DNA from: a virus
Strand: one strand, 5' to 3'
Virus record (IMG/VR): IMGVR_UViG_3300048582_000096
Span: 1 to 33,659 of that record
Length of the DNA: 33,659 nucleotides
The position numbers were made by a program, and so were the translations under genes. Below the pieces are notes generated by a model. It made no database searches and had not been told where the DNA came from. It saw only the letters and a list, made by a program, of their open reading frames with translations. Position 1 is the first letter of the stretch, and each line of letters starts with the position of its first letter. Below, one piece after another: positions 1 to 33,659 of the stretch.

Positions 1-457
1 TTTCACGTTGATTTAACACTACTTTATTTAAAAAGTAACCTTCTTTTTTTACTGAAAAATTGTAATCAAAAATATTTTTTATTGAATTTGTTTTCACTTT
101 ATACTTAATATTCAAACTTCTTGCGTATTGTTCTGAAAATTTATTTAGTCTATCATAATCTTCAGAATCAGAATAAAACTTAATTAAGTTTTGGCACTCT
201 TCAACTGAAATTTCAAACCATTCGCCGTTTAGTCTTTTATTAAAAAACCTTTGGTGTAATTCTGTTTCTAATTTTTTTGGCTCATAAGTACTAATAAAAC
301 CCACTAACTCAGAACCAAAAGGAGCATAAGTTCTAAAAGCATCAAAACGAAAAATAGGGTTTTCGTTTAAAGTAAACCCTATTTTAATTGGTGTTAATCC
401 AACGTGTTTAAAAAAATAAACACATCCTTTTTTTATATTTTTTTGTAAATTTTCCAT
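1..457 (-). CDS. T5orf172-type GIY-YIG-like protein, cut by window edge
   Basis: Starts at ATG 455-457 and stays open to base 1 (152 complete codons). The N-terminal part reads GCVYFFK, then IKIGFT, then an arginine followed by the segment APFGSELVGFI, then LETELHQRFF and NGEWFEIS. This order is typical of the T5orf172/Mug113 branch of the GIY-YIG nuclease superfamily found in phages. VYFF and IKIGFT would be the two halves of the GIY-YIG core. The rest of the gene is probably at 33610-33659, because the frame joins exactly across the window ends (169 residues in total). It lies downstream of the primase-helicase with its own -7 element 3 bases before the ATG. The role could be DNA processing or a homing-type function; the family call is fairly sure, the role is not. 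Confidence 0.7.
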   Translation of the reverse strand, partial: MENLQKNIKKGCVYFFKHVGLTPIKIGFTLNENPIFRFDAFRTYAPFGSELVGFISTYEPKKLETELHQRFFNKRLNGEWFEISVEECQNLIKFYSDSEDYDRLNKFSEQYARSLNIKYKVKTNSIKNIFDYNFSVKKEGYFLNKVVLNQRE

Positions 458-460
458 TAC

Positions 461-468
461 CAAATATA
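461..468 (-). promoter_or_regulatory. -7 promoter element abutting the GIY-YIG gene
   Basis: On the minus strand the sequence reads TATATTTG-GTA-ATG, a perfect TAnnTTTG element only 3 bases from the start codon. No TTG is found at the usual -33 distance. It belongs to a set of similar start-proximal elements in this genome and would give a leaderless or near-leaderless mRNA. Confidence 0.45.
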
Positions 469-510
469 GTAAATTTTTAGTTACTTAGGTAATAAAAAAG
501 TTACTTTTAT

Positions 511-2742
511 TTAAAAAGGCGGTTTTTCATTTTCAACCATAGCATTTTGAAAATTATAATCAGGTTTAACAAAAACCTCTATACCCTTTTTAACTGATCC
601 ATCTATTTTATAAGCCTTGTAGGTAACCTTATTTTTAATAAACACCTCTTTCAACTCATATTTATTTGGCTTTAAAACCGAATTAATATTTAGATATTCT
701 AAAATTTCACCTTGATTTAAAACCATTCTTTTAGGTTTATTTATCGTTTCGGTTAAAGAAAAGTGTTTAAAAAATATTTCTTCAACAGGTAAAATAGTTT
801 CGTTTTGTTCAGTATTTTCTTTAATATAATCAATATCAGATTGAGAGCGAACAATCCAATCAAAACCAGATTTATAAAGGTTGTAAGCTTCTATAATAAG
901 GTCTATCTTATTGATTTGAAGCATTCGGTCATAATCAAGTTTATTAATATTAATAGGTAAAATCCGTCTGTTACCAGTCACATCTTTTAGTATATCGCTT
1001 TCATTCGTACTGCCACAAATAATCGCTCTACGTTTAAAAATACTATCTTGTTTGGCAAAAGGTCGCCTTTGATTAACTCGATTAGTATCTGATAAAGATT
1101 TAAACGCCTTAACATCTTTAAAGCCATCGCCTCCGAACTCATCATCATAAATAATTAAAGACTTACAAAGCCTATAAATACTATCTTTGTCTTTGCTGTT
1201 AATCTTTTCTTCAACCATATAATCCGATAATTCATCGGGCAAAATATTTCTAAAAAATGAAGTCTTACCGATACCATGTTGCTGTCCTGTAAGAACCAAA
1301 GTAAGAGGGCAAACAAGGCGCTCATTATCTTCTGCAAGCCAATTATGAATAGCGCCTACAATCCATTTTTTAAACGCCCATTTATTGTAATCAGTTTGCG
1401 GATAAATTAAGCTAGCATATTCATCAATTACACCAATTGGTTGACTTTTATTTAATTTAATTAAATCCTTTAACCTATTCTTTTTAGGTATTAAATTTGA
1501 ATAAAGAATAGCTATAATATCAGAAACAGGTATTTTAAAATCAAAAGACTTTTTACAGTTAAGATAAATATCGTTCAACTCCTTATCTTCCATTACTCGA
1601 TTATTGATAAAAATATAATTACTTATCTCATCATAGTAAGGCTCATATGTATCAATAATAAATTTTTGTACTTGTTCAATTTCTGTTAACTCTTCATTTG
1701 CTTCTTTAGAATAATCATTTTTAGATAAAATAAGCTCTTGTATAAGCCTTTTATCTTCTTCACTAGCATCTATATTATTTGCTACTTTTAAATTGCTTAC
1801 AATAGCTTCTAAAGTTGGTGAGCCCTGAGATTTAGCAATCTTAACCCTATTAATAATAGTTTTAGTTTTTGGAGTATAAATTTCAATACCCTCTTCTTTG
1901 CAGTAATAATAAAAAGTTCCAATACCTACTGGACCAGGCTTACAAAGTGCAAGCCATTCTTTGCGCTCATTTTTCTTATTAAGATTAGGGTTGTATTGAT
2001 TTATAATTTGAAAATAGCTTTCGCCGGCATGGCCTAATTTATCAAACAAAGCAAATCCAATACGGATATATCTAAAATAATCACCTTTAACTAAATCGAT
2101 TGATCGTTGTTGAATCTGTTTAAAGATATTATTAAAATCATCTTCATGATAAACATAATTAGTTTGATTAGATTTTGGCGGTTCGTAACGCTTTATATTT
2201 TTAGCAACAAATTTATTAGCCTTATCGTTTTTATAAATTTCGGGGTCAAAAGATAAAAAACGAATACGGTTTTTATTTCTGCAACTTTGATCAATTGAAA
2301 TATTGTAAGTATTGTAGTAATATTCAGCAAGTCCATCAAAAGAATCTTCAAACTTATTACTATCAATCTTTACAAAAATACAGTAACCATCACCACCGAA
2401 TGACTTATGAATCACAAAAGTATATTTGTCATTTTTAAGTTCGTAATATTTTTCTTCAGAAACTTCAATATCAATATCAATTACGATAAGCCCGTTTAAA
2501 GCTTTAATATTTTCAGCGTGTTTAGATTTTCCGCTTTCGAATATTGCCGAGCCTGTAATACATTTTGATTTATTTTTAAGTTCTTTATACTTTTCGGAGT
2601 CACCTTTTGATTTTGCCAAACGACCTTGTATAACTAAATCTTGAGCAACTCCATGTTGAACCATACCGATATAATTATCTAGGGTTAAATCTGAGGCAGA
2701 CCTTCCCTCTTTACTTTCGTAAAGTGAAAACTTATACTCCAT
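511..2742 (-). CDS. VirE/VapE-type primase-helicase
   Basis: 743 residues. The N-terminal 180 residues resemble the VirE N-terminal (BT4734-like) domain: IVIDIDIE at 86-93 supplies acidic, metal-binding type residues, followed by HKSFGGDGYCIFVKI. The C-terminal half is a VapE-type superfamily 3-like ATPase with Walker A GQQHGIGKT (486-494), Walker B SLIIYDDEF (528-536), sensor CGSTN (576-580) and a likely arginine finger in GNRR (590-593). This arrangement is common in Bacteroidota phages and mobile elements and is taken to prime and unwind DNA at the phage fork. The last residues, ENEKPPF, resemble an SSB-type acidic tip. It is the last gene of the replication block before the GIY-YIG gene. 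Confidence 0.9.
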   Translation of the reverse strand: MEYKFSLYESKEGRSASDLTLDNYIGMVQHGVAQDLVIQGRLAKSKGDSEKYKELKNKSKCITGSAIFESGKSKHAENIKALNGLIVIDIDIEVSEEKYYELKNDKYTFVIHKSFGGDGYCIFVKIDSNKFEDSFDGLAEYYYNTYNISIDQSCRNKNRIRFLSFDPEIYKNDKANKFVAKNIKRYEPPKSNQTNYVYHEDDFNNIFKQIQQRSIDLVKGDYFRYIRIGFALFDKLGHAGESYFQIINQYNPNLNKKNERKEWLALCKPGPVGIGTFYYYCKEEGIEIYTPKTKTIINRVKIAKSQGSPTLEAIVSNLKVANNIDASEEDKRLIQELILSKNDYSKEANEELTEIEQVQKFIIDTYEPYYDEISNYIFINNRVMEDKELNDIYLNCKKSFDFKIPVSDIIAILYSNLIPKKNRLKDLIKLNKSQPIGVIDEYASLIYPQTDYNKWAFKKWIVGAIHNWLAEDNERLVCPLTLVLTGQQHGIGKTSFFRNILPDELSDYMVEEKINSKDKDSIYRLCKSLIIYDDEFGGDGFKDVKAFKSLSDTNRVNQRRPFAKQDSIFKRRAIICGSTNESDILKDVTGNRRILPININKLDYDRMLQINKIDLIIEAYNLYKSGFDWIVRSQSDIDYIKENTEQNETILPVEEIFFKHFSLTETINKPKRMVLNQGEILEYLNINSVLKPNKYELKEVFIKNKVTYKAYKIDGSVKKGIEVFVKPDYNFQNAMVENEKPPF

Positions 2743-2743
2743 A

Positions 2744-2947
2744 TTAAATGCAGCCTAAAAATTCATAGAAAAAAACATCTTCTTTAAGTTGTTTAAACTT
2801 AAAAACGCAGTCACGTGTTAAAATTTCAATAGGAATAAAACCGTTTGAAACTTGATTAGATAATTGGCTAAAAGCGTTTTGGTGCGCTTCTTTTGAACTT
2901 TGACAATCTCGCTCAAAGTTGTTTTTGTTAGTGATAAATAACTTCAT
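2744..2947 (-). CDS. Small unknown protein between helicase and primase
   Basis: 67 residues with no recognised domain and no membrane segment. Its ATG overlaps the helicase stop codon (ATGA, 2944-2947) and its own stop is one base from the primase-helicase start. It is therefore almost certainly translated as part of the replication operon. It has two cysteines and a mixed charged composition. A role alongside the flanking helicase and primase is inferred from position only. Confidence 0.7.
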   Translation of the reverse strand: MKLFITNKNNFERDCQSSKEAHQNAFSQLSNQVSNGFIPIEILTRDCVFKFKQLKEDVFFYEFLGCI

Positions 2948-4599
2948 AAATAATAAATTTTGTCTAATTTAGTAATTGTTTTTTCTAATAAGTAATTAAT
3001 TGTTCGATTATTTTCTGCTTTAATGTCTTGTTTAGATAATAAAGTAAAGTAGCATTTTTGAATCATAGTTCTTATTTTTTTATCCAAACGACCATCATTT
3101 TTATTTGATAAGTACTGTTCTTTAGAGATACGATAAAAAATAAACATATCGCAAATTTGATTTATCATAATCTTAAAAGCAAAGTTTATATTTTCGCCTT
3201 TTGATATTGTGTACTTATAAATTTTTTCACCATTTGGAGGTGGTATTTTTCGAATAGGTAAAACAATATTTTCGCTTAATGCTTTAGGTGGTTTTGGTTT
3301 AGGTATTATTTCATGACCACATTCGGGGCATGAAGGTTCAGATTTAGCATAAATTAAACCGCAATTATCGCAAGTTTCAACATCAAAAGCATCTTCTTTT
3401 TTCTGTTTTTCTTTGCCGAATCCTTGTAAAAATAATTTTTTCCAATCTCTGGTCGGGTCGCTCCATTCTTGGTGCCTATTAATATTACCGCCCCCATCAA
3501 TAAAAATAAAATTATCTTTATAGATTAAATCAGTAACACGACCTCCACGCCCTACAATTTGTAAAAAAAGAGATAATGAAGCGGTTGCCCTATTTAAAAT
3601 AATCGCTTCGATATCGGTAACGTCAAAACCAGTTGTAAAAACACCTACATTTAAAAGAACTGCATCACGTTGCGACCTAAACCAATCAATAACATCTTTA
3701 CGTGAATGCTCTAAATCATTTATAGAATCATACATCATAACATTATGGCCAGCTTGCACAAACTTATTATAAAGCAATAGGTTTAATTTTGCTGAGTTGT
3801 TAAATATTAAAGTCTTTTTACCAATGCAAAGTTTTTCGTAATTTAATAGAACATTAAAAACTGCTTCATCTGATCCGTATTGCTGGTCAAGAGATGCTGA
3901 AGTAAATTCTCCATCGCTGTCAACTTTTAGTTTGTCGCTATCAATATAAGTTTCAACAAAACTAATTTCTTTCACTAGCCTACCTATTTTAATAAGCTGG
4001 TCTATATTTGGGCCAATAACTATATCTTCATAAATTTCAGATAATTTAAAAGGTTTTGACCATTCATCAGCAGGCGTATCGCAACATTCTGTTTCAACAT
4101 TGTATCGCTCTTTGCAGTATTTACACTTAAAAAACTTAATACGTTTTAAAACAACAGGCGTGGCTGTGCAGCCTAATATTTTGGCATTATTAAAATAGCT
4201 AAATAACTTATCAAATATTAAAATATGGCATTCGTCAACAATAAGTAAACCTACATTTTTAAAAAAGTAAGGATTTTTTTTTAGGCGGTTGTTTGCAGTT
4301 TCAACCATAGCCACGTAACATTGTGAGCTATGGTTAAGGTTTTTAGTTTTTGAAGTTACGGCTTCGCAAGTAATGCCAATTTGATTAAGTGATTTAATAG
4401 TTTGGTCTATTAATTCAGTCCGATGACAAAGTATTAAAATACGTGACTTTTTTTCTTCAATCCATCTTTTAGCAAGGAATGAAAAAACATAAGTTTTTCC
4501 TCCTCCAGTACTAAGTTGATAAAGTAAGCGGTCATAAAAAGTGAATTTATGCCAAATTTCTTCTATATTATGAGTTTGGTACTCAAAGGGTGTAATCAT
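2944..4599 (-). CDS. DEAH-box superfamily 2 helicase with zinc-binding cysteines
   Basis: 551 residues. Motif I is STGGGKT (30-36), motif II VDECH (121-125), motif III TATP (145-148) and motif VI QIVGRGGR (347-354), all in family order. Two cysteine groups stand out: C159/C162 with C172/C173 inserted after motif III, and C410/C413 with C424/C427 near the C-terminus, the latter a clear zinc ribbon. It belongs to the phage SSL2/UvrB-like helicases and should unwind or remodel DNA during replication or recombination. A consensus promoter lies about 24 bases upstream, so this gene may start a separate transcript for the replication genes. Confidence 0.9.
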   Translation of the reverse strand: MITPFEYQTHNIEEIWHKFTFYDRLLYQLSTGGGKTYVFSFLAKRWIEEKKSRILILCHRTELIDQTIKSLNQIGITCEAVTSKTKNLNHSSQCYVAMVETANNRLKKNPYFFKNVGLLIVDECHILIFDKLFSYFNNAKILGCTATPVVLKRIKFFKCKYCKERYNVETECCDTPADEWSKPFKLSEIYEDIVIGPNIDQLIKIGRLVKEISFVETYIDSDKLKVDSDGEFTSASLDQQYGSDEAVFNVLLNYEKLCIGKKTLIFNNSAKLNLLLYNKFVQAGHNVMMYDSINDLEHSRKDVIDWFRSQRDAVLLNVGVFTTGFDVTDIEAIILNRATASLSLFLQIVGRGGRVTDLIYKDNFIFIDGGGNINRHQEWSDPTRDWKKLFLQGFGKEKQKKEDAFDVETCDNCGLIYAKSEPSCPECGHEIIPKPKPPKALSENIVLPIRKIPPPNGEKIYKYTISKGENINFAFKIMINQICDMFIFYRISKEQYLSNKNDGRLDKKIRTMIQKCYFTLLSKQDIKAENNRTINYLLEKTITKLDKIYYL

Positions 4600-4622
4600 A
4601 AATAAATAATAAAAGTTAATAC

Positions 4623-4656
4623 CAAATATACTATTTTATCTCCGAATGATTTTCAA
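4623..4656 (-). promoter_or_regulatory. Promoter for the helicase gene
   Basis: The minus strand reads TTG (4654-4656), 23 bases, then TATATTTG (4630-4623), matching the Bacteroidota TTG/TAnnTTTG pair at the wide end of the accepted spacing. The helicase ATG follows 23 bases further on. The element overlaps the end of the small gene at 4631-4753. Confidence 0.5.
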
Positions 4657-4753
4657 ATTCATCAACTTTTTTCACTCGAGATTGTTCCAAATGTTCGCGT
4701 AAAAGCAAAGCAATAAGGCTTAAAATTAGGATTGTGATTAGTGTTTTTTTCAT
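4631..4753 (-). CDS. Small single-pass membrane protein
   Basis: 40 residues. Residues 4-19 (TLITILILSLIALLLR) form one hydrophobic segment, followed by a charged tail. Its ATG overlaps the stop of the upstream gene (ATGA, 4750-4753), which supports real translation. Many phage early operons carry such mini membrane proteins; no function is recognised. Confidence 0.6.
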   Translation of the reverse strand: MKKTLITILILSLIALLLREHLEQSRVKKVDEFENHSEIK

Positions 4754-4992
4754 ATAAAAAATTTAACTAAATAAAGTCCACAAATAGAACCTAAACCAGC
4801 TCCTAAGGCATAGGTTAATTTATCATTTAAAGACGATACTGATATTTTAGTGACGTTAAAACACCAAAGTAAGCTAATCAAAAAAGAAACGATAAAAACA
4901 CCGTAATAATTGCTTTTTGAAATAAGCAATGTGTTAATGGCAACTAATCCGATTTGAAAATAAGAAGTTGCAAATATTTTAAGTTTTTTCAT
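4750..4992 (-). CDS. Small membrane protein with about three hydrophobic segments
   Basis: 80 residues. Hydrophobic stretches are near residues 9-25, 28-46 and 62-78, with the last (ALGAGLGSICGLYLVKFF) rich in glycine. It overlaps both neighbours by 4 bases. Superinfection exclusion or membrane remodelling are possible roles, but nothing in the sequence decides this. It is a different protein from the holin candidate in the lysis block. Confidence 0.65.
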   Translation of the reverse strand: MKKLKIFATSYFQIGLVAINTLLISKSNYYGVFIVSFLISLLWCFNVTKISVSSLNDKLTYALGAGLGSICGLYLVKFFI

Positions 4993-5180
4993 ATTTCTTT
5001 TAATTGTAATCTATTCAACCACGTCTTAACATCTTGATCACGGTTACCAAAAGTACTCCCGTCTTCATGCTCCCAAAGATAGAATGTATTTGCTTTGTTT
5101 GGCAGTCGTAACAGCTTTATTACAATGGTGTAATCGCTTAGAATTGTTAAATTGTATGTTGTGTTTGGGGTGAGTGTCAA
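4989..5180 (-). CDS. Small unknown protein with TTG start
   Basis: 63 residues if translation starts at TTG 5178-5180, which overlaps the upstream stop as TTGA. No ATG exists near the N-terminus, so either TTG is used or the product is shorter. It contains IVIKLLRLPNKANTFYLW then HEDGSTFGNRDQD, suggesting a small soluble beta-rich protein. No family is recognised. Confidence 0.55.
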   Translation of the reverse strand: MTLTPNTTYNLTILSDYTIVIKLLRLPNKANTFYLWEHEDGSTFGNRDQDVKTWLNRLQLKEI

Positions 5181-5524
5181 AATAAATCTTCTACTTTTCT
5201 AAAATATGCTGCAAACTCTTTGTTTTTAGTCTCTATTAACTCGTCAAAAGTAGTATTTAAATAGATTATAGAGCTATGATCTAAACCACCTAATAAAGCA
5301 CCTACTTTTTTTAAAGACAATCTATTTTGAAGTTTTTTAGAAATTAGCATTCTGGCATAAACCAATGGTCTTTTACGGCATTTTGAAATAACGTCTTTCT
5401 TTTTTAAGTTAAGTCGTTTTGCAAATAACTTTATTAAATCATTATTTAAATAATAATTTGTTAATATTTTTTCTTGGTCATTTAAACCAGCAAAAACATA
5501 AGGATGTATTTTATTATTTTCCAT
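5177..5524 (-). CDS. Free-standing DnaA domain IV-like DNA-binding protein
   Basis: 115 residues. Residues 52-90 carry the hallmark of DnaA domain IV: RPLVYARMLISKKL, then LSLKKVGALLGG, then the signature DHSSI (82-86), equivalent to DHSTV in cellular DnaA. No AAA+ domain is present (cellular DnaA is about 450 residues), so this is only the origin-binding helix-turn-helix module. It sits among replication genes, between the SSB/exonuclease group and the helicase. It may bind the phage origin or compete with host DnaA for DnaA boxes. The fold call is strong; the role is inference. Confidence 0.8.
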   Translation of the reverse strand: MENNKIHPYVFAGLNDQEKILTNYYLNNDLIKLFAKRLNLKKKDVISKCRKRPLVYARMLISKKLQNRLSLKKVGALLGGLDHSSIIYLNTTFDELIETKNKEFAAYFRKVEDLF

Positions 5525-5610
5525 TACGCAAAAATTAAATAAAAAGTCAAAATAAGTATTGAGAATGCTAGTAACTCTATCACAACCTCGTTAAATGTGG
5601 GTATCTTCAT
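5524..5610 (-). CDS. Membrane micropeptide
   Basis: 28 residues. After a short soluble start (MKIPTFNEVV) the rest is one hydrophobic helix, IELLAFSILILTFYLIFA. The stop codon overlaps the next start as TAATG and the upstream gene ends 2 bases before this ATG, so it fills an otherwise empty slot in the operon exactly. Coding status is plausible rather than proven. Confidence 0.45.
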   Translation of the reverse strand: MKIPTFNEVVIELLAFSILILTFYLIFA

Positions 5611-5612
5611 AA

Positions 5613-5858
5613 TTAATTACCAGTTAAATATCTAATTGCAGTAACAGCGTATTGAGCCGCTTCTAATTTAGCGTGTTCTTTGTCGCAATCATTAATCGCT
5701 TGGATGAGCTCAATACTTTCTTCTAAAATTAATGCTTTTTTTTCACGTTCGTAAATTTTAATCCATTTAGTAGGCCATTTAGTACGAGCAAATTCCAGCT
5801 CTTTCAAGATGCGCTCAATCGCTGGCGCATCTTGTTCGTTTACTTCGATTGTTATCAT
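5613..5858 (-). CDS. Small helical protein, possibly MazG-like
   Basis: 81 residues from ATG 5856-5858, chosen because it sits one base after the upstream stop; ATG 5874-5876 or an upstream TTG would extend it. The C-terminal half, ILEESIELIQAINDCD followed by EAAQYAVTAIRYL, has the spaced acidic helix pattern of MazG-like nucleotide pyrophosphohydrolases, although the protein is short and not all metal ligands are clear. A role in nucleotide metabolism beside the recombination genes would fit; treat it as tentative. Confidence 0.6.
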   Translation of the reverse strand: MITIEVNEQDAPAIERILKELEFARTKWPTKWIKIYEREKKALILEESIELIQAINDCDKEHAKLEAAQYAVTAIRYLTGN

Positions 5859-5859
5859 T

Positions 5860-6168
5860 TTAGAAAGGTACTTCATCAGATTCAATACTAACAGCTTTAG
5901 CAGTTTGTTCTTCTACTTTTTTTGCTGCAACTTTAATAACTCCGTCCGTCCAAAAAGTCTTGCCATTACCTACATAGTAACGATCTTTTTTTGCATCTCT
6001 TTGCTCTTTTGTTTGAGACACATAAGCCGAAATGTTTTGCCCGTAATCGTTAACTGTATCGTTAATTGATAGGTCAATAGAAATGCCTTTTTCGCCTTTT
6101 TGTTTTAAACCCTTTACTAAAGTTTCAAGAGTTTCAAGTTTAATGTAAATGCTGTTTAATGATGCCAT
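5860..6168 (-). CDS. SSB-like protein with acidic DEVPF tip
   Basis: 102 residues. The body contains ISIDLSINDTVNDYGQNISAY and RYYVGNGKTFWTDG, a strand-rich core with aromatic residues suited to stacking on single-stranded DNA. The C-terminus ends SDEVPF, matching the acidic tip (DDxPF) by which SSB recruits partner enzymes. It stands directly next to an exonuclease and an annealing protein, making a compact recombination set. It is not a textbook OB-fold SSB (shorter, N-terminal helix), so the ssDNA-binding role is a strong inference. Confidence 0.65.
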   Translation of the reverse strand: MASLNSIYIKLETLETLVKGLKQKGEKGISIDLSINDTVNDYGQNISAYVSQTKEQRDAKKDRYYVGNGKTFWTDGVIKVAAKKVEEQTAKAVSIESDEVPF

Positions 6169-6173
6169 GATTT

Positions 6174-6788
6174 TTATTTGATTAAATTGTTTAAAAAGTT
6201 TCTTGATTCTATTACCCTACCTTGTAGCATATTAATTACCTCAATATCGTAATCTATGCTAAATGTTTTGATACGGTATTGTTTATCTAAGTTATCGTAA
6301 TACTTAGGTTCTTCCCATGTAGGCATGTCTTCAGGAGTATTTAAAAGAACGTAAACAAGCCTTGCGGACTTTTTACCAGTCAGGTGCATATAAACCTGTA
6401 ATTGATAAAAATAATCCTTTGTAGGTATGCTATTTTCGAAAATAGGGAAAGTAAAACAATCCCAGCTACATTTAATATCAAGTACCTCATCTTTTAAAAT
6501 AAGGTCTGGAGTTCCGCAAAAGTAGTCGTCTTCAAAATACTGTTCGTTTTTTATTGCAAAAGGTAAATCTAATAAATCTATTGTTTTGTCAATAGCTTCA
6601 TCTTCTAAGGTAATACCCTTAGTTAGGTACTTTGATTTAATGTCTTTGCGATATCCGTAAATTTGCGAAGTCGCCCATTCTTTTAAAAAGGTCTTTGTAG
6701 TTTCTGAAATGGTTTCGCCTTTTAGCTTTGGATTTGTAGCTAGCTTTCCGCTTGCGCTCGCTCTACATTTAAATATTGGTAAGTTCAT
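6174..6788 (-). CDS. PD-(D/E)XK exonuclease (RecB/YqaJ/Cas4-like)
   Basis: 204 residues. The catalytic core reads GTPDLILKDEVLDIKCSW: D95, then D104-I-K106 as the D...DxK metal site. It is followed by YQLQVYMHLTG (128-138), the glutamine/tyrosine motif of RecB-family nucleases. Its start overlaps the end of the annealing protein gene by 20 bases, a common phage pairing in which the nuclease resects duplex ends and the partner anneals the strands. Acts on phage DNA in the cytoplasm. Expect lambda-exonuclease-like or RecE-like activity. Confidence 0.82.
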   Translation of the reverse strand: MNLPIFKCRASASGKLATNPKLKGETISETTKTFLKEWATSQIYGYRKDIKSKYLTKGITLEDEAIDKTIDLLDLPFAIKNEQYFEDDYFCGTPDLILKDEVLDIKCSWDCFTFPIFENSIPTKDYFYQLQVYMHLTGKKSARLVYVLLNTPEDMPTWEEPKYYDNLDKQYRIKTFSIDYDIEVINMLQGRVIESRNFLNNLIK

Positions 6789-7398
6789 TTTCTGCTTCTT
6801 GAGATAGTTCGTATTTGTCTTTTATATCTTTAATCGTATAAGATCCACTTTTAACCGCTTCTTTAACCTTAAGCCAATTAGGGTGGTTTTTATCCATTGT
6901 AATCAAAGTAAGGTCTAAGCTGTAAGATATTAAATCTTTGCGGTTTAAATCAGCTCCAAATAGCTTACCGAAATGGTCGCAAGCATCTTTGATAGCTATT
7001 GTTTTTGCCATTGGGAAAGCCATAGATAAAGCACCGTTGTTTATATTATTAAGGTCGGCAGGGCTTGTGCCTTTAGCGGTCTGTAATTGACTTGCTCCAA
7101 TACCATCGTGATAATCCCATTCATTAGTTAAAGGGTGCATATAGTGAACCCTAACAGTCACCCAAACGCCATTAAAGCTTTGCCCTTGTCCTGTTATCTC
7201 AATACGGTATCTTTTAAAGATAGTCTTTAAAAGAAACTCAATTCTTTCAATCGGCAAGTATTTGTATCCTTTAATAAAGGGATGCACTTTAACCCAGTCC
7301 TCTTTTGGAGGTTGATTCAATAAAGTTACATAAGCATCTAATTTTTGAGTAGATATTTTGTCCTCATAAATGCTTTGAATTTTTGGCAGGTTACTCAT
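6769..7398 (-). CDS. Single-strand annealing protein, Rad52/Sak-like
   Basis: 209 residues. The central part shows QGQSFNGVWVTVRVHY (71-86), a G-I-G-A-S turn (99-103) and then PMAKTIAIKDACDHFGKLFG (129-148) followed by ADLNRKD. This resembles Rad52/22-like and Sak phage annealases, in which an alanine/aspartate helix precedes FGxxxG. It pairs with the exonuclease and SSB-like genes. Functions in recombination-dependent replication or repair. The exact superfamily (Rad52, Erf or RecT) cannot be fixed by eye. Confidence 0.68.
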   Translation of the reverse strand: MSNLPKIQSIYEDKISTQKLDAYVTLLNQPPKEDWVKVHPFIKGYKYLPIERIEFLLKTIFKRYRIEITGQGQSFNGVWVTVRVHYMHPLTNEWDYHDGIGASQLQTAKGTSPADLNNINNGALSMAFPMAKTIAIKDACDHFGKLFGADLNRKDLISYSLDLTLITMDKNHPNWLKVKEAVKSGSYTIKDIKDKYELSQEAENELTNI

Positions 7399-7445
7399 GT
7401 GTTTTTTGGTTTTTTATTAACACTAAAATACTATTTTGAATGTTA

Positions 7446-7538
7446 CTATTTTGTAACAAGGTGGTTACATATCAACCATATTAAAGCGGTTTGTGTTAAT
7501 GCTATAAATAGCAATATTAACAATGATTTTTTATTCAT
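7446..7538 (-). CDS. Membrane micropeptide
   Basis: 30 residues, mostly one hydrophobic helix (SLLILLFIALTQTALIWLI). Its ATG overlaps the YopX gene stop as ATGA (7535-7538), implying translational coupling. About 47 bases of noncoding DNA then separate it from the annealase gene. No function recognised. Confidence 0.5.
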   Translation of the reverse strand: MNKKSLLILLFIALTQTALIWLICNHLVTK

Positions 7539-7870
7539 AGTATATTTTGATTTTCGTAAATTTTTCCTATTACTTCAACGTCTTGCCACCTATAAGGCTC
7601 TAAATTAGAATTAATTATTACCCAATCTAAAGACAAGGCAACTGATTCCCCATGTCTAAATTTAAGTAAATCACCCTCATAAATATCAACTCCGTTTTTA
7701 TCTTTTAATCCTGTGAATTGCCCTACTGATTCGGGTATAACTTGAGCGTCTATGGTAATGTCTTGTGATATATAAGCTCGTACTCCTAAATGATTTGCCA
7801 AAATAAGACTTCCATAAACCCACTCTCCATTATCAACTCTTTTACCTCTAAACTTAATTTCTCTTTTCAT
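7535..7870 (-). CDS. YopX family protein
   Basis: 111 residues. It opens MKREIKFRGKRVDNGEWVYG, contains VGQFTGLKDKNGVDIYEGD at 49-67 and a later VIGKIYEN. These are the signature segments of the YopX domain (PF09643), common in phages of Gram-positive and Bacteroidota hosts. Its molecular function is unknown. It overlaps the upstream gene by 17 bases and lies in the early operon. Confidence 0.88.
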   Translation of the reverse strand: MKREIKFRGKRVDNGEWVYGSLILANHLGVRAYISQDITIDAQVIPESVGQFTGLKDKNGVDIYEGDLLKFRHGESVALSLDWVIINSNLEPYRWQDVEVIGKIYENQNIL

Positions 7871-8039
7871 AAATCTTACTTTCTAAAAATTCTCTAATAA
7901 CATCTACATTTAAAATATCAGAAATATCTTTTCCGTTTAATTCAACTGATAAAATCTGAGGGTCACCGCAACCATTACTATCGGGGTCTATTGTAAAGTA
8001 GAACTCTTGGCCGTCTATTGTTTTATTTACTACGCTCAT
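7854..8039 (-). CDS. Small unknown early protein
   Basis: 61 residues. Reads VVNKTIDGQEFYFTIDPDSNGCGDPQ, then a beta/helix C-terminus ending IREFLESKIYEKRN. No recognised family, no signal or membrane segment. Overlaps YopX by 17 bases and follows the next upstream gene by 2 bases, so it belongs to the early operon. Confidence 0.65.
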   Translation of the reverse strand: MSVVNKTIDGQEFYFTIDPDSNGCGDPQILSVELNGKDISDILNVDVIREFLESKIYEKRN

Positions 8040-8041
8040 GA

Positions 8042-8290
8042 CTAAAGATTAAATAAAGTCCACACAAAAACAATTAAAACAATTAGCGTCAAACATACGC
8101 CTGTAACTTCATCTTCGCTTATAGGATCGATATTGTGCTTAGTTTCCATTTTACGCATAGTATTAATAAGCCTAAATGGTTTTCTATTTCTAATAGCTGT
8201 TAACTCGCTTACATTTTCCGGATTGTAGTTCTTAACTAACTCTCTTTGTTTTTTACTCATTTGGAATGAGTGTCCGTATTGGTTTTTCAT
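8042..8290 (-). CDS. C-tail-anchored small protein
   Basis: 82 residues. A basic N-terminal part (SKKQRELVKNYNPENVSEL) is followed by a C-terminal hydrophobic segment, GVCLTLIVLIVFVWTLFNL (64-82), which should anchor it in the inner membrane with the bulk in the cytoplasm. Starts as ATGA overlapping the upstream stop. Function unknown. Confidence 0.65.
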   Translation of the reverse strand: MKNQYGHSFQMSKKQRELVKNYNPENVSELTAIRNRKPFRLINTMRKMETKHNIDPISEDEVTGVCLTLIVLIVFVWTLFNL

Positions 8291-8463
8291 AACTCTTTTA
8301 TTCTAATTAGTTCGTTGTAAATTTCTCTTTGTTTTTTGTCTCTATCTTCATCCGATAAGATAGCATCAGTATTTAACCAAATACGCTCCTCCCAGTATGT
8401 AGCTAAATTCTCTACATCATTATCGGTTAAGTCCGATAATAAATTACTTAGTTTCTTGCTCAT
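8287..8463 (-). CDS. Small acidic helical protein
   Basis: 58 residues, starting MSKKLSNLLSDLTDNDVENL and ending EIYNELIRIKEL. It is predicted mostly helical and highly charged. It fills the space between two other small early genes, overlapping the upstream one by 20 bases and the downstream one by 4. No family recognised. Confidence 0.6.
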   Translation of the reverse strand: MSKKLSNLLSDLTDNDVENLATYWEERIWLNTDAILSDEDRDKKQREIYNELIRIKEL

Positions 8464-8614
8464 AAGTCGATAAGTGTAAAAGTTGCATTTGTAATTCTAA
8501 TTCTAGTATTTGACCTTTTATAAACTCCTTGTTATAAAAGTTCTCTTTGTCTTCAAGTCTTTCATTTAACAAACTCAATCTGTGATTCTGCATTGCTTTT
8601 AGCTCTTCTATCAT
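8444..8614 (-). CDS. First gene of the leftward early operon, small coiled-coil protein
   Basis: 56 residues. MIEELKAMQNHRLSLLNERL continues as an unbroken charged helix (coiled-coil-like) through GQILELELQMQLLHL. It is the first gene after the leftward early promoter, whose -7 element lies 24 bases upstream. Early small proteins in this slot often act on host functions, but nothing specific is seen. Confidence 0.6.
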   Translation of the reverse strand: MIEELKAMQNHRLSLLNERLEDKENFYNKEFIKGQILELELQMQLLHLSTYEQETK

Positions 8615-8637
8615 TTTATTAATTGTTTTTTGTTAGG

Positions 8638-8667
8638 CAAATGTAGCATTAAAAAATTAAAATGCAA
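8638..8667 (-). promoter_or_regulatory. Leftward early promoter
   Basis: On the minus strand, TTG (8667-8665), 19 bases, TACATTTG (8645-8638): an exact fit to the Bacteroidota TTG/TAnnTTTG promoter. It drives the early minus-strand operon beginning at 8614 and is back to back with the rightward promoter at 8697-8725. Confidence 0.7.
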
Positions 8668-8672
8668 ATTAT

Positions 8673-8693
8673 TTATAAAATTTTTTATAAAAT
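8673..8693. promoter_or_regulatory. Direct-repeat candidate operator between divergent promoters
   Basis: TTATAAAAT occurs at 8673-8681 and again at 8685-8693, a 12-base period close to one helical turn. It fits exactly between the -33 elements of the two divergent promoters, where a bound protein could affect both. The AT-rich context makes chance possible. Confidence 0.35.
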
Positions 8694-8696
8694 GTT

Positions 8697-8725
8697 TTGT
8701 AATTAAAAAATTAATTGTACTTTTG
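8697..8725 (+). promoter_or_regulatory. Rightward promoter into the cassette island
   Basis: TTG (8697-8699), 18 bases, TACTTTTG (8718-8725), then 22 bases to the ATG at 8748. It is a full consensus match. It is the only clear plus-strand promoter before the cassette island and may transcribe its genes, at least the proximal ones. Confidence 0.7.
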
Positions 8726-8747
8726 ATTCAACAAAACAATAAAGATC

Positions 8748-8954
8748 ATGACAAATCAAGAATTATTAAACACTTACTCGGATCAAATTCAATCTATTAT
8801 TACTCACGCAAAGTCTATTGATTTTGATATTGAGAACGGTAACATTATGGATTTAATGAAATCATGGTTAGACATGGGTAGAAAGATGATGATAAACATT
8901 AATGATAATAAATCAGAGGTTTTAATTTTAATGAAAAATTTAGTAAATAAATAA
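8748..8954 (+). CDS. Small helical protein, first gene of the rightward unit
   Basis: 68 residues, entirely helical in appearance: MTNQELLNTYSDQIQSIITH, a DFDIENG turn, then LMKSWLDMGRKMM and a C-terminal VLILMKNLVNK. No helix-turn-helix motif is obvious. As the first gene behind the divergent promoter it is a candidate regulator of the early/rightward switch, by position only. Two bases separate its stop from the next start, so the two form a unit. Confidence 0.65.
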   Translation: MTNQELLNTYSDQIQSIITHAKSIDFDIENGNIMDLMKSWLDMGRKMMININDNKSEVLILMKNLVNK

Positions 8955-8956
8955 CC

Positions 8957-9127
8957 ATGGCAATAAAAACACAAAAAAGAATAGAACGAGAAAATCGTAA
9001 TAAGAAAATAATAGCTTTATTTAATAAGCTTAATATAAACGGCTCCGATAAAATGGCTGTTTGCGAACTGGTAGCTAAAAAACTAAACTTTAAAGCTAGT
9101 TTAGTTTATAGGGTTGTAAATAGTTAA
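8957..9127 (+). CDS. Small basic protein, possible helix-turn-helix
   Basis: 56 residues. The N-terminus is strongly basic (KTQKRIERENRNKK). The C-terminus, AVCELVAKKLNFKASLVYRVV, looks like a helix-turn-helix in which the last helix would read DNA. This may be the phage regulator acting at the divergent promoter. Its TAA stop lies inside the GTTAAC box that opens the first attC-like element, as in integron cassettes whose genes end in attC. Confidence 0.6.
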   Translation: MAIKTQKRIERENRNKKIIALFNKLNINGSDKMAVCELVAKKLNFKASLVYRVVNS

Positions 9128-9185
9128 CGGTTTTGGGGCTTGGCAAAGTTGCCGAACACAAAACTTCATTAGAATTACAAATGTT
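9124..9185 (+). repeat. attC-like element E1, left half only
   Basis: Opens GTTAAC, a 5-base spacer GGTTT, then TGGGGCTTGGCAAAGTTGCC (9135-9154). It continues into the 18-base loop motif ATTAGAATTACAAATGTT (9168-9185), also found in E2. A matching right arm with GTTA is missing before the next gene, so the element is truncated, or its partner lies beyond the next genes: the right side of E2 also carries AAAACCC and GCCCC segments. Confidence 0.4.
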
Positions 9186-9215
9186 TAAATTAAGATACAA
9201 TGTCAAACGAAGAAA

Positions 9216-9449
9216 ATGACAGATACGGAAATTAAAGAAGAGTGCTTAAAAGAAGCAGGAATGGATTTAGGTAGTTATAGCTATTCTGAGCTACAAACTA
9301 TCTTTGAGGCAATGAGGAGATACCACAACGCTAAATTAAAAAAATTACCTATAACTGATGCTATAGGGTCGGTTTGCGATTGCGGTGCAAATGGTTGCTT
9401 GATAACTGTTTGTTCAAGATGTTGCAGAAACTATACTGGAGCAGCATAA
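9216..9449 (+). CDS. Cassette gene, small cysteine-rich protein
   Basis: 77 residues. The N-terminus is helical (KEECLKEAGMDLGSYSYSEL then EAMRRYHNAKLKK). The C-terminus has a cysteine cluster, CDCGANGCLITVCSRCC, able to form a zinc site. A remnant TATAAC box (9461-9466) follows the stop without a right arm. It shares the CDCG start of its zinc motif with the next gene, suggesting related cargo. Function unknown. Confidence 0.55.
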   Translation: MTDTEIKEECLKEAGMDLGSYSYSELQTIFEAMRRYHNAKLKKLPITDAIGSVCDCGANGCLITVCSRCCRNYTGAA

Positions 9450-9494
9450 GCAAACTGTATTATAACTGTACTCATGTGGGCGTAGTGCGATATA

Positions 9495-9743
9495 ATGGAA
9501 GAACAAAAATTAAGACAGTTATTCAGAAACAGAAGCAACTGTTATGTGGACACAGATGATGTAGTGCAAGGAATGGATGAAAATTGCTTTATTGAAACCG
9601 TAAACGAAGCATTACGCCTACATGATGTTAGTGGGCGAAGCGAACAGTTAGTTTGCGACTGTGGAAGTAGCCACATGACTTGGTATGGCAATGATGATAA
9701 TAAGCAATGGTTTTGTTTTAATTGTAAGAAAGAAGCAAACTAA
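9495..9743 (+). CDS. Cassette gene, small zinc-ribbon protein
   Basis: 82 residues. The C-terminal 30 residues, CDCGSSHMTWYGNDDNKQWF followed by CFNCKKEAN, form a clean CxC...CxxC zinc ribbon. The N-terminal 50 residues are helical and charged, without a known domain. The stop TAA (9741-9743) precedes the E2 opening box by 7 bases, so gene and element form a cassette-like unit. A nucleic-acid-binding role is possible from the ribbon alone. Confidence 0.6.
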   Translation: MEEQKLRQLFRNRSNCYVDTDDVVQGMDENCFIETVNEALRLHDVSGRSEQLVCDCGSSHMTWYGNDDNKQWFCFNCKKEAN

Positions 9744-9750
9744 TTGCCAC

Positions 9751-9877
9751 TAACAGATTGGGGCTTTAAGAAGTTGGGGTTTCAAGGCTCAAATGTTTGT
9801 TAAAGCACTACTGTTGATTAGAATTACAAATGTTGGGGTTAAGCACTTCCGCCCCAATTTATTAAAACCCTTGTTAT
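9751..9877 (+). repeat. attC-like element E2
   Basis: TAAC (9751-9754), 2-base spacer, ATTGGGGC (9757-9764); right arm GCCCCAAT (9851-9858), then 14 bases to GTTAT (9873-9877). Eight perfect pairs, and AAGT/ACTT can pair further in. The loop holds the 18-base motif ATTAGAATTACAAATGTT at 9817-9834, identical to E1. The right spacer is longer than in the other elements. Confidence 0.5.
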
Positions 9878-9929
9878 CTGCTGCTGCGGTTTTCAGGGTA
9901 GGAAGTTTCAAATTTTAAACAAATTAATT

Positions 9930-10484
9930 ATGTCTTACACAGAGATTTACAAATTCAAAAAAGATGGCAATGCTGAATGTTTTGCCGAAGTTAAAAATGC
10001 TTTTCGTGGTGCAATGGCAATTTGGACTAATATAGAAAAACGCTACTTACCAAAATACATACCTACTTGGGCAATGGGTGATACATCAAAAGAGTATAGC
10101 CGAACATTTGATTTTATGGGTGGTGGTTTAAAAGAAGTTTGGGCTTTGTTTGATAGTGATAAAATTTCAGAAACCGATAACATTGTGCTTGGAAGCTCAT
10201 TTGATAATGTAGTGGTTATGAAAGATGATTTACCAAAACTTATTGAAGCATTTAGAAACTTTGAGGGCGAAACATCTTTAAAAGAACAGGCAGATTTGAT
10301 TGAAAACGCTTTTAAAAACGATGATGATTTACTTGCTATTGCTTGGAATCAAACATCTGTAAATGGCGATGCTTGGGAATCTGACGAAACTGGGTTAGAT
10401 GAAGATGGTGAAGAAATTTATTTGCCTTACAATTTACTTAAACACGATAAGCACTGGAATCTATTTGAGGTAGAAGTATCTTAG
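9930..10484 (+). CDS. Cassette gene, conserved-looking hypothetical protein
   Basis: 184 residues, acidic and soluble. Opens SYTEIYKFKKDGNAECFAEV, includes RGAMAIWTNIEKRYLP, then VLGSSFDNVVVMKDDLPKLI and a C-terminal acidic turn DETGLDEDGEEIYLPYN. I recall similar proteins scattered through bacteria and phages without known function, but cannot name a family. It lies between E2 and E3 as a complete cassette of about 745 bases, counted between the two GTT boxes. Confidence 0.65.
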   Translation: MSYTEIYKFKKDGNAECFAEVKNAFRGAMAIWTNIEKRYLPKYIPTWAMGDTSKEYSRTFDFMGGGLKEVWALFDSDKISETDNIVLGSSFDNVVVMKDDLPKLIEAFRNFEGETSLKEQADLIENAFKNDDDLLAIAWNQTSVNGDAWESDETGLDEDGEEIYLPYNLLKHDKHWNLFEVEVS

Positions 10485-10492
10485 CAGTTGCA

Positions 10493-10622
10493 GATAACGT
10501 TTTTGCAGCTAAAAGAGGTGGCTGATTAATACCTCGAAATTTAATTAAAAGCACAAAATTATGAATACAGATAAAACTTCATTAGAAAACGAAAACCAGC
10601 CATCTTGTTTAGGTGCTGTTAT
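10493..10622 (+). repeat. attC-like element E3
   Basis: GATAAC (10493-10498), 6-base spacer, GCAGCTAAA (10505-10513), AGA, a 2-base GG bulge, TGGCTG (10519-10524). The right arm is CAGCCA (10597-10602), TCTT, then TTTAGGTGC (10608-10616), one base, GTTAT (10618-10622). Nine pairs with one mismatch, plus four and six pairs. The bulged bases and unequal spacers resemble the extrahelical bases and unpaired spacer of attC. The loop repeats AAAACTTCATTAGAA from E1. Confidence 0.6.
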
Positions 10623-10658
10623 GCGTAGTTTTTTATCACGAATGTTAAATTAACAACA

Positions 10659-11183
10659 ATGAAAACAATAAGAGAATTAAGGGATGTAATGGATTTTTAT
10701 CCAAATGAATTGTCAAGTCAATTAAAATACTTTACAAGACAAAATATTGATTGGAATGTTTACTTGCCAACTAAAGGGAAAAACCTGCAAAGGGATTTTG
10801 TTTGGACTTTAGAACAAAAAAGAGAGTTGATAAATTCAATGCTAATTGGTAGGCATATTCCACACTGTGCAATAGTGAATATAGTTGACCCAAATAATGC
10901 CCATAAAGATATTTTACAAGTTATTGATGGTAAACAAAGATTATCTGCAATGGTTGATTTTTACGAAAACAAATTTACTATTGAATTAGAAGGTAAAGAG
11001 TATTATTTTAAAGATTTACCTAATGATTACCAATTAGCAATAAGCCATTATCACTTTAGGTATTATGTCGTAAATGAACCTTATGGAAGCCCAATGACTG
11101 ATGAGCAAAAAATAAATTGGTTTAAATTTATCAACTTTGCAGGAACTCCGCAAGATGCTGAACATTTACGAGGTCTGTCCTAA
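10659..11183 (+). CDS. Cassette gene, DUF262-type protein
   Basis: 174 residues. It contains QRDFVWTLEQKRELINSML, then IPHCAIVN, then the family signature VIDGKQRLSAMVDF (about residues 88-101). This is the DUF262 N-terminal domain (ParB/sulfiredoxin-like fold, DGQQR motif) known from GmrS/GmrSD and other modification-dependent restriction or defence proteins. The C-terminal HNH-type domain of GmrSD enzymes is absent, so this is a stand-alone or shortened form. Carried between E3 and the E4 left arm. A defence or counter-defence role is inference. Confidence 0.78.
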   Translation: MKTIRELRDVMDFYPNELSSQLKYFTRQNIDWNVYLPTKGKNLQRDFVWTLEQKRELINSMLIGRHIPHCAIVNIVDPNNAHKDILQVIDGKQRLSAMVDFYENKFTIELEGKEYYFKDLPNDYQLAISHYHFRYYVVNEPYGSPMTDEQKINWFKFINFAGTPQDAEHLRGLS

Positions 11184-11191
11184 AATTACGC

Positions 11192-11621
11192 ATAACTGCT
11201 GGGTGTATGAAATCGTTAATTAAAAAAGTGTCGGAGGGGAAAATAAAATATTAATAATTTAAAATAAATATAAAATGAAAAGAACAAAAGAAGAAATAGC
11301 TACTGCTATTGAAAAGATTAAAGACAACAAAACTAAATGTGCCAAATTCAATTTTTTTGGAGAAAACAACCATGATAAAATTGATGCAATGTTAGATGTT
11401 TTAGAAAACAATCGTTCAGAAGATTATATCTACAATCATTATCCATCAGAAGATGAAGATGGTGAAGAAGATACAATTTCACATGGGCTTTGGGGTTCTG
11501 CTATTATTGCTTTAGAATTTATGAGAGGAGAAAATGAATTAAAGGATTTGCTTTATCCAGAAATATAGGTATGCGTTTAGGTGTAGGTGGCTTTTAATTA
11601 ATGTTTTATACACCATGTTAA
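11192..11621 (+). repeat. attC-like element E4 with a gene between its arms
   Basis: Left half: ATAAC (11192-11196), 5-base spacer TGCTG, GGTGTAT then GAAA (11202-11212). Right half: TTTTATACACC (11604-11614), 2-base spacer AT, GTTAA (11617-11621). The arms pair over 11 positions (ten Watson-Crick, one G-T). The 5-versus-AT spacer pattern is that of E6 and E7, which argues that the halves belong together although 391 bases, including the gene at 11275-11568, separate them. Confidence 0.45.
11275..11568 (+). CDS. Cassette gene, small acidic protein
   Basis: 97 residues. The N-terminus is KRTKEEIATAIEKIKDNKTK, then CAKFNFFGENNHDKIDAMLDVL, a very acidic stretch SEDEDGEEDT and a helical end IIALEFMRGENELKDLLYPE. 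Seen before as a hypothetical protein type in phages and mobile DNA, as far as I can recall, with no function. It is unusual in lying inside the two arms of E4. A DNA-mimic role is conceivable from the acidic patch but not supported further. Confidence 0.6.
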   Translation: MKRTKEEIATAIEKIKDNKTKCAKFNFFGENNHDKIDAMLDVLENNRSEDYIYNHYPSEDEDGEEDTISHGLWGSAIIALEFMRGENELKDLLYPEI

Positions 11622-11681
11622 CAGAAGTGCGCTATTACGATAGCAAATTAGCCATACCAATCGGAGCGCATTTTTGTTAAC
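11617..11681 (+). repeat. attC-like element E5, gene-less unit
   Basis: GTTAACAGAAGTGCGCT (11617-11633) pairs with AGCGCATTTTTGTTAAC (11665-11681): 15 of 17 positions Watson-Crick and the other two G-T. The loop is 31 bases. The opening GTTAAC is also the closing box of E4, and the closing GTTAAC is the opening box of E6, giving a 59-base repeat-to-repeat unit without a gene. Confidence 0.6.
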
Positions 11682-11801
11682 GGCCGCAAGTTTGGTTTGT
11701 GTTTGCGTTAACCGATAAAGTAATTTAAAGCAATAACAATAATTAACAGAATAATAAATTAGAAAGCACTTCGGCAAACATTAATTAAACTTGATGTTAT
11801 A
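11676..11801 (+). repeat. attC-like element E6
   Basis: GTTAAC (11676-11681), 5-base spacer GGCCG, CAAGTTT (11687-11693), 6 bases, TGTTTGC (11700-11706). The right arm is GCAAACA (11774-11780), TTAATT, AAACTTG (11787-11793), 2-base spacer AT, GTTATA (11796-11801). The two blocks of seven pairs are perfect, and the six bases between them pair with G-T pairs and one mismatch. Loop about 67 bases. Confidence 0.65.
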
Positions 11802-11822
11802 AGCCGTTTATTTTTATTAAAA

Positions 11823-12029
11823 ATGAAAAAAGTATTTGTAGTAAATTTTGATGAATCTGTAATATTTAAAACTAGAATGGATAACCCATTTTATGATGAA
11901 AAATATGAAACTTTTGAAGAGGCAAAAGAGCAACTAGTAAGCTATTGGGACAATGTTTTGGCAGGCGCAAAAAACAACTTAAAGGGTGCAAAAAAAATGA
12001 AATTAATTAATGTGCAGGTTATGCCTTAA
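11823..12029 (+). CDS. Cassette gene, small unknown protein
   Basis: 68 residues. Starts KKVFVVNFDESVIFKTRM, then YETFEEAKEQLVSYWDNVL, and ends with a basic strand KKMKLINVQVM. It looks like a small alpha/beta protein. Lies 21 bases after the E6 closing box, and its stop is 6 bases before the E7 opening box, making a compact cassette of about 350 bases. No family recognised. Confidence 0.6.
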   Translation: MKKVFVVNFDESVIFKTRMDNPFYDEKYETFEEAKEQLVSYWDNVLAGAKNNLKGAKKMKLINVQVMP

Positions 12030-12035
12030 ATGGCT

Positions 12036-12153
12036 TATAACGGCGACAAGTTTGTTTTTGTGCGCCTTACTTGCAAGAAATGCACTAACAGAATTTAATT
12101 AGATAACAGAATATTAACCGATTCGCACAGCATAAAACAAACTTGATGTTATA
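12036..12153 (+). repeat. attC-like element E7
   Basis: TATAAC (12036-12041), 5-base spacer GGCGA, CAAGTTTGTTTT (12047-12058), T, GTGCG (12060-12064). The right arm is CGCAC (12124-12128), five bases, AAAACAAACTTG (12134-12145), 2-base spacer AT, GTTATA (12148-12153). Twelve perfect pairs plus five more past an internal bulge. This is the clearest attC-like fold in the array, and its outer arm is shared with E6. Confidence 0.7.
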
Positions 12154-12179
12154 GGCTGATGCGGATAAAAGTAAGAATT

Positions 12180-12329
12180 ATGAAAATAACAGTAAAAGCA
12201 AAAGAGGTAGAAATTGAAATGGACGACCAAAACACAGAAAGCTTTAATAAGTACGATTCCAGAGTTGACTTTGTAATTAAAATAGTTAAAGCTATGACTG
12301 ATGAATGTTTAAAATTATTAGATAAATAG
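12180..12329 (+). CDS. Cassette gene, 49-residue protein
   Basis: 49 residues: KITVKAKEVEIEMDDQNTES, then FVIKIVKAMTDECLKLLDK. A short strand-helix protein with no recognised family. It starts 26 bases after the E7 closing box and is followed by a TATAAC box (12349), so it occupies the expected gene position of a cassette. A minus-strand frame of 64 codons overlaps here but has no such context. Confidence 0.5.
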   Translation: MKITVKAKEVEIEMDDQNTESFNKYDSRVDFVIKIVKAMTDECLKLLDK

Positions 12330-12348
12330 GTGTCGATTAGCATTTGCC

Positions 12349-12376
12349 TATAACTTACTTATATATATAGTATAAC
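12349..12376 (+). repeat. Remnant attC-like box E8 at the array end
   Basis: TATAAC at 12349-12354 follows the last cassette gene as elsewhere, but no matching right arm is present. An alternating TATATATATA run (12359-12369) and a second TATAAC (12371-12376) in the same orientation lie between it and the next gene. It looks like a decayed or chimeric end of the array. Confidence 0.3.
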
Positions 12377-12380
12377 CACC

Positions 12381-12623
12381 ATGAGAATTAAAAGAAAATC
12401 AATTACTTATGATGTAGGTAGCAAAATAATTTTTGAAATTAAAGGCTATCAGGATTATGCAGTTGTAAAAGGCGGTAATATTATTAATATAAAGACAAGA
12501 CAAATATTAACAAAGACGGTAAAAGGATATACTAAAGGAGTTTGGTTTGGCAAAAAGTTTATAACTAAAGATAAGTTAGACGATTTACTAACCAAACCTC
12601 TTTATTTTGAAGTGCCTTTTTAA
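12381..12623 (+). CDS. Small basic protein ending EVPF, NUMOD-like
   Basis: 80 residues. The segment DYAVVKGGNIINIKTRQILT followed by KTVKGYTKGVWFGKKFITKD resembles the NUMOD4-type DNA-binding repeat that accompanies HNH homing nucleases, but no HNH is present. The C-terminus FEVPF resembles an SSB-type tip. Its stop is one base from the convergent spanin gene stop. It may be an original phage gene bordering the cassettes rather than a cassette itself. Confidence 0.5.
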   Translation: MRIKRKSITYDVGSKIIFEIKGYQDYAVVKGGNIINIKTRQILTKTVKGYTKGVWFGKKFITKDKLDDLLTKPLYFEVPF

Positions 12624-12624
12624 A

Positions 12625-13089
12625 CTAATACCTAACTATAAAATAAATAGCACCTAATAATAATATGGCTAGCGAAATAACCCACCACAATCGATTAGAT
12701 GCAACTTTAGTAACGTCTTCTATTTTTGCCTTTAGCTCATTATTTTGTTTAATTAAATCTGAGTTAATCACTTGTAAACGGGTGTCTACTTGTTTAAAAG
12801 TGTCTACTCTAATAACGTCTTTGTAAATTACTTTAGCATCAGGGCATTTAACATAAATAGGTTTACTTCCTTGTACTGCAGGACATGGTATTGAATCACC
12901 TTTAACCGTTAACGTCCTTTCAATAATGCTATCTTTACCTTTTATAAATGTTTCTTTAATCGGAAAAGCGTCGTAGCAATCCTTGGCGAATTGAACTGGG
13001 TTGTTGGATTTAAATTTAAGGTATCCTTTTTTACCGGTACAACTTACAAAAGCTAAAGCGATGCAAATTATGCTAATTAGTTTTTTCAT
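12625..13089 (-). CDS. Candidate u-spanin (lipoprotein with C-terminal membrane anchor)
   Basis: 154 residues. The N-terminus KKLISIICIALAFVSC is a lipoprotein signal with lipobox AFVSC, cysteine 17 being the lipidated residue. The middle is periplasmic with a short coiled coil (INSDLIKQNNELKAKIEDV). The C-terminus LWWVISLAILLLGAIYFIV (134-152) is an inner-membrane anchor. One protein linking outer and inner membranes is the layout of unimolecular spanins such as T1 gp11, which fuse the membranes in the last step of lysis. It follows the holin-like gene with an ATGA overlap. The assignment rests on topology, not on sequence similarity. Confidence 0.68.
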   Translation of the reverse strand: MKKLISIICIALAFVSCTGKKGYLKFKSNNPVQFAKDCYDAFPIKETFIKGKDSIIERTLTVKGDSIPCPAVQGSKPIYVKCPDAKVIYKDVIRVDTFKQVDTRLQVINSDLIKQNNELKAKIEDVTKVASNRLWWVISLAILLLGAIYFIVRY

Positions 13090-13427
13090 TTCCTTGCGCT
13101 TAGTTCTAACTTTGAAATTATACCAGCAACTCTATCATTTAATAGACCTACTAAAAAAGCCAAAAACATAGAAAAATCTTGTTGCAATATTTCGGGAGCA
13201 AATCTAAAGGCTATAAATGTAAATAAAAAGCCTGTTAACAATCGATTTAAATTGTCTTTAATCATGAATTTAAAGCTAAAATTAAAGGGTGTGTTTGGGC
13301 TTTGTTTATCTCTTTTTTGTGCATGAATACGTAAAGATAGTATTGCGCCTATTAAAGCGAATACAAAGCCAGCAGCGTAATTAAATGGTTCGATTCCTCC
13401 TGTTAATTGATTTAAAAATTCTTTCAT
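13086..13427 (-). CDS. Holin-like membrane protein
   Basis: 113 residues with hydrophobic segments near 17-33 (AAGFVFALIGAILSLRI), 64-78 (LTGFLFTFIAFRFAP) and 86-100 (MFLAFLVGLLNDRVA), and a charged, basic C-terminus ELSARK. It sits between the endolysin and the spanin candidate, the usual holin position. It would form the inner-membrane lesion that frees the endolysin. No sequence family is recognised, so the call rests on topology and context. Confidence 0.65.
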   Translation of the reverse strand: MKEFLNQLTGGIEPFNYAAGFVFALIGAILSLRIHAQKRDKQSPNTPFNFSFKFMIKDNLNRLLTGFLFTFIAFRFAPEILQQDFSMFLAFLVGLLNDRVAGIISKLELSARK

Positions 13428-13448
13428 GTTATCTAATTTTATTTAAGT

Positions 13449-13865
13449 TTATCCTAATTGTAAGTGTGGAGGGTCATAAGGTTTTTTCCAATAAAAACCA
13501 GCAACTATTTTAATACCTATTTTTTTACCTGTTGCAACAATATGGTCTGCAATGATTTTAAAATTGTTGTGATTATTCCAATCTACTTTACCATTAATAA
13601 TTGGTACAAAGTCTATTGCATGACCGTAATTATCGGCTTTAGGTTGATGATTGCTTTTGTTTTTTACACCGTCTGCATAAGTAACTATTTTGCCTGGCTT
13701 AGTTCTACCTTGTGCAAATAAGTCTTGTTGACGTTTAGTTTCTCGCACACCCTCAATTACCATAAAATCAATAGGGCTATCAATTACAGCTAATTCAATA
13801 ACCTTAACTAAGTTAGGGTGTACACCTAATAAATTATCTTTACTTCTTTGGCTTAACTTTCCCAT
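13449..13865 (-). CDS. Endolysin, M15-type L-alanyl-D-glutamate peptidase
   Basis: 138 residues, the usual length of T5/Ply500-type catalytic domains. It opens LSQRSKDNLLGVHPNLVKVI, the family N-terminal motif, followed by VIEGVRETKRQQDLFAQGRT. Zinc ligands are likely H73 (in SNHQ), D85 (GHAIDF) and H134 (DPPHLQL). It cuts the peptide stem of peptidoglycan. No signal peptide is present, so release depends on the holin-like neighbour. Start chosen at ATG 13863-13865, directly after a -7 element. Confidence 0.9.
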   Translation of the reverse strand: MGKLSQRSKDNLLGVHPNLVKVIELAVIDSPIDFMVIEGVRETKRQQDLFAQGRTKPGKIVTYADGVKNKSNHQPKADNYGHAIDFVPIINGKVDWNNHNNFKIIADHIVATGKKIGIKIVAGFYWKKPYDPPHLQLG

Positions 13866-13869
13866 ATCT

Positions 13870-13877
13870 CAAAAGTA
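13870..13877 (-). promoter_or_regulatory. -7 element of the lysis operon
   Basis: Minus strand TACTTTTG-AGAT-ATG: a perfect TAnnTTTG element 4 bases before the endolysin start. There is no good TTG at -33. Because two terminators lie upstream, a local promoter would explain how the lysis genes are expressed. Confidence 0.45.
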
Positions 13878-13894
13878 ACAAATTAATTACAAAT

Positions 13895-13925
13895 AAAAAA
13901 GCCTTACAAATGCAAGGCTTTTTTT
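13895..13925. terminator. Bidirectional intrinsic terminator
   Basis: AAAAAAGCCTT (13895-13905) pairs with AAGGCTTTTTT (13914-13924) around an 8-base loop, with T runs on both strands. It could stop leftward tail transcripts and also rightward transcripts coming from the cassette island antisense to the lysis genes. Confidence 0.75.
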
Positions 13926-14095
13926 AGTACGAATCTAATCAGTTCTTATGGTATGATTTTGATTACTGTTAATTAATACTTTTTCATAATCTTGTGATTT
14001 AAGTTAAACAATGTTTTTATATAAAAAATTGAATTATAAGAACCCAAATATAAAAATAACTATTAATATTTTATGTAACATTTATAATACAAAAA
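13926..14095. other. AT-rich intergenic stretch between two terminators
   Basis: About 170 bases without a convincing gene, extremely AT-rich. It contains an 8-base inverted repeat, GTTCTTAT (13942-13949) and ATAAGAAC (14036-14043), and a minus-strand TATATTTG at 14052-14045 lacking a -33 match. It could be a regulatory or origin region; nothing decides between these. Confidence 0.4.
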
Positions 14096-14119
14096 AGCGG
14101 CTATTTGGGAGTAGCCGCT
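14090..14119 (-). terminator. Intrinsic terminator after the tail operon
   Basis: AGCGGCTA (14096-14103) pairs perfectly with TAGCCGCT (14112-14119) around an 8-base loop, GC-rich in an AT-rich context. On the minus strand it is followed by a run of six or more T residues. It lies about 50 bases after the stop of the gene at 14168-14536. Confidence 0.8.
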
Positions 14120-14167
14120 CTTAACAAAAACAATTATAAATTTATGAAAAACACGTTGTAAATATAG

Positions 14168-14536
14168 TTATTTATCTTTTAATTTATCAATTCTTTCATG
14201 AGCATATTTTAATCCGTCATCTATTTTTAAAGATTGCTCATGAACCATCTTTTTTATTTCTTGAATATTGGATTGCATTTCAGGAAAAACAGAGTTTTTA
14301 AAACCGTCAATATAGGTTTTAGCTACCTTTTCAGAAACACTAACAGCTACTTTCTCAATATATTCATGCTCTTTTCTTTGCTTGGCCAAATCTTCTAGTT
14401 CTAATCGCTTAGTTTTTTGCTCTAATTCATTAAGTTTGAATTTATAAAAGAAAAAAGAAGCTCCAAAAAAAGCTGTTAAAATACCTGCTAAATTTATTAA
14501 TTGATTCAATGCCCAATTGTGATTATTCTCTTCCAA
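14168..14536 (-). CDS. Membrane-anchored coiled-coil protein, TTG start
   Basis: 122 residues from TTG 14534-14536; no ATG is available near the N-terminus. One membrane segment (about 13-31, LINLAGILTAFFGASFFFY) is followed by a long charged helical region (LNELEQKTKRLELEDLAKQR onward) that should form a coiled coil. It overlaps the previous gene by 14 bases and is the last gene before the terminator. It might assist lysis or anchor tail proteins; function is unknown. Confidence 0.6.
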   Translation of the reverse strand: MEENNHNWALNQLINLAGILTAFFGASFFFYKFKLNELEQKTKRLELEDLAKQRKEHEYIEKVAVSVSEKVAKTYIDGFKNSVFPEMQSNIQEIKKMVHEQSLKIDDGLKYAHERIDKLKDK

Positions 14537-14879
14537 AATAATTAAACTTTTTGAATTTGTTGTAAAAAAATAAGCATCCTAAAGTTGACGCATTATATAA
14601 AATTAAACGCTCTACATTGTTAGTTGTAAAAGTATCTGAAAAATGCAACAAATAAATCAAACCCCTAAACCCGTAAAAGAAAATATGAATATAAGAATAA
14701 TATTTATTGGCACAATTAATAGCTGCAAAAATAGCTAAACAAGCAATAAAAGATTCAGATCCATAATATAAAATGTACAAATAATTGGTGTAATAATTTG
14801 ACAAAATAAGATATAGTGTTGCAACAATCAAGTGCAACACCAATATCTTACCGTTTAAATCTTTACTAATCAATTTCAT
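14523..14879 (-). CDS. Multi-pass small membrane protein
   Basis: 118 residues from ATG 14877-14879, preferred over the TTG one codon upstream. Hydrophobic segments lie near residues 12-29, 37-53, 60-75 and 90-108. It is rich in tyrosine and phenylalanine. It is an alternative holin candidate, although it is separated from the endolysin by two terminators. No family recognised. Confidence 0.6.
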   Translation of the reverse strand: MKLISKDLNGKILVLHLIVATLYLILSNYYTNYLYILYYGSESFIACLAIFAAINCANKYYSYIHIFFYGFRGLIYLLHFSDTFTTNNVERLILYNASTLGCLFFYNKFKKFNYFGRE

Positions 14880-15000
14880 CAATTGGTGGTGGTGGTGCTA
14901 TTATTGGCCCTACTGCTTTTTTTACACATACGCCACCAATCAATTCATAACCCTCAGGACATTTACCGTCAACTGCTTGTACTTCTTCTTCGTTTGCCAT
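14866..15000 (-). CDS. Short acidic proline-tailed protein
   Basis: 44 residues: MANEEEVQAVDGKCPEGYEL, then IGGVCVKK and a PPPP run before IDEID. The paired cysteines in CPEGYELIGGVC form a small disulfide or metal-type loop often seen at the ends of Bacteroidota phage tail regions. It overlaps the next gene by 14 bases and sits between it and the fibre-like genes. Function unknown. Confidence 0.5.
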   Translation of the reverse strand: MANEEEVQAVDGKCPEGYELIGGVCVKKAVGPIIAPPPPIDEID

Positions 15001-15005
15001 TTTGT

Positions 15006-15914
15006 TTATCTATTTAAAAGTGAATTAAAAAAATTAAATGTGTTATCTCTTTGGGTTATTTGCGTATTTGTTAAACCTGCTGAAATAGCAACTCCAGCGG
15101 TTTGAAAATTCGCAAATGAAACATTAAAAGTACCTATTGCAGTAGAATTTGAAGCTCCAATTGTAATTGGTATCAAAGGCAGTGAGCTACCTAATGATGC
15201 AAAAGAAGTCCCTAAAATTTGGCTACCATTAGACCATAATGTTAATGTTGAACTTGAATAATTACCGCTAAATGACCTTAAAAAAGATGTTGTTGCCGTT
15301 GTTGATATAGCATCATTTGAGGTTCCATTAGAGCTTAGATATTGCTTTAAAAATGAGCTTGACCCGTTGTTGCCATTACGATTAATTAAACGCAAAGCAT
15401 CGGTAATATTATTGCTACCATCTACTATTGTAGCACCCAATAAAGTAGGTGCGGTCGTTGTAGTAGTACCTATACTTCTAATGTAAGTGTATAGATTTGT
15501 GCTTGTAGATACTAAGGAAGTGTTTGGAGTTAAACCCGTTGAAGCGTAACCCGTCGAACCATCAAATTGAATACCATTAGCTGAATGAGTTAAAGTTCCA
15601 AAATAAGTTAAATTAAACGTTCCTGGGGTTTTCATATTAACCGCGTGTGTGTTTGCAGTACCTCCGATATATGGATAAATTGCAAGTGATGGAGTCCATG
15701 CTCCAATTTCTTTAAAAGTAGTAACCAAATAATTACTTGCAAAATTTTGATTAACACTAGGCACAACGCCTGCATCTTCAATCGCTTTTAAATACGCCCT
15801 ACTATCATTGTCTTGTACTGTAATAACATTACCACCTACAACTATAAACCCCGCCTTAGATTGAGCGTATGCAACCCCAAATAAAAAGGCAAATATGATT
15901 AGTATTCTTTTCAT
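15006..15914 (-). CDS. Secreted fibre- or adhesin-like protein with signal peptide
   Basis: 302 residues. The N-terminus MKRILIIFAFLFGVAYA followed by Q is a Sec signal peptide with an AYA-Q cleavage site. The mature part is Ser/Thr/Asn/Gly-rich and includes NGIQFDGSTGYASTG, a pattern seen in laminin-G/concanavalin-like beta-sandwich domains of phage receptor-binding proteins. It follows the fibre-like gene after one base. A signal on a virion gene is odd: the protein might be exported from the infected cell, or the signal may be an acquired remnant. Confidence 0.6.
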   Translation of the reverse strand: MKRILIIFAFLFGVAYAQSKAGFIVVGGNVITVQDNDSRAYLKAIEDAGVVPSVNQNFASNYLVTTFKEIGAWTPSLAIYPYIGGTANTHAVNMKTPGTFNLTYFGTLTHSANGIQFDGSTGYASTGLTPNTSLVSTSTNLYTYIRSIGTTTTTAPTLLGATIVDGSNNITDALRLINRNGNNGSSSFLKQYLSSNGTSNDAISTTATTSFLRSFSGNYSSSTLTLWSNGSQILGTSFASLGSSLPLIPITIGASNSTAIGTFNVSFANFQTAGVAISAGLTNTQITQRDNTFNFFNSLLNR

Positions 15915-15915
15915 G

Positions 15916-17652
15916 TTATGGTCTTTCTGATTTGATAAAATATTCTGTACCGTTTGAAATATAAGTAACCGCTTTATATTGTGCGGTGTGTGTGTTTGGC
16001 GTTGCTCCGTTAATGTTAGCGTTTCCTTGTACTATTGTGCTATTAGAAGCCGTTGTTTTGATTACTGTTACTTCTAAACCTACCATTGTACTCGCATTAG
16101 GTAATGTAATGGTTACGCTTGCACTTGTTGTATTTGCGAATATATAAACTTGACCGTTGCTACCAAAATCTGATAGTGTTAAAGTTCTATTTGCTGAAAT
16201 GCTAATTGAGTTTGCAGTCGTTCTATCTGCTGCTGGTGCTACGCTAATAGTCTTTCCGCTTCCCTCGTAAACTAAAGCGCCGTTTATGGTTCCTAAATCA
16301 ATTTCTTCTAATGCTCCACTTGTTTGGTTACGTGTCGCTAATCTATAATTAGATGTTGAAGCCGTTACCGTTGTTATTTGTGGCGAAGTACTAAATGTTT
16401 TTAATCCCGAAAATGTTTGCGTTCCCGTTGTAACAATACCGCCAAACGAAGCGTTTGCGGGCTGTAAAGTAATTACACTACTTGCAATAGATGCTCCGTT
16501 TGCGTTTGGAGTTGAACCAATTGCACCAAATGAAATTGTGTTCTGTTTATTATTAAATGTATTCCAATCTGTTGATGTTAAATGACCACTTACTGATGTT
16601 GTGGCGGCTGGTATTGATATAGTATTAACAGACCTACTTAAAGGTGCGCTAAACGTTAAAGCATTTTCTTTCCCGTTAAATAAACTCCAATCACTAGACG
16701 TTAAAGCACCCCTATTTGTTGCGCTTGCATTAGGTACGTTTAAAGTAATTACGGGCGTTGTTGTGCTATTAGTAACAGAACTGTTTAGATCTGTACCAGT
16801 TGTTCCTAAAGTTAATGATGAAACGCTTGTTACTGTTCCTACGCTTATATTACCACTACCTAACAATGAGTTACTGTTTACCGTCTTGATGTTAGTTCCG
16901 CTTACTAATCTAGGCTGACCACTTGCTAACGAATAAGAGTTTGCAACCAGTCGGTAAATTGTTGTGTCGGGAGCTAAAACCGCTTTAACCATTGAAATTG
17001 AAGCGGGTCGCCATTCGTCAAATGTTAAATCATAAGCCATAAATGTATTAATGTCTGTATTTAATGACCCGTTAAATTTTTGTGAGTTCCATAAAGTAGA
17101 ATTAAAAGAAGATGAAGATGTTGCGGCGTTAATGTTCCAATTGCCAAACGCACCAGTTCCATCTTTGGGAGCAAAGCCACTTAAATCTGGCGTGGCGCTT
17201 ATCACGCCGCCGCTACCTACTATAATTGTATTAACAGCTTCCGTGTTAGCTGGTAAAGTAGGTAATACCAAAACACTATCTCTAACACCGCTTAAAGTGT
17301 CTAAAGTGCCACCTATTTGACCGTAAACAACTAAATAATATTGAGTACCACTTGGACTGTTTGCTATGCCTGTAAATGTACGAGGTAAGCTTGTGTAATT
17401 AGTTCCGTTTATCCTATATAAAGCCGTATCAATTGTAACACTACCACTACCTAATGTAGCTTCACCCCCACTAATTAAGCCGTCCTCTATTTTAGCAAAC
17501 ACATCATAAGGCGCAAATATTCCATTTAATCCAGCATTAAAACGCCATTGGTTTTGAACGGTGTTTTTTTGCCATGTTCCGCTTGCCCCCTGCCATTGAG
17601 CACTCACATTTAGGCTTATTGCCATTAGTAATAATAATATTAATCTTTTCAT
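15916..17652 (-). CDS. Tail fibre-like repeat protein with signal peptide
   Basis: 578 residues. The N-terminus MKRLILLLLMAISLNVSAQ is a textbook Sec signal peptide cut before Q19. The mature part holds tail-fibre repeats: GALTSSDWSLFNGKENALTF and GHLTSTDWNTFNNKQNTISF are the well-known phage fibre motif. The end (AQYKAVTYISNGTEYFI) resembles fibre C-termini in Bacteroidota phages. It lies between other tail genes with gaps of one base. It probably binds the host surface; why it has an export signal is unclear. Confidence 0.7.
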   Translation of the reverse strand: MKRLILLLLMAISLNVSAQWQGASGTWQKNTVQNQWRFNAGLNGIFAPYDVFAKIEDGLISGGEATLGSGSVTIDTALYRINGTNYTSLPRTFTGIANSPSGTQYYLVVYGQIGGTLDTLSGVRDSVLVLPTLPANTEAVNTIIVGSGGVISATPDLSGFAPKDGTGAFGNWNINAATSSSSFNSTLWNSQKFNGSLNTDINTFMAYDLTFDEWRPASISMVKAVLAPDTTIYRLVANSYSLASGQPRLVSGTNIKTVNSNSLLGSGNISVGTVTSVSSLTLGTTGTDLNSSVTNSTTTPVITLNVPNASATNRGALTSSDWSLFNGKENALTFSAPLSRSVNTISIPAATTSVSGHLTSTDWNTFNNKQNTISFGAIGSTPNANGASIASSVITLQPANASFGGIVTTGTQTFSGLKTFSTSPQITTVTASTSNYRLATRNQTSGALEEIDLGTINGALVYEGSGKTISVAPAADRTTANSISISANRTLTLSDFGSNGQVYIFANTTSASVTITLPNASTMVGLEVTVIKTTASNSTIVQGNANINGATPNTHTAQYKAVTYISNGTEYFIKSERP

Positions 17653-17653
17653 T

Positions 17654-18688
17654 TTAAATTGTATATACGTTAATTGTTTGTGATGTTGTTACGCTCGGGT
17701 CATCAAATCCTATTAGTCTGCCTAAAGTTCCATTATAAACAGCGCTAAATTGGTCATCGTTTACCTCTATGTAATAAGGTCGTTTTGTTCCTAAAGTTAC
17801 AAGTGTTAATGGTAAATACCAATAGTCAACACCTCCGCTTGTTTCGTTTAATAAATCTGTTTCATCGAAGGGGAGGATTGTTGAAGATGATCCGCCGCTA
17901 ATTGGCGAACCGTTTAAAGTTAAACTAGGTGCAATAATATCTAAATCGGCTCCACCCGTTAAAAGGTATGCTTTGTCAGGCAAAAGCCCAAATAACGAAT
18001 GACCACTTGAAGTAATTAATAAATCTAATTTGCGCCCTAAATCATTAATAGCCTGATATCCTGCCGTTGCTCCATTACCGCCTGAGTTATTTCTAACAGC
18101 ATATCTAGCACTATGATTAAATGATGATATTGCTGAATAAAGCTGGTCTATAAAAGCGCCCGGAGTTACTACATTAAACTGCCCTGAATTATTACCATTC
18201 ATTACAGCGTATTGAGTCGGTATTGTTGTTGACGGTGTAATTGTACCTCCCGCCGCTAAAACTGTAAATGTGTTTACTAAAATATTTCCGTCTGGTATAG
18301 TTCCGTCAAAATCAAAAACATAATAAACAACGCCAGTATCGTCTGCTAATATAGCATCTATTCTATCAGAAACTGAGGGAGCTGTTATATTTGAAATGTA
18401 AGGAGCATTTAAAGTGTAAACACCGTTGTTAATTCTCCATTGACCAGTTGAAACAGAAACAGTTTTTGGAGTACTAGCGTTATTTATAGTAAGGTCTAAT
18501 CCGTTTAAAACACCATCGGGCAATTGAATATTTCCGTTTAATAAAATGCCTAAATTTTCAGCGCTAATAGAAGTAATAATTTCTCCATTAGGGTCTTGAA
18601 TGGCTAAAATCCAATCCTTATTGGGATTAAAAGCAGCCGTTAAACCATTAAGGCTTATAAGATTAAAGTTTGCTGGATTAAAGCTCAT
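17654..18688 (-). CDS. Tail appendage or fibre protein
   Basis: 344 residues. Begins SFNPANFNLISLNGLTAAFN, continues with beta-rich segments such as TVSVSTGQWRINNGVYTLNA, and has no signal peptide or membrane segment. It follows the large tail-tip gene with its ATG directly at the upstream stop. Composition (Asn, Ser, Thr, Gly, Leu) and position suggest a baseplate or fibre adaptor, but no named family is visible. Confidence 0.6.
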   Translation of the reverse strand: MSFNPANFNLISLNGLTAAFNPNKDWILAIQDPNGEIITSISAENLGILLNGNIQLPDGVLNGLDLTINNASTPKTVSVSTGQWRINNGVYTLNAPYISNITAPSVSDRIDAILADDTGVVYYVFDFDGTIPDGNILVNTFTVLAAGGTITPSTTIPTQYAVMNGNNSGQFNVVTPGAFIDQLYSAISSFNHSARYAVRNNSGGNGATAGYQAINDLGRKLDLLITSSGHSLFGLLPDKAYLLTGGADLDIIAPSLTLNGSPISGGSSSTILPFDETDLLNETSGGVDYWYLPLTLVTLGTKRPYYIEVNDDQFSAVYNGTLGRLIGFDDPSVTTSQTINVYTI

Positions 18689-21673
18689 TTATTCAGATTT
18701 TAGTATGTTATCATTTCCGTCTGTAAATATAAGATTTTTTGATGCTAAAATGTAACCGTCTGGTTGTTGATTTTGTCCGCCACCTGAGCCGCCACCAATA
18801 GAACCGCTAGTATTACCGTCTTTGTCGTAAACCTCTACTAATTTAACTGAAGATATACAACTTATCATGTCATAATCAAACGATATAGGCACAAACCTAA
18901 ATAAATCTAATAAAGGCAAATTAAATATATTTCTTACGGTTTGTTCTTTTGCTAAAATAGAACCCTCGAAAATACGTGTGTTATTCTGATATTGGCTAAG
19001 TAATTCTTTACAAACAATATTATTTAAAGCTTCATTTTCTGTTACTCCTACTCTTGACCATAAAACAGTAGGTAAATAATTTAAAGTTCTTATGCCGTCT
19101 GTTCTTAAATCAGAATCTACGTCACCCATTAAAACGTTAAAATCTTCAGGTGTATTAGAGAATTTATTATCGTTTAAAACTATAATTGTTGCATCGTCTA
19201 TAATTGTTGCATTTGTTACAGGGTTTGATTTGCTTACTTTAAAGTTATCAAAACCGATATCAGAAACACTTGCGCCTTTAGCTAAATTGACTTGACCCAA
19301 TCCTTGAACGTTTACAATAGATTGCCCAAAAAAAGCAAAGTAATTAATAAAAATAAATCTATTTACATCTATTTCTATTGTTAATTGACCTTGAACAGGG
19401 CAAGGTGGAAATGTAATATTTACATTGCTTTCATCGCCAAATGGTATATTTTTTGTATTGTCTAATGAAACCGTAAAAGCGTAATAGCTTTGACCATCAT
19501 CTAAAATCCAAACAGGCTCTAAATCAGCTCCAGTATCTTTTTTATTTACACAAATGTAATTTCCTATTCTTGGAGTGCAATTCAATTCGTAAGCGCTTGC
19601 ATTTACAGCTCTATTAGTAAATATAACTTGAAATGTTAAGTTAATAACCTCCCTATTAAATACAACAATAGAAGTAGATTTTATTTTATCTCTTATAATT
19701 CTAGCTAATGGATTGTTTTTCTTGATATTAAAATAGTAACTACCATTTTCAACTTCGGTTAATATTCCCGTTGTAGGGTCATATATTCTATCAAATTTAG
19801 GTGATTTATTAAACCATCCATAAGGTTGTGAAATTTGCCATTTTGATGGTATTTCCGCACCATTAACAACAAACCAATCTTCAAAATTAAAGTTCTTAAA
19901 AACTGGAGCGGGAAATCCTAATTTCCAAAAAACGGTTGCTTGTTTATCGCCTGTAATTAAAGAAACATCGCCACCGCTTAAAACATCATTTATATTTTGT
20001 GAACAATCTACATCTATACTTAGATTAGCAATATCAGTACTTTGTAAAACTAAATCATTATCGTAAGTGTATTGAGTAGTGTTTAATCTCGCTTTTGCTC
20101 CAATATTTTCAATAACCCAATATCCTGACTCTTGTTTTGCTGAACAAGTAAATTGTCTACATATAAATTCTAAAACGGTTAAACAATCTGTAAAATCGCC
20201 GTTTTCTTTTTGAAAAACATTGGTATTAAATAAATGGTCATTTAAAACGTCGCCGTTGTAATATCTTGTTTTTACTACTTCTATGCCATTAACGGATTGA
20301 TTAACTATTGCTACCAATAAAACAGCAAAGTTTCTATTGTCAAAGGTTGTGCTTAAATAAACGCTTGTACTACTTACTAATAAGTAATATGTTTTATCAT
20401 AAACACCCGACGGCAAAGGGTCTATCGCAAAAGTACCTCCAGTAATATTAAATAGAGTGCCATTTACAACGCCAGTACCATCGTTTACAACAACATTATT
20501 GCCGTAAACATTACATTCTAAACCAGTTAAAACCTTATAGTCAACATTTAAGGTATTATCTTGAAAATCTACCATTGTCTTAAATGGTAATACTAAATCG
20601 GTTTTGTCTAAAATGTATTTGATAGCTTCTAAAAATGTAGTGTAGCTATTTACAATATCAAAGTCTACATCTTTTAAAAGCTTTATACCGTCTAATGCTG
20701 AAATAGTAGTAACATAAGGCGCTCCGTCAAATGGCTCAATAGCTCTATCTCCAGTTACATAACCAGTCCAAAATAATTCATTTTCATTATAAAATACCTC
20801 AATTAAATATTCTTTCTCCTCTGAAATAAATAAGTCGGCAAATTGAAACTCACTTTCTGATATTAAGTTAACATCACAAGAACTACCTAATATTGTTTCA
20901 AATTTATACTCAGAGCCTGTTTCATGTTTTATACTTATTACTTCAGCGCTTGCATCTTTTATTACAGTCGAAGTTCCTGAATAATTTAACTTCTTTATTG
21001 ATATTTTAATAGGTCTATTGTCAAAAGCTATTTCGCAAAAATTAAAACTATATATCTCATTAAAAAAAGCATCTAAAACGGTAATTCCGAAAACATCTTC
21101 ACAATCAAAATCAATTAAACCTGCCCTTATAATATAATCACCAAAAGTTAAACCACCAAAAGTAAATGTATTACTTACCGATAAATCAATTACAGTTCCA
21201 TTTACAACTGTACCGCCCTTAATTAATTCTATAAAAGCGTTTCCTACATTAGTAGTTAATAATTCAACCGATACAGTCCCGTCTTTTCTATTTAATCCTG
21301 TAAGCTGTGTACTTGTCGCACTTATAAATAAATCGCAAACAGGCGGCGGTGGTGGCGGAGTAGGCGGTGGCGGTGGTAAAGGTGCGACAAAACCGCAATC
21401 AGTTGAATCTCGTTCTATAATAACTGTTGCAAATGGTTTTCTTAATGAAGCGTAAAAAGCATATTGAGTAGTCCCATTACAATTACTGCCTATTAATTGA
21501 CCGTCTTGCTTACCTCTTTGCGCAACCGTTAAAAAATCTACATCGTCACGTCTCGGATTGTTAGAAGTAAATAAATAGCTAAAAGTATTGTTATCGGTGT
21601 TGTAACTTATAATGTAAGTTAAAAACTGTCCCGAATTAGAAGTATAAGAAAAATTATCAACTGTTATTATCAT
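18689..21673 (-). CDS. Large tail-tip/minor tail protein
   Basis: 994 residues. After about 98 residues a proline hinge (PLPPPPPTPPPPPP) leads to a beta-rich domain, then a region around TTISALDGIKLLKDVDFDIV, then LTVLEFICRQFTCSAKQESG and WVIENIG. These features recur in the large tail-tip (hub/Tal-like) proteins of Bacteroidota siphophages that follow the tape measure gene. The C-terminus has a glycine-rich stretch (GSIGGGSGGG). Starts as TAATG overlapping the tape measure stop. The hub role is inferred from position and size. Confidence 0.7.
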   Translation of the reverse strand: MIITVDNFSYTSNSGQFLTYIISYNTDNNTFSYLFTSNNPRRDDVDFLTVAQRGKQDGQLIGSNCNGTTQYAFYASLRKPFATVIIERDSTDCGFVAPLPPPPPTPPPPPPVCDLFISATSTQLTGLNRKDGTVSVELLTTNVGNAFIELIKGGTVVNGTVIDLSVSNTFTFGGLTFGDYIIRAGLIDFDCEDVFGITVLDAFFNEIYSFNFCEIAFDNRPIKISIKKLNYSGTSTVIKDASAEVISIKHETGSEYKFETILGSSCDVNLISESEFQFADLFISEEKEYLIEVFYNENELFWTGYVTGDRAIEPFDGAPYVTTISALDGIKLLKDVDFDIVNSYTTFLEAIKYILDKTDLVLPFKTMVDFQDNTLNVDYKVLTGLECNVYGNNVVVNDGTGVVNGTLFNITGGTFAIDPLPSGVYDKTYYLLVSSTSVYLSTTFDNRNFAVLLVAIVNQSVNGIEVVKTRYYNGDVLNDHLFNTNVFQKENGDFTDCLTVLEFICRQFTCSAKQESGYWVIENIGAKARLNTTQYTYDNDLVLQSTDIANLSIDVDCSQNINDVLSGGDVSLITGDKQATVFWKLGFPAPVFKNFNFEDWFVVNGAEIPSKWQISQPYGWFNKSPKFDRIYDPTTGILTEVENGSYYFNIKKNNPLARIIRDKIKSTSIVVFNREVINLTFQVIFTNRAVNASAYELNCTPRIGNYICVNKKDTGADLEPVWILDDGQSYYAFTVSLDNTKNIPFGDESNVNITFPPCPVQGQLTIEIDVNRFIFINYFAFFGQSIVNVQGLGQVNLAKGASVSDIGFDNFKVSKSNPVTNATIIDDATIIVLNDNKFSNTPEDFNVLMGDVDSDLRTDGIRTLNYLPTVLWSRVGVTENEALNNIVCKELLSQYQNNTRIFEGSILAKEQTVRNIFNLPLLDLFRFVPISFDYDMISCISSVKLVEVYDKDGNTSGSIGGGSGGGQNQQPDGYILASKNLIFTDGNDNILKSE

Positions 21674-23538
21674 TATCTTCTACCGTTAAATTTTTCTGCT
21701 CTATTAAATACTATTACTAAATCTTGCCCCCTTAATTTTACGTCTGGTATCATTACTGAACTTGTATTGCTTTGCTTTGATAAACGACCAATATTTTGAT
21801 TTGTAATTACGTTGCTACCGGTAGGTAGATTTACTAACTCTGGACCGCGTTCGCCTACAACCGCTAAACCTCCTTTAAAGTTAGTTACACCATTTGCAAA
21901 ACCGGGTATTTTATAATCAGAACTACCTCCTCCACCATTTGCAATATTTGCAGCCGCACCTTTAACAAAAGATCCTAATGCTACTAAAGCAACGCCTGCC
22001 GCAATAGCTATTGGACCTGATAAACTTGTTAATGCTTTTTTAATACCTTCAACAGCAATTCCTGTACCTATGGCTAATTGCCCTAATTGAACAGCTATGT
22101 TGCCAAAACTACCTAACAAAACACTACCTAATTGACCTATTACATTACCGCCATTTGCAATGCCATTGCCTATTACCGAAGCTAATCCGCTAAATGTTTC
22201 TGCTATTCCTCCATTTATTATAGAGTTTGCGGAGTCATTAAATCTTTGTAAAGATTGAATGGCTTGTAATTCAGCATCAGAAATAACATTATTAAACTCT
22301 AAAACTGGCTTAACTTTAATACCTAATCTTACTTCAGGTGTTTTAGTTTTATCTACTAATTCTTGAATATTAAAAAGTCCTAAAGTATCAAAAGTAAATT
22401 CTGGCTTAATGGCGTTTAAAGTTCTTTCTATTTTAGATTTAATATCTTTTTCAGCATTTGGCTTTATATCAAAAAGACTATCTACACCTACATTAGCTGT
22501 GATTTTATCTATTTGTTCAATTAATTTTAATTGTTTTTCAGTTGCTTTATTATTATCAGTTGCTAATGCAAATATTTTAGCGTCTGATTCTGCAATTTTT
22601 TCTTTTAATTTTGATGCCCTTTGAACGTCTGAAACGTTTGTAGATACACCGCCAGTTGAACCAGATGCAAAGGTTGCGTTTGCTAAATTATTAGCTTTTG
22701 TTAAATCCTTTAATAACTTTTGATTGTTAATTCTCTCATCAATAATTTTTTGCTCATTTTCTAAACGCCTGCTTGCTAATTCTGCAATTTTATTTTCGGC
22801 CGCCCTTGCTTGTGCAACTTGTATTAATGATGATTTTAACCTACTATAAGCTTCGCTTCCTTTGTCGGTTAAAACTTGCTCATTTGTTAAATTAGCAAAG
22901 TATTGAGGATATTTACTTTGTAATTCATCAACTGCTTTATTTCTTTCAGATAATGATAATGTAGTGTTTTGTGTTGCCCTAAATAGAGTATCTAAAGAAG
23001 CAATCTCTTTTTGTGCATCTTGCGCTCCAGTCAATAAAGTGCCTCTAACAGTTTCTAAGGTTGCCTTATAATTTTCTGTTGACTTAGATAATTCATCTGT
23101 TGACTTTTTAGCTTTTTGTTGAAACTGTTGATAAAACAATATACCAGCACTTACAACGCTTAAAGCAATACCTAAACCAGCAGGTCCAATCAAAGACCCA
23201 CCTAAAGCCTTTAAAGCTCCACCAGTTGAGCCTGTTTCAGATTTTAACCTTTGAAAACTATCTAATAAAGGATTTAAGTTGTTTTGAATACCAATAAAAC
23301 CAAATGGAGCATCTTGCGCAACTCTACCTAAATCTGTTAATGCTAAAGCAGCTCTATCGCTACCTTTTTTAAAGTTGCCTAGAGATTGACCGCCATTTAA
23401 AGCGGCTCTGTCTAATTGCGCTAAATTCTTAGATGCTGTATTTGAGAAAGAAGATAATTCTTTTTGTGCGGATATTAAACCTGTTGTTAGCGCCTTGGTG
23501 TCTGCACCTATTTCTACTGATAATTGAGGATTAGCCAT
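21673..23538 (-). CDS. Tail tape measure protein
   Basis: 621 residues. The N-terminal KALTTGLISAQKELSSFSNT is the usual helical tape-measure start. Alanine/glutamine-rich helices with hydrophobic stretches follow: LIGPAGLGIALSVVSAGILF near 114-134 and IAIAAGVALVALGSFV near the C-terminus. The position after the frameshifted chaperone pair is diagnostic. By tape-measure logic the short length suggests a short tail, of the order of 90 nm. It overlaps the chaperone extension by 8 bases. Confidence 0.88.
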   Translation of the reverse strand: MANPQLSVEIGADTKALTTGLISAQKELSSFSNTASKNLAQLDRAALNGGQSLGNFKKGSDRAALALTDLGRVAQDAPFGFIGIQNNLNPLLDSFQRLKSETGSTGGALKALGGSLIGPAGLGIALSVVSAGILFYQQFQQKAKKSTDELSKSTENYKATLETVRGTLLTGAQDAQKEIASLDTLFRATQNTTLSLSERNKAVDELQSKYPQYFANLTNEQVLTDKGSEAYSRLKSSLIQVAQARAAENKIAELASRRLENEQKIIDERINNQKLLKDLTKANNLANATFASGSTGGVSTNVSDVQRASKLKEKIAESDAKIFALATDNNKATEKQLKLIEQIDKITANVGVDSLFDIKPNAEKDIKSKIERTLNAIKPEFTFDTLGLFNIQELVDKTKTPEVRLGIKVKPVLEFNNVISDAELQAIQSLQRFNDSANSIINGGIAETFSGLASVIGNGIANGGNVIGQLGSVLLGSFGNIAVQLGQLAIGTGIAVEGIKKALTSLSGPIAIAAGVALVALGSFVKGAAANIANGGGGSSDYKIPGFANGVTNFKGGLAVVGERGPELVNLPTGSNVITNQNIGRLSKQSNTSSVMIPDVKLRGQDLVIVFNRAEKFNGRR

Positions 23539-24255
23539 TTAGTTTTTGTTTTTTAATGTTTCTAAATTTATTATCAATAGCATTTATTTGTTCGGGTGTT
23601 ATTGCTCTAGTCTTTGTTTTTTCATTTGGTAATGGCATGAATAAGCTTTCATTTTTAGGGAACTTTTTAGGGTCTGCAAATGATTGAGCTATTAAATACC
23701 ATGTCTTTCTATTGGTTTTAAAATCGTCTATTTCTTTTTTGTTATGACCAATCAAATAAAGACAGTAATCTCTTTCAGTCATGCAATAAAACACCTTAGC
23801 GGGTATCTTTAAATAACCTATTGCGTATGCTTCAGCTTCGAACGGGTCTGTTTCTTTTTTTTTTCGTTTGAATCGTTTAAATTTAAAGCTTTTAATGTTT
23901 CTTGCGTAGCTTTAGAACTTTCAAAAGCATTCATTACAATTTGATATAATTCATTATCAAAGTTTAATTGCTCAGCAACCTCATAAGCTTGTTCAAATGT
24001 GGGAAACATCTCATCTTTTAAATCGGCATAGTTACACATGCCCCCATAAACGATATAAGTAAACAACTTAAAACTATCATTAGTTATTAAAGCTTTTACA
24101 TCCTCATCGTTTAAATCAGGGTTATTAGCTTTGATAATTTCTATTTGCTTTAAGTTATTAGCTAAAACTTTTGATTGATAAATAGAAACAGAGCGCATTC
24201 CAAATAAGAATGACACCCTATTTCCATTTAAATCTATATGACAGATACCATTCAT
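23531..24255 (-). CDS. Tail assembly chaperone GT, made by -1 frameshift
   Basis: The 241-residue product forms if ribosomes slip back one base in the ten-A run at 23864-23855. After the shift the frame reads ETDPFEAEAYAIGYLKIPAK, then VFYCMTERDYCLYL, continuing to the stop at 23531. The extension frame has protein-like sequence upstream of any plausible start (a GTG at 23792-23794 is the only candidate before ATG), so it is not an independent gene. This matches the gpG/gpGT pair of lambda-like tails, which fold and feed the tape measure during tail assembly. Placed exactly between the tube and tape measure genes. Confidence 0.82.
23818..24255 (-). CDS. Tail assembly chaperone G, unshifted product
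   Basis: 145 residues. Helical protein beginning MNGICHIDLNGNRVSFLFGM; the zero frame ends EKKKKQTRSKLKHTQ shortly after the A run. Length, position after the major tail protein and the slippery run identify the G-type chaperone. Most ribosomes should make this form and a minority the longer GT form. Confidence 0.82.
   Translation of the reverse strand: MNGICHIDLNGNRVSFLFGMRSVSIYQSKVLANNLKQIEIIKANNPDLNDEDVKALITNDSFKLFTYIVYGGMCNYADLKDEMFPTFEQAYEVAEQLNFDNELYQIVMNAFESSKATQETLKALNLNDSNEKKKKQTRSKLKHTQ
23855..23865 (-). promoter_or_regulatory. -1 ribosomal frameshift site
   Basis: The minus strand has G followed by ten A then G. In zero frame it reads GAA AAA AAA AAG, so A-AAA-AAA/G satisfies the X-XXY-YYZ slippery pattern. 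A -1 slip joins the two chaperone frames. Confidence 0.8.
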
Positions 24256-24258
24256 GTA

Positions 24259-24735
24259 TTAAGGACCTACTGCTAAAGTTGCTTTTGTACCTACCGCACC
24301 AATGCCGGTAATAGTTGCGCTAAATGTAGCAATAGCATCGTTGCCATTAGATTTAGAAAAACTATCGATACGACCTAAACCGTAAACAACTGAATCTTGG
24401 TTTGCATCAAATTGAAATGCCCAAAATACAGTTTTATCTAACCATAATTGCTGTAATTCTTCACCGCTTAATCTACCAGCTAAACCAGCCGCTTTTAAAT
24501 GCTCGGAGTTTAAATCCATTGACCAGCCTATTTTAGATGCAATAGATTCAATAAAGCCACTTGAACACTTACCAGCCGATTCAATGGTGTTTGTATCGCC
24601 AGCAAATGAGTTATCAGTTAAACAAGCAACTAATTCAGCGTTATCAGTTGTTACCGCATTTAAAGCTGTTGTAATTGGGGTTGTGGTGTCAATATAAAGT
24701 AATACATCGGTACCGTTTACAAATTCTTCTGCCAT
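24259..24735 (-). CDS. Major tail (tube) protein
   Basis: 158 residues, beta-rich. Opens EEFVNGTDVLLYIDTTTPIT; contains SIASKIGWSMDLNSEHLKAA and ends with ATFSATITGIGAVGTKATLA. The GWS-D pattern with a final strand-rich ATFSATITG segment is characteristic of TP901-1/phage_tail_2-type tube proteins. It lies right before the chaperone genes, as in most siphophages. It polymerises into the tail tube around the tape measure. Confidence 0.82.
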   Translation of the reverse strand: MAEEFVNGTDVLLYIDTTTPITTALNAVTTDNAELVACLTDNSFAGDTNTIESAGKCSSGFIESIASKIGWSMDLNSEHLKAAGLAGRLSGEELQQLWLDKTVFWAFQFDANQDSVVYGLGRIDSFSKSNGNDAIATFSATITGIGAVGTKATLAVGP

Positions 24736-24777
24736 TTTTTTTATTTTTTAGTAAAAGTAATAAAAATTAAATTGTGT

Positions 24778-25026
24778 TTATATATTTTTCTCTTTGCCAA
24801 TCAATTTTTCTTTTGATTTGCCAGCAACATTTTTTCGGGTACGGGAATTTTTGTTCGGCTTCGAGCTTTTTTTTTCTAAATCTTTAGTTTCTATTATAGG
24901 TAATTCAGTATCAACCGACCTATCAATTACGCCAATAGACTTTAAATAAATAGCTGTTCTAACAGATACATTAATATCTGTAAATGCTTTTGCACCTGAC
25001 CAATCTTGGATAAGTTTAACTATCAT
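24778..25026 (-). CDS. Small basic tail-region protein
   Basis: 82 residues. The folded-looking first half (VKLIQDWSGAKAFTDINVSV) is followed by a lysine-rich tail (SKPNKNSRTRKNVAGKSKEK) likely to be disordered. It overlaps the tail terminator gene by 4 bases. It resembles the small protein downstream of the connector (26665-26835) in layout: a short domain binding membrane or partner, then a charged tail. No family recognised. Confidence 0.6.
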   Translation of the reverse strand: MIVKLIQDWSGAKAFTDINVSVRTAIYLKSIGVIDRSVDTELPIIETKDLEKKSSKPNKNSRTRKNVAGKSKEKLIGKEKNI

Positions 25027-25445
25027 AATTTCTCACTAATTAAAAATCTATATCTTACTAATTGCCTATAAACATTTTCAGTATCGTTTAAGTTATTTAA
25101 GGTTGTCGAACTTTCTAAGTCCTTACTAATGATTTGAAAATTATCAATAGAAACTACATTCATTGATTTGATAACAGTTTCTTCAATATCGTTAACCTGC
25201 TCTTTATCTCCCGAATTGCCTACACCCGAAAAACGGGTAACAATATCTAATAAAATAGTTGCATCCCAAATTGAACTGCATTTATTGTTTTTATTCTCTA
25301 CTTTTGTTTGAGTAGATAGAATGATATAATTTTGAATATTAGTTGTTGTAGGTATTCTTTCATCATAAATATTAGTATATGATTCAGTAGCCAAAGCATC
25401 TATTACAGCCTTTCTAATCCATTTATCAGGGTTTATTGTGTTCAT
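25023..25445 (-). CDS. Tail terminator/completion protein (DUF3168-like)
   Basis: 140 residues. Begins NTINPDKWIRKAVIDALATE, then a strand YIILSTQTKVENKNNK and ATILLDIVTRF, ending with ENVYRQLVRYRFLI. Length and alpha/beta pattern fit gpU/gp11-type tail terminators. The order connector, closure, HK97 gp10, terminator, tube is standard. It caps the tail tube and joins it to the head. Confidence 0.7.
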   Translation of the reverse strand: MNTINPDKWIRKAVIDALATESYTNIYDERIPTTTNIQNYIILSTQTKVENKNNKCSSIWDATILLDIVTRFSGVGNSGDKEQVNDIEETVIKSMNVVSIDNFQIISKDLESSTTLNNLNDTENVYRQLVRYRFLISEKL

Positions 25446-25867
25446 TATTGATTAGCTAATTTAGTTAATAATGCTTCTAAATCTTTAACATATTGCGCCC
25501 TACCTTTTACAAATGCTGGGTATAAAAACGGTTGAGGTTTTAAGTTTATTTGTCTTATGCCTTTGCCTTTAAATTGGGCTGCAATAGATTCTAATTCTTT
25601 TGGTACGCTTACTAATCCACCCGTTCCAAACTCTTGATATGCAGCATATGGTGCATTTGCTGCAATTCTAGATGTAAAACCGTTGTTTACTATATCTGCG
25701 TTTATAGATTGCCTTAAAGTGCCGTTATCAACTGGAGAAAGCGTTTTTGCATCGGCTGCAATTTCTTCACCAGTTGCGGATGTAATTGCTTTAATTCCGT
25801 TTTCAGCTTTTACACCGTAAGCTTTTAAGCTATTTAAAACTTTGTCTAATCCTTTAACTTGCGCCAT
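25445..25867 (-). CDS. HK97 gp10-like tail completion protein
   Basis: 140 residues. The motif LSPVDNGTLRQSINADI (62-78) followed by ANAPYAAYQEFGTGG (90-104) is the HK97 gp10 family signature. The C-terminus has QPFLYPAF, also typical. Acts at the neck or tail end of the virion during joining. Overlaps the closure gene by 14 bases. Confidence 0.85.
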   Translation of the reverse strand: MAQVKGLDKVLNSLKAYGVKAENGIKAITSATGEEIAADAKTLSPVDNGTLRQSINADIVNNGFTSRIAANAPYAAYQEFGTGGLVSVPKELESIAAQFKGKGIRQINLKPQPFLYPAFVKGRAQYVKDLEALLTKLANQ

Positions 25868-26195
25868 ATTCTTTAGTACAAAATAAATCTACATATCTAT
25901 TAGCAGCATCAACTAAAACAACTGATTTAATAATATACTTTTCATTTTTATAAAGTATATAAATATCTTTTGCATTGTAATCAAAATCTAATCTATACCT
26001 TAATGAAAACTTAAACAAACCCTCGAATTGGTTTAAACCTATTTCAGTGTATTTAAATCCATTGTTTGCGTTTTCAATCTTAGACCATCCGGAAAACAAT
26101 AAATCATCGGTTAAAGTTACACCGCCAAACTCTGTTTTTGCCCCTGCTGTAACCTGATAAAATTCAATTCTTTTATTGTATTCTCTTGATAGCAT
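25854..26195 (-). CDS. Head closure/head-tail joining protein
   Basis: 113 residues, strand-rich. Opens NKRIEFYQVTAGAKTEFGGV, followed by LFSGWSKIENANNG and KDIYILYKNEKYIIKSV, a layout matching SPP1 gp16 / HK97 gp7-type joining proteins. Starts as TAATG overlapping the connector stop. Seals the capsid after packaging. Confidence 0.75.
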   Translation of the reverse strand: MLSREYNKRIEFYQVTAGAKTEFGGVTLTDDLLFSGWSKIENANNGFKYTEIGLNQFEGLFKFSLRYRLDFDYNAKDIYILYKNEKYIIKSVVLVDAANRYVDLFCTKEYGAS

Positions 26196-26662
26196 TACAC
26201 AAAACGTCTATAAGTGTCTAAAACTTGCATTACTGATATTGGGATTAGTGTGCTATTAACCTGCTTTTCGCTTTCATAATACCAAACCTTAATCATTTGC
26301 AAAACCGCTTGAATAAAGTCATCTGGTACTAAATCGGTATCTTCAAAACCTACATTTAAAACGTATGGATTATTTGATGCTAATTTATATGTAGTGTACA
26401 ACGGTCTAACTTCGCTGCTTATAGGTTCAACTGCAACCGAATTAATCGGGAACTCATAAACACGCAAAGCAAAGCACTCAGGATATTTAGTAATATTTTT
26501 AGGCTTAAAAACATAGTTAGTAAATCTTTCAATAAACAAAAAAGCACCGTTTATCATGCTTGTTATTTCGGCATCATCTTCGGTTAAATTATCATCTATT
26601 CTTAAATAGATTTTAGCTCGCTCTAAGCTTATGATGTCGGTGTAATTTGTTATTGTGGCCAT
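26195..26662 (-). CDS. Head-tail connector (gp6-like) protein
   Basis: 155 residues, mainly helical. Contains ISLERAKIYLRIDDNLTEDD, then AEITSMINGAFLFIERFTNY, and FIQAVLQMIKVWYYE, the typical pattern of HK97 gp6 / phage_gp6 adaptor proteins (LxxvKxxLriddd...E...i..mi.aA...iE..t). It binds below the portal to extend the neck. Confidence 0.85.
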   Translation of the reverse strand: MATITNYTDIISLERAKIYLRIDDNLTEDDAEITSMINGAFLFIERFTNYVFKPKNITKYPECFALRVYEFPINSVAVEPISSEVRPLYTTYKLASNNPYVLNVGFEDTDLVPDDFIQAVLQMIKVWYYESEKQVNSTLIPISVMQVLDTYRRFV

Positions 26663-26664
26663 TA

Positions 26665-26835
26665 CTACTTAGTTTCTAGTTTGTCTTTTTTAGGCTTAGT
26701 TTCAATCTTTACAAACTCGGCAAAACCTTGTTTTACAATTGCTTCGTTTTGTTCTTTACCAAAATCTAAAACCTCACCTACTTTAATAATACGACTTTCG
26801 CTATTAAAATATGATTGCTTTATGTATTTTATCAT
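26665..26835 (-). CDS. Small protein after the capsid terminator
   Basis: 56 residues: MIKYIKQSYFNSESRIIKVG, EVLDFGKEQNEAIVKQGFAEFV and a lysine-rich tail KPKKDKLETK. It resembles the short phage head proteins whose strand motif ends with gxGfAefv. It starts 4 bases after a -7 element and lies beyond a terminator that separates it from the capsid gene, so it may begin its own transcript for neck genes. Confidence 0.6.
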   Translation of the reverse strand: MIKYIKQSYFNSESRIIKVGEVLDFGKEQNEAIVKQGFAEFVKIETKPKKDKLETK

Positions 26836-26839
26836 AAGT

Positions 26840-26867
26840 CAAATATAAATAAAAAAATCCTTACCAA
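26840..26867 (-). promoter_or_regulatory. Promoter for the neck/tail genes, overlapping a terminator loop
   Basis: Minus strand: TTG (26867-26865), 17 bases, TATATTTG (26847-26840), then ACTT and ATG. Full consensus. The TTG lies in the loop of the terminator just downstream of the capsid gene, so termination and re-initiation are packed into about 50 bases. Confidence 0.6.
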
Positions 26868-26886
26868 ACTAATGATAAGGATTTTA
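26848..26886 (-). terminator. Terminator after the capsid gene
   Basis: AAAATCCTTA (26854-26863) pairs perfectly with TAAGGATTTT (26876-26885) around a 12-base loop. On the minus strand the stem is followed by a T run (26857-26851). It stands about 20 bases after the capsid stop and would raise capsid mRNA relative to downstream genes. Confidence 0.75.
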
Positions 26887-26906
26887 TAAAATTATTTAAC
26901 TTAATA

Positions 26907-28058
26907 CTAAGCTGTTGCAGTGAAATCACCGTAAACCAAAGCTAATGGTTGTTCTACTGCTAAAGCAACTTGTGCTTCTATTCTTGCAGTTATTTGGTTT
27001 TTAACAAAGTTAGTACCTTCTTGCTCTGAAAACTCTAAAGATAAGCCTTCAGTAACAATCTTATTTACTCTTGACCAATCACCTACATAATACTTATTAG
27101 CTGGTAACCATGTTGCTTTAAACAACTGAACACCGGCAACTCTTAAAACGCCACCCTCGTAAGTTGTAGCTGCTGCTAAATCGTCTTTAGCTAATTTTAA
27201 GATAGATAAGTAATCAGTAGGTCTAACTACAATTCCGTTAATGTTGTAATCGGCATCTTCTAATTTGCCAATTTCATTAATTAACATTTTTTCTTTGGTA
27301 ACTGCACCTGTAATAGTTTCAGTTGAAGCTGTTGCCGTTGCCGCTAATACAGCTTGGAAAGAAGCGTTTTCTGCCTTAGCATAATCACGTCTTAAAGCAT
27401 TAGGAACAAAAGAAGTTAAGAAAGGTAAGTTGTTAGCCATCTTCTTTGAGTAACGAGTAAAACCAGCTATAAAGTCGGTGTTTACGTCTATCATTGCTAA
27501 ATCGTAATCCTTTTGATTCTTGGTTGATCCTTCTGTTTGCGCTCCAATAGAACCCTCTCCTCCTGTTTCACGTGGGAAAGTGTAAGTACCTCCGCTAATG
27601 TTTACAACACCAACTAAGTCAGAAACGTTAACTTTTTGATTAGGAATCATAACAACATCAAAGTTGTAGTCTTTTGGTTGCGCTCCAGTTAAATTAACCG
27701 AAAGGCTCATATCACCAACTGCTTTTACTTCAATCTTTGAAGATTTGCCCACTCTCACCTCTTTTAACTCGTGAAAATTTTCCTCAATGTGCTTAACGAT
27801 TAACTCGTTTGCAGTAGTCACTTTCTTTTCGGTTTTAGATGCTTTCAACTTAACGTCTAAAGCATCGATGTGCTTTTGAGATTCTTCTAACTTAGCTTCT
27901 AAAGCTTCTTTTACTGATTTAATTTCATCAGCAAATAAACCTTTTGCTTTTGATTCAAACTCTGCAATTTTTACAGTAATGTTTTCCACACTCTTTTTTT
28001 CTAAAGCGGCTTCTAATCCTTGTTTTAACTCCGCTAATTGTAATTCTAAATTGTCCAT
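26907..28058 (-). CDS. Major capsid protein, HK97 fold
   Basis: 383 residues. Residues 1-100 are a charged coiled coil (LELQLAELKQGLEAALEKKS and so on), the scaffold-like delta domain removed by the protease. The remainder has the HK97-type order: LSVNLTGAQPKDYNFDVVMI, the segment VGVVNISGGTYTFPRE, the spine-helix region around YAKAENASFQAVLAA, and IVVRPTDYLSILKLAKD with GVQLFKATWLPANKYYVGDW near the end. Follows the protease directly. Forms the icosahedral shell. Confidence 0.9.
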   Translation of the reverse strand: MDNLELQLAELKQGLEAALEKKSVENITVKIAEFESKAKGLFADEIKSVKEALEAKLEESQKHIDALDVKLKASKTEKKVTTANELIVKHIEENFHELKEVRVGKSSKIEVKAVGDMSLSVNLTGAQPKDYNFDVVMIPNQKVNVSDLVGVVNISGGTYTFPRETGGEGSIGAQTEGSTKNQKDYDLAMIDVNTDFIAGFTRYSKKMANNLPFLTSFVPNALRRDYAKAENASFQAVLAATATASTETITGAVTKEKMLINEIGKLEDADYNINGIVVRPTDYLSILKLAKDDLAAATTYEGGVLRVAGVQLFKATWLPANKYYVGDWSRVNKIVTEGLSLEFSEQEGTNFVKNQITARIEAQVALAVEQPLALVYGDFTATA

Positions 28059-28769
28059 TTAATTTAATTCTAATTTTTTAGTGAATGATTTAATTATTTC
28101 TATTTGCTTTAGCGGCTCTAAATTTTGCGGAGTGCCATCAATTGGCGGCTCTTTTTCGAGTGCTTCCTTTTTGCCTAATTCATAAGAATAAGTTTGTAAT
28201 TGTTTCAAACTTAATTCTAATTGTAAAAACATATCATCAGTAACATTGCCATTACGGATAAATGATGTTATCTTACTTATTTGATCGTTACACTTTTGTA
28301 AAGTCATTGATTTAAATCCGGTAAACTTAGCATTGGGATTCATTGCAACTGTTACATTTGAACCCTCTGCAAGCCTTATTTCTTGTAAATATCTTACACC
28401 TGATTTATTTTCTTTTTTAACCGCCTGAAAACCTATTGATTGCTCTGTTAATACTCCAGCATCATAAAGTTTTAAAACGTCCATTGAATAAGAAACGCCA
28501 TCAATCATTTTAGCTTCAAAATATAATCCTTTTTCATCTTGCTTTAATTCGCTAAACTTATTGTGCGGCTGCTTAAAATCATGTTGATTAAGAAAAAAGA
28601 TGTTATTCTTATTTTCTTGTAAGGTTTTCGTAAAAGCACCTTTTACAATAACATCATCCCCGTAGTCTTTACTATCAAAATGAGCTAAATAACCTGTTAT
28701 AGTTCTATCAGTTAATGAAACATCATTAACTGAGCCTATATTGTCTTTTTCTTCTAATAGACCAATCAT
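28059..28769 (-). CDS. Prohead maturation protease (HK97/S78 type)
   Basis: 236 residues from ATG 28767-28769. An upstream in-frame start at 28799 is possible but would lie upstream of, and run through, the -7 element at 28775-28782, so the shorter form is preferred. Catalytic signature: NQHDF with H63 and TEQSIGFQAV with S111, preceded by ITGYLAHFDSKDYGDDVIVK GAF, the usual prohead protease opening. The C-terminal part is a charged helical tail. It cuts the capsid scaffold domain inside the prohead. Confidence 0.88.
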   Translation of the reverse strand: MIGLLEEKDNIGSVNDVSLTDRTITGYLAHFDSKDYGDDVIVKGAFTKTLQENKNNIFFLNQHDFKQPHNKFSELKQDEKGLYFEAKMIDGVSYSMDVLKLYDAGVLTEQSIGFQAVKKENKSGVRYLQEIRLAEGSNVTVAMNPNAKFTGFKSMTLQKCNDQISKITSFIRNGNVTDDMFLQLELSLKQLQTYSYELGKKEALEKEPPIDGTPQNLEPLKQIEIIKSFTKKLELN

Positions 28770-28774
28770 GTTAA

Positions 28775-28807
28775 CAAAAGTAATAATAATGTTACACAAT
28801 TATGCAA
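28775..28807 (-). promoter_or_regulatory. Promoter for protease and capsid
   Basis: Minus strand: TTG (28807-28805), 22 bases, TACTTTTG (28782-28775), then TTAAC and ATG. It provides high local expression of protease and capsid and lies back to back with the plus-strand small gene pair. Confidence 0.55.
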
Positions 28808-28830
28808 ATATTTTTATAGATATTTGATTT

Positions 28831-28929
28831 ATGGAAATTATAGAAATAATTAAAGATTTGCCAGTAGCTGGTAAAATCATTTTAACAGTAGTGTTTATAG
28901 GTATTGTTTTAGGATTTATTTTTTTATGA
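28831..28929 (+). CDS. Plus-strand membrane micropeptide
   Basis: 32 residues: MEIIEIIKDLPVAGKIILTV continuing as a hydrophobic helix to GFIFL. It opposes all its neighbours. A near-consensus -7 element, GATATTTG (28819-28826), lies 4 bases before its ATG, the same start-proximal layout as on the other strand. The stop overlaps the next start (ATGA). Looks like part of a small inserted unit (moron). Confidence 0.5.
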   Translation: MEIIEIIKDLPVAGKIILTVVFIGIVLGFIFL

Positions 28930-29126
28930 TGCAAAGAATAAAATTAGCTTTTAAGATATTATTTTGTAAAAGTTACTTTATTAGTGACGGTAATACGTAT
29001 TCTATTTACAATATGAATACTACGCAAGCAAACGGATTAATTAAAGTTTTATCAGATTTAAGCGAAGACGCTATCAATCAAGAAATAGTTTTGCAAGAAG
29101 TTAAAGAAATATTAAATTCCCATTAG
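28926..29126 (+). CDS. Plus-strand small protein of the inserted pair
   Basis: 66 residues (two ATG codons in tandem at the start). The N-terminus is basic/hydrophobic (QRIKLAFKILFCKSYFI), followed by SDGNTYSIYNMNTTQANGLI and a helical acidic end INQEIVLQEVKEILNSH. Coupled to the upstream micropeptide by ATGA. Its last 26 bases overlap, tail to tail, the MuF-like gene. Unknown function; genes of this kind often modify the host during infection. Confidence 0.6.
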   Translation: MMQRIKLAFKILFCKSYFISDGNTYSIYNMNTTQANGLIKVLSDLSEDAINQEIVLQEVKEILNSH

Positions 29127-29913
29127 CATCACGCTTACCTCTAAACGCAACTGTACATCTGCAATTAATAACGTTACCGGCACTGCCTTTGGGGTCGCCT
29201 GGGTATTGCATTAAGTTTATTATACCTTTATTAGACCTCATTTCAAAAGCTTCGTCTTTGCCTACTTTTTTACCATTCATTCTTAAATGATTCCAATCTT
29301 CAGGATTGCCGTCCCTTGTTCGCTTATCTTGGGCGCTTATCCAAAACTTTTCAAGAACTACGCCAGCCTGATTAGCGGATTGAAAAGCACCTAAATTAGC
29401 GGCGGCAGTTGTTTCTGTCCTTGCTATTCTAGTTGCTATTATCCTTGTAAATCTCGGATCATTTATTTGAGTTCTTAAATATCTTTGCATCTCTTCTAAG
29501 CTGTAATTTTCACCTAATGCAAACTCAATGTATTTAGATATTTGTTTTATCATGTTATTGTTTACCGATGTGATACGATTAAATATATTTGACCTTATCC
29601 AATCAATAATAAACTTTTGAAACTCCTCATTAAATAAAGCACTTGAATAAGCCTTTAATGTTTTGTCTAAAGCTCTACCTATTCGATTACCATGCTTTAT
29701 GCCAATTGTAGTATAAAAGTCCCTATAAATTAATTCTAATCGTTTTACGTTAAAAGACTTTTGTATTTCAAACTTATAGTTGAAGTAATCAATATTATCC
29801 ACATCAATTTCGCTTATGCCTTGCTTTATAAACTTTCTAAAATGCCTATATCCAAACAATGTATATTGGTCATGCCATTTATGCCATTGATTTAAATAAT
29901 CTTCTCTATTCAT
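29101..29913 (-). CDS. MuF-like head morphogenesis protein
   Basis: 270 residues. The C-terminal half carries the Mu F domain signature: RIIATRIARTETTAAANLGA (157-176), then WISAQDKRTRDGNPEDWNHL and the final GDPKGSAGNVINCRCTVAF. The N-terminal 150 residues are helical (portal-proximal). It lies just after the portal gene, as is standard. A minor head protein probably inside the capsid near the portal; overlaps the portal gene by 8 bases. Confidence 0.9.
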   Translation of the reverse strand: MNREDYLNQWHKWHDQYTLFGYRHFRKFIKQGISEIDVDNIDYFNYKFEIQKSFNVKRLELIYRDFYTTIGIKHGNRIGRALDKTLKAYSSALFNEEFQKFIIDWIRSNIFNRITSVNNNMIKQISKYIEFALGENYSLEEMQRYLRTQINDPRFTRIIATRIARTETTAAANLGAFQSANQAGVVLEKFWISAQDKRTRDGNPEDWNHLRMNGKKVGKDEAFEMRSNKGIINLMQYPGDPKGSAGNVINCRCTVAFRGKRDANGNLIFL

Positions 29914-31285
29914 TTATGTTGAAATCTTGATCGCTCATTATATCTTCAATAGGTGTTAAACCACCTTTTAAGTAATGTAGCATCATTTCGGGCTTACCAG
30001 TTTCTGGGTACCTTAAAGCAATTCTAAATTCTTCAGGTGTAATAGCTCCGTTTTCCATTGCAACAGATAGCCAATCAACCATTGCTTTCATGTCGTTTTG
30101 CATTTCCGGCATTTCAGAAACATCAAAAAACATTTTAACATTGCCTAAATTTTTAAACCTTGGATAATAATATTTGTTTAAAGCATCTTCATAAATCTTT
30201 AAATCTGGAATAATACGATTTGAAATTGCCATTTTCCATGCAGCATCCATGTTGTCATATTTAGCACCTTCATCATTATTGAGTAATTTATCCGACCACC
30301 CTAAAACGTTGCAAACGGTTTTTTGTGAGTTTTTGATGTACTCAAATGGCATCTTATCTTTAGTGTCAACTGAAATCTTAGTAAATCCTAATGGTGCGGA
30401 TGCTCCTCTTATACGCCCTAATGCTTGCGTGTCTAGTCGCATTTCAATAAGTCTAGATTTAAGTTCTTCTGCTTGCGCAGGTGTTAAAGATGTTTGACCA
30501 TCTTTTGCATGTATAAAGCCATACATACCTCCGCTATTCATTGACTTATTATTATCATCTCTTGTGATATTTCCCGTCTGAATATCCAATAAAGCAGCAG
30601 CCAAAGGTGATTGACCATATAAATGAGAGCCTTGCTCGTCATAGTTTGGATTAGGGAATTTAGTATGTATTATGTCCTTTGCGGGAAATTCAACAAAGGC
30701 ATTACCGTAAACTAAAATATAGTGGTCGATTGGACTTTCTAAGTTATTAAAGGCGGCATCTTTTTTTAGTACAATTTGCATCATGTGAGCAGGTAATAAA
30801 AACCTTGCCATTGGAACACCAGCATTTGGACCATCTTCAGGACTTAAAATGTACTGATAAGCATTGCCAGTAATAAGCATAAATGTTTCCCAAAGCTCTT
30901 TATACTCGCTTTCTGTTTGGTAATAATTAGGGCTTTCTAAAGGTTCTTTAATTTCCTTTTGCTCAAATGCTTTTGTTTCAAATATTCGTTTCCTTGCAAT
31001 ATCGGCAGGGTTTAATGACTTTATATTTAAAAATGATTTATAGCTTTCTTTGTCTTCAACTGTTTTTAGATAACATGGCACCGATGCAAACTTTCGGCTT
31101 ATTTGGGATATTACAGAATAAACATCTGGGTTTATGTTGTACCCCTTATTCATGTAGTTTAAATTATTTAGGTCATACTTAGCATAAGAGCCACCTAAAA
31201 AAGAGAAAAACGCTTCATTAAAAAGATTTGTAAGCGTTTGATCTGTTGAAGTTTTACCGAAAAACTTTTTAAATATATTTGCCAT
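29906..31285 (-). CDS. Portal protein
   Basis: 459 residues, normal for HK97-type portals. Signature pieces: DVYSVISQISRKFASVPCYL near the start, YKELWETFMLITGNAYQYIL, then IIHTKFPNPNYDEQGSHLYG and SPLAAALLDIQTGNITRDDN (the family HxxgxSPL-type segment), and NVLGWSDKLLNNDEGAKYDN toward the C-terminus. Forms the dodecameric DNA gate. A -7 element lies 4 bases before its ATG. Confidence 0.9.
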   Translation of the reverse strand: MANIFKKFFGKTSTDQTLTNLFNEAFFSFLGGSYAKYDLNNLNYMNKGYNINPDVYSVISQISRKFASVPCYLKTVEDKESYKSFLNIKSLNPADIARKRIFETKAFEQKEIKEPLESPNYYQTESEYKELWETFMLITGNAYQYILSPEDGPNAGVPMARFLLPAHMMQIVLKKDAAFNNLESPIDHYILVYGNAFVEFPAKDIIHTKFPNPNYDEQGSHLYGQSPLAAALLDIQTGNITRDDNNKSMNSGGMYGFIHAKDGQTSLTPAQAEELKSRLIEMRLDTQALGRIRGASAPLGFTKISVDTKDKMPFEYIKNSQKTVCNVLGWSDKLLNNDEGAKYDNMDAAWKMAISNRIIPDLKIYEDALNKYYYPRFKNLGNVKMFFDVSEMPEMQNDMKAMVDWLSVAMENGAITPEEFRIALRYPETGKPEMMLHYLKGGLTPIEDIMSDQDFNINE

Positions 31286-31289
31286 AAGT

Positions 31290-31297
31290 CAAAGATA
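31290..31297 (-). promoter_or_regulatory. -7 element at the portal start
   Basis: Minus strand TATCTTTG-ACTT-ATG. The -7 element is exact and the ACTT-ATG context equals that at 26833-26839. No TTG at -33, so activity is less sure. Confidence 0.4.
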
Positions 31298-31300
31298 TAA

Positions 31301-32605
31301 TTAAAATGTGAAAAAATTATTTACTATTCTTAACTCAAACCAGCATCTCATCATAAGCATATCAGAATAATCGGGAGAACGGCCTAATAATTCTTTTACC
31401 TTGTCCTTAGGTAATACTTGTTTTTTACCATCTTTATCCATATTATTTTGTTTTACTTGCTCTAATTCTTGAATTATAACATCCTTATAAATTTCATTTC
31501 TAATCCAAATTTTATTTGAATTTATTAATTCAGCTAATTTAAAATAGCATTGAGATTTAAGGTTATTATAATTTTCAGGCTCTTTAGTTTCTTTATTGTC
31601 TAAAGGTCTTGAATTATTAACAAATCCGTTGCATCCTAAAATATCAGTTACACCGCCACCTACTCCATCATCATCTATGATAATGTTACTCAAAGGTACT
31701 GAATGAATTTTAGATAAATTCAATATCTTTTCGGCAGCTTCAGTTACTTTATTTTTATCAATGGTAATTATTTCTTCTAAAATAAATCCATCCCAAACTC
31801 CAATTACAGTATTGTCAGACCCAAACCTTGCAATATCTGCGCTTATGTATTTTTCGCCTTTAGATGCAAAAGTATTGCTAAATACATCTTGTATTTTATT
31901 AAAGCTTATTAAAGCGCTAGGATCATCATCATATTCCCAATTACCATAATAAAGCCTTTGTTTAGAGTTGTTGTCTAAACGTAAAAGAGATTGTAAATAG
32001 CTAGGGTGTAAATGTGGATTATCAGTCGGCAATGCTTGAATAAACTTTCTAAAGTCTGGCAAATTACCGTCTTTTTTAGGATTGTAAAAATTAGAGTAAG
32101 TCCAATTTTTAGCAGGGTTGCAAGTACCTAACATCTTAGGCATTAAATCAAATTCAGTTAATTTATATCTAATACGAGATTTAACTATTTGCCATGCTTT
32201 ATAAACTACTTGGTTACATTCGTCTATTACAGCTCCAGTAATTTCTAGCGAACCTAAACTATCAAAGTTAGGGTCACTTGGATATAAAAATAAATCTTTT
32301 AGTAAAATATCACTGCCATTTTTAAAATGAATAATATTTTCTTGGGCATTAAATTTAAATTGATTAGATAATTTTAATTTAGATGATAATTCAAAGAAAG
32401 TATTTAATGTAGTTTCTTTTAAAGTCTTTAATTTAGAACGACCTAACAACCATCTACTACCTTTATGTTTTTGGCATTGTTCGATTAAATATAAGCAATC
32501 TAATGCGCTTTTACCGCCGCCAGCAGCCCCGCCATATAAAACCTCCTCAGTAACATTATCTTTTAAATAATAAATAGCGTGTTCTTGTTTAGGCAGTAGC
32601 TTCAT
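31301..32605 (-). CDS. terL: Terminase large subunit
   Basis: 434 residues. ATPase: Walker A GGAAGGGKS (25-33), Walker B AVIDE (125-129, E129 catalytic). RNase H-like nuclease: D257 in ISADIARFGSDNTVIGVWDG, D311-D313 in IIIDDDGVGGGVTD and D415 in SPDYSDMLMMR. It drives packaging and cuts the concatemer. Overlaps the small subunit by 17 bases. The frame continuity of the window ends suggests circular permutation (headful) or circular cos-joined assembly; motifs do not decide. Confidence 0.95.
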   Translation of the reverse strand: MKLLPKQEHAIYYLKDNVTEEVLYGGAAGGGKSALDCLYLIEQCQKHKGSRWLLGRSKLKTLKETTLNTFFELSSKLKLSNQFKFNAQENIIHFKNGSDILLKDLFLYPSDPNFDSLGSLEITGAVIDECNQVVYKAWQIVKSRIRYKLTEFDLMPKMLGTCNPAKNWTYSNFYNPKKDGNLPDFRKFIQALPTDNPHLHPSYLQSLLRLDNNSKQRLYYGNWEYDDDPSALISFNKIQDVFSNTFASKGEKYISADIARFGSDNTVIGVWDGFILEEIITIDKNKVTEAAEKILNLSKIHSVPLSNIIIDDDGVGGGVTDILGCNGFVNNSRPLDNKETKEPENYNNLKSQCYFKLAELINSNKIWIRNEIYKDVIIQELEQVKQNNMDKDGKKQVLPKDKVKELLGRSPDYSDMLMMRCWFELRIVNNFFTF

Positions 32606-32978
32606 CTGGATTTACTCCTTTGCCTAAATTTATAATAGTTGTGTTTTCTGATTTAGATTGTTGATTATCCTTTTCAAAAACACCTATAATTTTACCTAAC
32701 ATTTCCGTTGCTTTGTTTGAATTGCTATAATCTAAAGTGTTAAAAGAATTATCTGATATGTCTTTAAATCTGTTAACAACCCACTCACGATTAATACCTG
32801 TTTTTTCTTCAGCTTCTAATCTTAACTTTGATAAGTATTCTTGAATGTCCTCACGTTGTAAAAGATTATAACCTATTTGCTTTGCAGTATCTTCTGAAAA
32901 ATTAGCAAAAATAGCCGATTCCTTAGCGTTTAAGGTTTCAAAATACTTATCAGCAAATCTTTTATGATTTTCTTGCAT
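32589..32978 (-). CDS. terS: Terminase small subunit
   Basis: 129 residues. QENHKRFADKYFETLNAKES then AIFANFSEDTAKQIGYNLLQ is the Terminase_2-type N-terminal helix-turn-helix; REDIQEYLSKLRLEAEEKTG and INREWVVNRFKDISD follow as in the family. Recognises phage DNA and positions the large subunit, whose gene it overlaps. Confidence 0.88.
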   Translation of the reverse strand: MQENHKRFADKYFETLNAKESAIFANFSEDTAKQIGYNLLQREDIQEYLSKLRLEAEEKTGINREWVVNRFKDISDNSFNTLDYSNSNKATEMLGKIIGVFEKDNQQSKSENTTIINLGKGVNPDEATA

Positions 32979-33011
32979 GGTAAACTTTAGTCAATAAAAT
33001 TAAACCCAAAT

Positions 33012-33209
33012 CTAACAATTATTTTTCAAACTTTTAATTCTTATTGTGCCTACTTGTTTTAGTTCTAAATAATCAAGGTGCATACCTGAAATTTTAACTG
33101 TGTTATCTTTATTGGCAACCACAGTTTTGCCTTTAAACGGAATAGCTAAACCACATGGATAAGCCACCTCAAAAACTCTAAAAGTGTCACCTACTTTAAC
33201 GTTTTTCAT
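33012..33209 (-). CDS. Small beta-rich unknown protein
   Basis: 65 residues from the second of two tandem ATG codons (the first gives one more residue). KNVKVGDTFRVFEVAYPCGL then IPFKGKTVVANKDNTVKISG and VGTIRIKSLKNNC look like a small all-beta (SH3-like) protein. Lies just upstream of the terminase small subunit, where phages often hold small regulators. No family recognised. Confidence 0.6.
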   Translation of the reverse strand: MKNVKVGDTFRVFEVAYPCGLAIPFKGKTVVANKDNTVKISGMHLDYLELKQVGTIRIKSLKNNC

Positions 33210-33216
33210 CATAAAT

Positions 33217-33435
33217 CTATTTTATTTGGTATTCGTCAAAATCACAAATTGACCTAACAAAAACATGACCTCTATCATCATGGGCTTTGATTGCTGCATC
33301 CTAGGTATTACCATGTTGTTCACGCTCTTTTTGTTTGGCTATTGCCGTTGTAAATGTTAGCGTCTCCAATAAATCGCCATCATGTTCAAATTGGCTTTTA
33401 ATTTTATCGTAAAACCATTCTACTGCTGTTTTCAT
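33217..33435 (-). pseudogene. Small phage protein interrupted by an in-frame TAG
   Basis: The frame starts at ATG 33433-33435 (ATGA overlap with the upstream stop) and would give 72 residues, but codon 45 is TAG (33303-33301). Before it: KQKEREQHGNT; after it: DAAIKAHDDRGHVFVRSICD then FDEYQIK to a final TAG at 33217. A tryptophan (TGG) at codon 45 would restore a smooth protein of a kind I recall from flavobacterial phages. Other genes here end in TAG, so genome-wide recoding is unlikely: mutation, base error or readthrough remain. Confidence 0.6.
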
Positions 33436-33605
33436 AAAAAAATATTTGCGTAAAAAAACCAAATAATTAAATAAATTACACTAATCAAAACAAAACTATA
33501 ATTAAAAAATGGATTTATTTTATTAAAAGATAATTTAAAAAATTTAAATGAATGAATGGTTCCTGCAATAATTAAAATAATAAAAAATAAATATTGTGTT
33601 TTCAT
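33432..33605 (-). CDS. Small two-helix membrane protein
   Basis: 57 residues from ATG 33603-33605; a TTG further upstream is less likely because it lies inside the previous gene. Two hydrophobic segments: YLFFIILIIAGTIHSF (4-19) and FVLISVIYLIIWFFYANIF (38-56). The stop overlaps the next start as ATGA. Starts 4 bases after the end of the GIY-YIG-like frame. Function unknown. Confidence 0.6.
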   Translation of the reverse strand: MKTQYLFFIILIIAGTIHSFKFFKLSFNKINPFFNYSFVLISVIYLIIWFFYANIFL

Positions 33606-33609
33606 ATTT

Positions 33610-33659
33610 TTAACTTTTTTTAAATTGCTCATAAGCTTCAATTATAATTTCTTCTAATA
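33610..33659 (-). CDS. C-terminal end of the GIY-YIG-like gene from the window start
   Basis: The minus strand from 33659 reads (I)LEEIIIEAYEQFKKS and stops at TAA 33612-33610. The split codon A (base 1) plus TA (33659, 33658) gives isoleucine, so this frame continues the gene at 1-457 exactly. A stop followed 4 bases later by a new start is the normal spacing here. Supports a circular sequence opened inside this gene. Confidence 0.7.
   Translation of the reverse strand, partial: LEEIIIEAYEQFKKS

Follow-up and report, generated by a model that had tools for sequence, protein, structure and literature searches.

An array of inverted repeats set among small genes, in a phage genome that encodes no recognizable integrase of its own, raises the question of whether these genes are mobile cassettes and, if so, which enzyme moves them. 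Within the window, i.e., the whole 33,659-nt stretch of viral DNA that was analysed, six folded sites that open with TAAC and close with GTTA, each of them on the plus strand, form an array spanning positions 9463–12354, in line with the repeats and the single orientation described in the original prediction. This region is very probably an array without its own recombinase, part of an integron-like cassette system found in Bacteroidota phages, and would be served by a recombinase acting in trans.

When the whole window was scanned for anchored hairpins, five matches were obtained on the plus strand, all within the array region; four of these score at least 9.5, versus 0.04 expected from shuffles of this region. 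The sixth site (10495–10621), which is below the threshold of the scan, was located by hand from the cassette ends. Adjoining each site is a gene core, and the first and last 15 nt or so of this core are complementary to each other. This complementarity was found independently of the hairpins and reaches 13/15, 14/15, 14/15, and 13/15 positions, in addition to a mini-core at 11617–11681; two cores have at least 14 complementary positions, compared to 0.03 expected from shuffles. Furthermore, T at position -1 and A at position -7 before GTTA are present in 6/6 sites of the window (background of 13%), and in 219/222 sites of other contigs. The borders first proposed for the elements were imprecise, two sites being unusually long (E2, 168 nt, and E5, 428 nt), with a gene lying partly or wholly within the loop. 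The features are, from left to right:

9125–9171, plus strand: left-end site E1, 5′ half only (TAACGGTTTTGGGGCTTGGC...), with a TAACG-TTTTG-GGGCTTGGC start as in other array left ends; it resembles the left-end sites of phage 11b and contig L034, and a search for a matching L′ arm and GTTA found none.
9216–9449, plus strand: ORF of 77 aa, probable cargo of a first, partly degraded unit that ends at TAAC 9463–9466; no matching unit start was found, and the ORF presumably belongs to the array.
9463–9630, plus strand: site E2, 168 nt, TAAC-5-TCATGTGGGCGT...ACGCCTACATGA-T-GTTA, scan score 11.5, T-1 and A-7 present.
9495–9743, plus strand: Cys-rich ORF of 82 aa, beginning within the E2 loop and stopping 11 nt before the end of TAAC 9751–9754.
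9751–9876, plus strand: site E3, 126 nt, scan score 9.5, supported by site alignment.
9873–10498, plus strand: gene core with ends GTTATCTGCTGCTGC and GCAGTTGCAGATAAC (complementarity 13/15), holding the ORF 9930–10484 (184 aa).
10495–10621, plus strand: site E4, 127 nt, arms GCAGCTAAAAGAGGTGGCTG and CAGCCATCTTGTTTAGGTGC, located by hand and supported by site alignment.
10618–11196, plus strand: gene core with ends GTTATGCGTAGTTTT and AAAATTACGCATAAC (complementarity 14/15), holding the ORF 10659–11183, which has a GmrSD_N (DUF262) domain (Pfam PF03235, 3e-14).
11193–11620, plus strand: site E5, 428 nt, an inverted repeat with arms of about 24 nt (GGTGTATGAAATCGTTAATTAAAA and TTTTAATTAATGTTTTATACACC), scan score 11.0; the ORF 11275–11568 (97 aa) sits within its loop.
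11617–11681, plus strand: mini-core without ORF, with complementary ends GTTAACAGAAGTGCG and CGCATTTTTGTTAAC.
11678–11799, plus strand: site E6, 122 nt, scan score 9.0.
11796–12041, plus strand: gene core with ends GTTATAAGCCGTTTA and TAAATGGCTTATAAC (inverted repeat, complementarity 14/15), holding the ORF 11823–12029 (68 aa).
12038–12151, plus strand: site E7, 114 nt, perfect 12-nt arms CAAGTTTGTTTT and AAAACAAACTTG, scan score 12.
12148–12354, plus strand: gene core with ends GTTATAGGCTGATGC and GCATTTGCCTATAAC (inverted repeat, complementarity 13/15), holding the ORF 12159–12329.
12351–12380, plus strand: putative attI-like right end TAACTTACTTATATATATAGTATAACC, resembling the consensus TAACTATTATATATA with a 3-nt offset.
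12381–12623, plus strand: ORF of 80 aa, in the place of the recombinase gene of complete systems; a Pfam-type domain search assigned it to no family.

The same cores and sites are found in Flavobacterium phage 11b, in Polaribacter phages and in well over 100 viral contigs. Across 222 sites, pairing between a site's own arms amounts to 93%, versus 5.7% when arms are swapped, and a G directly follows TAAC in 218/222; the two core ends oppose G and T (G/T) at position 11 in 175/186 cores when this position is not conditioned on. The AAC/GTT triplet itself was fixed by the search, and GTTA is found in 94%. Mini-cores (60–61 nt) exist in Polaribacter phages Freya and Danklef as well, and the 184-aa protein has an 84% identical relative in viral contig L093, where no array-type site was seen adjoining. 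Rfam returned no match and BLASTN of the array against phages and plasmids chance matches only; fixed-sequence scans based on the E6/E7 L box gave 0 matches in viral contigs (AAACTTGATGTTATAGGC) and 5 in GTDB genomes (CAAACTTGATGTTATANGC), all within ORFs, and two gapped L-box patterns gave 4 and 6 matches, by chance or in coding sequence only. An 8-nt hairpin scan gave a weak signal. The site scanner was tuned to TAAC/GTTA ends, and the published TJE1 sites escaped detection by it.

Which enzyme could act on these sites is suggested by the relatives. A tyrosine recombinase has 468 relatives in viral contigs, collected without use of the sites; among the contigs that could be tested, i.e., with at least 1.5 kb of sequence upstream of the recombinase gene, signature cassettes are present upstream and on the same strand in 52 of 52, and downstream or on the other strand in only two and three, respectively. 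In shuffled controls, 6/156 segments had signature cassettes. The array lies directly 5′ of the recombinase gene, usually at a distance of 42–93 or 200–500 nt. The protein is 263–277 aa long, with invariant catalytic R, K, H, R, H, and Y residues, and, judging from alignments and profile scores, it is best described as XerA/IntI-like without the IntI-specific insertion, which has been called essential for integron function (PMC8138268). Against TIGR02249, it scores 150–185 bits in two stretches (cut-off 265), versus 494 for the Vibrio anguillarum IntI. It resembles simple XerA/XerC-like tyrosine recombinases (NF040815; PDB 5hxy, 4a8e) in its length, fold, and best sequence scores, but remains under the NF040815 cut-off (167–208 bits, compared to 220) and is tied to cassette arrays rather than to chromosome dimer resolution. 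The suggested involvement of a divergent recombinase family is borne out.

Between array and recombinase gene lies an attI-like site, TAAC followed by TATTATATATA, whose consensus, given above, adjoins the recombinase in 40 contigs. Near-identical contigs diverge exactly at its TAAC, with unrelated arrays upstream of the shared part; from this TAAC onward, identity is 100% over 2565 bp for L285/L289, 100% for L243/L244, and 99.3% for L286/L291. The refuting outcome named at the outset, relatives that do not vary at the GTT boundaries, is contradicted, as it is precisely there that they vary. In the empty/filled pair L289/L287, a single unit is inserted between GGAGCATAAC and TATCATATATC. Among Freya isolates from one host, the array is missing altogether from Freya_1 (junction of GTTTACAAC with ACCCC), and Freya_8 is short of one unit that Freya_10 has; some of the length variation among the Freya records could stem from assembly, the junctions being exact nonetheless. 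The unit that is gained or lost is therefore site-first: a folded site precedes the gene on its 5′ side, the ends of the unit are at (T)AAC, and the order is the reverse of that in a classical cassette. A unit made of a gene and its following site was considered and dropped, in view of the L289/L287 pair and of cores common to contigs with different neighbours, which end exactly at TAAC. The mobile cassette array of folded sites that had been proposed is supported; the sites lie between genes rather than each after a small gene. In 5/8 exchanged pairs, the core alone is in common and the upstream site is not, which a simple unit model leaves unexplained.

These junctions bear on two explanations that dispense with a recombinase. 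Intergenic terminators or RNA stems isolating the mRNA of each small gene would account for the stems, which form readily on the coding strand with G-U pairs included and look like rho-independent terminators; with exact gain and loss of units between near-identical relatives, bases conserved outside the stems and arrays linked to a recombinase, this non-mobile reading is already contradicted and has almost no chance of being correct. Shuffling of cassettes by homologous recombination at repeated site ends, through phage RecT/Erf-type annealing, is very unlikely too, if somewhat less so. In its favour are brief stretches of identity at the site ends, for example TAACGTTTTGCGGCTT, and the presence of annealing or exonuclease genes in several of these phages; however, sequences at the attI-like junctions have only (T)AAC in common, which is too short for annealing, and the recombinase linkage, the own-end pairing of cores, and the site stems would be left unexplained.

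The remaining alternative is an ordinary CALIN, in which a phage would have captured cassettes of a classical integron, with an IntI of the host mobilising them. The likeness to integrons and CALINs (IntI, attI, attC) is extensive: arrays of single-gene units, imperfect hairpins between two complementary AAC/GTT boxes, complementary unit ends (seen to about position 10 in Vibrio and Shewanella integrons), and a tyrosine recombinase adjoining the insertion site, with crossover at an AAC/GTT triplet. Phage CALINs have in fact been described, contrary to what was initially stated, including that of Polaribacter phage P12002L, a virulent Bacteroidota phage with an integrase-free site array that has the same signature as the window; its sites recombined with attI1 via IntI1 in E. 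coli (Qi et al., 2023, PMC9892861). CALINs are defined by at least two attC sites with no integrase nearby; six sites, and no recombinase of the family, were found in the window contig, which may be partial. That study assigned the sites to classical integrons and IntI1, and the dedicated recombinase, the reversed unit, and the family-wide system went unreported there. Several differences nonetheless make a classical origin improbable. The R box reads GTTA-NNNNNN-G rather than the GTTRRRY of RYYYAAC...GTTRRRY, to which only 6.8% of 483 starts and 7.2% of ends conform. The outer stem (14–15 bp) runs past a constant G-T at position 11, which was not seen in two classical integron phages checked. 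Instead of gene-then-attC units in an array growing away from the integrase, the inserted unit has its site first, and joining occurs beside a recombinase located at the array 3′ end, on the same strand as the genes. Finally, the recombinase linked to these arrays lacks the IntI insertion and falls short of TIGR02249, and phages are the carriers.

A recombinase-less array of a phage-borne system is thus the preferred reading. In the mechanism proposed, the dedicated Xer/IntI-like tyrosine recombinase would insert and excise site-then-gene units, in cis in many relatives and in trans in the window phage, with crossover within the (T)AAC at the unit end; new units would join at the attI-like site beside the recombinase gene. 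Circularisation of a unit would let the beginning of the gene pair with its end over about 15 nt beneath the stem of the site, forming one long hairpin, as in integron attC. We infer from this sequence evidence that the recombinase catalyses unit gain and loss, with a folded single strand as its substrate. As no member of the family was detected in the window contig, in agreement with the lack of an integrase noted originally, the window phage presumably borrows the enzyme from a co-infecting phage, a prophage, or a plasmid. The contig is also linear and possibly incomplete, so that a recombinase gene could lie outside it. More generally, Bacteroidota phages likely own a mirror-polarity class of integrons, with a non-IntI recombinase, a family-specific folded site, and counter-defence genes that are gained, lost, and exchanged; this system is widespread among them and apparently undescribed.

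Mosaicism is well known in phages, but a platform dedicated to the site-specific exchange of individual accessory genes would be a novelty among them. Such a platform would account for differences between close relatives in methylases, Mom-type DNA modification, and small genes of host takeover, and most likely allows a fast turnover of genes for host takeover and anti-restriction; the cassette signature could then serve as a marker for finding anti-defence genes. PHROG matches label the array-linked recombinase an ‘integrase’, and its adjoining variable site joins cassettes. If the system is as proposed, the ‘integrase’ genes of many such phages are cassette recombinases and not lysogeny genes; in the published description of the Polaribacter phages, the integrase was read as a sign of temperate potential (PMC8776804). 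Integron-like logic would then work without the IntI insertion, and acceptance of folded sites by the recombinase can be tested in Freya, Danklef, and Leef, Polaribacter phages that, like Flavobacterium phage 11b, have been isolated and carry these arrays. Many other array contigs are predicted viruses only, with a phrog_2 terminase in 7/27. An opposite gene orientation is found in the Chryseobacterium plasmid L327. As for cargo, 361 cassette ORFs fall into 296 clusters, most without a Pfam match; DNA methylases, Mom, and a GmrSD_N protein are frequent. A relative of the window phage (G002) is syntenic with it on both flanks and has different small genes at the array locus.

The record is that of a siphovirus-like phage (33,659 bp, linear, possibly partial) with PHROGs matches to terminase, portal, major head protein, primase/helicase and exonuclease, and its terminase is 64% identical to that of Flavobacterium phage 11b. 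All structural genes lie on the minus strand; the array is contained in a block on the plus strand, with the following features:

8748-12623, plus strand: block of small genes containing the array
12351, plus strand: right end TAACTTACTTATATATATA, resembling the attI-like site (a TAAC between array and recombinase)

The at least six inverted repeats in one orientation of the original prediction were recovered in this block as six plus-strand hairpin sites that run from TAAC to GTTA. Between these sites lie gene cores, which extend from GTT to AAC and have complementary ends. The strongest single test for this array is the core-end complementarity, in which, for every GTT/AAC pair, the last 15 nt of the putative core are reverse-complemented and matched against its first 15 nt. 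Four cores score 13-14/15, while shuffles of the region yield 0.3 pairs at 13 or more and 0.03 at 14 or more, and each of the four holds exactly one ORF, with its stop 12-25 nt ahead of the AAC end. A hairpin scan of the window (33.7 kb) returned five plus-strand matches, every one inside the array region, and no minus-strand match scoring as high as the top four of these. All six sites have T before GTTA and A at -7.

At 11193-11620 and 9463-9630, the site loops enclose a whole gene or the 5' half of one, and these gene-bearing sites are paired with a mini-core lacking genes or with a short core; mini-cores of 60 nt are also present in the Polaribacter phages Freya and Danklef. Three copies of the 16-nt sequence ATTAGAATTACAAATG, which codes for LELQM, lie at 8487 (minus), 9168 (plus) and 9817 (plus). 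Two of the three copies adjoin damaged sites, and the repeats are possibly fragments of one gene family.

Using the window terminase as query, 80 viral loci were retrieved, several of which have arrays of like build adjoining terL. The L018 array comprises seven ~126-nt sites and six cores, and further arrays of this type are found in L027, L030, L034 and phage 11b (L062/L109). In these relatives and the window, the core signature consists of a 10-bp outer stem, then a start G opposite an end T, then 3-4 pairs; in the classical integrons of one Vibrio and one Shewanella phage, start-end complementarity ends at about position 9-11. Scanning 1.36 Mb of collected sequence with one mismatch allowed gave ~20 array-phage matches versus ~1 expected per strand pass. 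The arrays form a large family: at least 120 viral stretches, versus ~20 expected (a rough estimate), contain a match to TAACGTTTTGCGGCTT, a 16-mer of the site's 5' half. Among the matches listed, 53 have a signature core ending exactly at the match and 72 have at least two cores. Over all loci, 483-488 distinct cores were collected, whose longest ORF is forward in 419 and reverse in 27, with the stop a median of 13 nt ahead of the AAC end. Sites between adjacent cores have G after TAAC (218/222), T ahead of GTTA (219/222) and A at -7 (219/222), and the two arms of a site pair with each other in 93%, swapped arms in 5.7%.

TBLASTN with classical IntI identified full-length tyrosine recombinases of 265-277 aa directly 3' of arrays in five independent contigs. 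Their alignment, A3, served as sole query for a search of viral contigs, giving 468 relatives, of which 80 loci were kept. Signature cores lie upstream on the recombinase strand in 52/52 loci with an upstream stretch of at least 1.5 kb, versus 6/156 shuffled upstream segments; since these loci include a few near-copies, somewhat fewer than 52 are independent. G/T occupies position 11, left unconditioned, in 175/186 cores of recombinase loci. In most of the 52 loci, the last core is 42-93 nt or 200-500 nt from the recombinase gene, and the interval holds TAAC directly followed by TATTATATATA. The catalytic residues are invariant. The top NCBIfam score is that of NF040815 XerA ("site-specific tyrosine recombinase/integron integrase"), under its cut-off. 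The proteins lack the IntI-specific insertion, and the integron integrase model TIGR02249 consequently gives only 150-185 versus a cut-off of 265. XerA and IntI4 are the nearest solved structures (model pLDDT 84, pTM 0.60). In a tree with few outgroups and long branches, the array-linked group is separate from two IntI and from XerC/XerD.

The A3 search found no recombinase in the window contig, in line with the original prediction of a phage without integrase, and likewise none in 11b or in 14 further array-bearing or related records; an unrelated ORF occupies the expected place in the window. Having an array and an attI-like end without a recombinase in the contig, the window array is therefore the equivalent, within this system, of a CALIN (an attC array without integrase), and either needs a recombinase in trans or is frozen. 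The original prediction took phage-borne arrays of this type to be undescribed, but phage CALINs had already been published in 2023, including that of Polaribacter phage P12002L; 5/6 phage sites assayed, attC2 of P12002L among them, recombined via IntI1 in E. coli (PMC9892861). P12002L has the present signature at several positions. In the open-licence PMC literature, no description was found of the array family, of its own recombinase or of the reversed unit. Of note, 11b-like phages have a different conserved sequence at the array right end, TAACTANNNGCTAACNNNNATAAAAGTATTAC (L018:4265, L027:6977, L030:5883, L034:4812, the last on the minus strand), which precedes a small gene of common type in 3/4; no recombinase was found in these four.

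Several comparisons document movement of units. Near-identical cores (91-99%, some 77-80%) have differing neighbours in different contigs, the common stretch ending at the 3' TAAC or inside 12 nt of common site consensus, and close relatives among the recombinase loci match from the attI-like TAAC on and differ ahead of it. Contigs L289 and L287 provide an empty and a filled locus, respectively: GGAGCATAAC abuts TATCATATATC in L289, and in L287 the two are separated by GGTTGGGTGTATG...CTTGTTATG...gene...TGTACATAAC. The inserted unit is therefore site then gene, a polarity that, relative to the genes, mirrors that of the classical integron cassette. The ten Freya phages all come from one Polaribacter host (PMC8776804) and have unequal genome lengths. 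Among the records compared, Freya_1 lacks the array (GTTTACAAC joined to ACCCCTATAAC), Freya_8 lacks exactly one unit found in Freya_10, and Freya_6 has a different unit adjoining the attI-like site, each with its junction at AAC. In 5/8 exchanged pairs the core is common but the upstream site differs; speculatively, such core-only exchange would follow if either strand of an almost symmetric hairpin could recombine.

L027 and L031 share terL at 99.8% identity. At the array end (L027:6977-7333 against L031:4-50), contig L031 starts precisely at the final array TAAC and is missing ~310 bp that follow this TAAC in L027. In L314/L315 and L274/L275, ~115-123 nt of the unit adjoining the attI-like site are repeated, either ~3 kb upstream or at one end of the contig; duplicated units or assembly loops would give this pattern.

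Carriers that are phages comprise the window, 11b, Freya, Danklef and Leef, and complete systems lie among phage genes in G022 (50 kb; nine cores and a recombinase beside terminase, portal and virion protein) and G038 (39 kb); the viral status of the remaining carriers is an IMG/VR prediction. The integrases of Freya, Danklef and Leef were interpreted as temperate potential (PMC8776804). Annotated phage integrase genes adjoin cassette arrays in Freya_10, Leef_1 and Danklef_1 (L326, L330, L333), that of Danklef_1 being a 132-nt fragment. The system also occurs in bacteria, since Chryseobacterium plasmid NZ_CP041688 has a recombinase relative (46% identical) adjoining three signature cores (L327:5776-10036). 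These cores are on the opposite strand with genes reversed, i.e., in the classical gene orientation, and encode Crp/Fnr-RidA, a hypothetical protein and a metallophosphoesterase.

As for cargo, 361 core ORFs of at least 60 aa fall into 296 clusters, the largest (39 ORFs) including DNA methyltransferases. Pfam searches of 100 cluster representatives detected five Mom proteins, cytosine and adenine methylases, acetyltransferases, a PAPS-reductase-like pair, an ADP-ribosyltransferase-like protein and the GmrSD_N protein of the window. Functions in anti-restriction and DNA modification therefore stand out in a cargo that is mostly unknown, and these families suggest that it may aid phages against host defence.

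Follow-up and report, generated by a model that had tools for sequence, protein, structure and literature searches.

A probable integron-like array of mobile gene cassettes in a Bacteroidota phage

Introduction

Among the systems closest to the locus described here are the integrons. In class 1 integrons the strand of attC that is recombined is set by an extrahelical G, and the spacer alone keeps the polarity of attC when the extrahelical bases are absent (Bouvier 2009, PMC2727003), while the insert of the IntI integrases has been called essential for integron function (PMC8138268). Clusters of attC sites without an integrase (CALINs) have been described in phages (Qi et al. 2023, PMC9892861). 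In the Bacteroidetes integrons were found to be nearly absent, with one complete integron, in Salinibacter (PMC9024848), and in Riemerella anatipestifer lnu(H), RATA and aph(3')-IVb have been reported to insert independently of homology (PMC13148043).

The window analysed here, the whole stretch of a 33,659-bp virus record, holds a series of matching units that, with a probability of about 0.8, form a mobile gene-cassette array of an integron-like system in a Bacteroidota phage, which would rely on an XerA-like recombinase from related elements.

Results

The window carries genes of a tailed phage (terminase, portal, head protease, major head protein and tail tape measure), and small plus-strand ORFs, most of them without a known family, lie between the early genes and the lysis region. 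Searches with the helicase and the endolysin for kin of this phage returned no close relative. Its host is probably a member of the Bacteroidota, given that the relatives of the window are Cellulophaga phage Nekkels and Bacteroidota sites. A stretch of about 60 nt within an ORF (7670-7735; YopX-like in the matching phages) shows 80-90% identity with dozens of phages of Vibrio and Pseudoalteromonas, which is unusual across such hosts. The parts of the array, with the long and short spacer of each attC-like site in brackets, are the following:

9467-12354: whole cassette array, with six attC-like sites (0, B, C, E4, E6 and E7)
9467-9626, minus strand: attC-like site 0 (5/1), stem score 13, 8-nt end match
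9495-9743, plus strand: ORF of 82 aa that begins in the loop of site 0 and crosses its short-side box
9747-9754, minus strand: exchange box CCACTAAC, adjoining the long spacer of site B
9755-9872, minus strand: attC-like site B (6/2), from the stem search with free spacers
9873-10498, plus strand: cassette body with ends GTTATCTGC and GCAGATAAC; ORF 9930-10484 (184 aa, phrog_19610)
10499-10617, minus strand: attC-like site C (6/1), from the same search
10618-11196, plus strand: cassette body with ends GTTATGCGTA and TACGCATAAC; ORF 10659-11183 (GmrSD_N/DUF262 domain)
11197-11616, minus strand: attC-like site E4 (5/2), 420 nt, stem score 15-17; loop ORF 11275-11568 (97 aa)
11617-11681, no strand: E5, an ORF-less cassette body with ends GTTAACA and TGTTAAC, 9/10 end match
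11682-11795, minus strand: attC-like site E6 (5/2), from the same search
11796-12041, plus strand: cassette body with ends GTTATAAGCC and GGCTTATAAC; ORF 11823-12029 (68 aa)
12042-12147, minus strand: attC-like site E7 (5/2), whose attC-like structure is the minimum free energy (MFE) fold of the minus strand as single-stranded DNA
12148-12354, plus strand: cassette body with ends GTTATAGGC and GCCTATAAC; ORF 12159-12329 (56 aa)

Each of the five cassette bodies starts with GTT and ends with the reverse complement in AAC, and at the level of sequence they are units with defined ends. The two ends match within a cassette at 9, 10, 9, 10 and 9 of 10 positions, with 4-8 for all other combinations, which can be accounted for by an exchange inside one box, as in integrons; terminators or unrelated hairpins would not give such matching. 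Counted over the whole window, end pairs do not significantly exceed chance (5, with 3.8 on average after shuffling), and significance is confined to the within-cassette matching and to the consecutive chain (in the array segment 4, with 0.22 on average after shuffling and at least 1 of 500 shuffles also reaching 4). The box consensus RYYYAAC/GTTRRRY is not followed, GTT and AAC being kept and the rest being variable (GTTATCTGC, GTTATGCGTA, GTTATAAGCC).

Site 0 is the weakest member of the array: its boxes are GTATTATAAC before the site and GTTAGTGG at 9627, the latter matching the exchange box at 9747-9754 and falling within the ORF of 82 aa, for which no Pfam or PHROG family was found. The 97-aa ORF has a relative in a Bacteroides phage protein (51% identity over 71% of it), and E4 spans 420 nt between its boxes because this ORF occupies the loop. 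Given that these two ORFs start or sit in the loops of sites 0 and E4, the variable terminal part of attC-like sites may carry genes along as passengers. E5 does not belong among the attC-like sites, being the ORF-less body of one cassette. The last exchange box of the array is at 12354, and neither an attC nor a recognisable attI follows it.

A sequence-only reading of this DNA had drawn attention to five bases between left box and left arm and to the dinucleotide AT between right arm and right box in E4, E6 and E7, and this is exact. In E4, GCATAAC (11190-11196) is followed by TGCTG (11197-11201) and by the arm GGTGTAT from 11202, while on the right the arm ending in ATACACC is followed by AT (11615-11616) and by GTTAACA from 11617. 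In E6, TGTTAAC (11675-11681), GGCCG (11682-11686) and the arm CAAGTTT face the arm AAACTTG, AT (11794-11795) and the box GTTATAAGCC from 11796. In E7, GGCTTATAAC (12032-12041), GGCGA (12042-12046) and the arm CAAGTTTG face the arm CAAACTTG, AT (12146-12147) and the box GTTATAGGC from 12148. When both spacers were left free (0-10 by 0-10) in the stem search, the best stem of all three sites was 5/2, with scores of 12-15 and an average of 4.1 for shuffled interiors.

Spacers were compared in 50 sites (5 from the window, 5 from the related records L032 and L034, and 40 walked by box matching from attI), which are not fully independent given that many come from a few arm families. The long spacer measures 5-6 nt in 45 of the 50 and the short one 1-3 nt in 48, and the long spacer exceeds the short one by 2-5 nt in every site, the fraction expected from shuffled interiors being 0.245. 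The stem score is 13.4 versus 4.1 for shuffled interiors, and the pairing of arms with their own partners sums to 671 versus a mean of 253 and a maximum of 319 in 20,000 permutations, which shows covariation of the arms. The asymmetry is kept among sites with mostly unrelated arms, where random spacer lengths would have spoken against it. The bubble is not, as had been proposed, of fixed size, the rule being 5-6 versus 1-3; likewise AT applies to E4, E6 and E7 and is replaced by TT, GT or CT elsewhere. The three arms, taken earlier as independent, are so only in part, given that those of E6 and E7 are related to each other. Patterns built on the E7 arm gave only coding or chance matches in viral and genome collections, so the arms are not conserved.

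The likeness to attC with an unpaired central spacer holds. The role assigned to that spacer in attC, namely the setting of the strand, does not, because in class 1 attC this is done by the extrahelical G (PMC2727003). No bulged bases are present in 24 of the 33 sites checked, and given that such bases are mostly absent here it is plausible that the central spacer sets polarity in these sites. Both strands were folded as single-stranded DNA, which had been suggested as a check. For E7 the MFE fold of the minus strand is the full structure with a 2/5 bubble (15/15 pairs), and the plus strand gives nearly the full structure (14/15 pairs). In E6 the structure appears on the minus strand only, in sites B and C it is partly present, and in E4 it is the MFE of neither strand; that E4 and E6 depart, wholly or in part, from the minimum-energy fold speaks against the reading proposed below.

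The DNA pattern of site B led to L034 (84% over 190 nt) and L032 (75%), and a similarity search led to a plasmid of Empedobacter falsenii (L039); all three hold chains of units with matching ends of 9-10 nt. In the record of L034 (G002) and in a second record (G003), tyrosine recombinases that are 65% identical to each other lie directly beside the arrays. A scan with these two XerA-like proteins (about 267 aa) gave 19 loci, 17 of them viral with a readable start. In all 17 an AAC exchange box lies 52-53 nt upstream of the start codon, and in 16 it belongs to an attI like TAAC or CAAC followed by TA.TAT.TGT, with TACTATATGTA or a close variant after the box. The divergent integrase of L071 has no attI consensus and no walked cassette. 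A matching cassette start is found upstream of attI in 13 of the 17 loci, and walking from attI gave arrays of up to 11 cassettes (L065). The viral contigs L056 and L057 begin exactly at the TAAC of the attI exchange box (position 1), which would be expected if the assemblies had broken where the first cassette varies. In several contigs the recombinase is flanked by phage genes (head protease, major head protein, tail RNA ligase). Next to its XerA-like gene, G002 encodes another tyrosine recombinase, which is longer (416 aa; L048, 3520-4770), and Pontibacter and Rufibacter plasmids carry longer recombinases (484 aa) that look different.

Among the larger cassette ORFs, 8 of the 10 checked encode DNA methyltransferases or a DNA-modifying glycosyltransferase; in L061, L063-L066 and L070 the cassettes hold mostly N6/N4 and C5 DNA methyltransferases, plus a TET-associated glycosyltransferase. 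Such contents give the arrays of the phages the look of a reservoir for DNA modification.

In the recombinases the catalytic residues R, K, H, R, H and Y are invariant, and the IntI insert (44 alignment columns) is absent in 17/17 relatives. They are 27-32% identical to IntI1 and about 43% identical to a Flagellimonas XerA-like protein. The best family model for all 17 is NF040815 (XerA), with the curated cut-off missed by the members shown (187 for L054 and 170, versus 220), as is that of TIGR02249 (145 versus 265 for L054). The nearest solved structures by sequence are those of archaeal XerA. A structure model of the enzyme (pLDDT 84) matches XerA and IntI structures about equally, and the fold search did not separate the two. 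The enzyme is not IntI, though the system would work like an integron.

The window contains neither a tyrosine recombinase nor IntI, and a profile scan recognised no attI in it, the best score being 10.7 at 11193 versus 20-30 for true attI; the last box of the array scores -5. This points to a dependent array. The best match (11193-11212) lies at the left box of E4, the attI of G003 resembles this match (about 16/22 by eye), and E4 could be derived partly from an attI.

Judged by the boundaries of shared units, the exchange falls at the box next to the long spacer (the one with AAC, left in the plus orientation), and the array is therefore read on the minus strand, with each attC 5' of its ORF. 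L039, from Empedobacter, and a plasmid of B. fragilis have a tet(X) unit in common (99.6% identity over 1334 nt) that extends from one box to the next, attC included, with both boxes on the long-spacer side, and its long-side box end is common to 13 plasmid records. A Chryseobacterium match to another L039 site runs from the long-side AAC to just past the short-side box. L032 and L034 have in common with the window the attC of site B and the leader before the next ORF, and not the preceding ORF. The lack of an attC after the last window box fits only the order of attC before ORF. A first parse, with the ORF before its attC, was dropped, given that it leaves the last cassette without an attC and is contradicted by the tet(X) boundaries. 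In 42 of 44 cassettes the ORFs read toward attI and the integrase; tet(X) and lnu(H) are exceptional in their orientation. The mef(C)-mph(G) unit of Vibrio plasmids starts at the short-side box, which the polarity rule does not predict. The breakpoints lie at AAC/GTT on the long-spacer side, suggesting, from sequence comparison only, an exchange between G and TT at one box.

Cassettes appear to have moved as blocks. Position 1 of L054 and position 3 of L061 hold a common cassette (95% over 835 nt) that ends exactly at the box and whose body is shared while the attC sites have diverged, and the methyltransferase cassette of G003 recurs at position 2 of L061 with half of its attC. In most pairwise comparisons the homology around the integrase begins at the box. 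Two Flavobacteriia plasmids, from Flagellimonas marinaquae and Arenibacter algicola, agree in their integrase and attI, differ in their cassettes and part at AAC, with erm(F) and a reductase in one and a hypothetical gene in the other. These comparisons bring out, in the relatives, one layout of attI, integrase and array, with shared cassettes at different positions and breakpoints at boxes.

In L039 the units hold the genes catB, mef(C)-mph(G), lnu(H) and tet(X), and on Bacteroidota plasmids these and erm(F) sit in cassettes whose box ends and attC-like sites are the same:

L039 (NZ_CP040909) 27-868, 6385-8809, 8928-9866 and 18287-19494; L045 12001-13334; L073 2754-3923: resistance cassettes

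In L073, from Flagellimonas, an XerA-like gene adjoins the array. Ahead of tet(X3) in the Acinetobacter plasmid L078 (NZ_CP104735) stand one half of an attC-like site and the box GTTATGTGCC (3383-3392), and a truncated recombinase beside them is 44% identical to the integrase found here; the region looks like a remnant of such an integron.

Discussion

In the integron-like system that we propose, a cassette would consist of an attC-like site followed by its ORF. The substrate is probably the folded single strand, in which box stem and arm stem are separated by an unequal bubble, of 5-6 nt on the side of the exchange and of 1-3 nt on the opposite side. The asymmetry of the bubble would fix which box is cut. 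The XerA-like tyrosine recombinase of related phages and plasmids (about 267 aa) is probably the enzyme acting on these sites; it would cut the box beside the long spacer and move cassettes between arrays, its own gene adjoining the conserved attI (TAAC followed by TACTATATGTA, 52-53 nt before the start codon). Given that the window array has no recombinase gene, the enzyme would have to be supplied by the host, a prophage or a co-infecting phage.

It is unlikely that the array is an ordinary CALIN served by an IntI-type integrase of the host, with the XerA-like gene doing something else. Phage CALINs are indeed known, one attC of Polaribacter phage P12002L has been recombined by IntI1 in E. 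coli (PMC9892861) and a P12002L site has the same geometry, 6/3. However, the distance of the exchange box is the same in all 17 recombinase loci, 13 of which run on into arrays, neither the window nor the searched records with arrays yielded an IntI, and with canonical tools hardly any complete integrons were found in Bacteroidetes (PMC9024848).

A transposon-like nature of the units, as MITE or IS remnants bounded by terminal inverted repeats, would explain the inverted ends of 8-10 nt on each of them, but these ends differ among cassettes and agree only inside a given cassette, target duplications were not observed, and the units are adjacent, in a single orientation, with the layout of attI and recombinase; this makes such an origin very improbable. 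We give similarly little credit to XerC/XerD dif modules (pdif) as in Acinetobacter plasmids, which also have a Xer-type recombinase and short inverted sites flanking the modules. The dif sites are about 28 bp long with two 11-bp arms, whereas here a hairpin of 60-120 nt lies on one side and attI lies beside a dedicated recombinase gene. Least credible of all are intrinsic terminators or other RNA hairpins, already held to be a poor fit in the sequence-only reading, because, although the hairpins sit between small ORFs, the T-tract required is lacking, Rfam gave no family for them, and neither the asymmetry, the box matching nor the position 5' of ORFs whose units move as blocks is explained.

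Going beyond the window, the balance tips slightly towards a separate integron class common in Bacteroidota phages and plasmids, in which the Xer-type integrase has no insert, the bubble and not the extrahelical bases would set strand and box, attC precedes its gene, and one system would move DNA-modification genes among phages and the genes tet(X), erm(F) and lnu(H) among Bacteroidota plasmids. If this is true, integrons of the Bacteroidota are present and have been missed, their enzyme and sites being unlike the models used, and a cassette system can be operated by a recombinase that has no IntI insert, which would provide a natural test for the functions of this insert and of the extrahelical bases. 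Phages would also gain a store of swappable genes, and a mechanism is suggested for the unexplained homology-independent gene insertion in Riemerella.

The open-access literature (preprints not included) gave no paper describing this integrase, attI or gene order, and the attC sites of Tetrasphaera TJE1 were not recovered by the strict scan used here. In Riemerella an attC-like fold has been reported downstream of aph(3')-IVb, and lnu(H) is found here in the same kind of cassette, whereas the authors leave the mechanism open and name no integrase (PMC13148043). The phage CALINs share with these arrays the methyltransferase cargo and include one Bacteroidota phage, P12002L, but that work relies on IntI-based models and contains no XerA-like integrase, attI or reversed gene order (PMC9892861).

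With XerA the enzymes share the best family model; the nearest proteins are archaeal XerA by sequence, and XerA and IntI by fold. Known XerA resolves chromosome dimers at dif, while the gene described here sits beside cassette arrays and the enzymes shown score below the curated cut-off.

Class 1 integrons (IntI1, attI1, attC aadA) resemble the system in having a recombinase gene that adjoins attI and a cassette array, attC-like hairpins with an unpaired central spacer, GTT/AAC boxes, an exchange consistent with a cut between G and TT, and cassettes joined at one box. The attC of aadA, which served as a yardstick and occurs in about 2,000 plasmid records, has spacers of 5/6 and two bulged bases when measured by the same script, whereas the sites here are 5-6 / 1-3 and mostly unbulged. 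The IntI insert is absent here, the boxes are not GTTRRRY, and the genes, which in class 1 integrons read away from attI under the promoter Pc, read toward it in nearly all cassettes.

Follow-up and report, generated by a model that had tools for sequence, protein, structure and literature searches.

The IMG/VR virus record IMGVR_UViG_3300048582_000096 comprises 33,659 bases, which we analyzed over their full length and refer to as the window. Genes for terminase, portal, major capsid protein, tape measure, endolysin, primase and helicase lie on the - strand around an array that occupies approximately positions 9126-12354 of the + strand and is flanked by two - strand blocks; the carrier is a tailed phage of Bacteroidota-type bacteria. 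Within the array we identified six paired sites (E1-E6) as well as two half-sites (E0 and E7), all on the + strand and with small genes between them, as in integron cassette arrays and in clusters of attC sites lacking an integrase (CALINs), here located within a phage genome. CALINs are known in virulent phages, such as Polaribacter phage P12002L (Qi et al. 2023, PMC9892861). A profile search for the integron integrase (TIGR02249) returned no match in the record, which is possibly incomplete and as it stands does not hold a complete integron, and an Rfam search likewise returned no match. Arrays of attC-like sites without an integrase, such as the one carried by this tailed phage, have been described in phages before. 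Its features are as follows, where "box chain" denotes complementarity between the right box of one site and the left box of the next.

9126-9128, + strand: left box of E0, a half-site for which no right half was found
9464-9629, + strand: E1, 166-nt site; arms paired at 15/17; box chain of 8 nt to E2
9752-9875, + strand: E2, 124-nt site; arms 16/19; box chains of 8 and 9 nt
10496-10620, + strand: E3, 125-nt site in front of the DUF262 gene; arms 19/23; box chains of 9 and 10 nt
10659-11183, + strand: gene with DUF262 / GmrSD_N domain, 174 aa (Pfam PF03235, E=3.1e-14), in the unit upstream of E4
11187-11196, + strand: E4 left box TACGCATAAC, directly behind the DUF262 gene, with AAC at 11194-11196; putative unit boundary
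11202-11226, + strand: E4 left arm GGTGTATGAAATCGTTAATTAAAA
11275-11568, + strand: 97-aa gene in the E4 loop, an open reading frame (ORF) with tblastn homologues
11571-11587, + strand: TATGC GTTTA GGTGTA, possibly the decayed remains of a compact site's left half; it lacks AAC and matches the right arm over 6 nt at a spacing of 5 nt
11592-11619, + strand: E4 right arm TTTTAATTAATGTTTTATACACC (11592-11614), which pairs with the left arm, followed by the spacer AT and the GTT box
11617-11681, + strand: gene-less spacer bounded by the inverted repeat GTTAACAGAAGTGCGCT / AGCGCATTTTTGTTAAC
11679-11798, + strand: E5, 120-nt site; arms 15/20; box chains of 7 and 10 nt
12039-12150, + strand: E6, 112-nt site; 12 contiguous arm pairs; box chains of 10 and 9 nt
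12352-12354, + strand: left box of E7, with a 9-nt chain to E6

Core boxes of attC sites are inverted and follow RYYYAAC / GTTRRRY. The E4 boxes GCATAAC and GTTAACA carry the invariant AAC and GTT and match this consensus only partly, with the left half reading GCATAAC, a 5-nt spacer TGCTG and the left arm, and the right half reading the right arm, AT and GTTAACA (GTT at 11617-11619). The original prediction, made from the sequence by eye, was that these halves pair over 11 positions with 5/AT spacers; the pairing proved to extend well beyond this, to 21 of 24 aligned columns, the three differences being one bulged G and two mismatches. The stem is imperfect in the manner of attC sites: its spacers (5/2) are unpaired, and the left arm has an extrahelical base, the bulged G. 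The asymmetry of the spacers differs from classical attC. From AAC to GTT, E4 spans 426 nt, outside the 57-141 bp of published attC sites (PMC5371416); E2, E3, E5 and E6 measure 112-125 nt.

When all candidates in the window with strict 5/AT geometry were ranked, E4 came third of 1,535, below E6 and a cross-pair formed by the left half of E5 and the right half of E6, and with full-arm scoring it was the best arm pair of the array, with a score of 31 that is raised by the palindromic TTAATTAA. The highest score among 621,254 AAC/GTT pairs of like geometry in 1.29 Mb of other viral DNA was 23, and 0 of 5000 double shuffles of the E4 arms reached the observed value. We also considered E5-left/E6-right as a second case of a gene within a loop and rejected it, as both sites have better local partners. 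E5 and E6 arm patterns were found in none of the viral or genome contigs searched.

The boxes tie E4 to both of its neighbors. Its left box complements 10 nt at the 5' end of GTTATGCGTA, the right box before it at 10618, and its right box pairs over 7 nt with the left box of E5. In an all-vs.-all matrix, every right box (6/6) complements the next left box best, with 8, 9, 10, 7, 10 and 9 contiguous nt at the six junctions, and such a chain is expected of a cassette array, because the end of a unit complements its own other box. The corresponding arm-by-arm matrix is strongest on its diagonal, except that the right half of E6 pairs well with the left half of E5 too. A combined test of arms plus chain (chain of at least 9 nt) gave 0 hits in the 1.29 Mb background, 5 in the window and 6 in a stretch of Polaribacter phage P12002S. 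That the E4 pairing is chance complementarity in AT-rich DNA, with no hairpin element present, appears very improbable: the pairing is indeed partly AT-only and palindromic, but the background maximum stays well below the E4 score and the 10-nt and 7-nt chains reach both neighbors.

Several observations concern the remaining sites. Flavobacterium phage filifjonk9-1 has an intact site (rc 32739) that the left arm of E0 resembles, and ATTAGAATTACAAATGTT is common to the E0 and E2 loops (9126-9200 and 9830-9850). A 30-codon ORF (10567-10660) begins in the E3 loop and crosses the right half of E3. Behind the right box of E1 (9627-9660) and of several P12002 sites (L158 rc 12695, 17944 and 18208; L157 rc 16196) lies a shared stretch, GTTA....CGAAG.GAAC.GTTA, which in some sites is read in the same frame within an ORF (VSxRSExL). 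The 17-nt inverted repeat around the gene-less spacer includes the E4 right box and the E5 left box.

The gene reported between the E4 halves is borne out as well: its 97-aa product shares 51% identity over 69 aa with proteins of Bacteroides phages DAC16, DAC23 and SJC03 (tblastn), and because of these homologues we regard the ORF as a gene rather than noise in a loop. It matches no Pfam and no PHROG family, and close relatives were absent from the viral contigs, genome contigs and plasmids searched. The DUF262 gene upstream is 59% identical to that of Cellulophaga phage Nekkels and is, like the Nekkels version (176 aa), a short form with the GmrSD N-terminal domain only. The proposed search for homologues with flanking DNA yielded relatives of both genes, while comparable sites were absent at the loci examined for phage relatives of the DUF262 gene and of the array gene at 9930-10484. 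An 84% identical relative of the latter lies amid replication genes of another phage (L154), at a locus with no comparable site; array genes can therefore occur outside arrays too.

We searched viral and genome contigs with arm patterns for E4 arms lying adjacent, as in an empty site, and among the matches listed found neither an empty nor a second copy of E4: the right-arm pattern TTTNATACACCATGTTAA gave 25 matches in viral contigs, 0 of them with an E4-like left partner, and the looser pattern AAACTTGATGTTATA gave no real site among the matches listed. The arrangement named beforehand as contrary evidence, in which each half belongs to a different intact element in related genomes, was not seen either.

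One alternative account is that E4 was an ordinary compact site into whose loop a foreign gene was inserted once, for example at TTAATTAA, leaving a dead site and an accidental layout. With the flanks joined, E4 does form a compact hairpin of good folding energy, TTAATTAA stands on both sides of the insert as a possible target duplication, and attC sites are known insertion targets of group IIC introns (PMC7923331). However, TTAATTAA is needed by the arm pairing in any case and is common in AT-rich DNA, the insert contains no transposase, intron or terminal repeats, and like layouts recur in independent phages (see below), such that a single accident is not needed. We consider this account improbable.

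The substrate in attC recombination is a folded single strand, and the predicted folding of E4 is equivocal. With its arms joined, E4 folds well (z = -4.4, compared with -3.3 for E6), whereas the predicted fold of the whole 441-nt strand leaves the E4 arms unpaired (z = -0.45), and in its minimum-energy fold the right arm pairs with GGTGTA at 11581. This last pairing suggests the main alternative account, in which each E4 half comes from a different site, both sites having arms of one family: the right half of the site on the DUF262 side would be lost, and a compact site with a decayed left box, at approximately 11571-11623, would belong to the 97-aa gene. In keeping with this, GGTGTA sits 5 nt behind a box-like position just past the stop codon, the usual place of a left box; arms can be shared between neighbors, as E5-left pairs with E6-right across a gene, which makes a cross-pair of two sites a real alternative for E4; and the half-site E0 at 9126 likewise stands without a right half. 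On the other hand, two separate losses are required, the putative left box has no AAC, which is present in every other site, and only 6 nt are paired, against 21/24 for the assigned partner. A 6-nt match anchored in this way occurs at 7% of random places, and the direct repeat in this register falls short of significance (as found in 17% of random segments). Overall, we regard two broken sites as rather unlikely.

To define where units begin and end, we compared possible boundaries within the window and between sister phages. The classical integron cassette consists of a gene followed by attC, with exchange at the GTT box behind the hairpin, and the integron integrase recombines at G^TT of the 3' box. 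Dividing the array from GTT to GTT, however, cuts one gene, merges the DUF262 and 97-aa genes and leaves one unit gene-less, whereas AAC-to-AAC units hold one whole gene each (8/8). Related phages favor the same division. The Muminvirus arrays of four Flavobacterium phages (filifjonk9-1, mumin6-1, mymlan6-1 and tooticki6-1) have 5-6/2 spacers and 10-nt chains, and a unit present in filifjonk9-1, GCGGTTAAC/GTTTGGTGG...gene...TTGCATAAC/GTTATCAGG (slashes marking junctions), is absent in tooticki6-1, where GCGGTTAAC/GTTATCAGG are directly joined. All 5 Muminvirus junction sets examined (5/5) fall in the AAC box or a few adjacent bases, and between Polaribacter phages P12002L and P12002S most junctions lie at the AAC box, with one inside a left arm; taking the two groups together, nearly all junctions are in the AAC box that directly follows a stop codon. 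Cassette presence/absence with AAC-box junctions was seen in Muminvirus phages L167, L169, L170 and L171.

Because presence/absence junctions fall at the AAC box, the natural unit would appear to run from AAC to AAC rather than from GTT to GTT. The positions of the junctions are observed, and the enzyme responsible we infer; given the TAACGTT microhomology at the junctions, homologous recombination between boxes may also have produced them. If units run in this way, the E4 unit would be 11194-11679, with one gene inside the loop of its own hairpin, and the E4 hairpin, originally assigned to the DUF262 gene, would instead be placed in the 97-aa gene's own unit. A DUF262 cassette carrying two genes was likewise dropped once the AAC junctions emerged. 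Muminvirus units of differing content share the backbone end AAC/TACAATATTACATG, which looks like an attI-like fixed end and suggests by analogy that E7, with its comparable AAC, is probably the normal end of the array rather than a broken site.

Wide sites with genes in them also occur beyond E4, over a range of 166-403 nt in E1 and in P12002L and P12002S. In the window, ORF 9495-9743 begins within the E1 loop and reads on through the E1 right arm; E1 had been thought to lack a right partner, which is not the case for the AAC at 9464, whose partner lies at 9612-9629 inside the next ORF, but does describe the half-site at 9126. In P12002L, the annotated gene gp57 (44 aa) lies within a 194-nt site and gp41 (50 aa) within a 203-nt site, the stop codon of gp41 being 6 nt beyond GTT, and both sites have P12002S copies. 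In P12002S, the loop of a 403-nt site contains the start of an HNH endonuclease gene together with its HNH domain (residues 17-70), the coding sequence extends over the right arm, and further wide sites of 192-199 nt behave similarly. Since start codons may be misannotated, ORFs merely starting inside sites of normal length (<=127 nt, such as Muminvirus methyltransferases) were left out. The nearest thing to a comparison of empty and filled sites may be a compact 56-nt site and the filled 203-nt site of P12002L, which share the left spacer GGACGA, the right spacer ATT and the box GTTACCT. Wide loops are not general among arrays, as no convincing wide site and no gene wholly in a loop was found in the Muminvirus arrays.

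The original prediction had offered two options for E4, a gene that entered the hairpin loop or a normal site with a wide loop and cargo inside it. We favor the latter on account of the recurrence of the layout (E1; gp57 and gp41 in P12002L with their P12002S copies; the HNH gene of P12002S), while the AAC junctions oppose the layout of a gene followed by its downstream site. Taken together, we estimate a probability of roughly 0.6 that the two E4 halves form a single attC-like hairpin for recombination whose loop is unusually large, within a cassette array that lacks an integrase and is carried by a tailed phage of the Bacteroidota type. Against a single hairpin stand the unfavorable fold of the 441-nt strand, the nearer partner GGTGTA at 11581, the lack of an empty or second copy, of an integrase and of wide Muminvirus sites.

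Under the single-hairpin reading, the E4 unit would extend from AAC 11194 behind the DUF262 gene to AAC 11679, with the 97-aa gene between the left and right halves of the hairpin, in the position of the variable terminal loop, and a short gene-less spacer at the end. A host-supplied recombinase (an integron integrase or similar) would act on the folded single strand, and units would be exchanged at the AAC/GTT box adjoining the upstream stop codon; both the recombination of E4 itself and the identity of this enzyme are putative. The gene may have been inserted in the loop, or the right half may have been displaced. More broadly, we suggest tentatively, as a possibility on the doubtful side, that Bacteroidota phages use cassettes with the gene as the hairpin loop, exchanging hairpin-plus-gene units at the AAC box behind stop codons instead of gene-plus-hairpin cassettes.

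Such sites would matter in several respects. As attC finders assume compact hairpins, sites that enclose genes would be missed and arrays mis-segmented; and if a hairpin can enclose its own gene, then views of where cassettes begin and end, of how they are expressed and of how new ones arise, which is still unexplained, need to be reconsidered. Junctions between sister phages additionally provide a direct, sequence-level view of the positions at which units are cut in phage arrays.

With respect to known systems, the array as a whole would appear, judging from its sequence, to work like an attC array, with E4 exceeding the usual length. In a limited literature search, we found no description of an attC loop containing a whole gene, nor of junctions at the AAC box. 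Group IIC-attC introns and the E4 insert are alike in being DNA inserted into an attC stem-loop, but the former carry a ribozyme and a maturase, whereas the latter consists of one gene (97 aa) and shows no mobility features. The Muminvirus arrays share with the window their 5-6/2 spacers, 10-nt box chains and one gene per AAC-to-AAC unit, and include one E0-like site; unlike E4, their well-supported sites are compact (61-126 nt), without a gene wholly in the loop. Closest are the published phage CALINs such as that of P12002L, in which recombination by IntI1 was shown for 1 of 2 tested sites (PMC9892861), and which resemble this array in their tailed-phage setting, their chained attC-like sites between small accessory genes and their lack of an integrase. 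In contrast to these published arrays, E4 encloses a whole gene within its 426 nt, and the junctions in related phages lie at the AAC box rather than at the GTT box that follows the hairpin.
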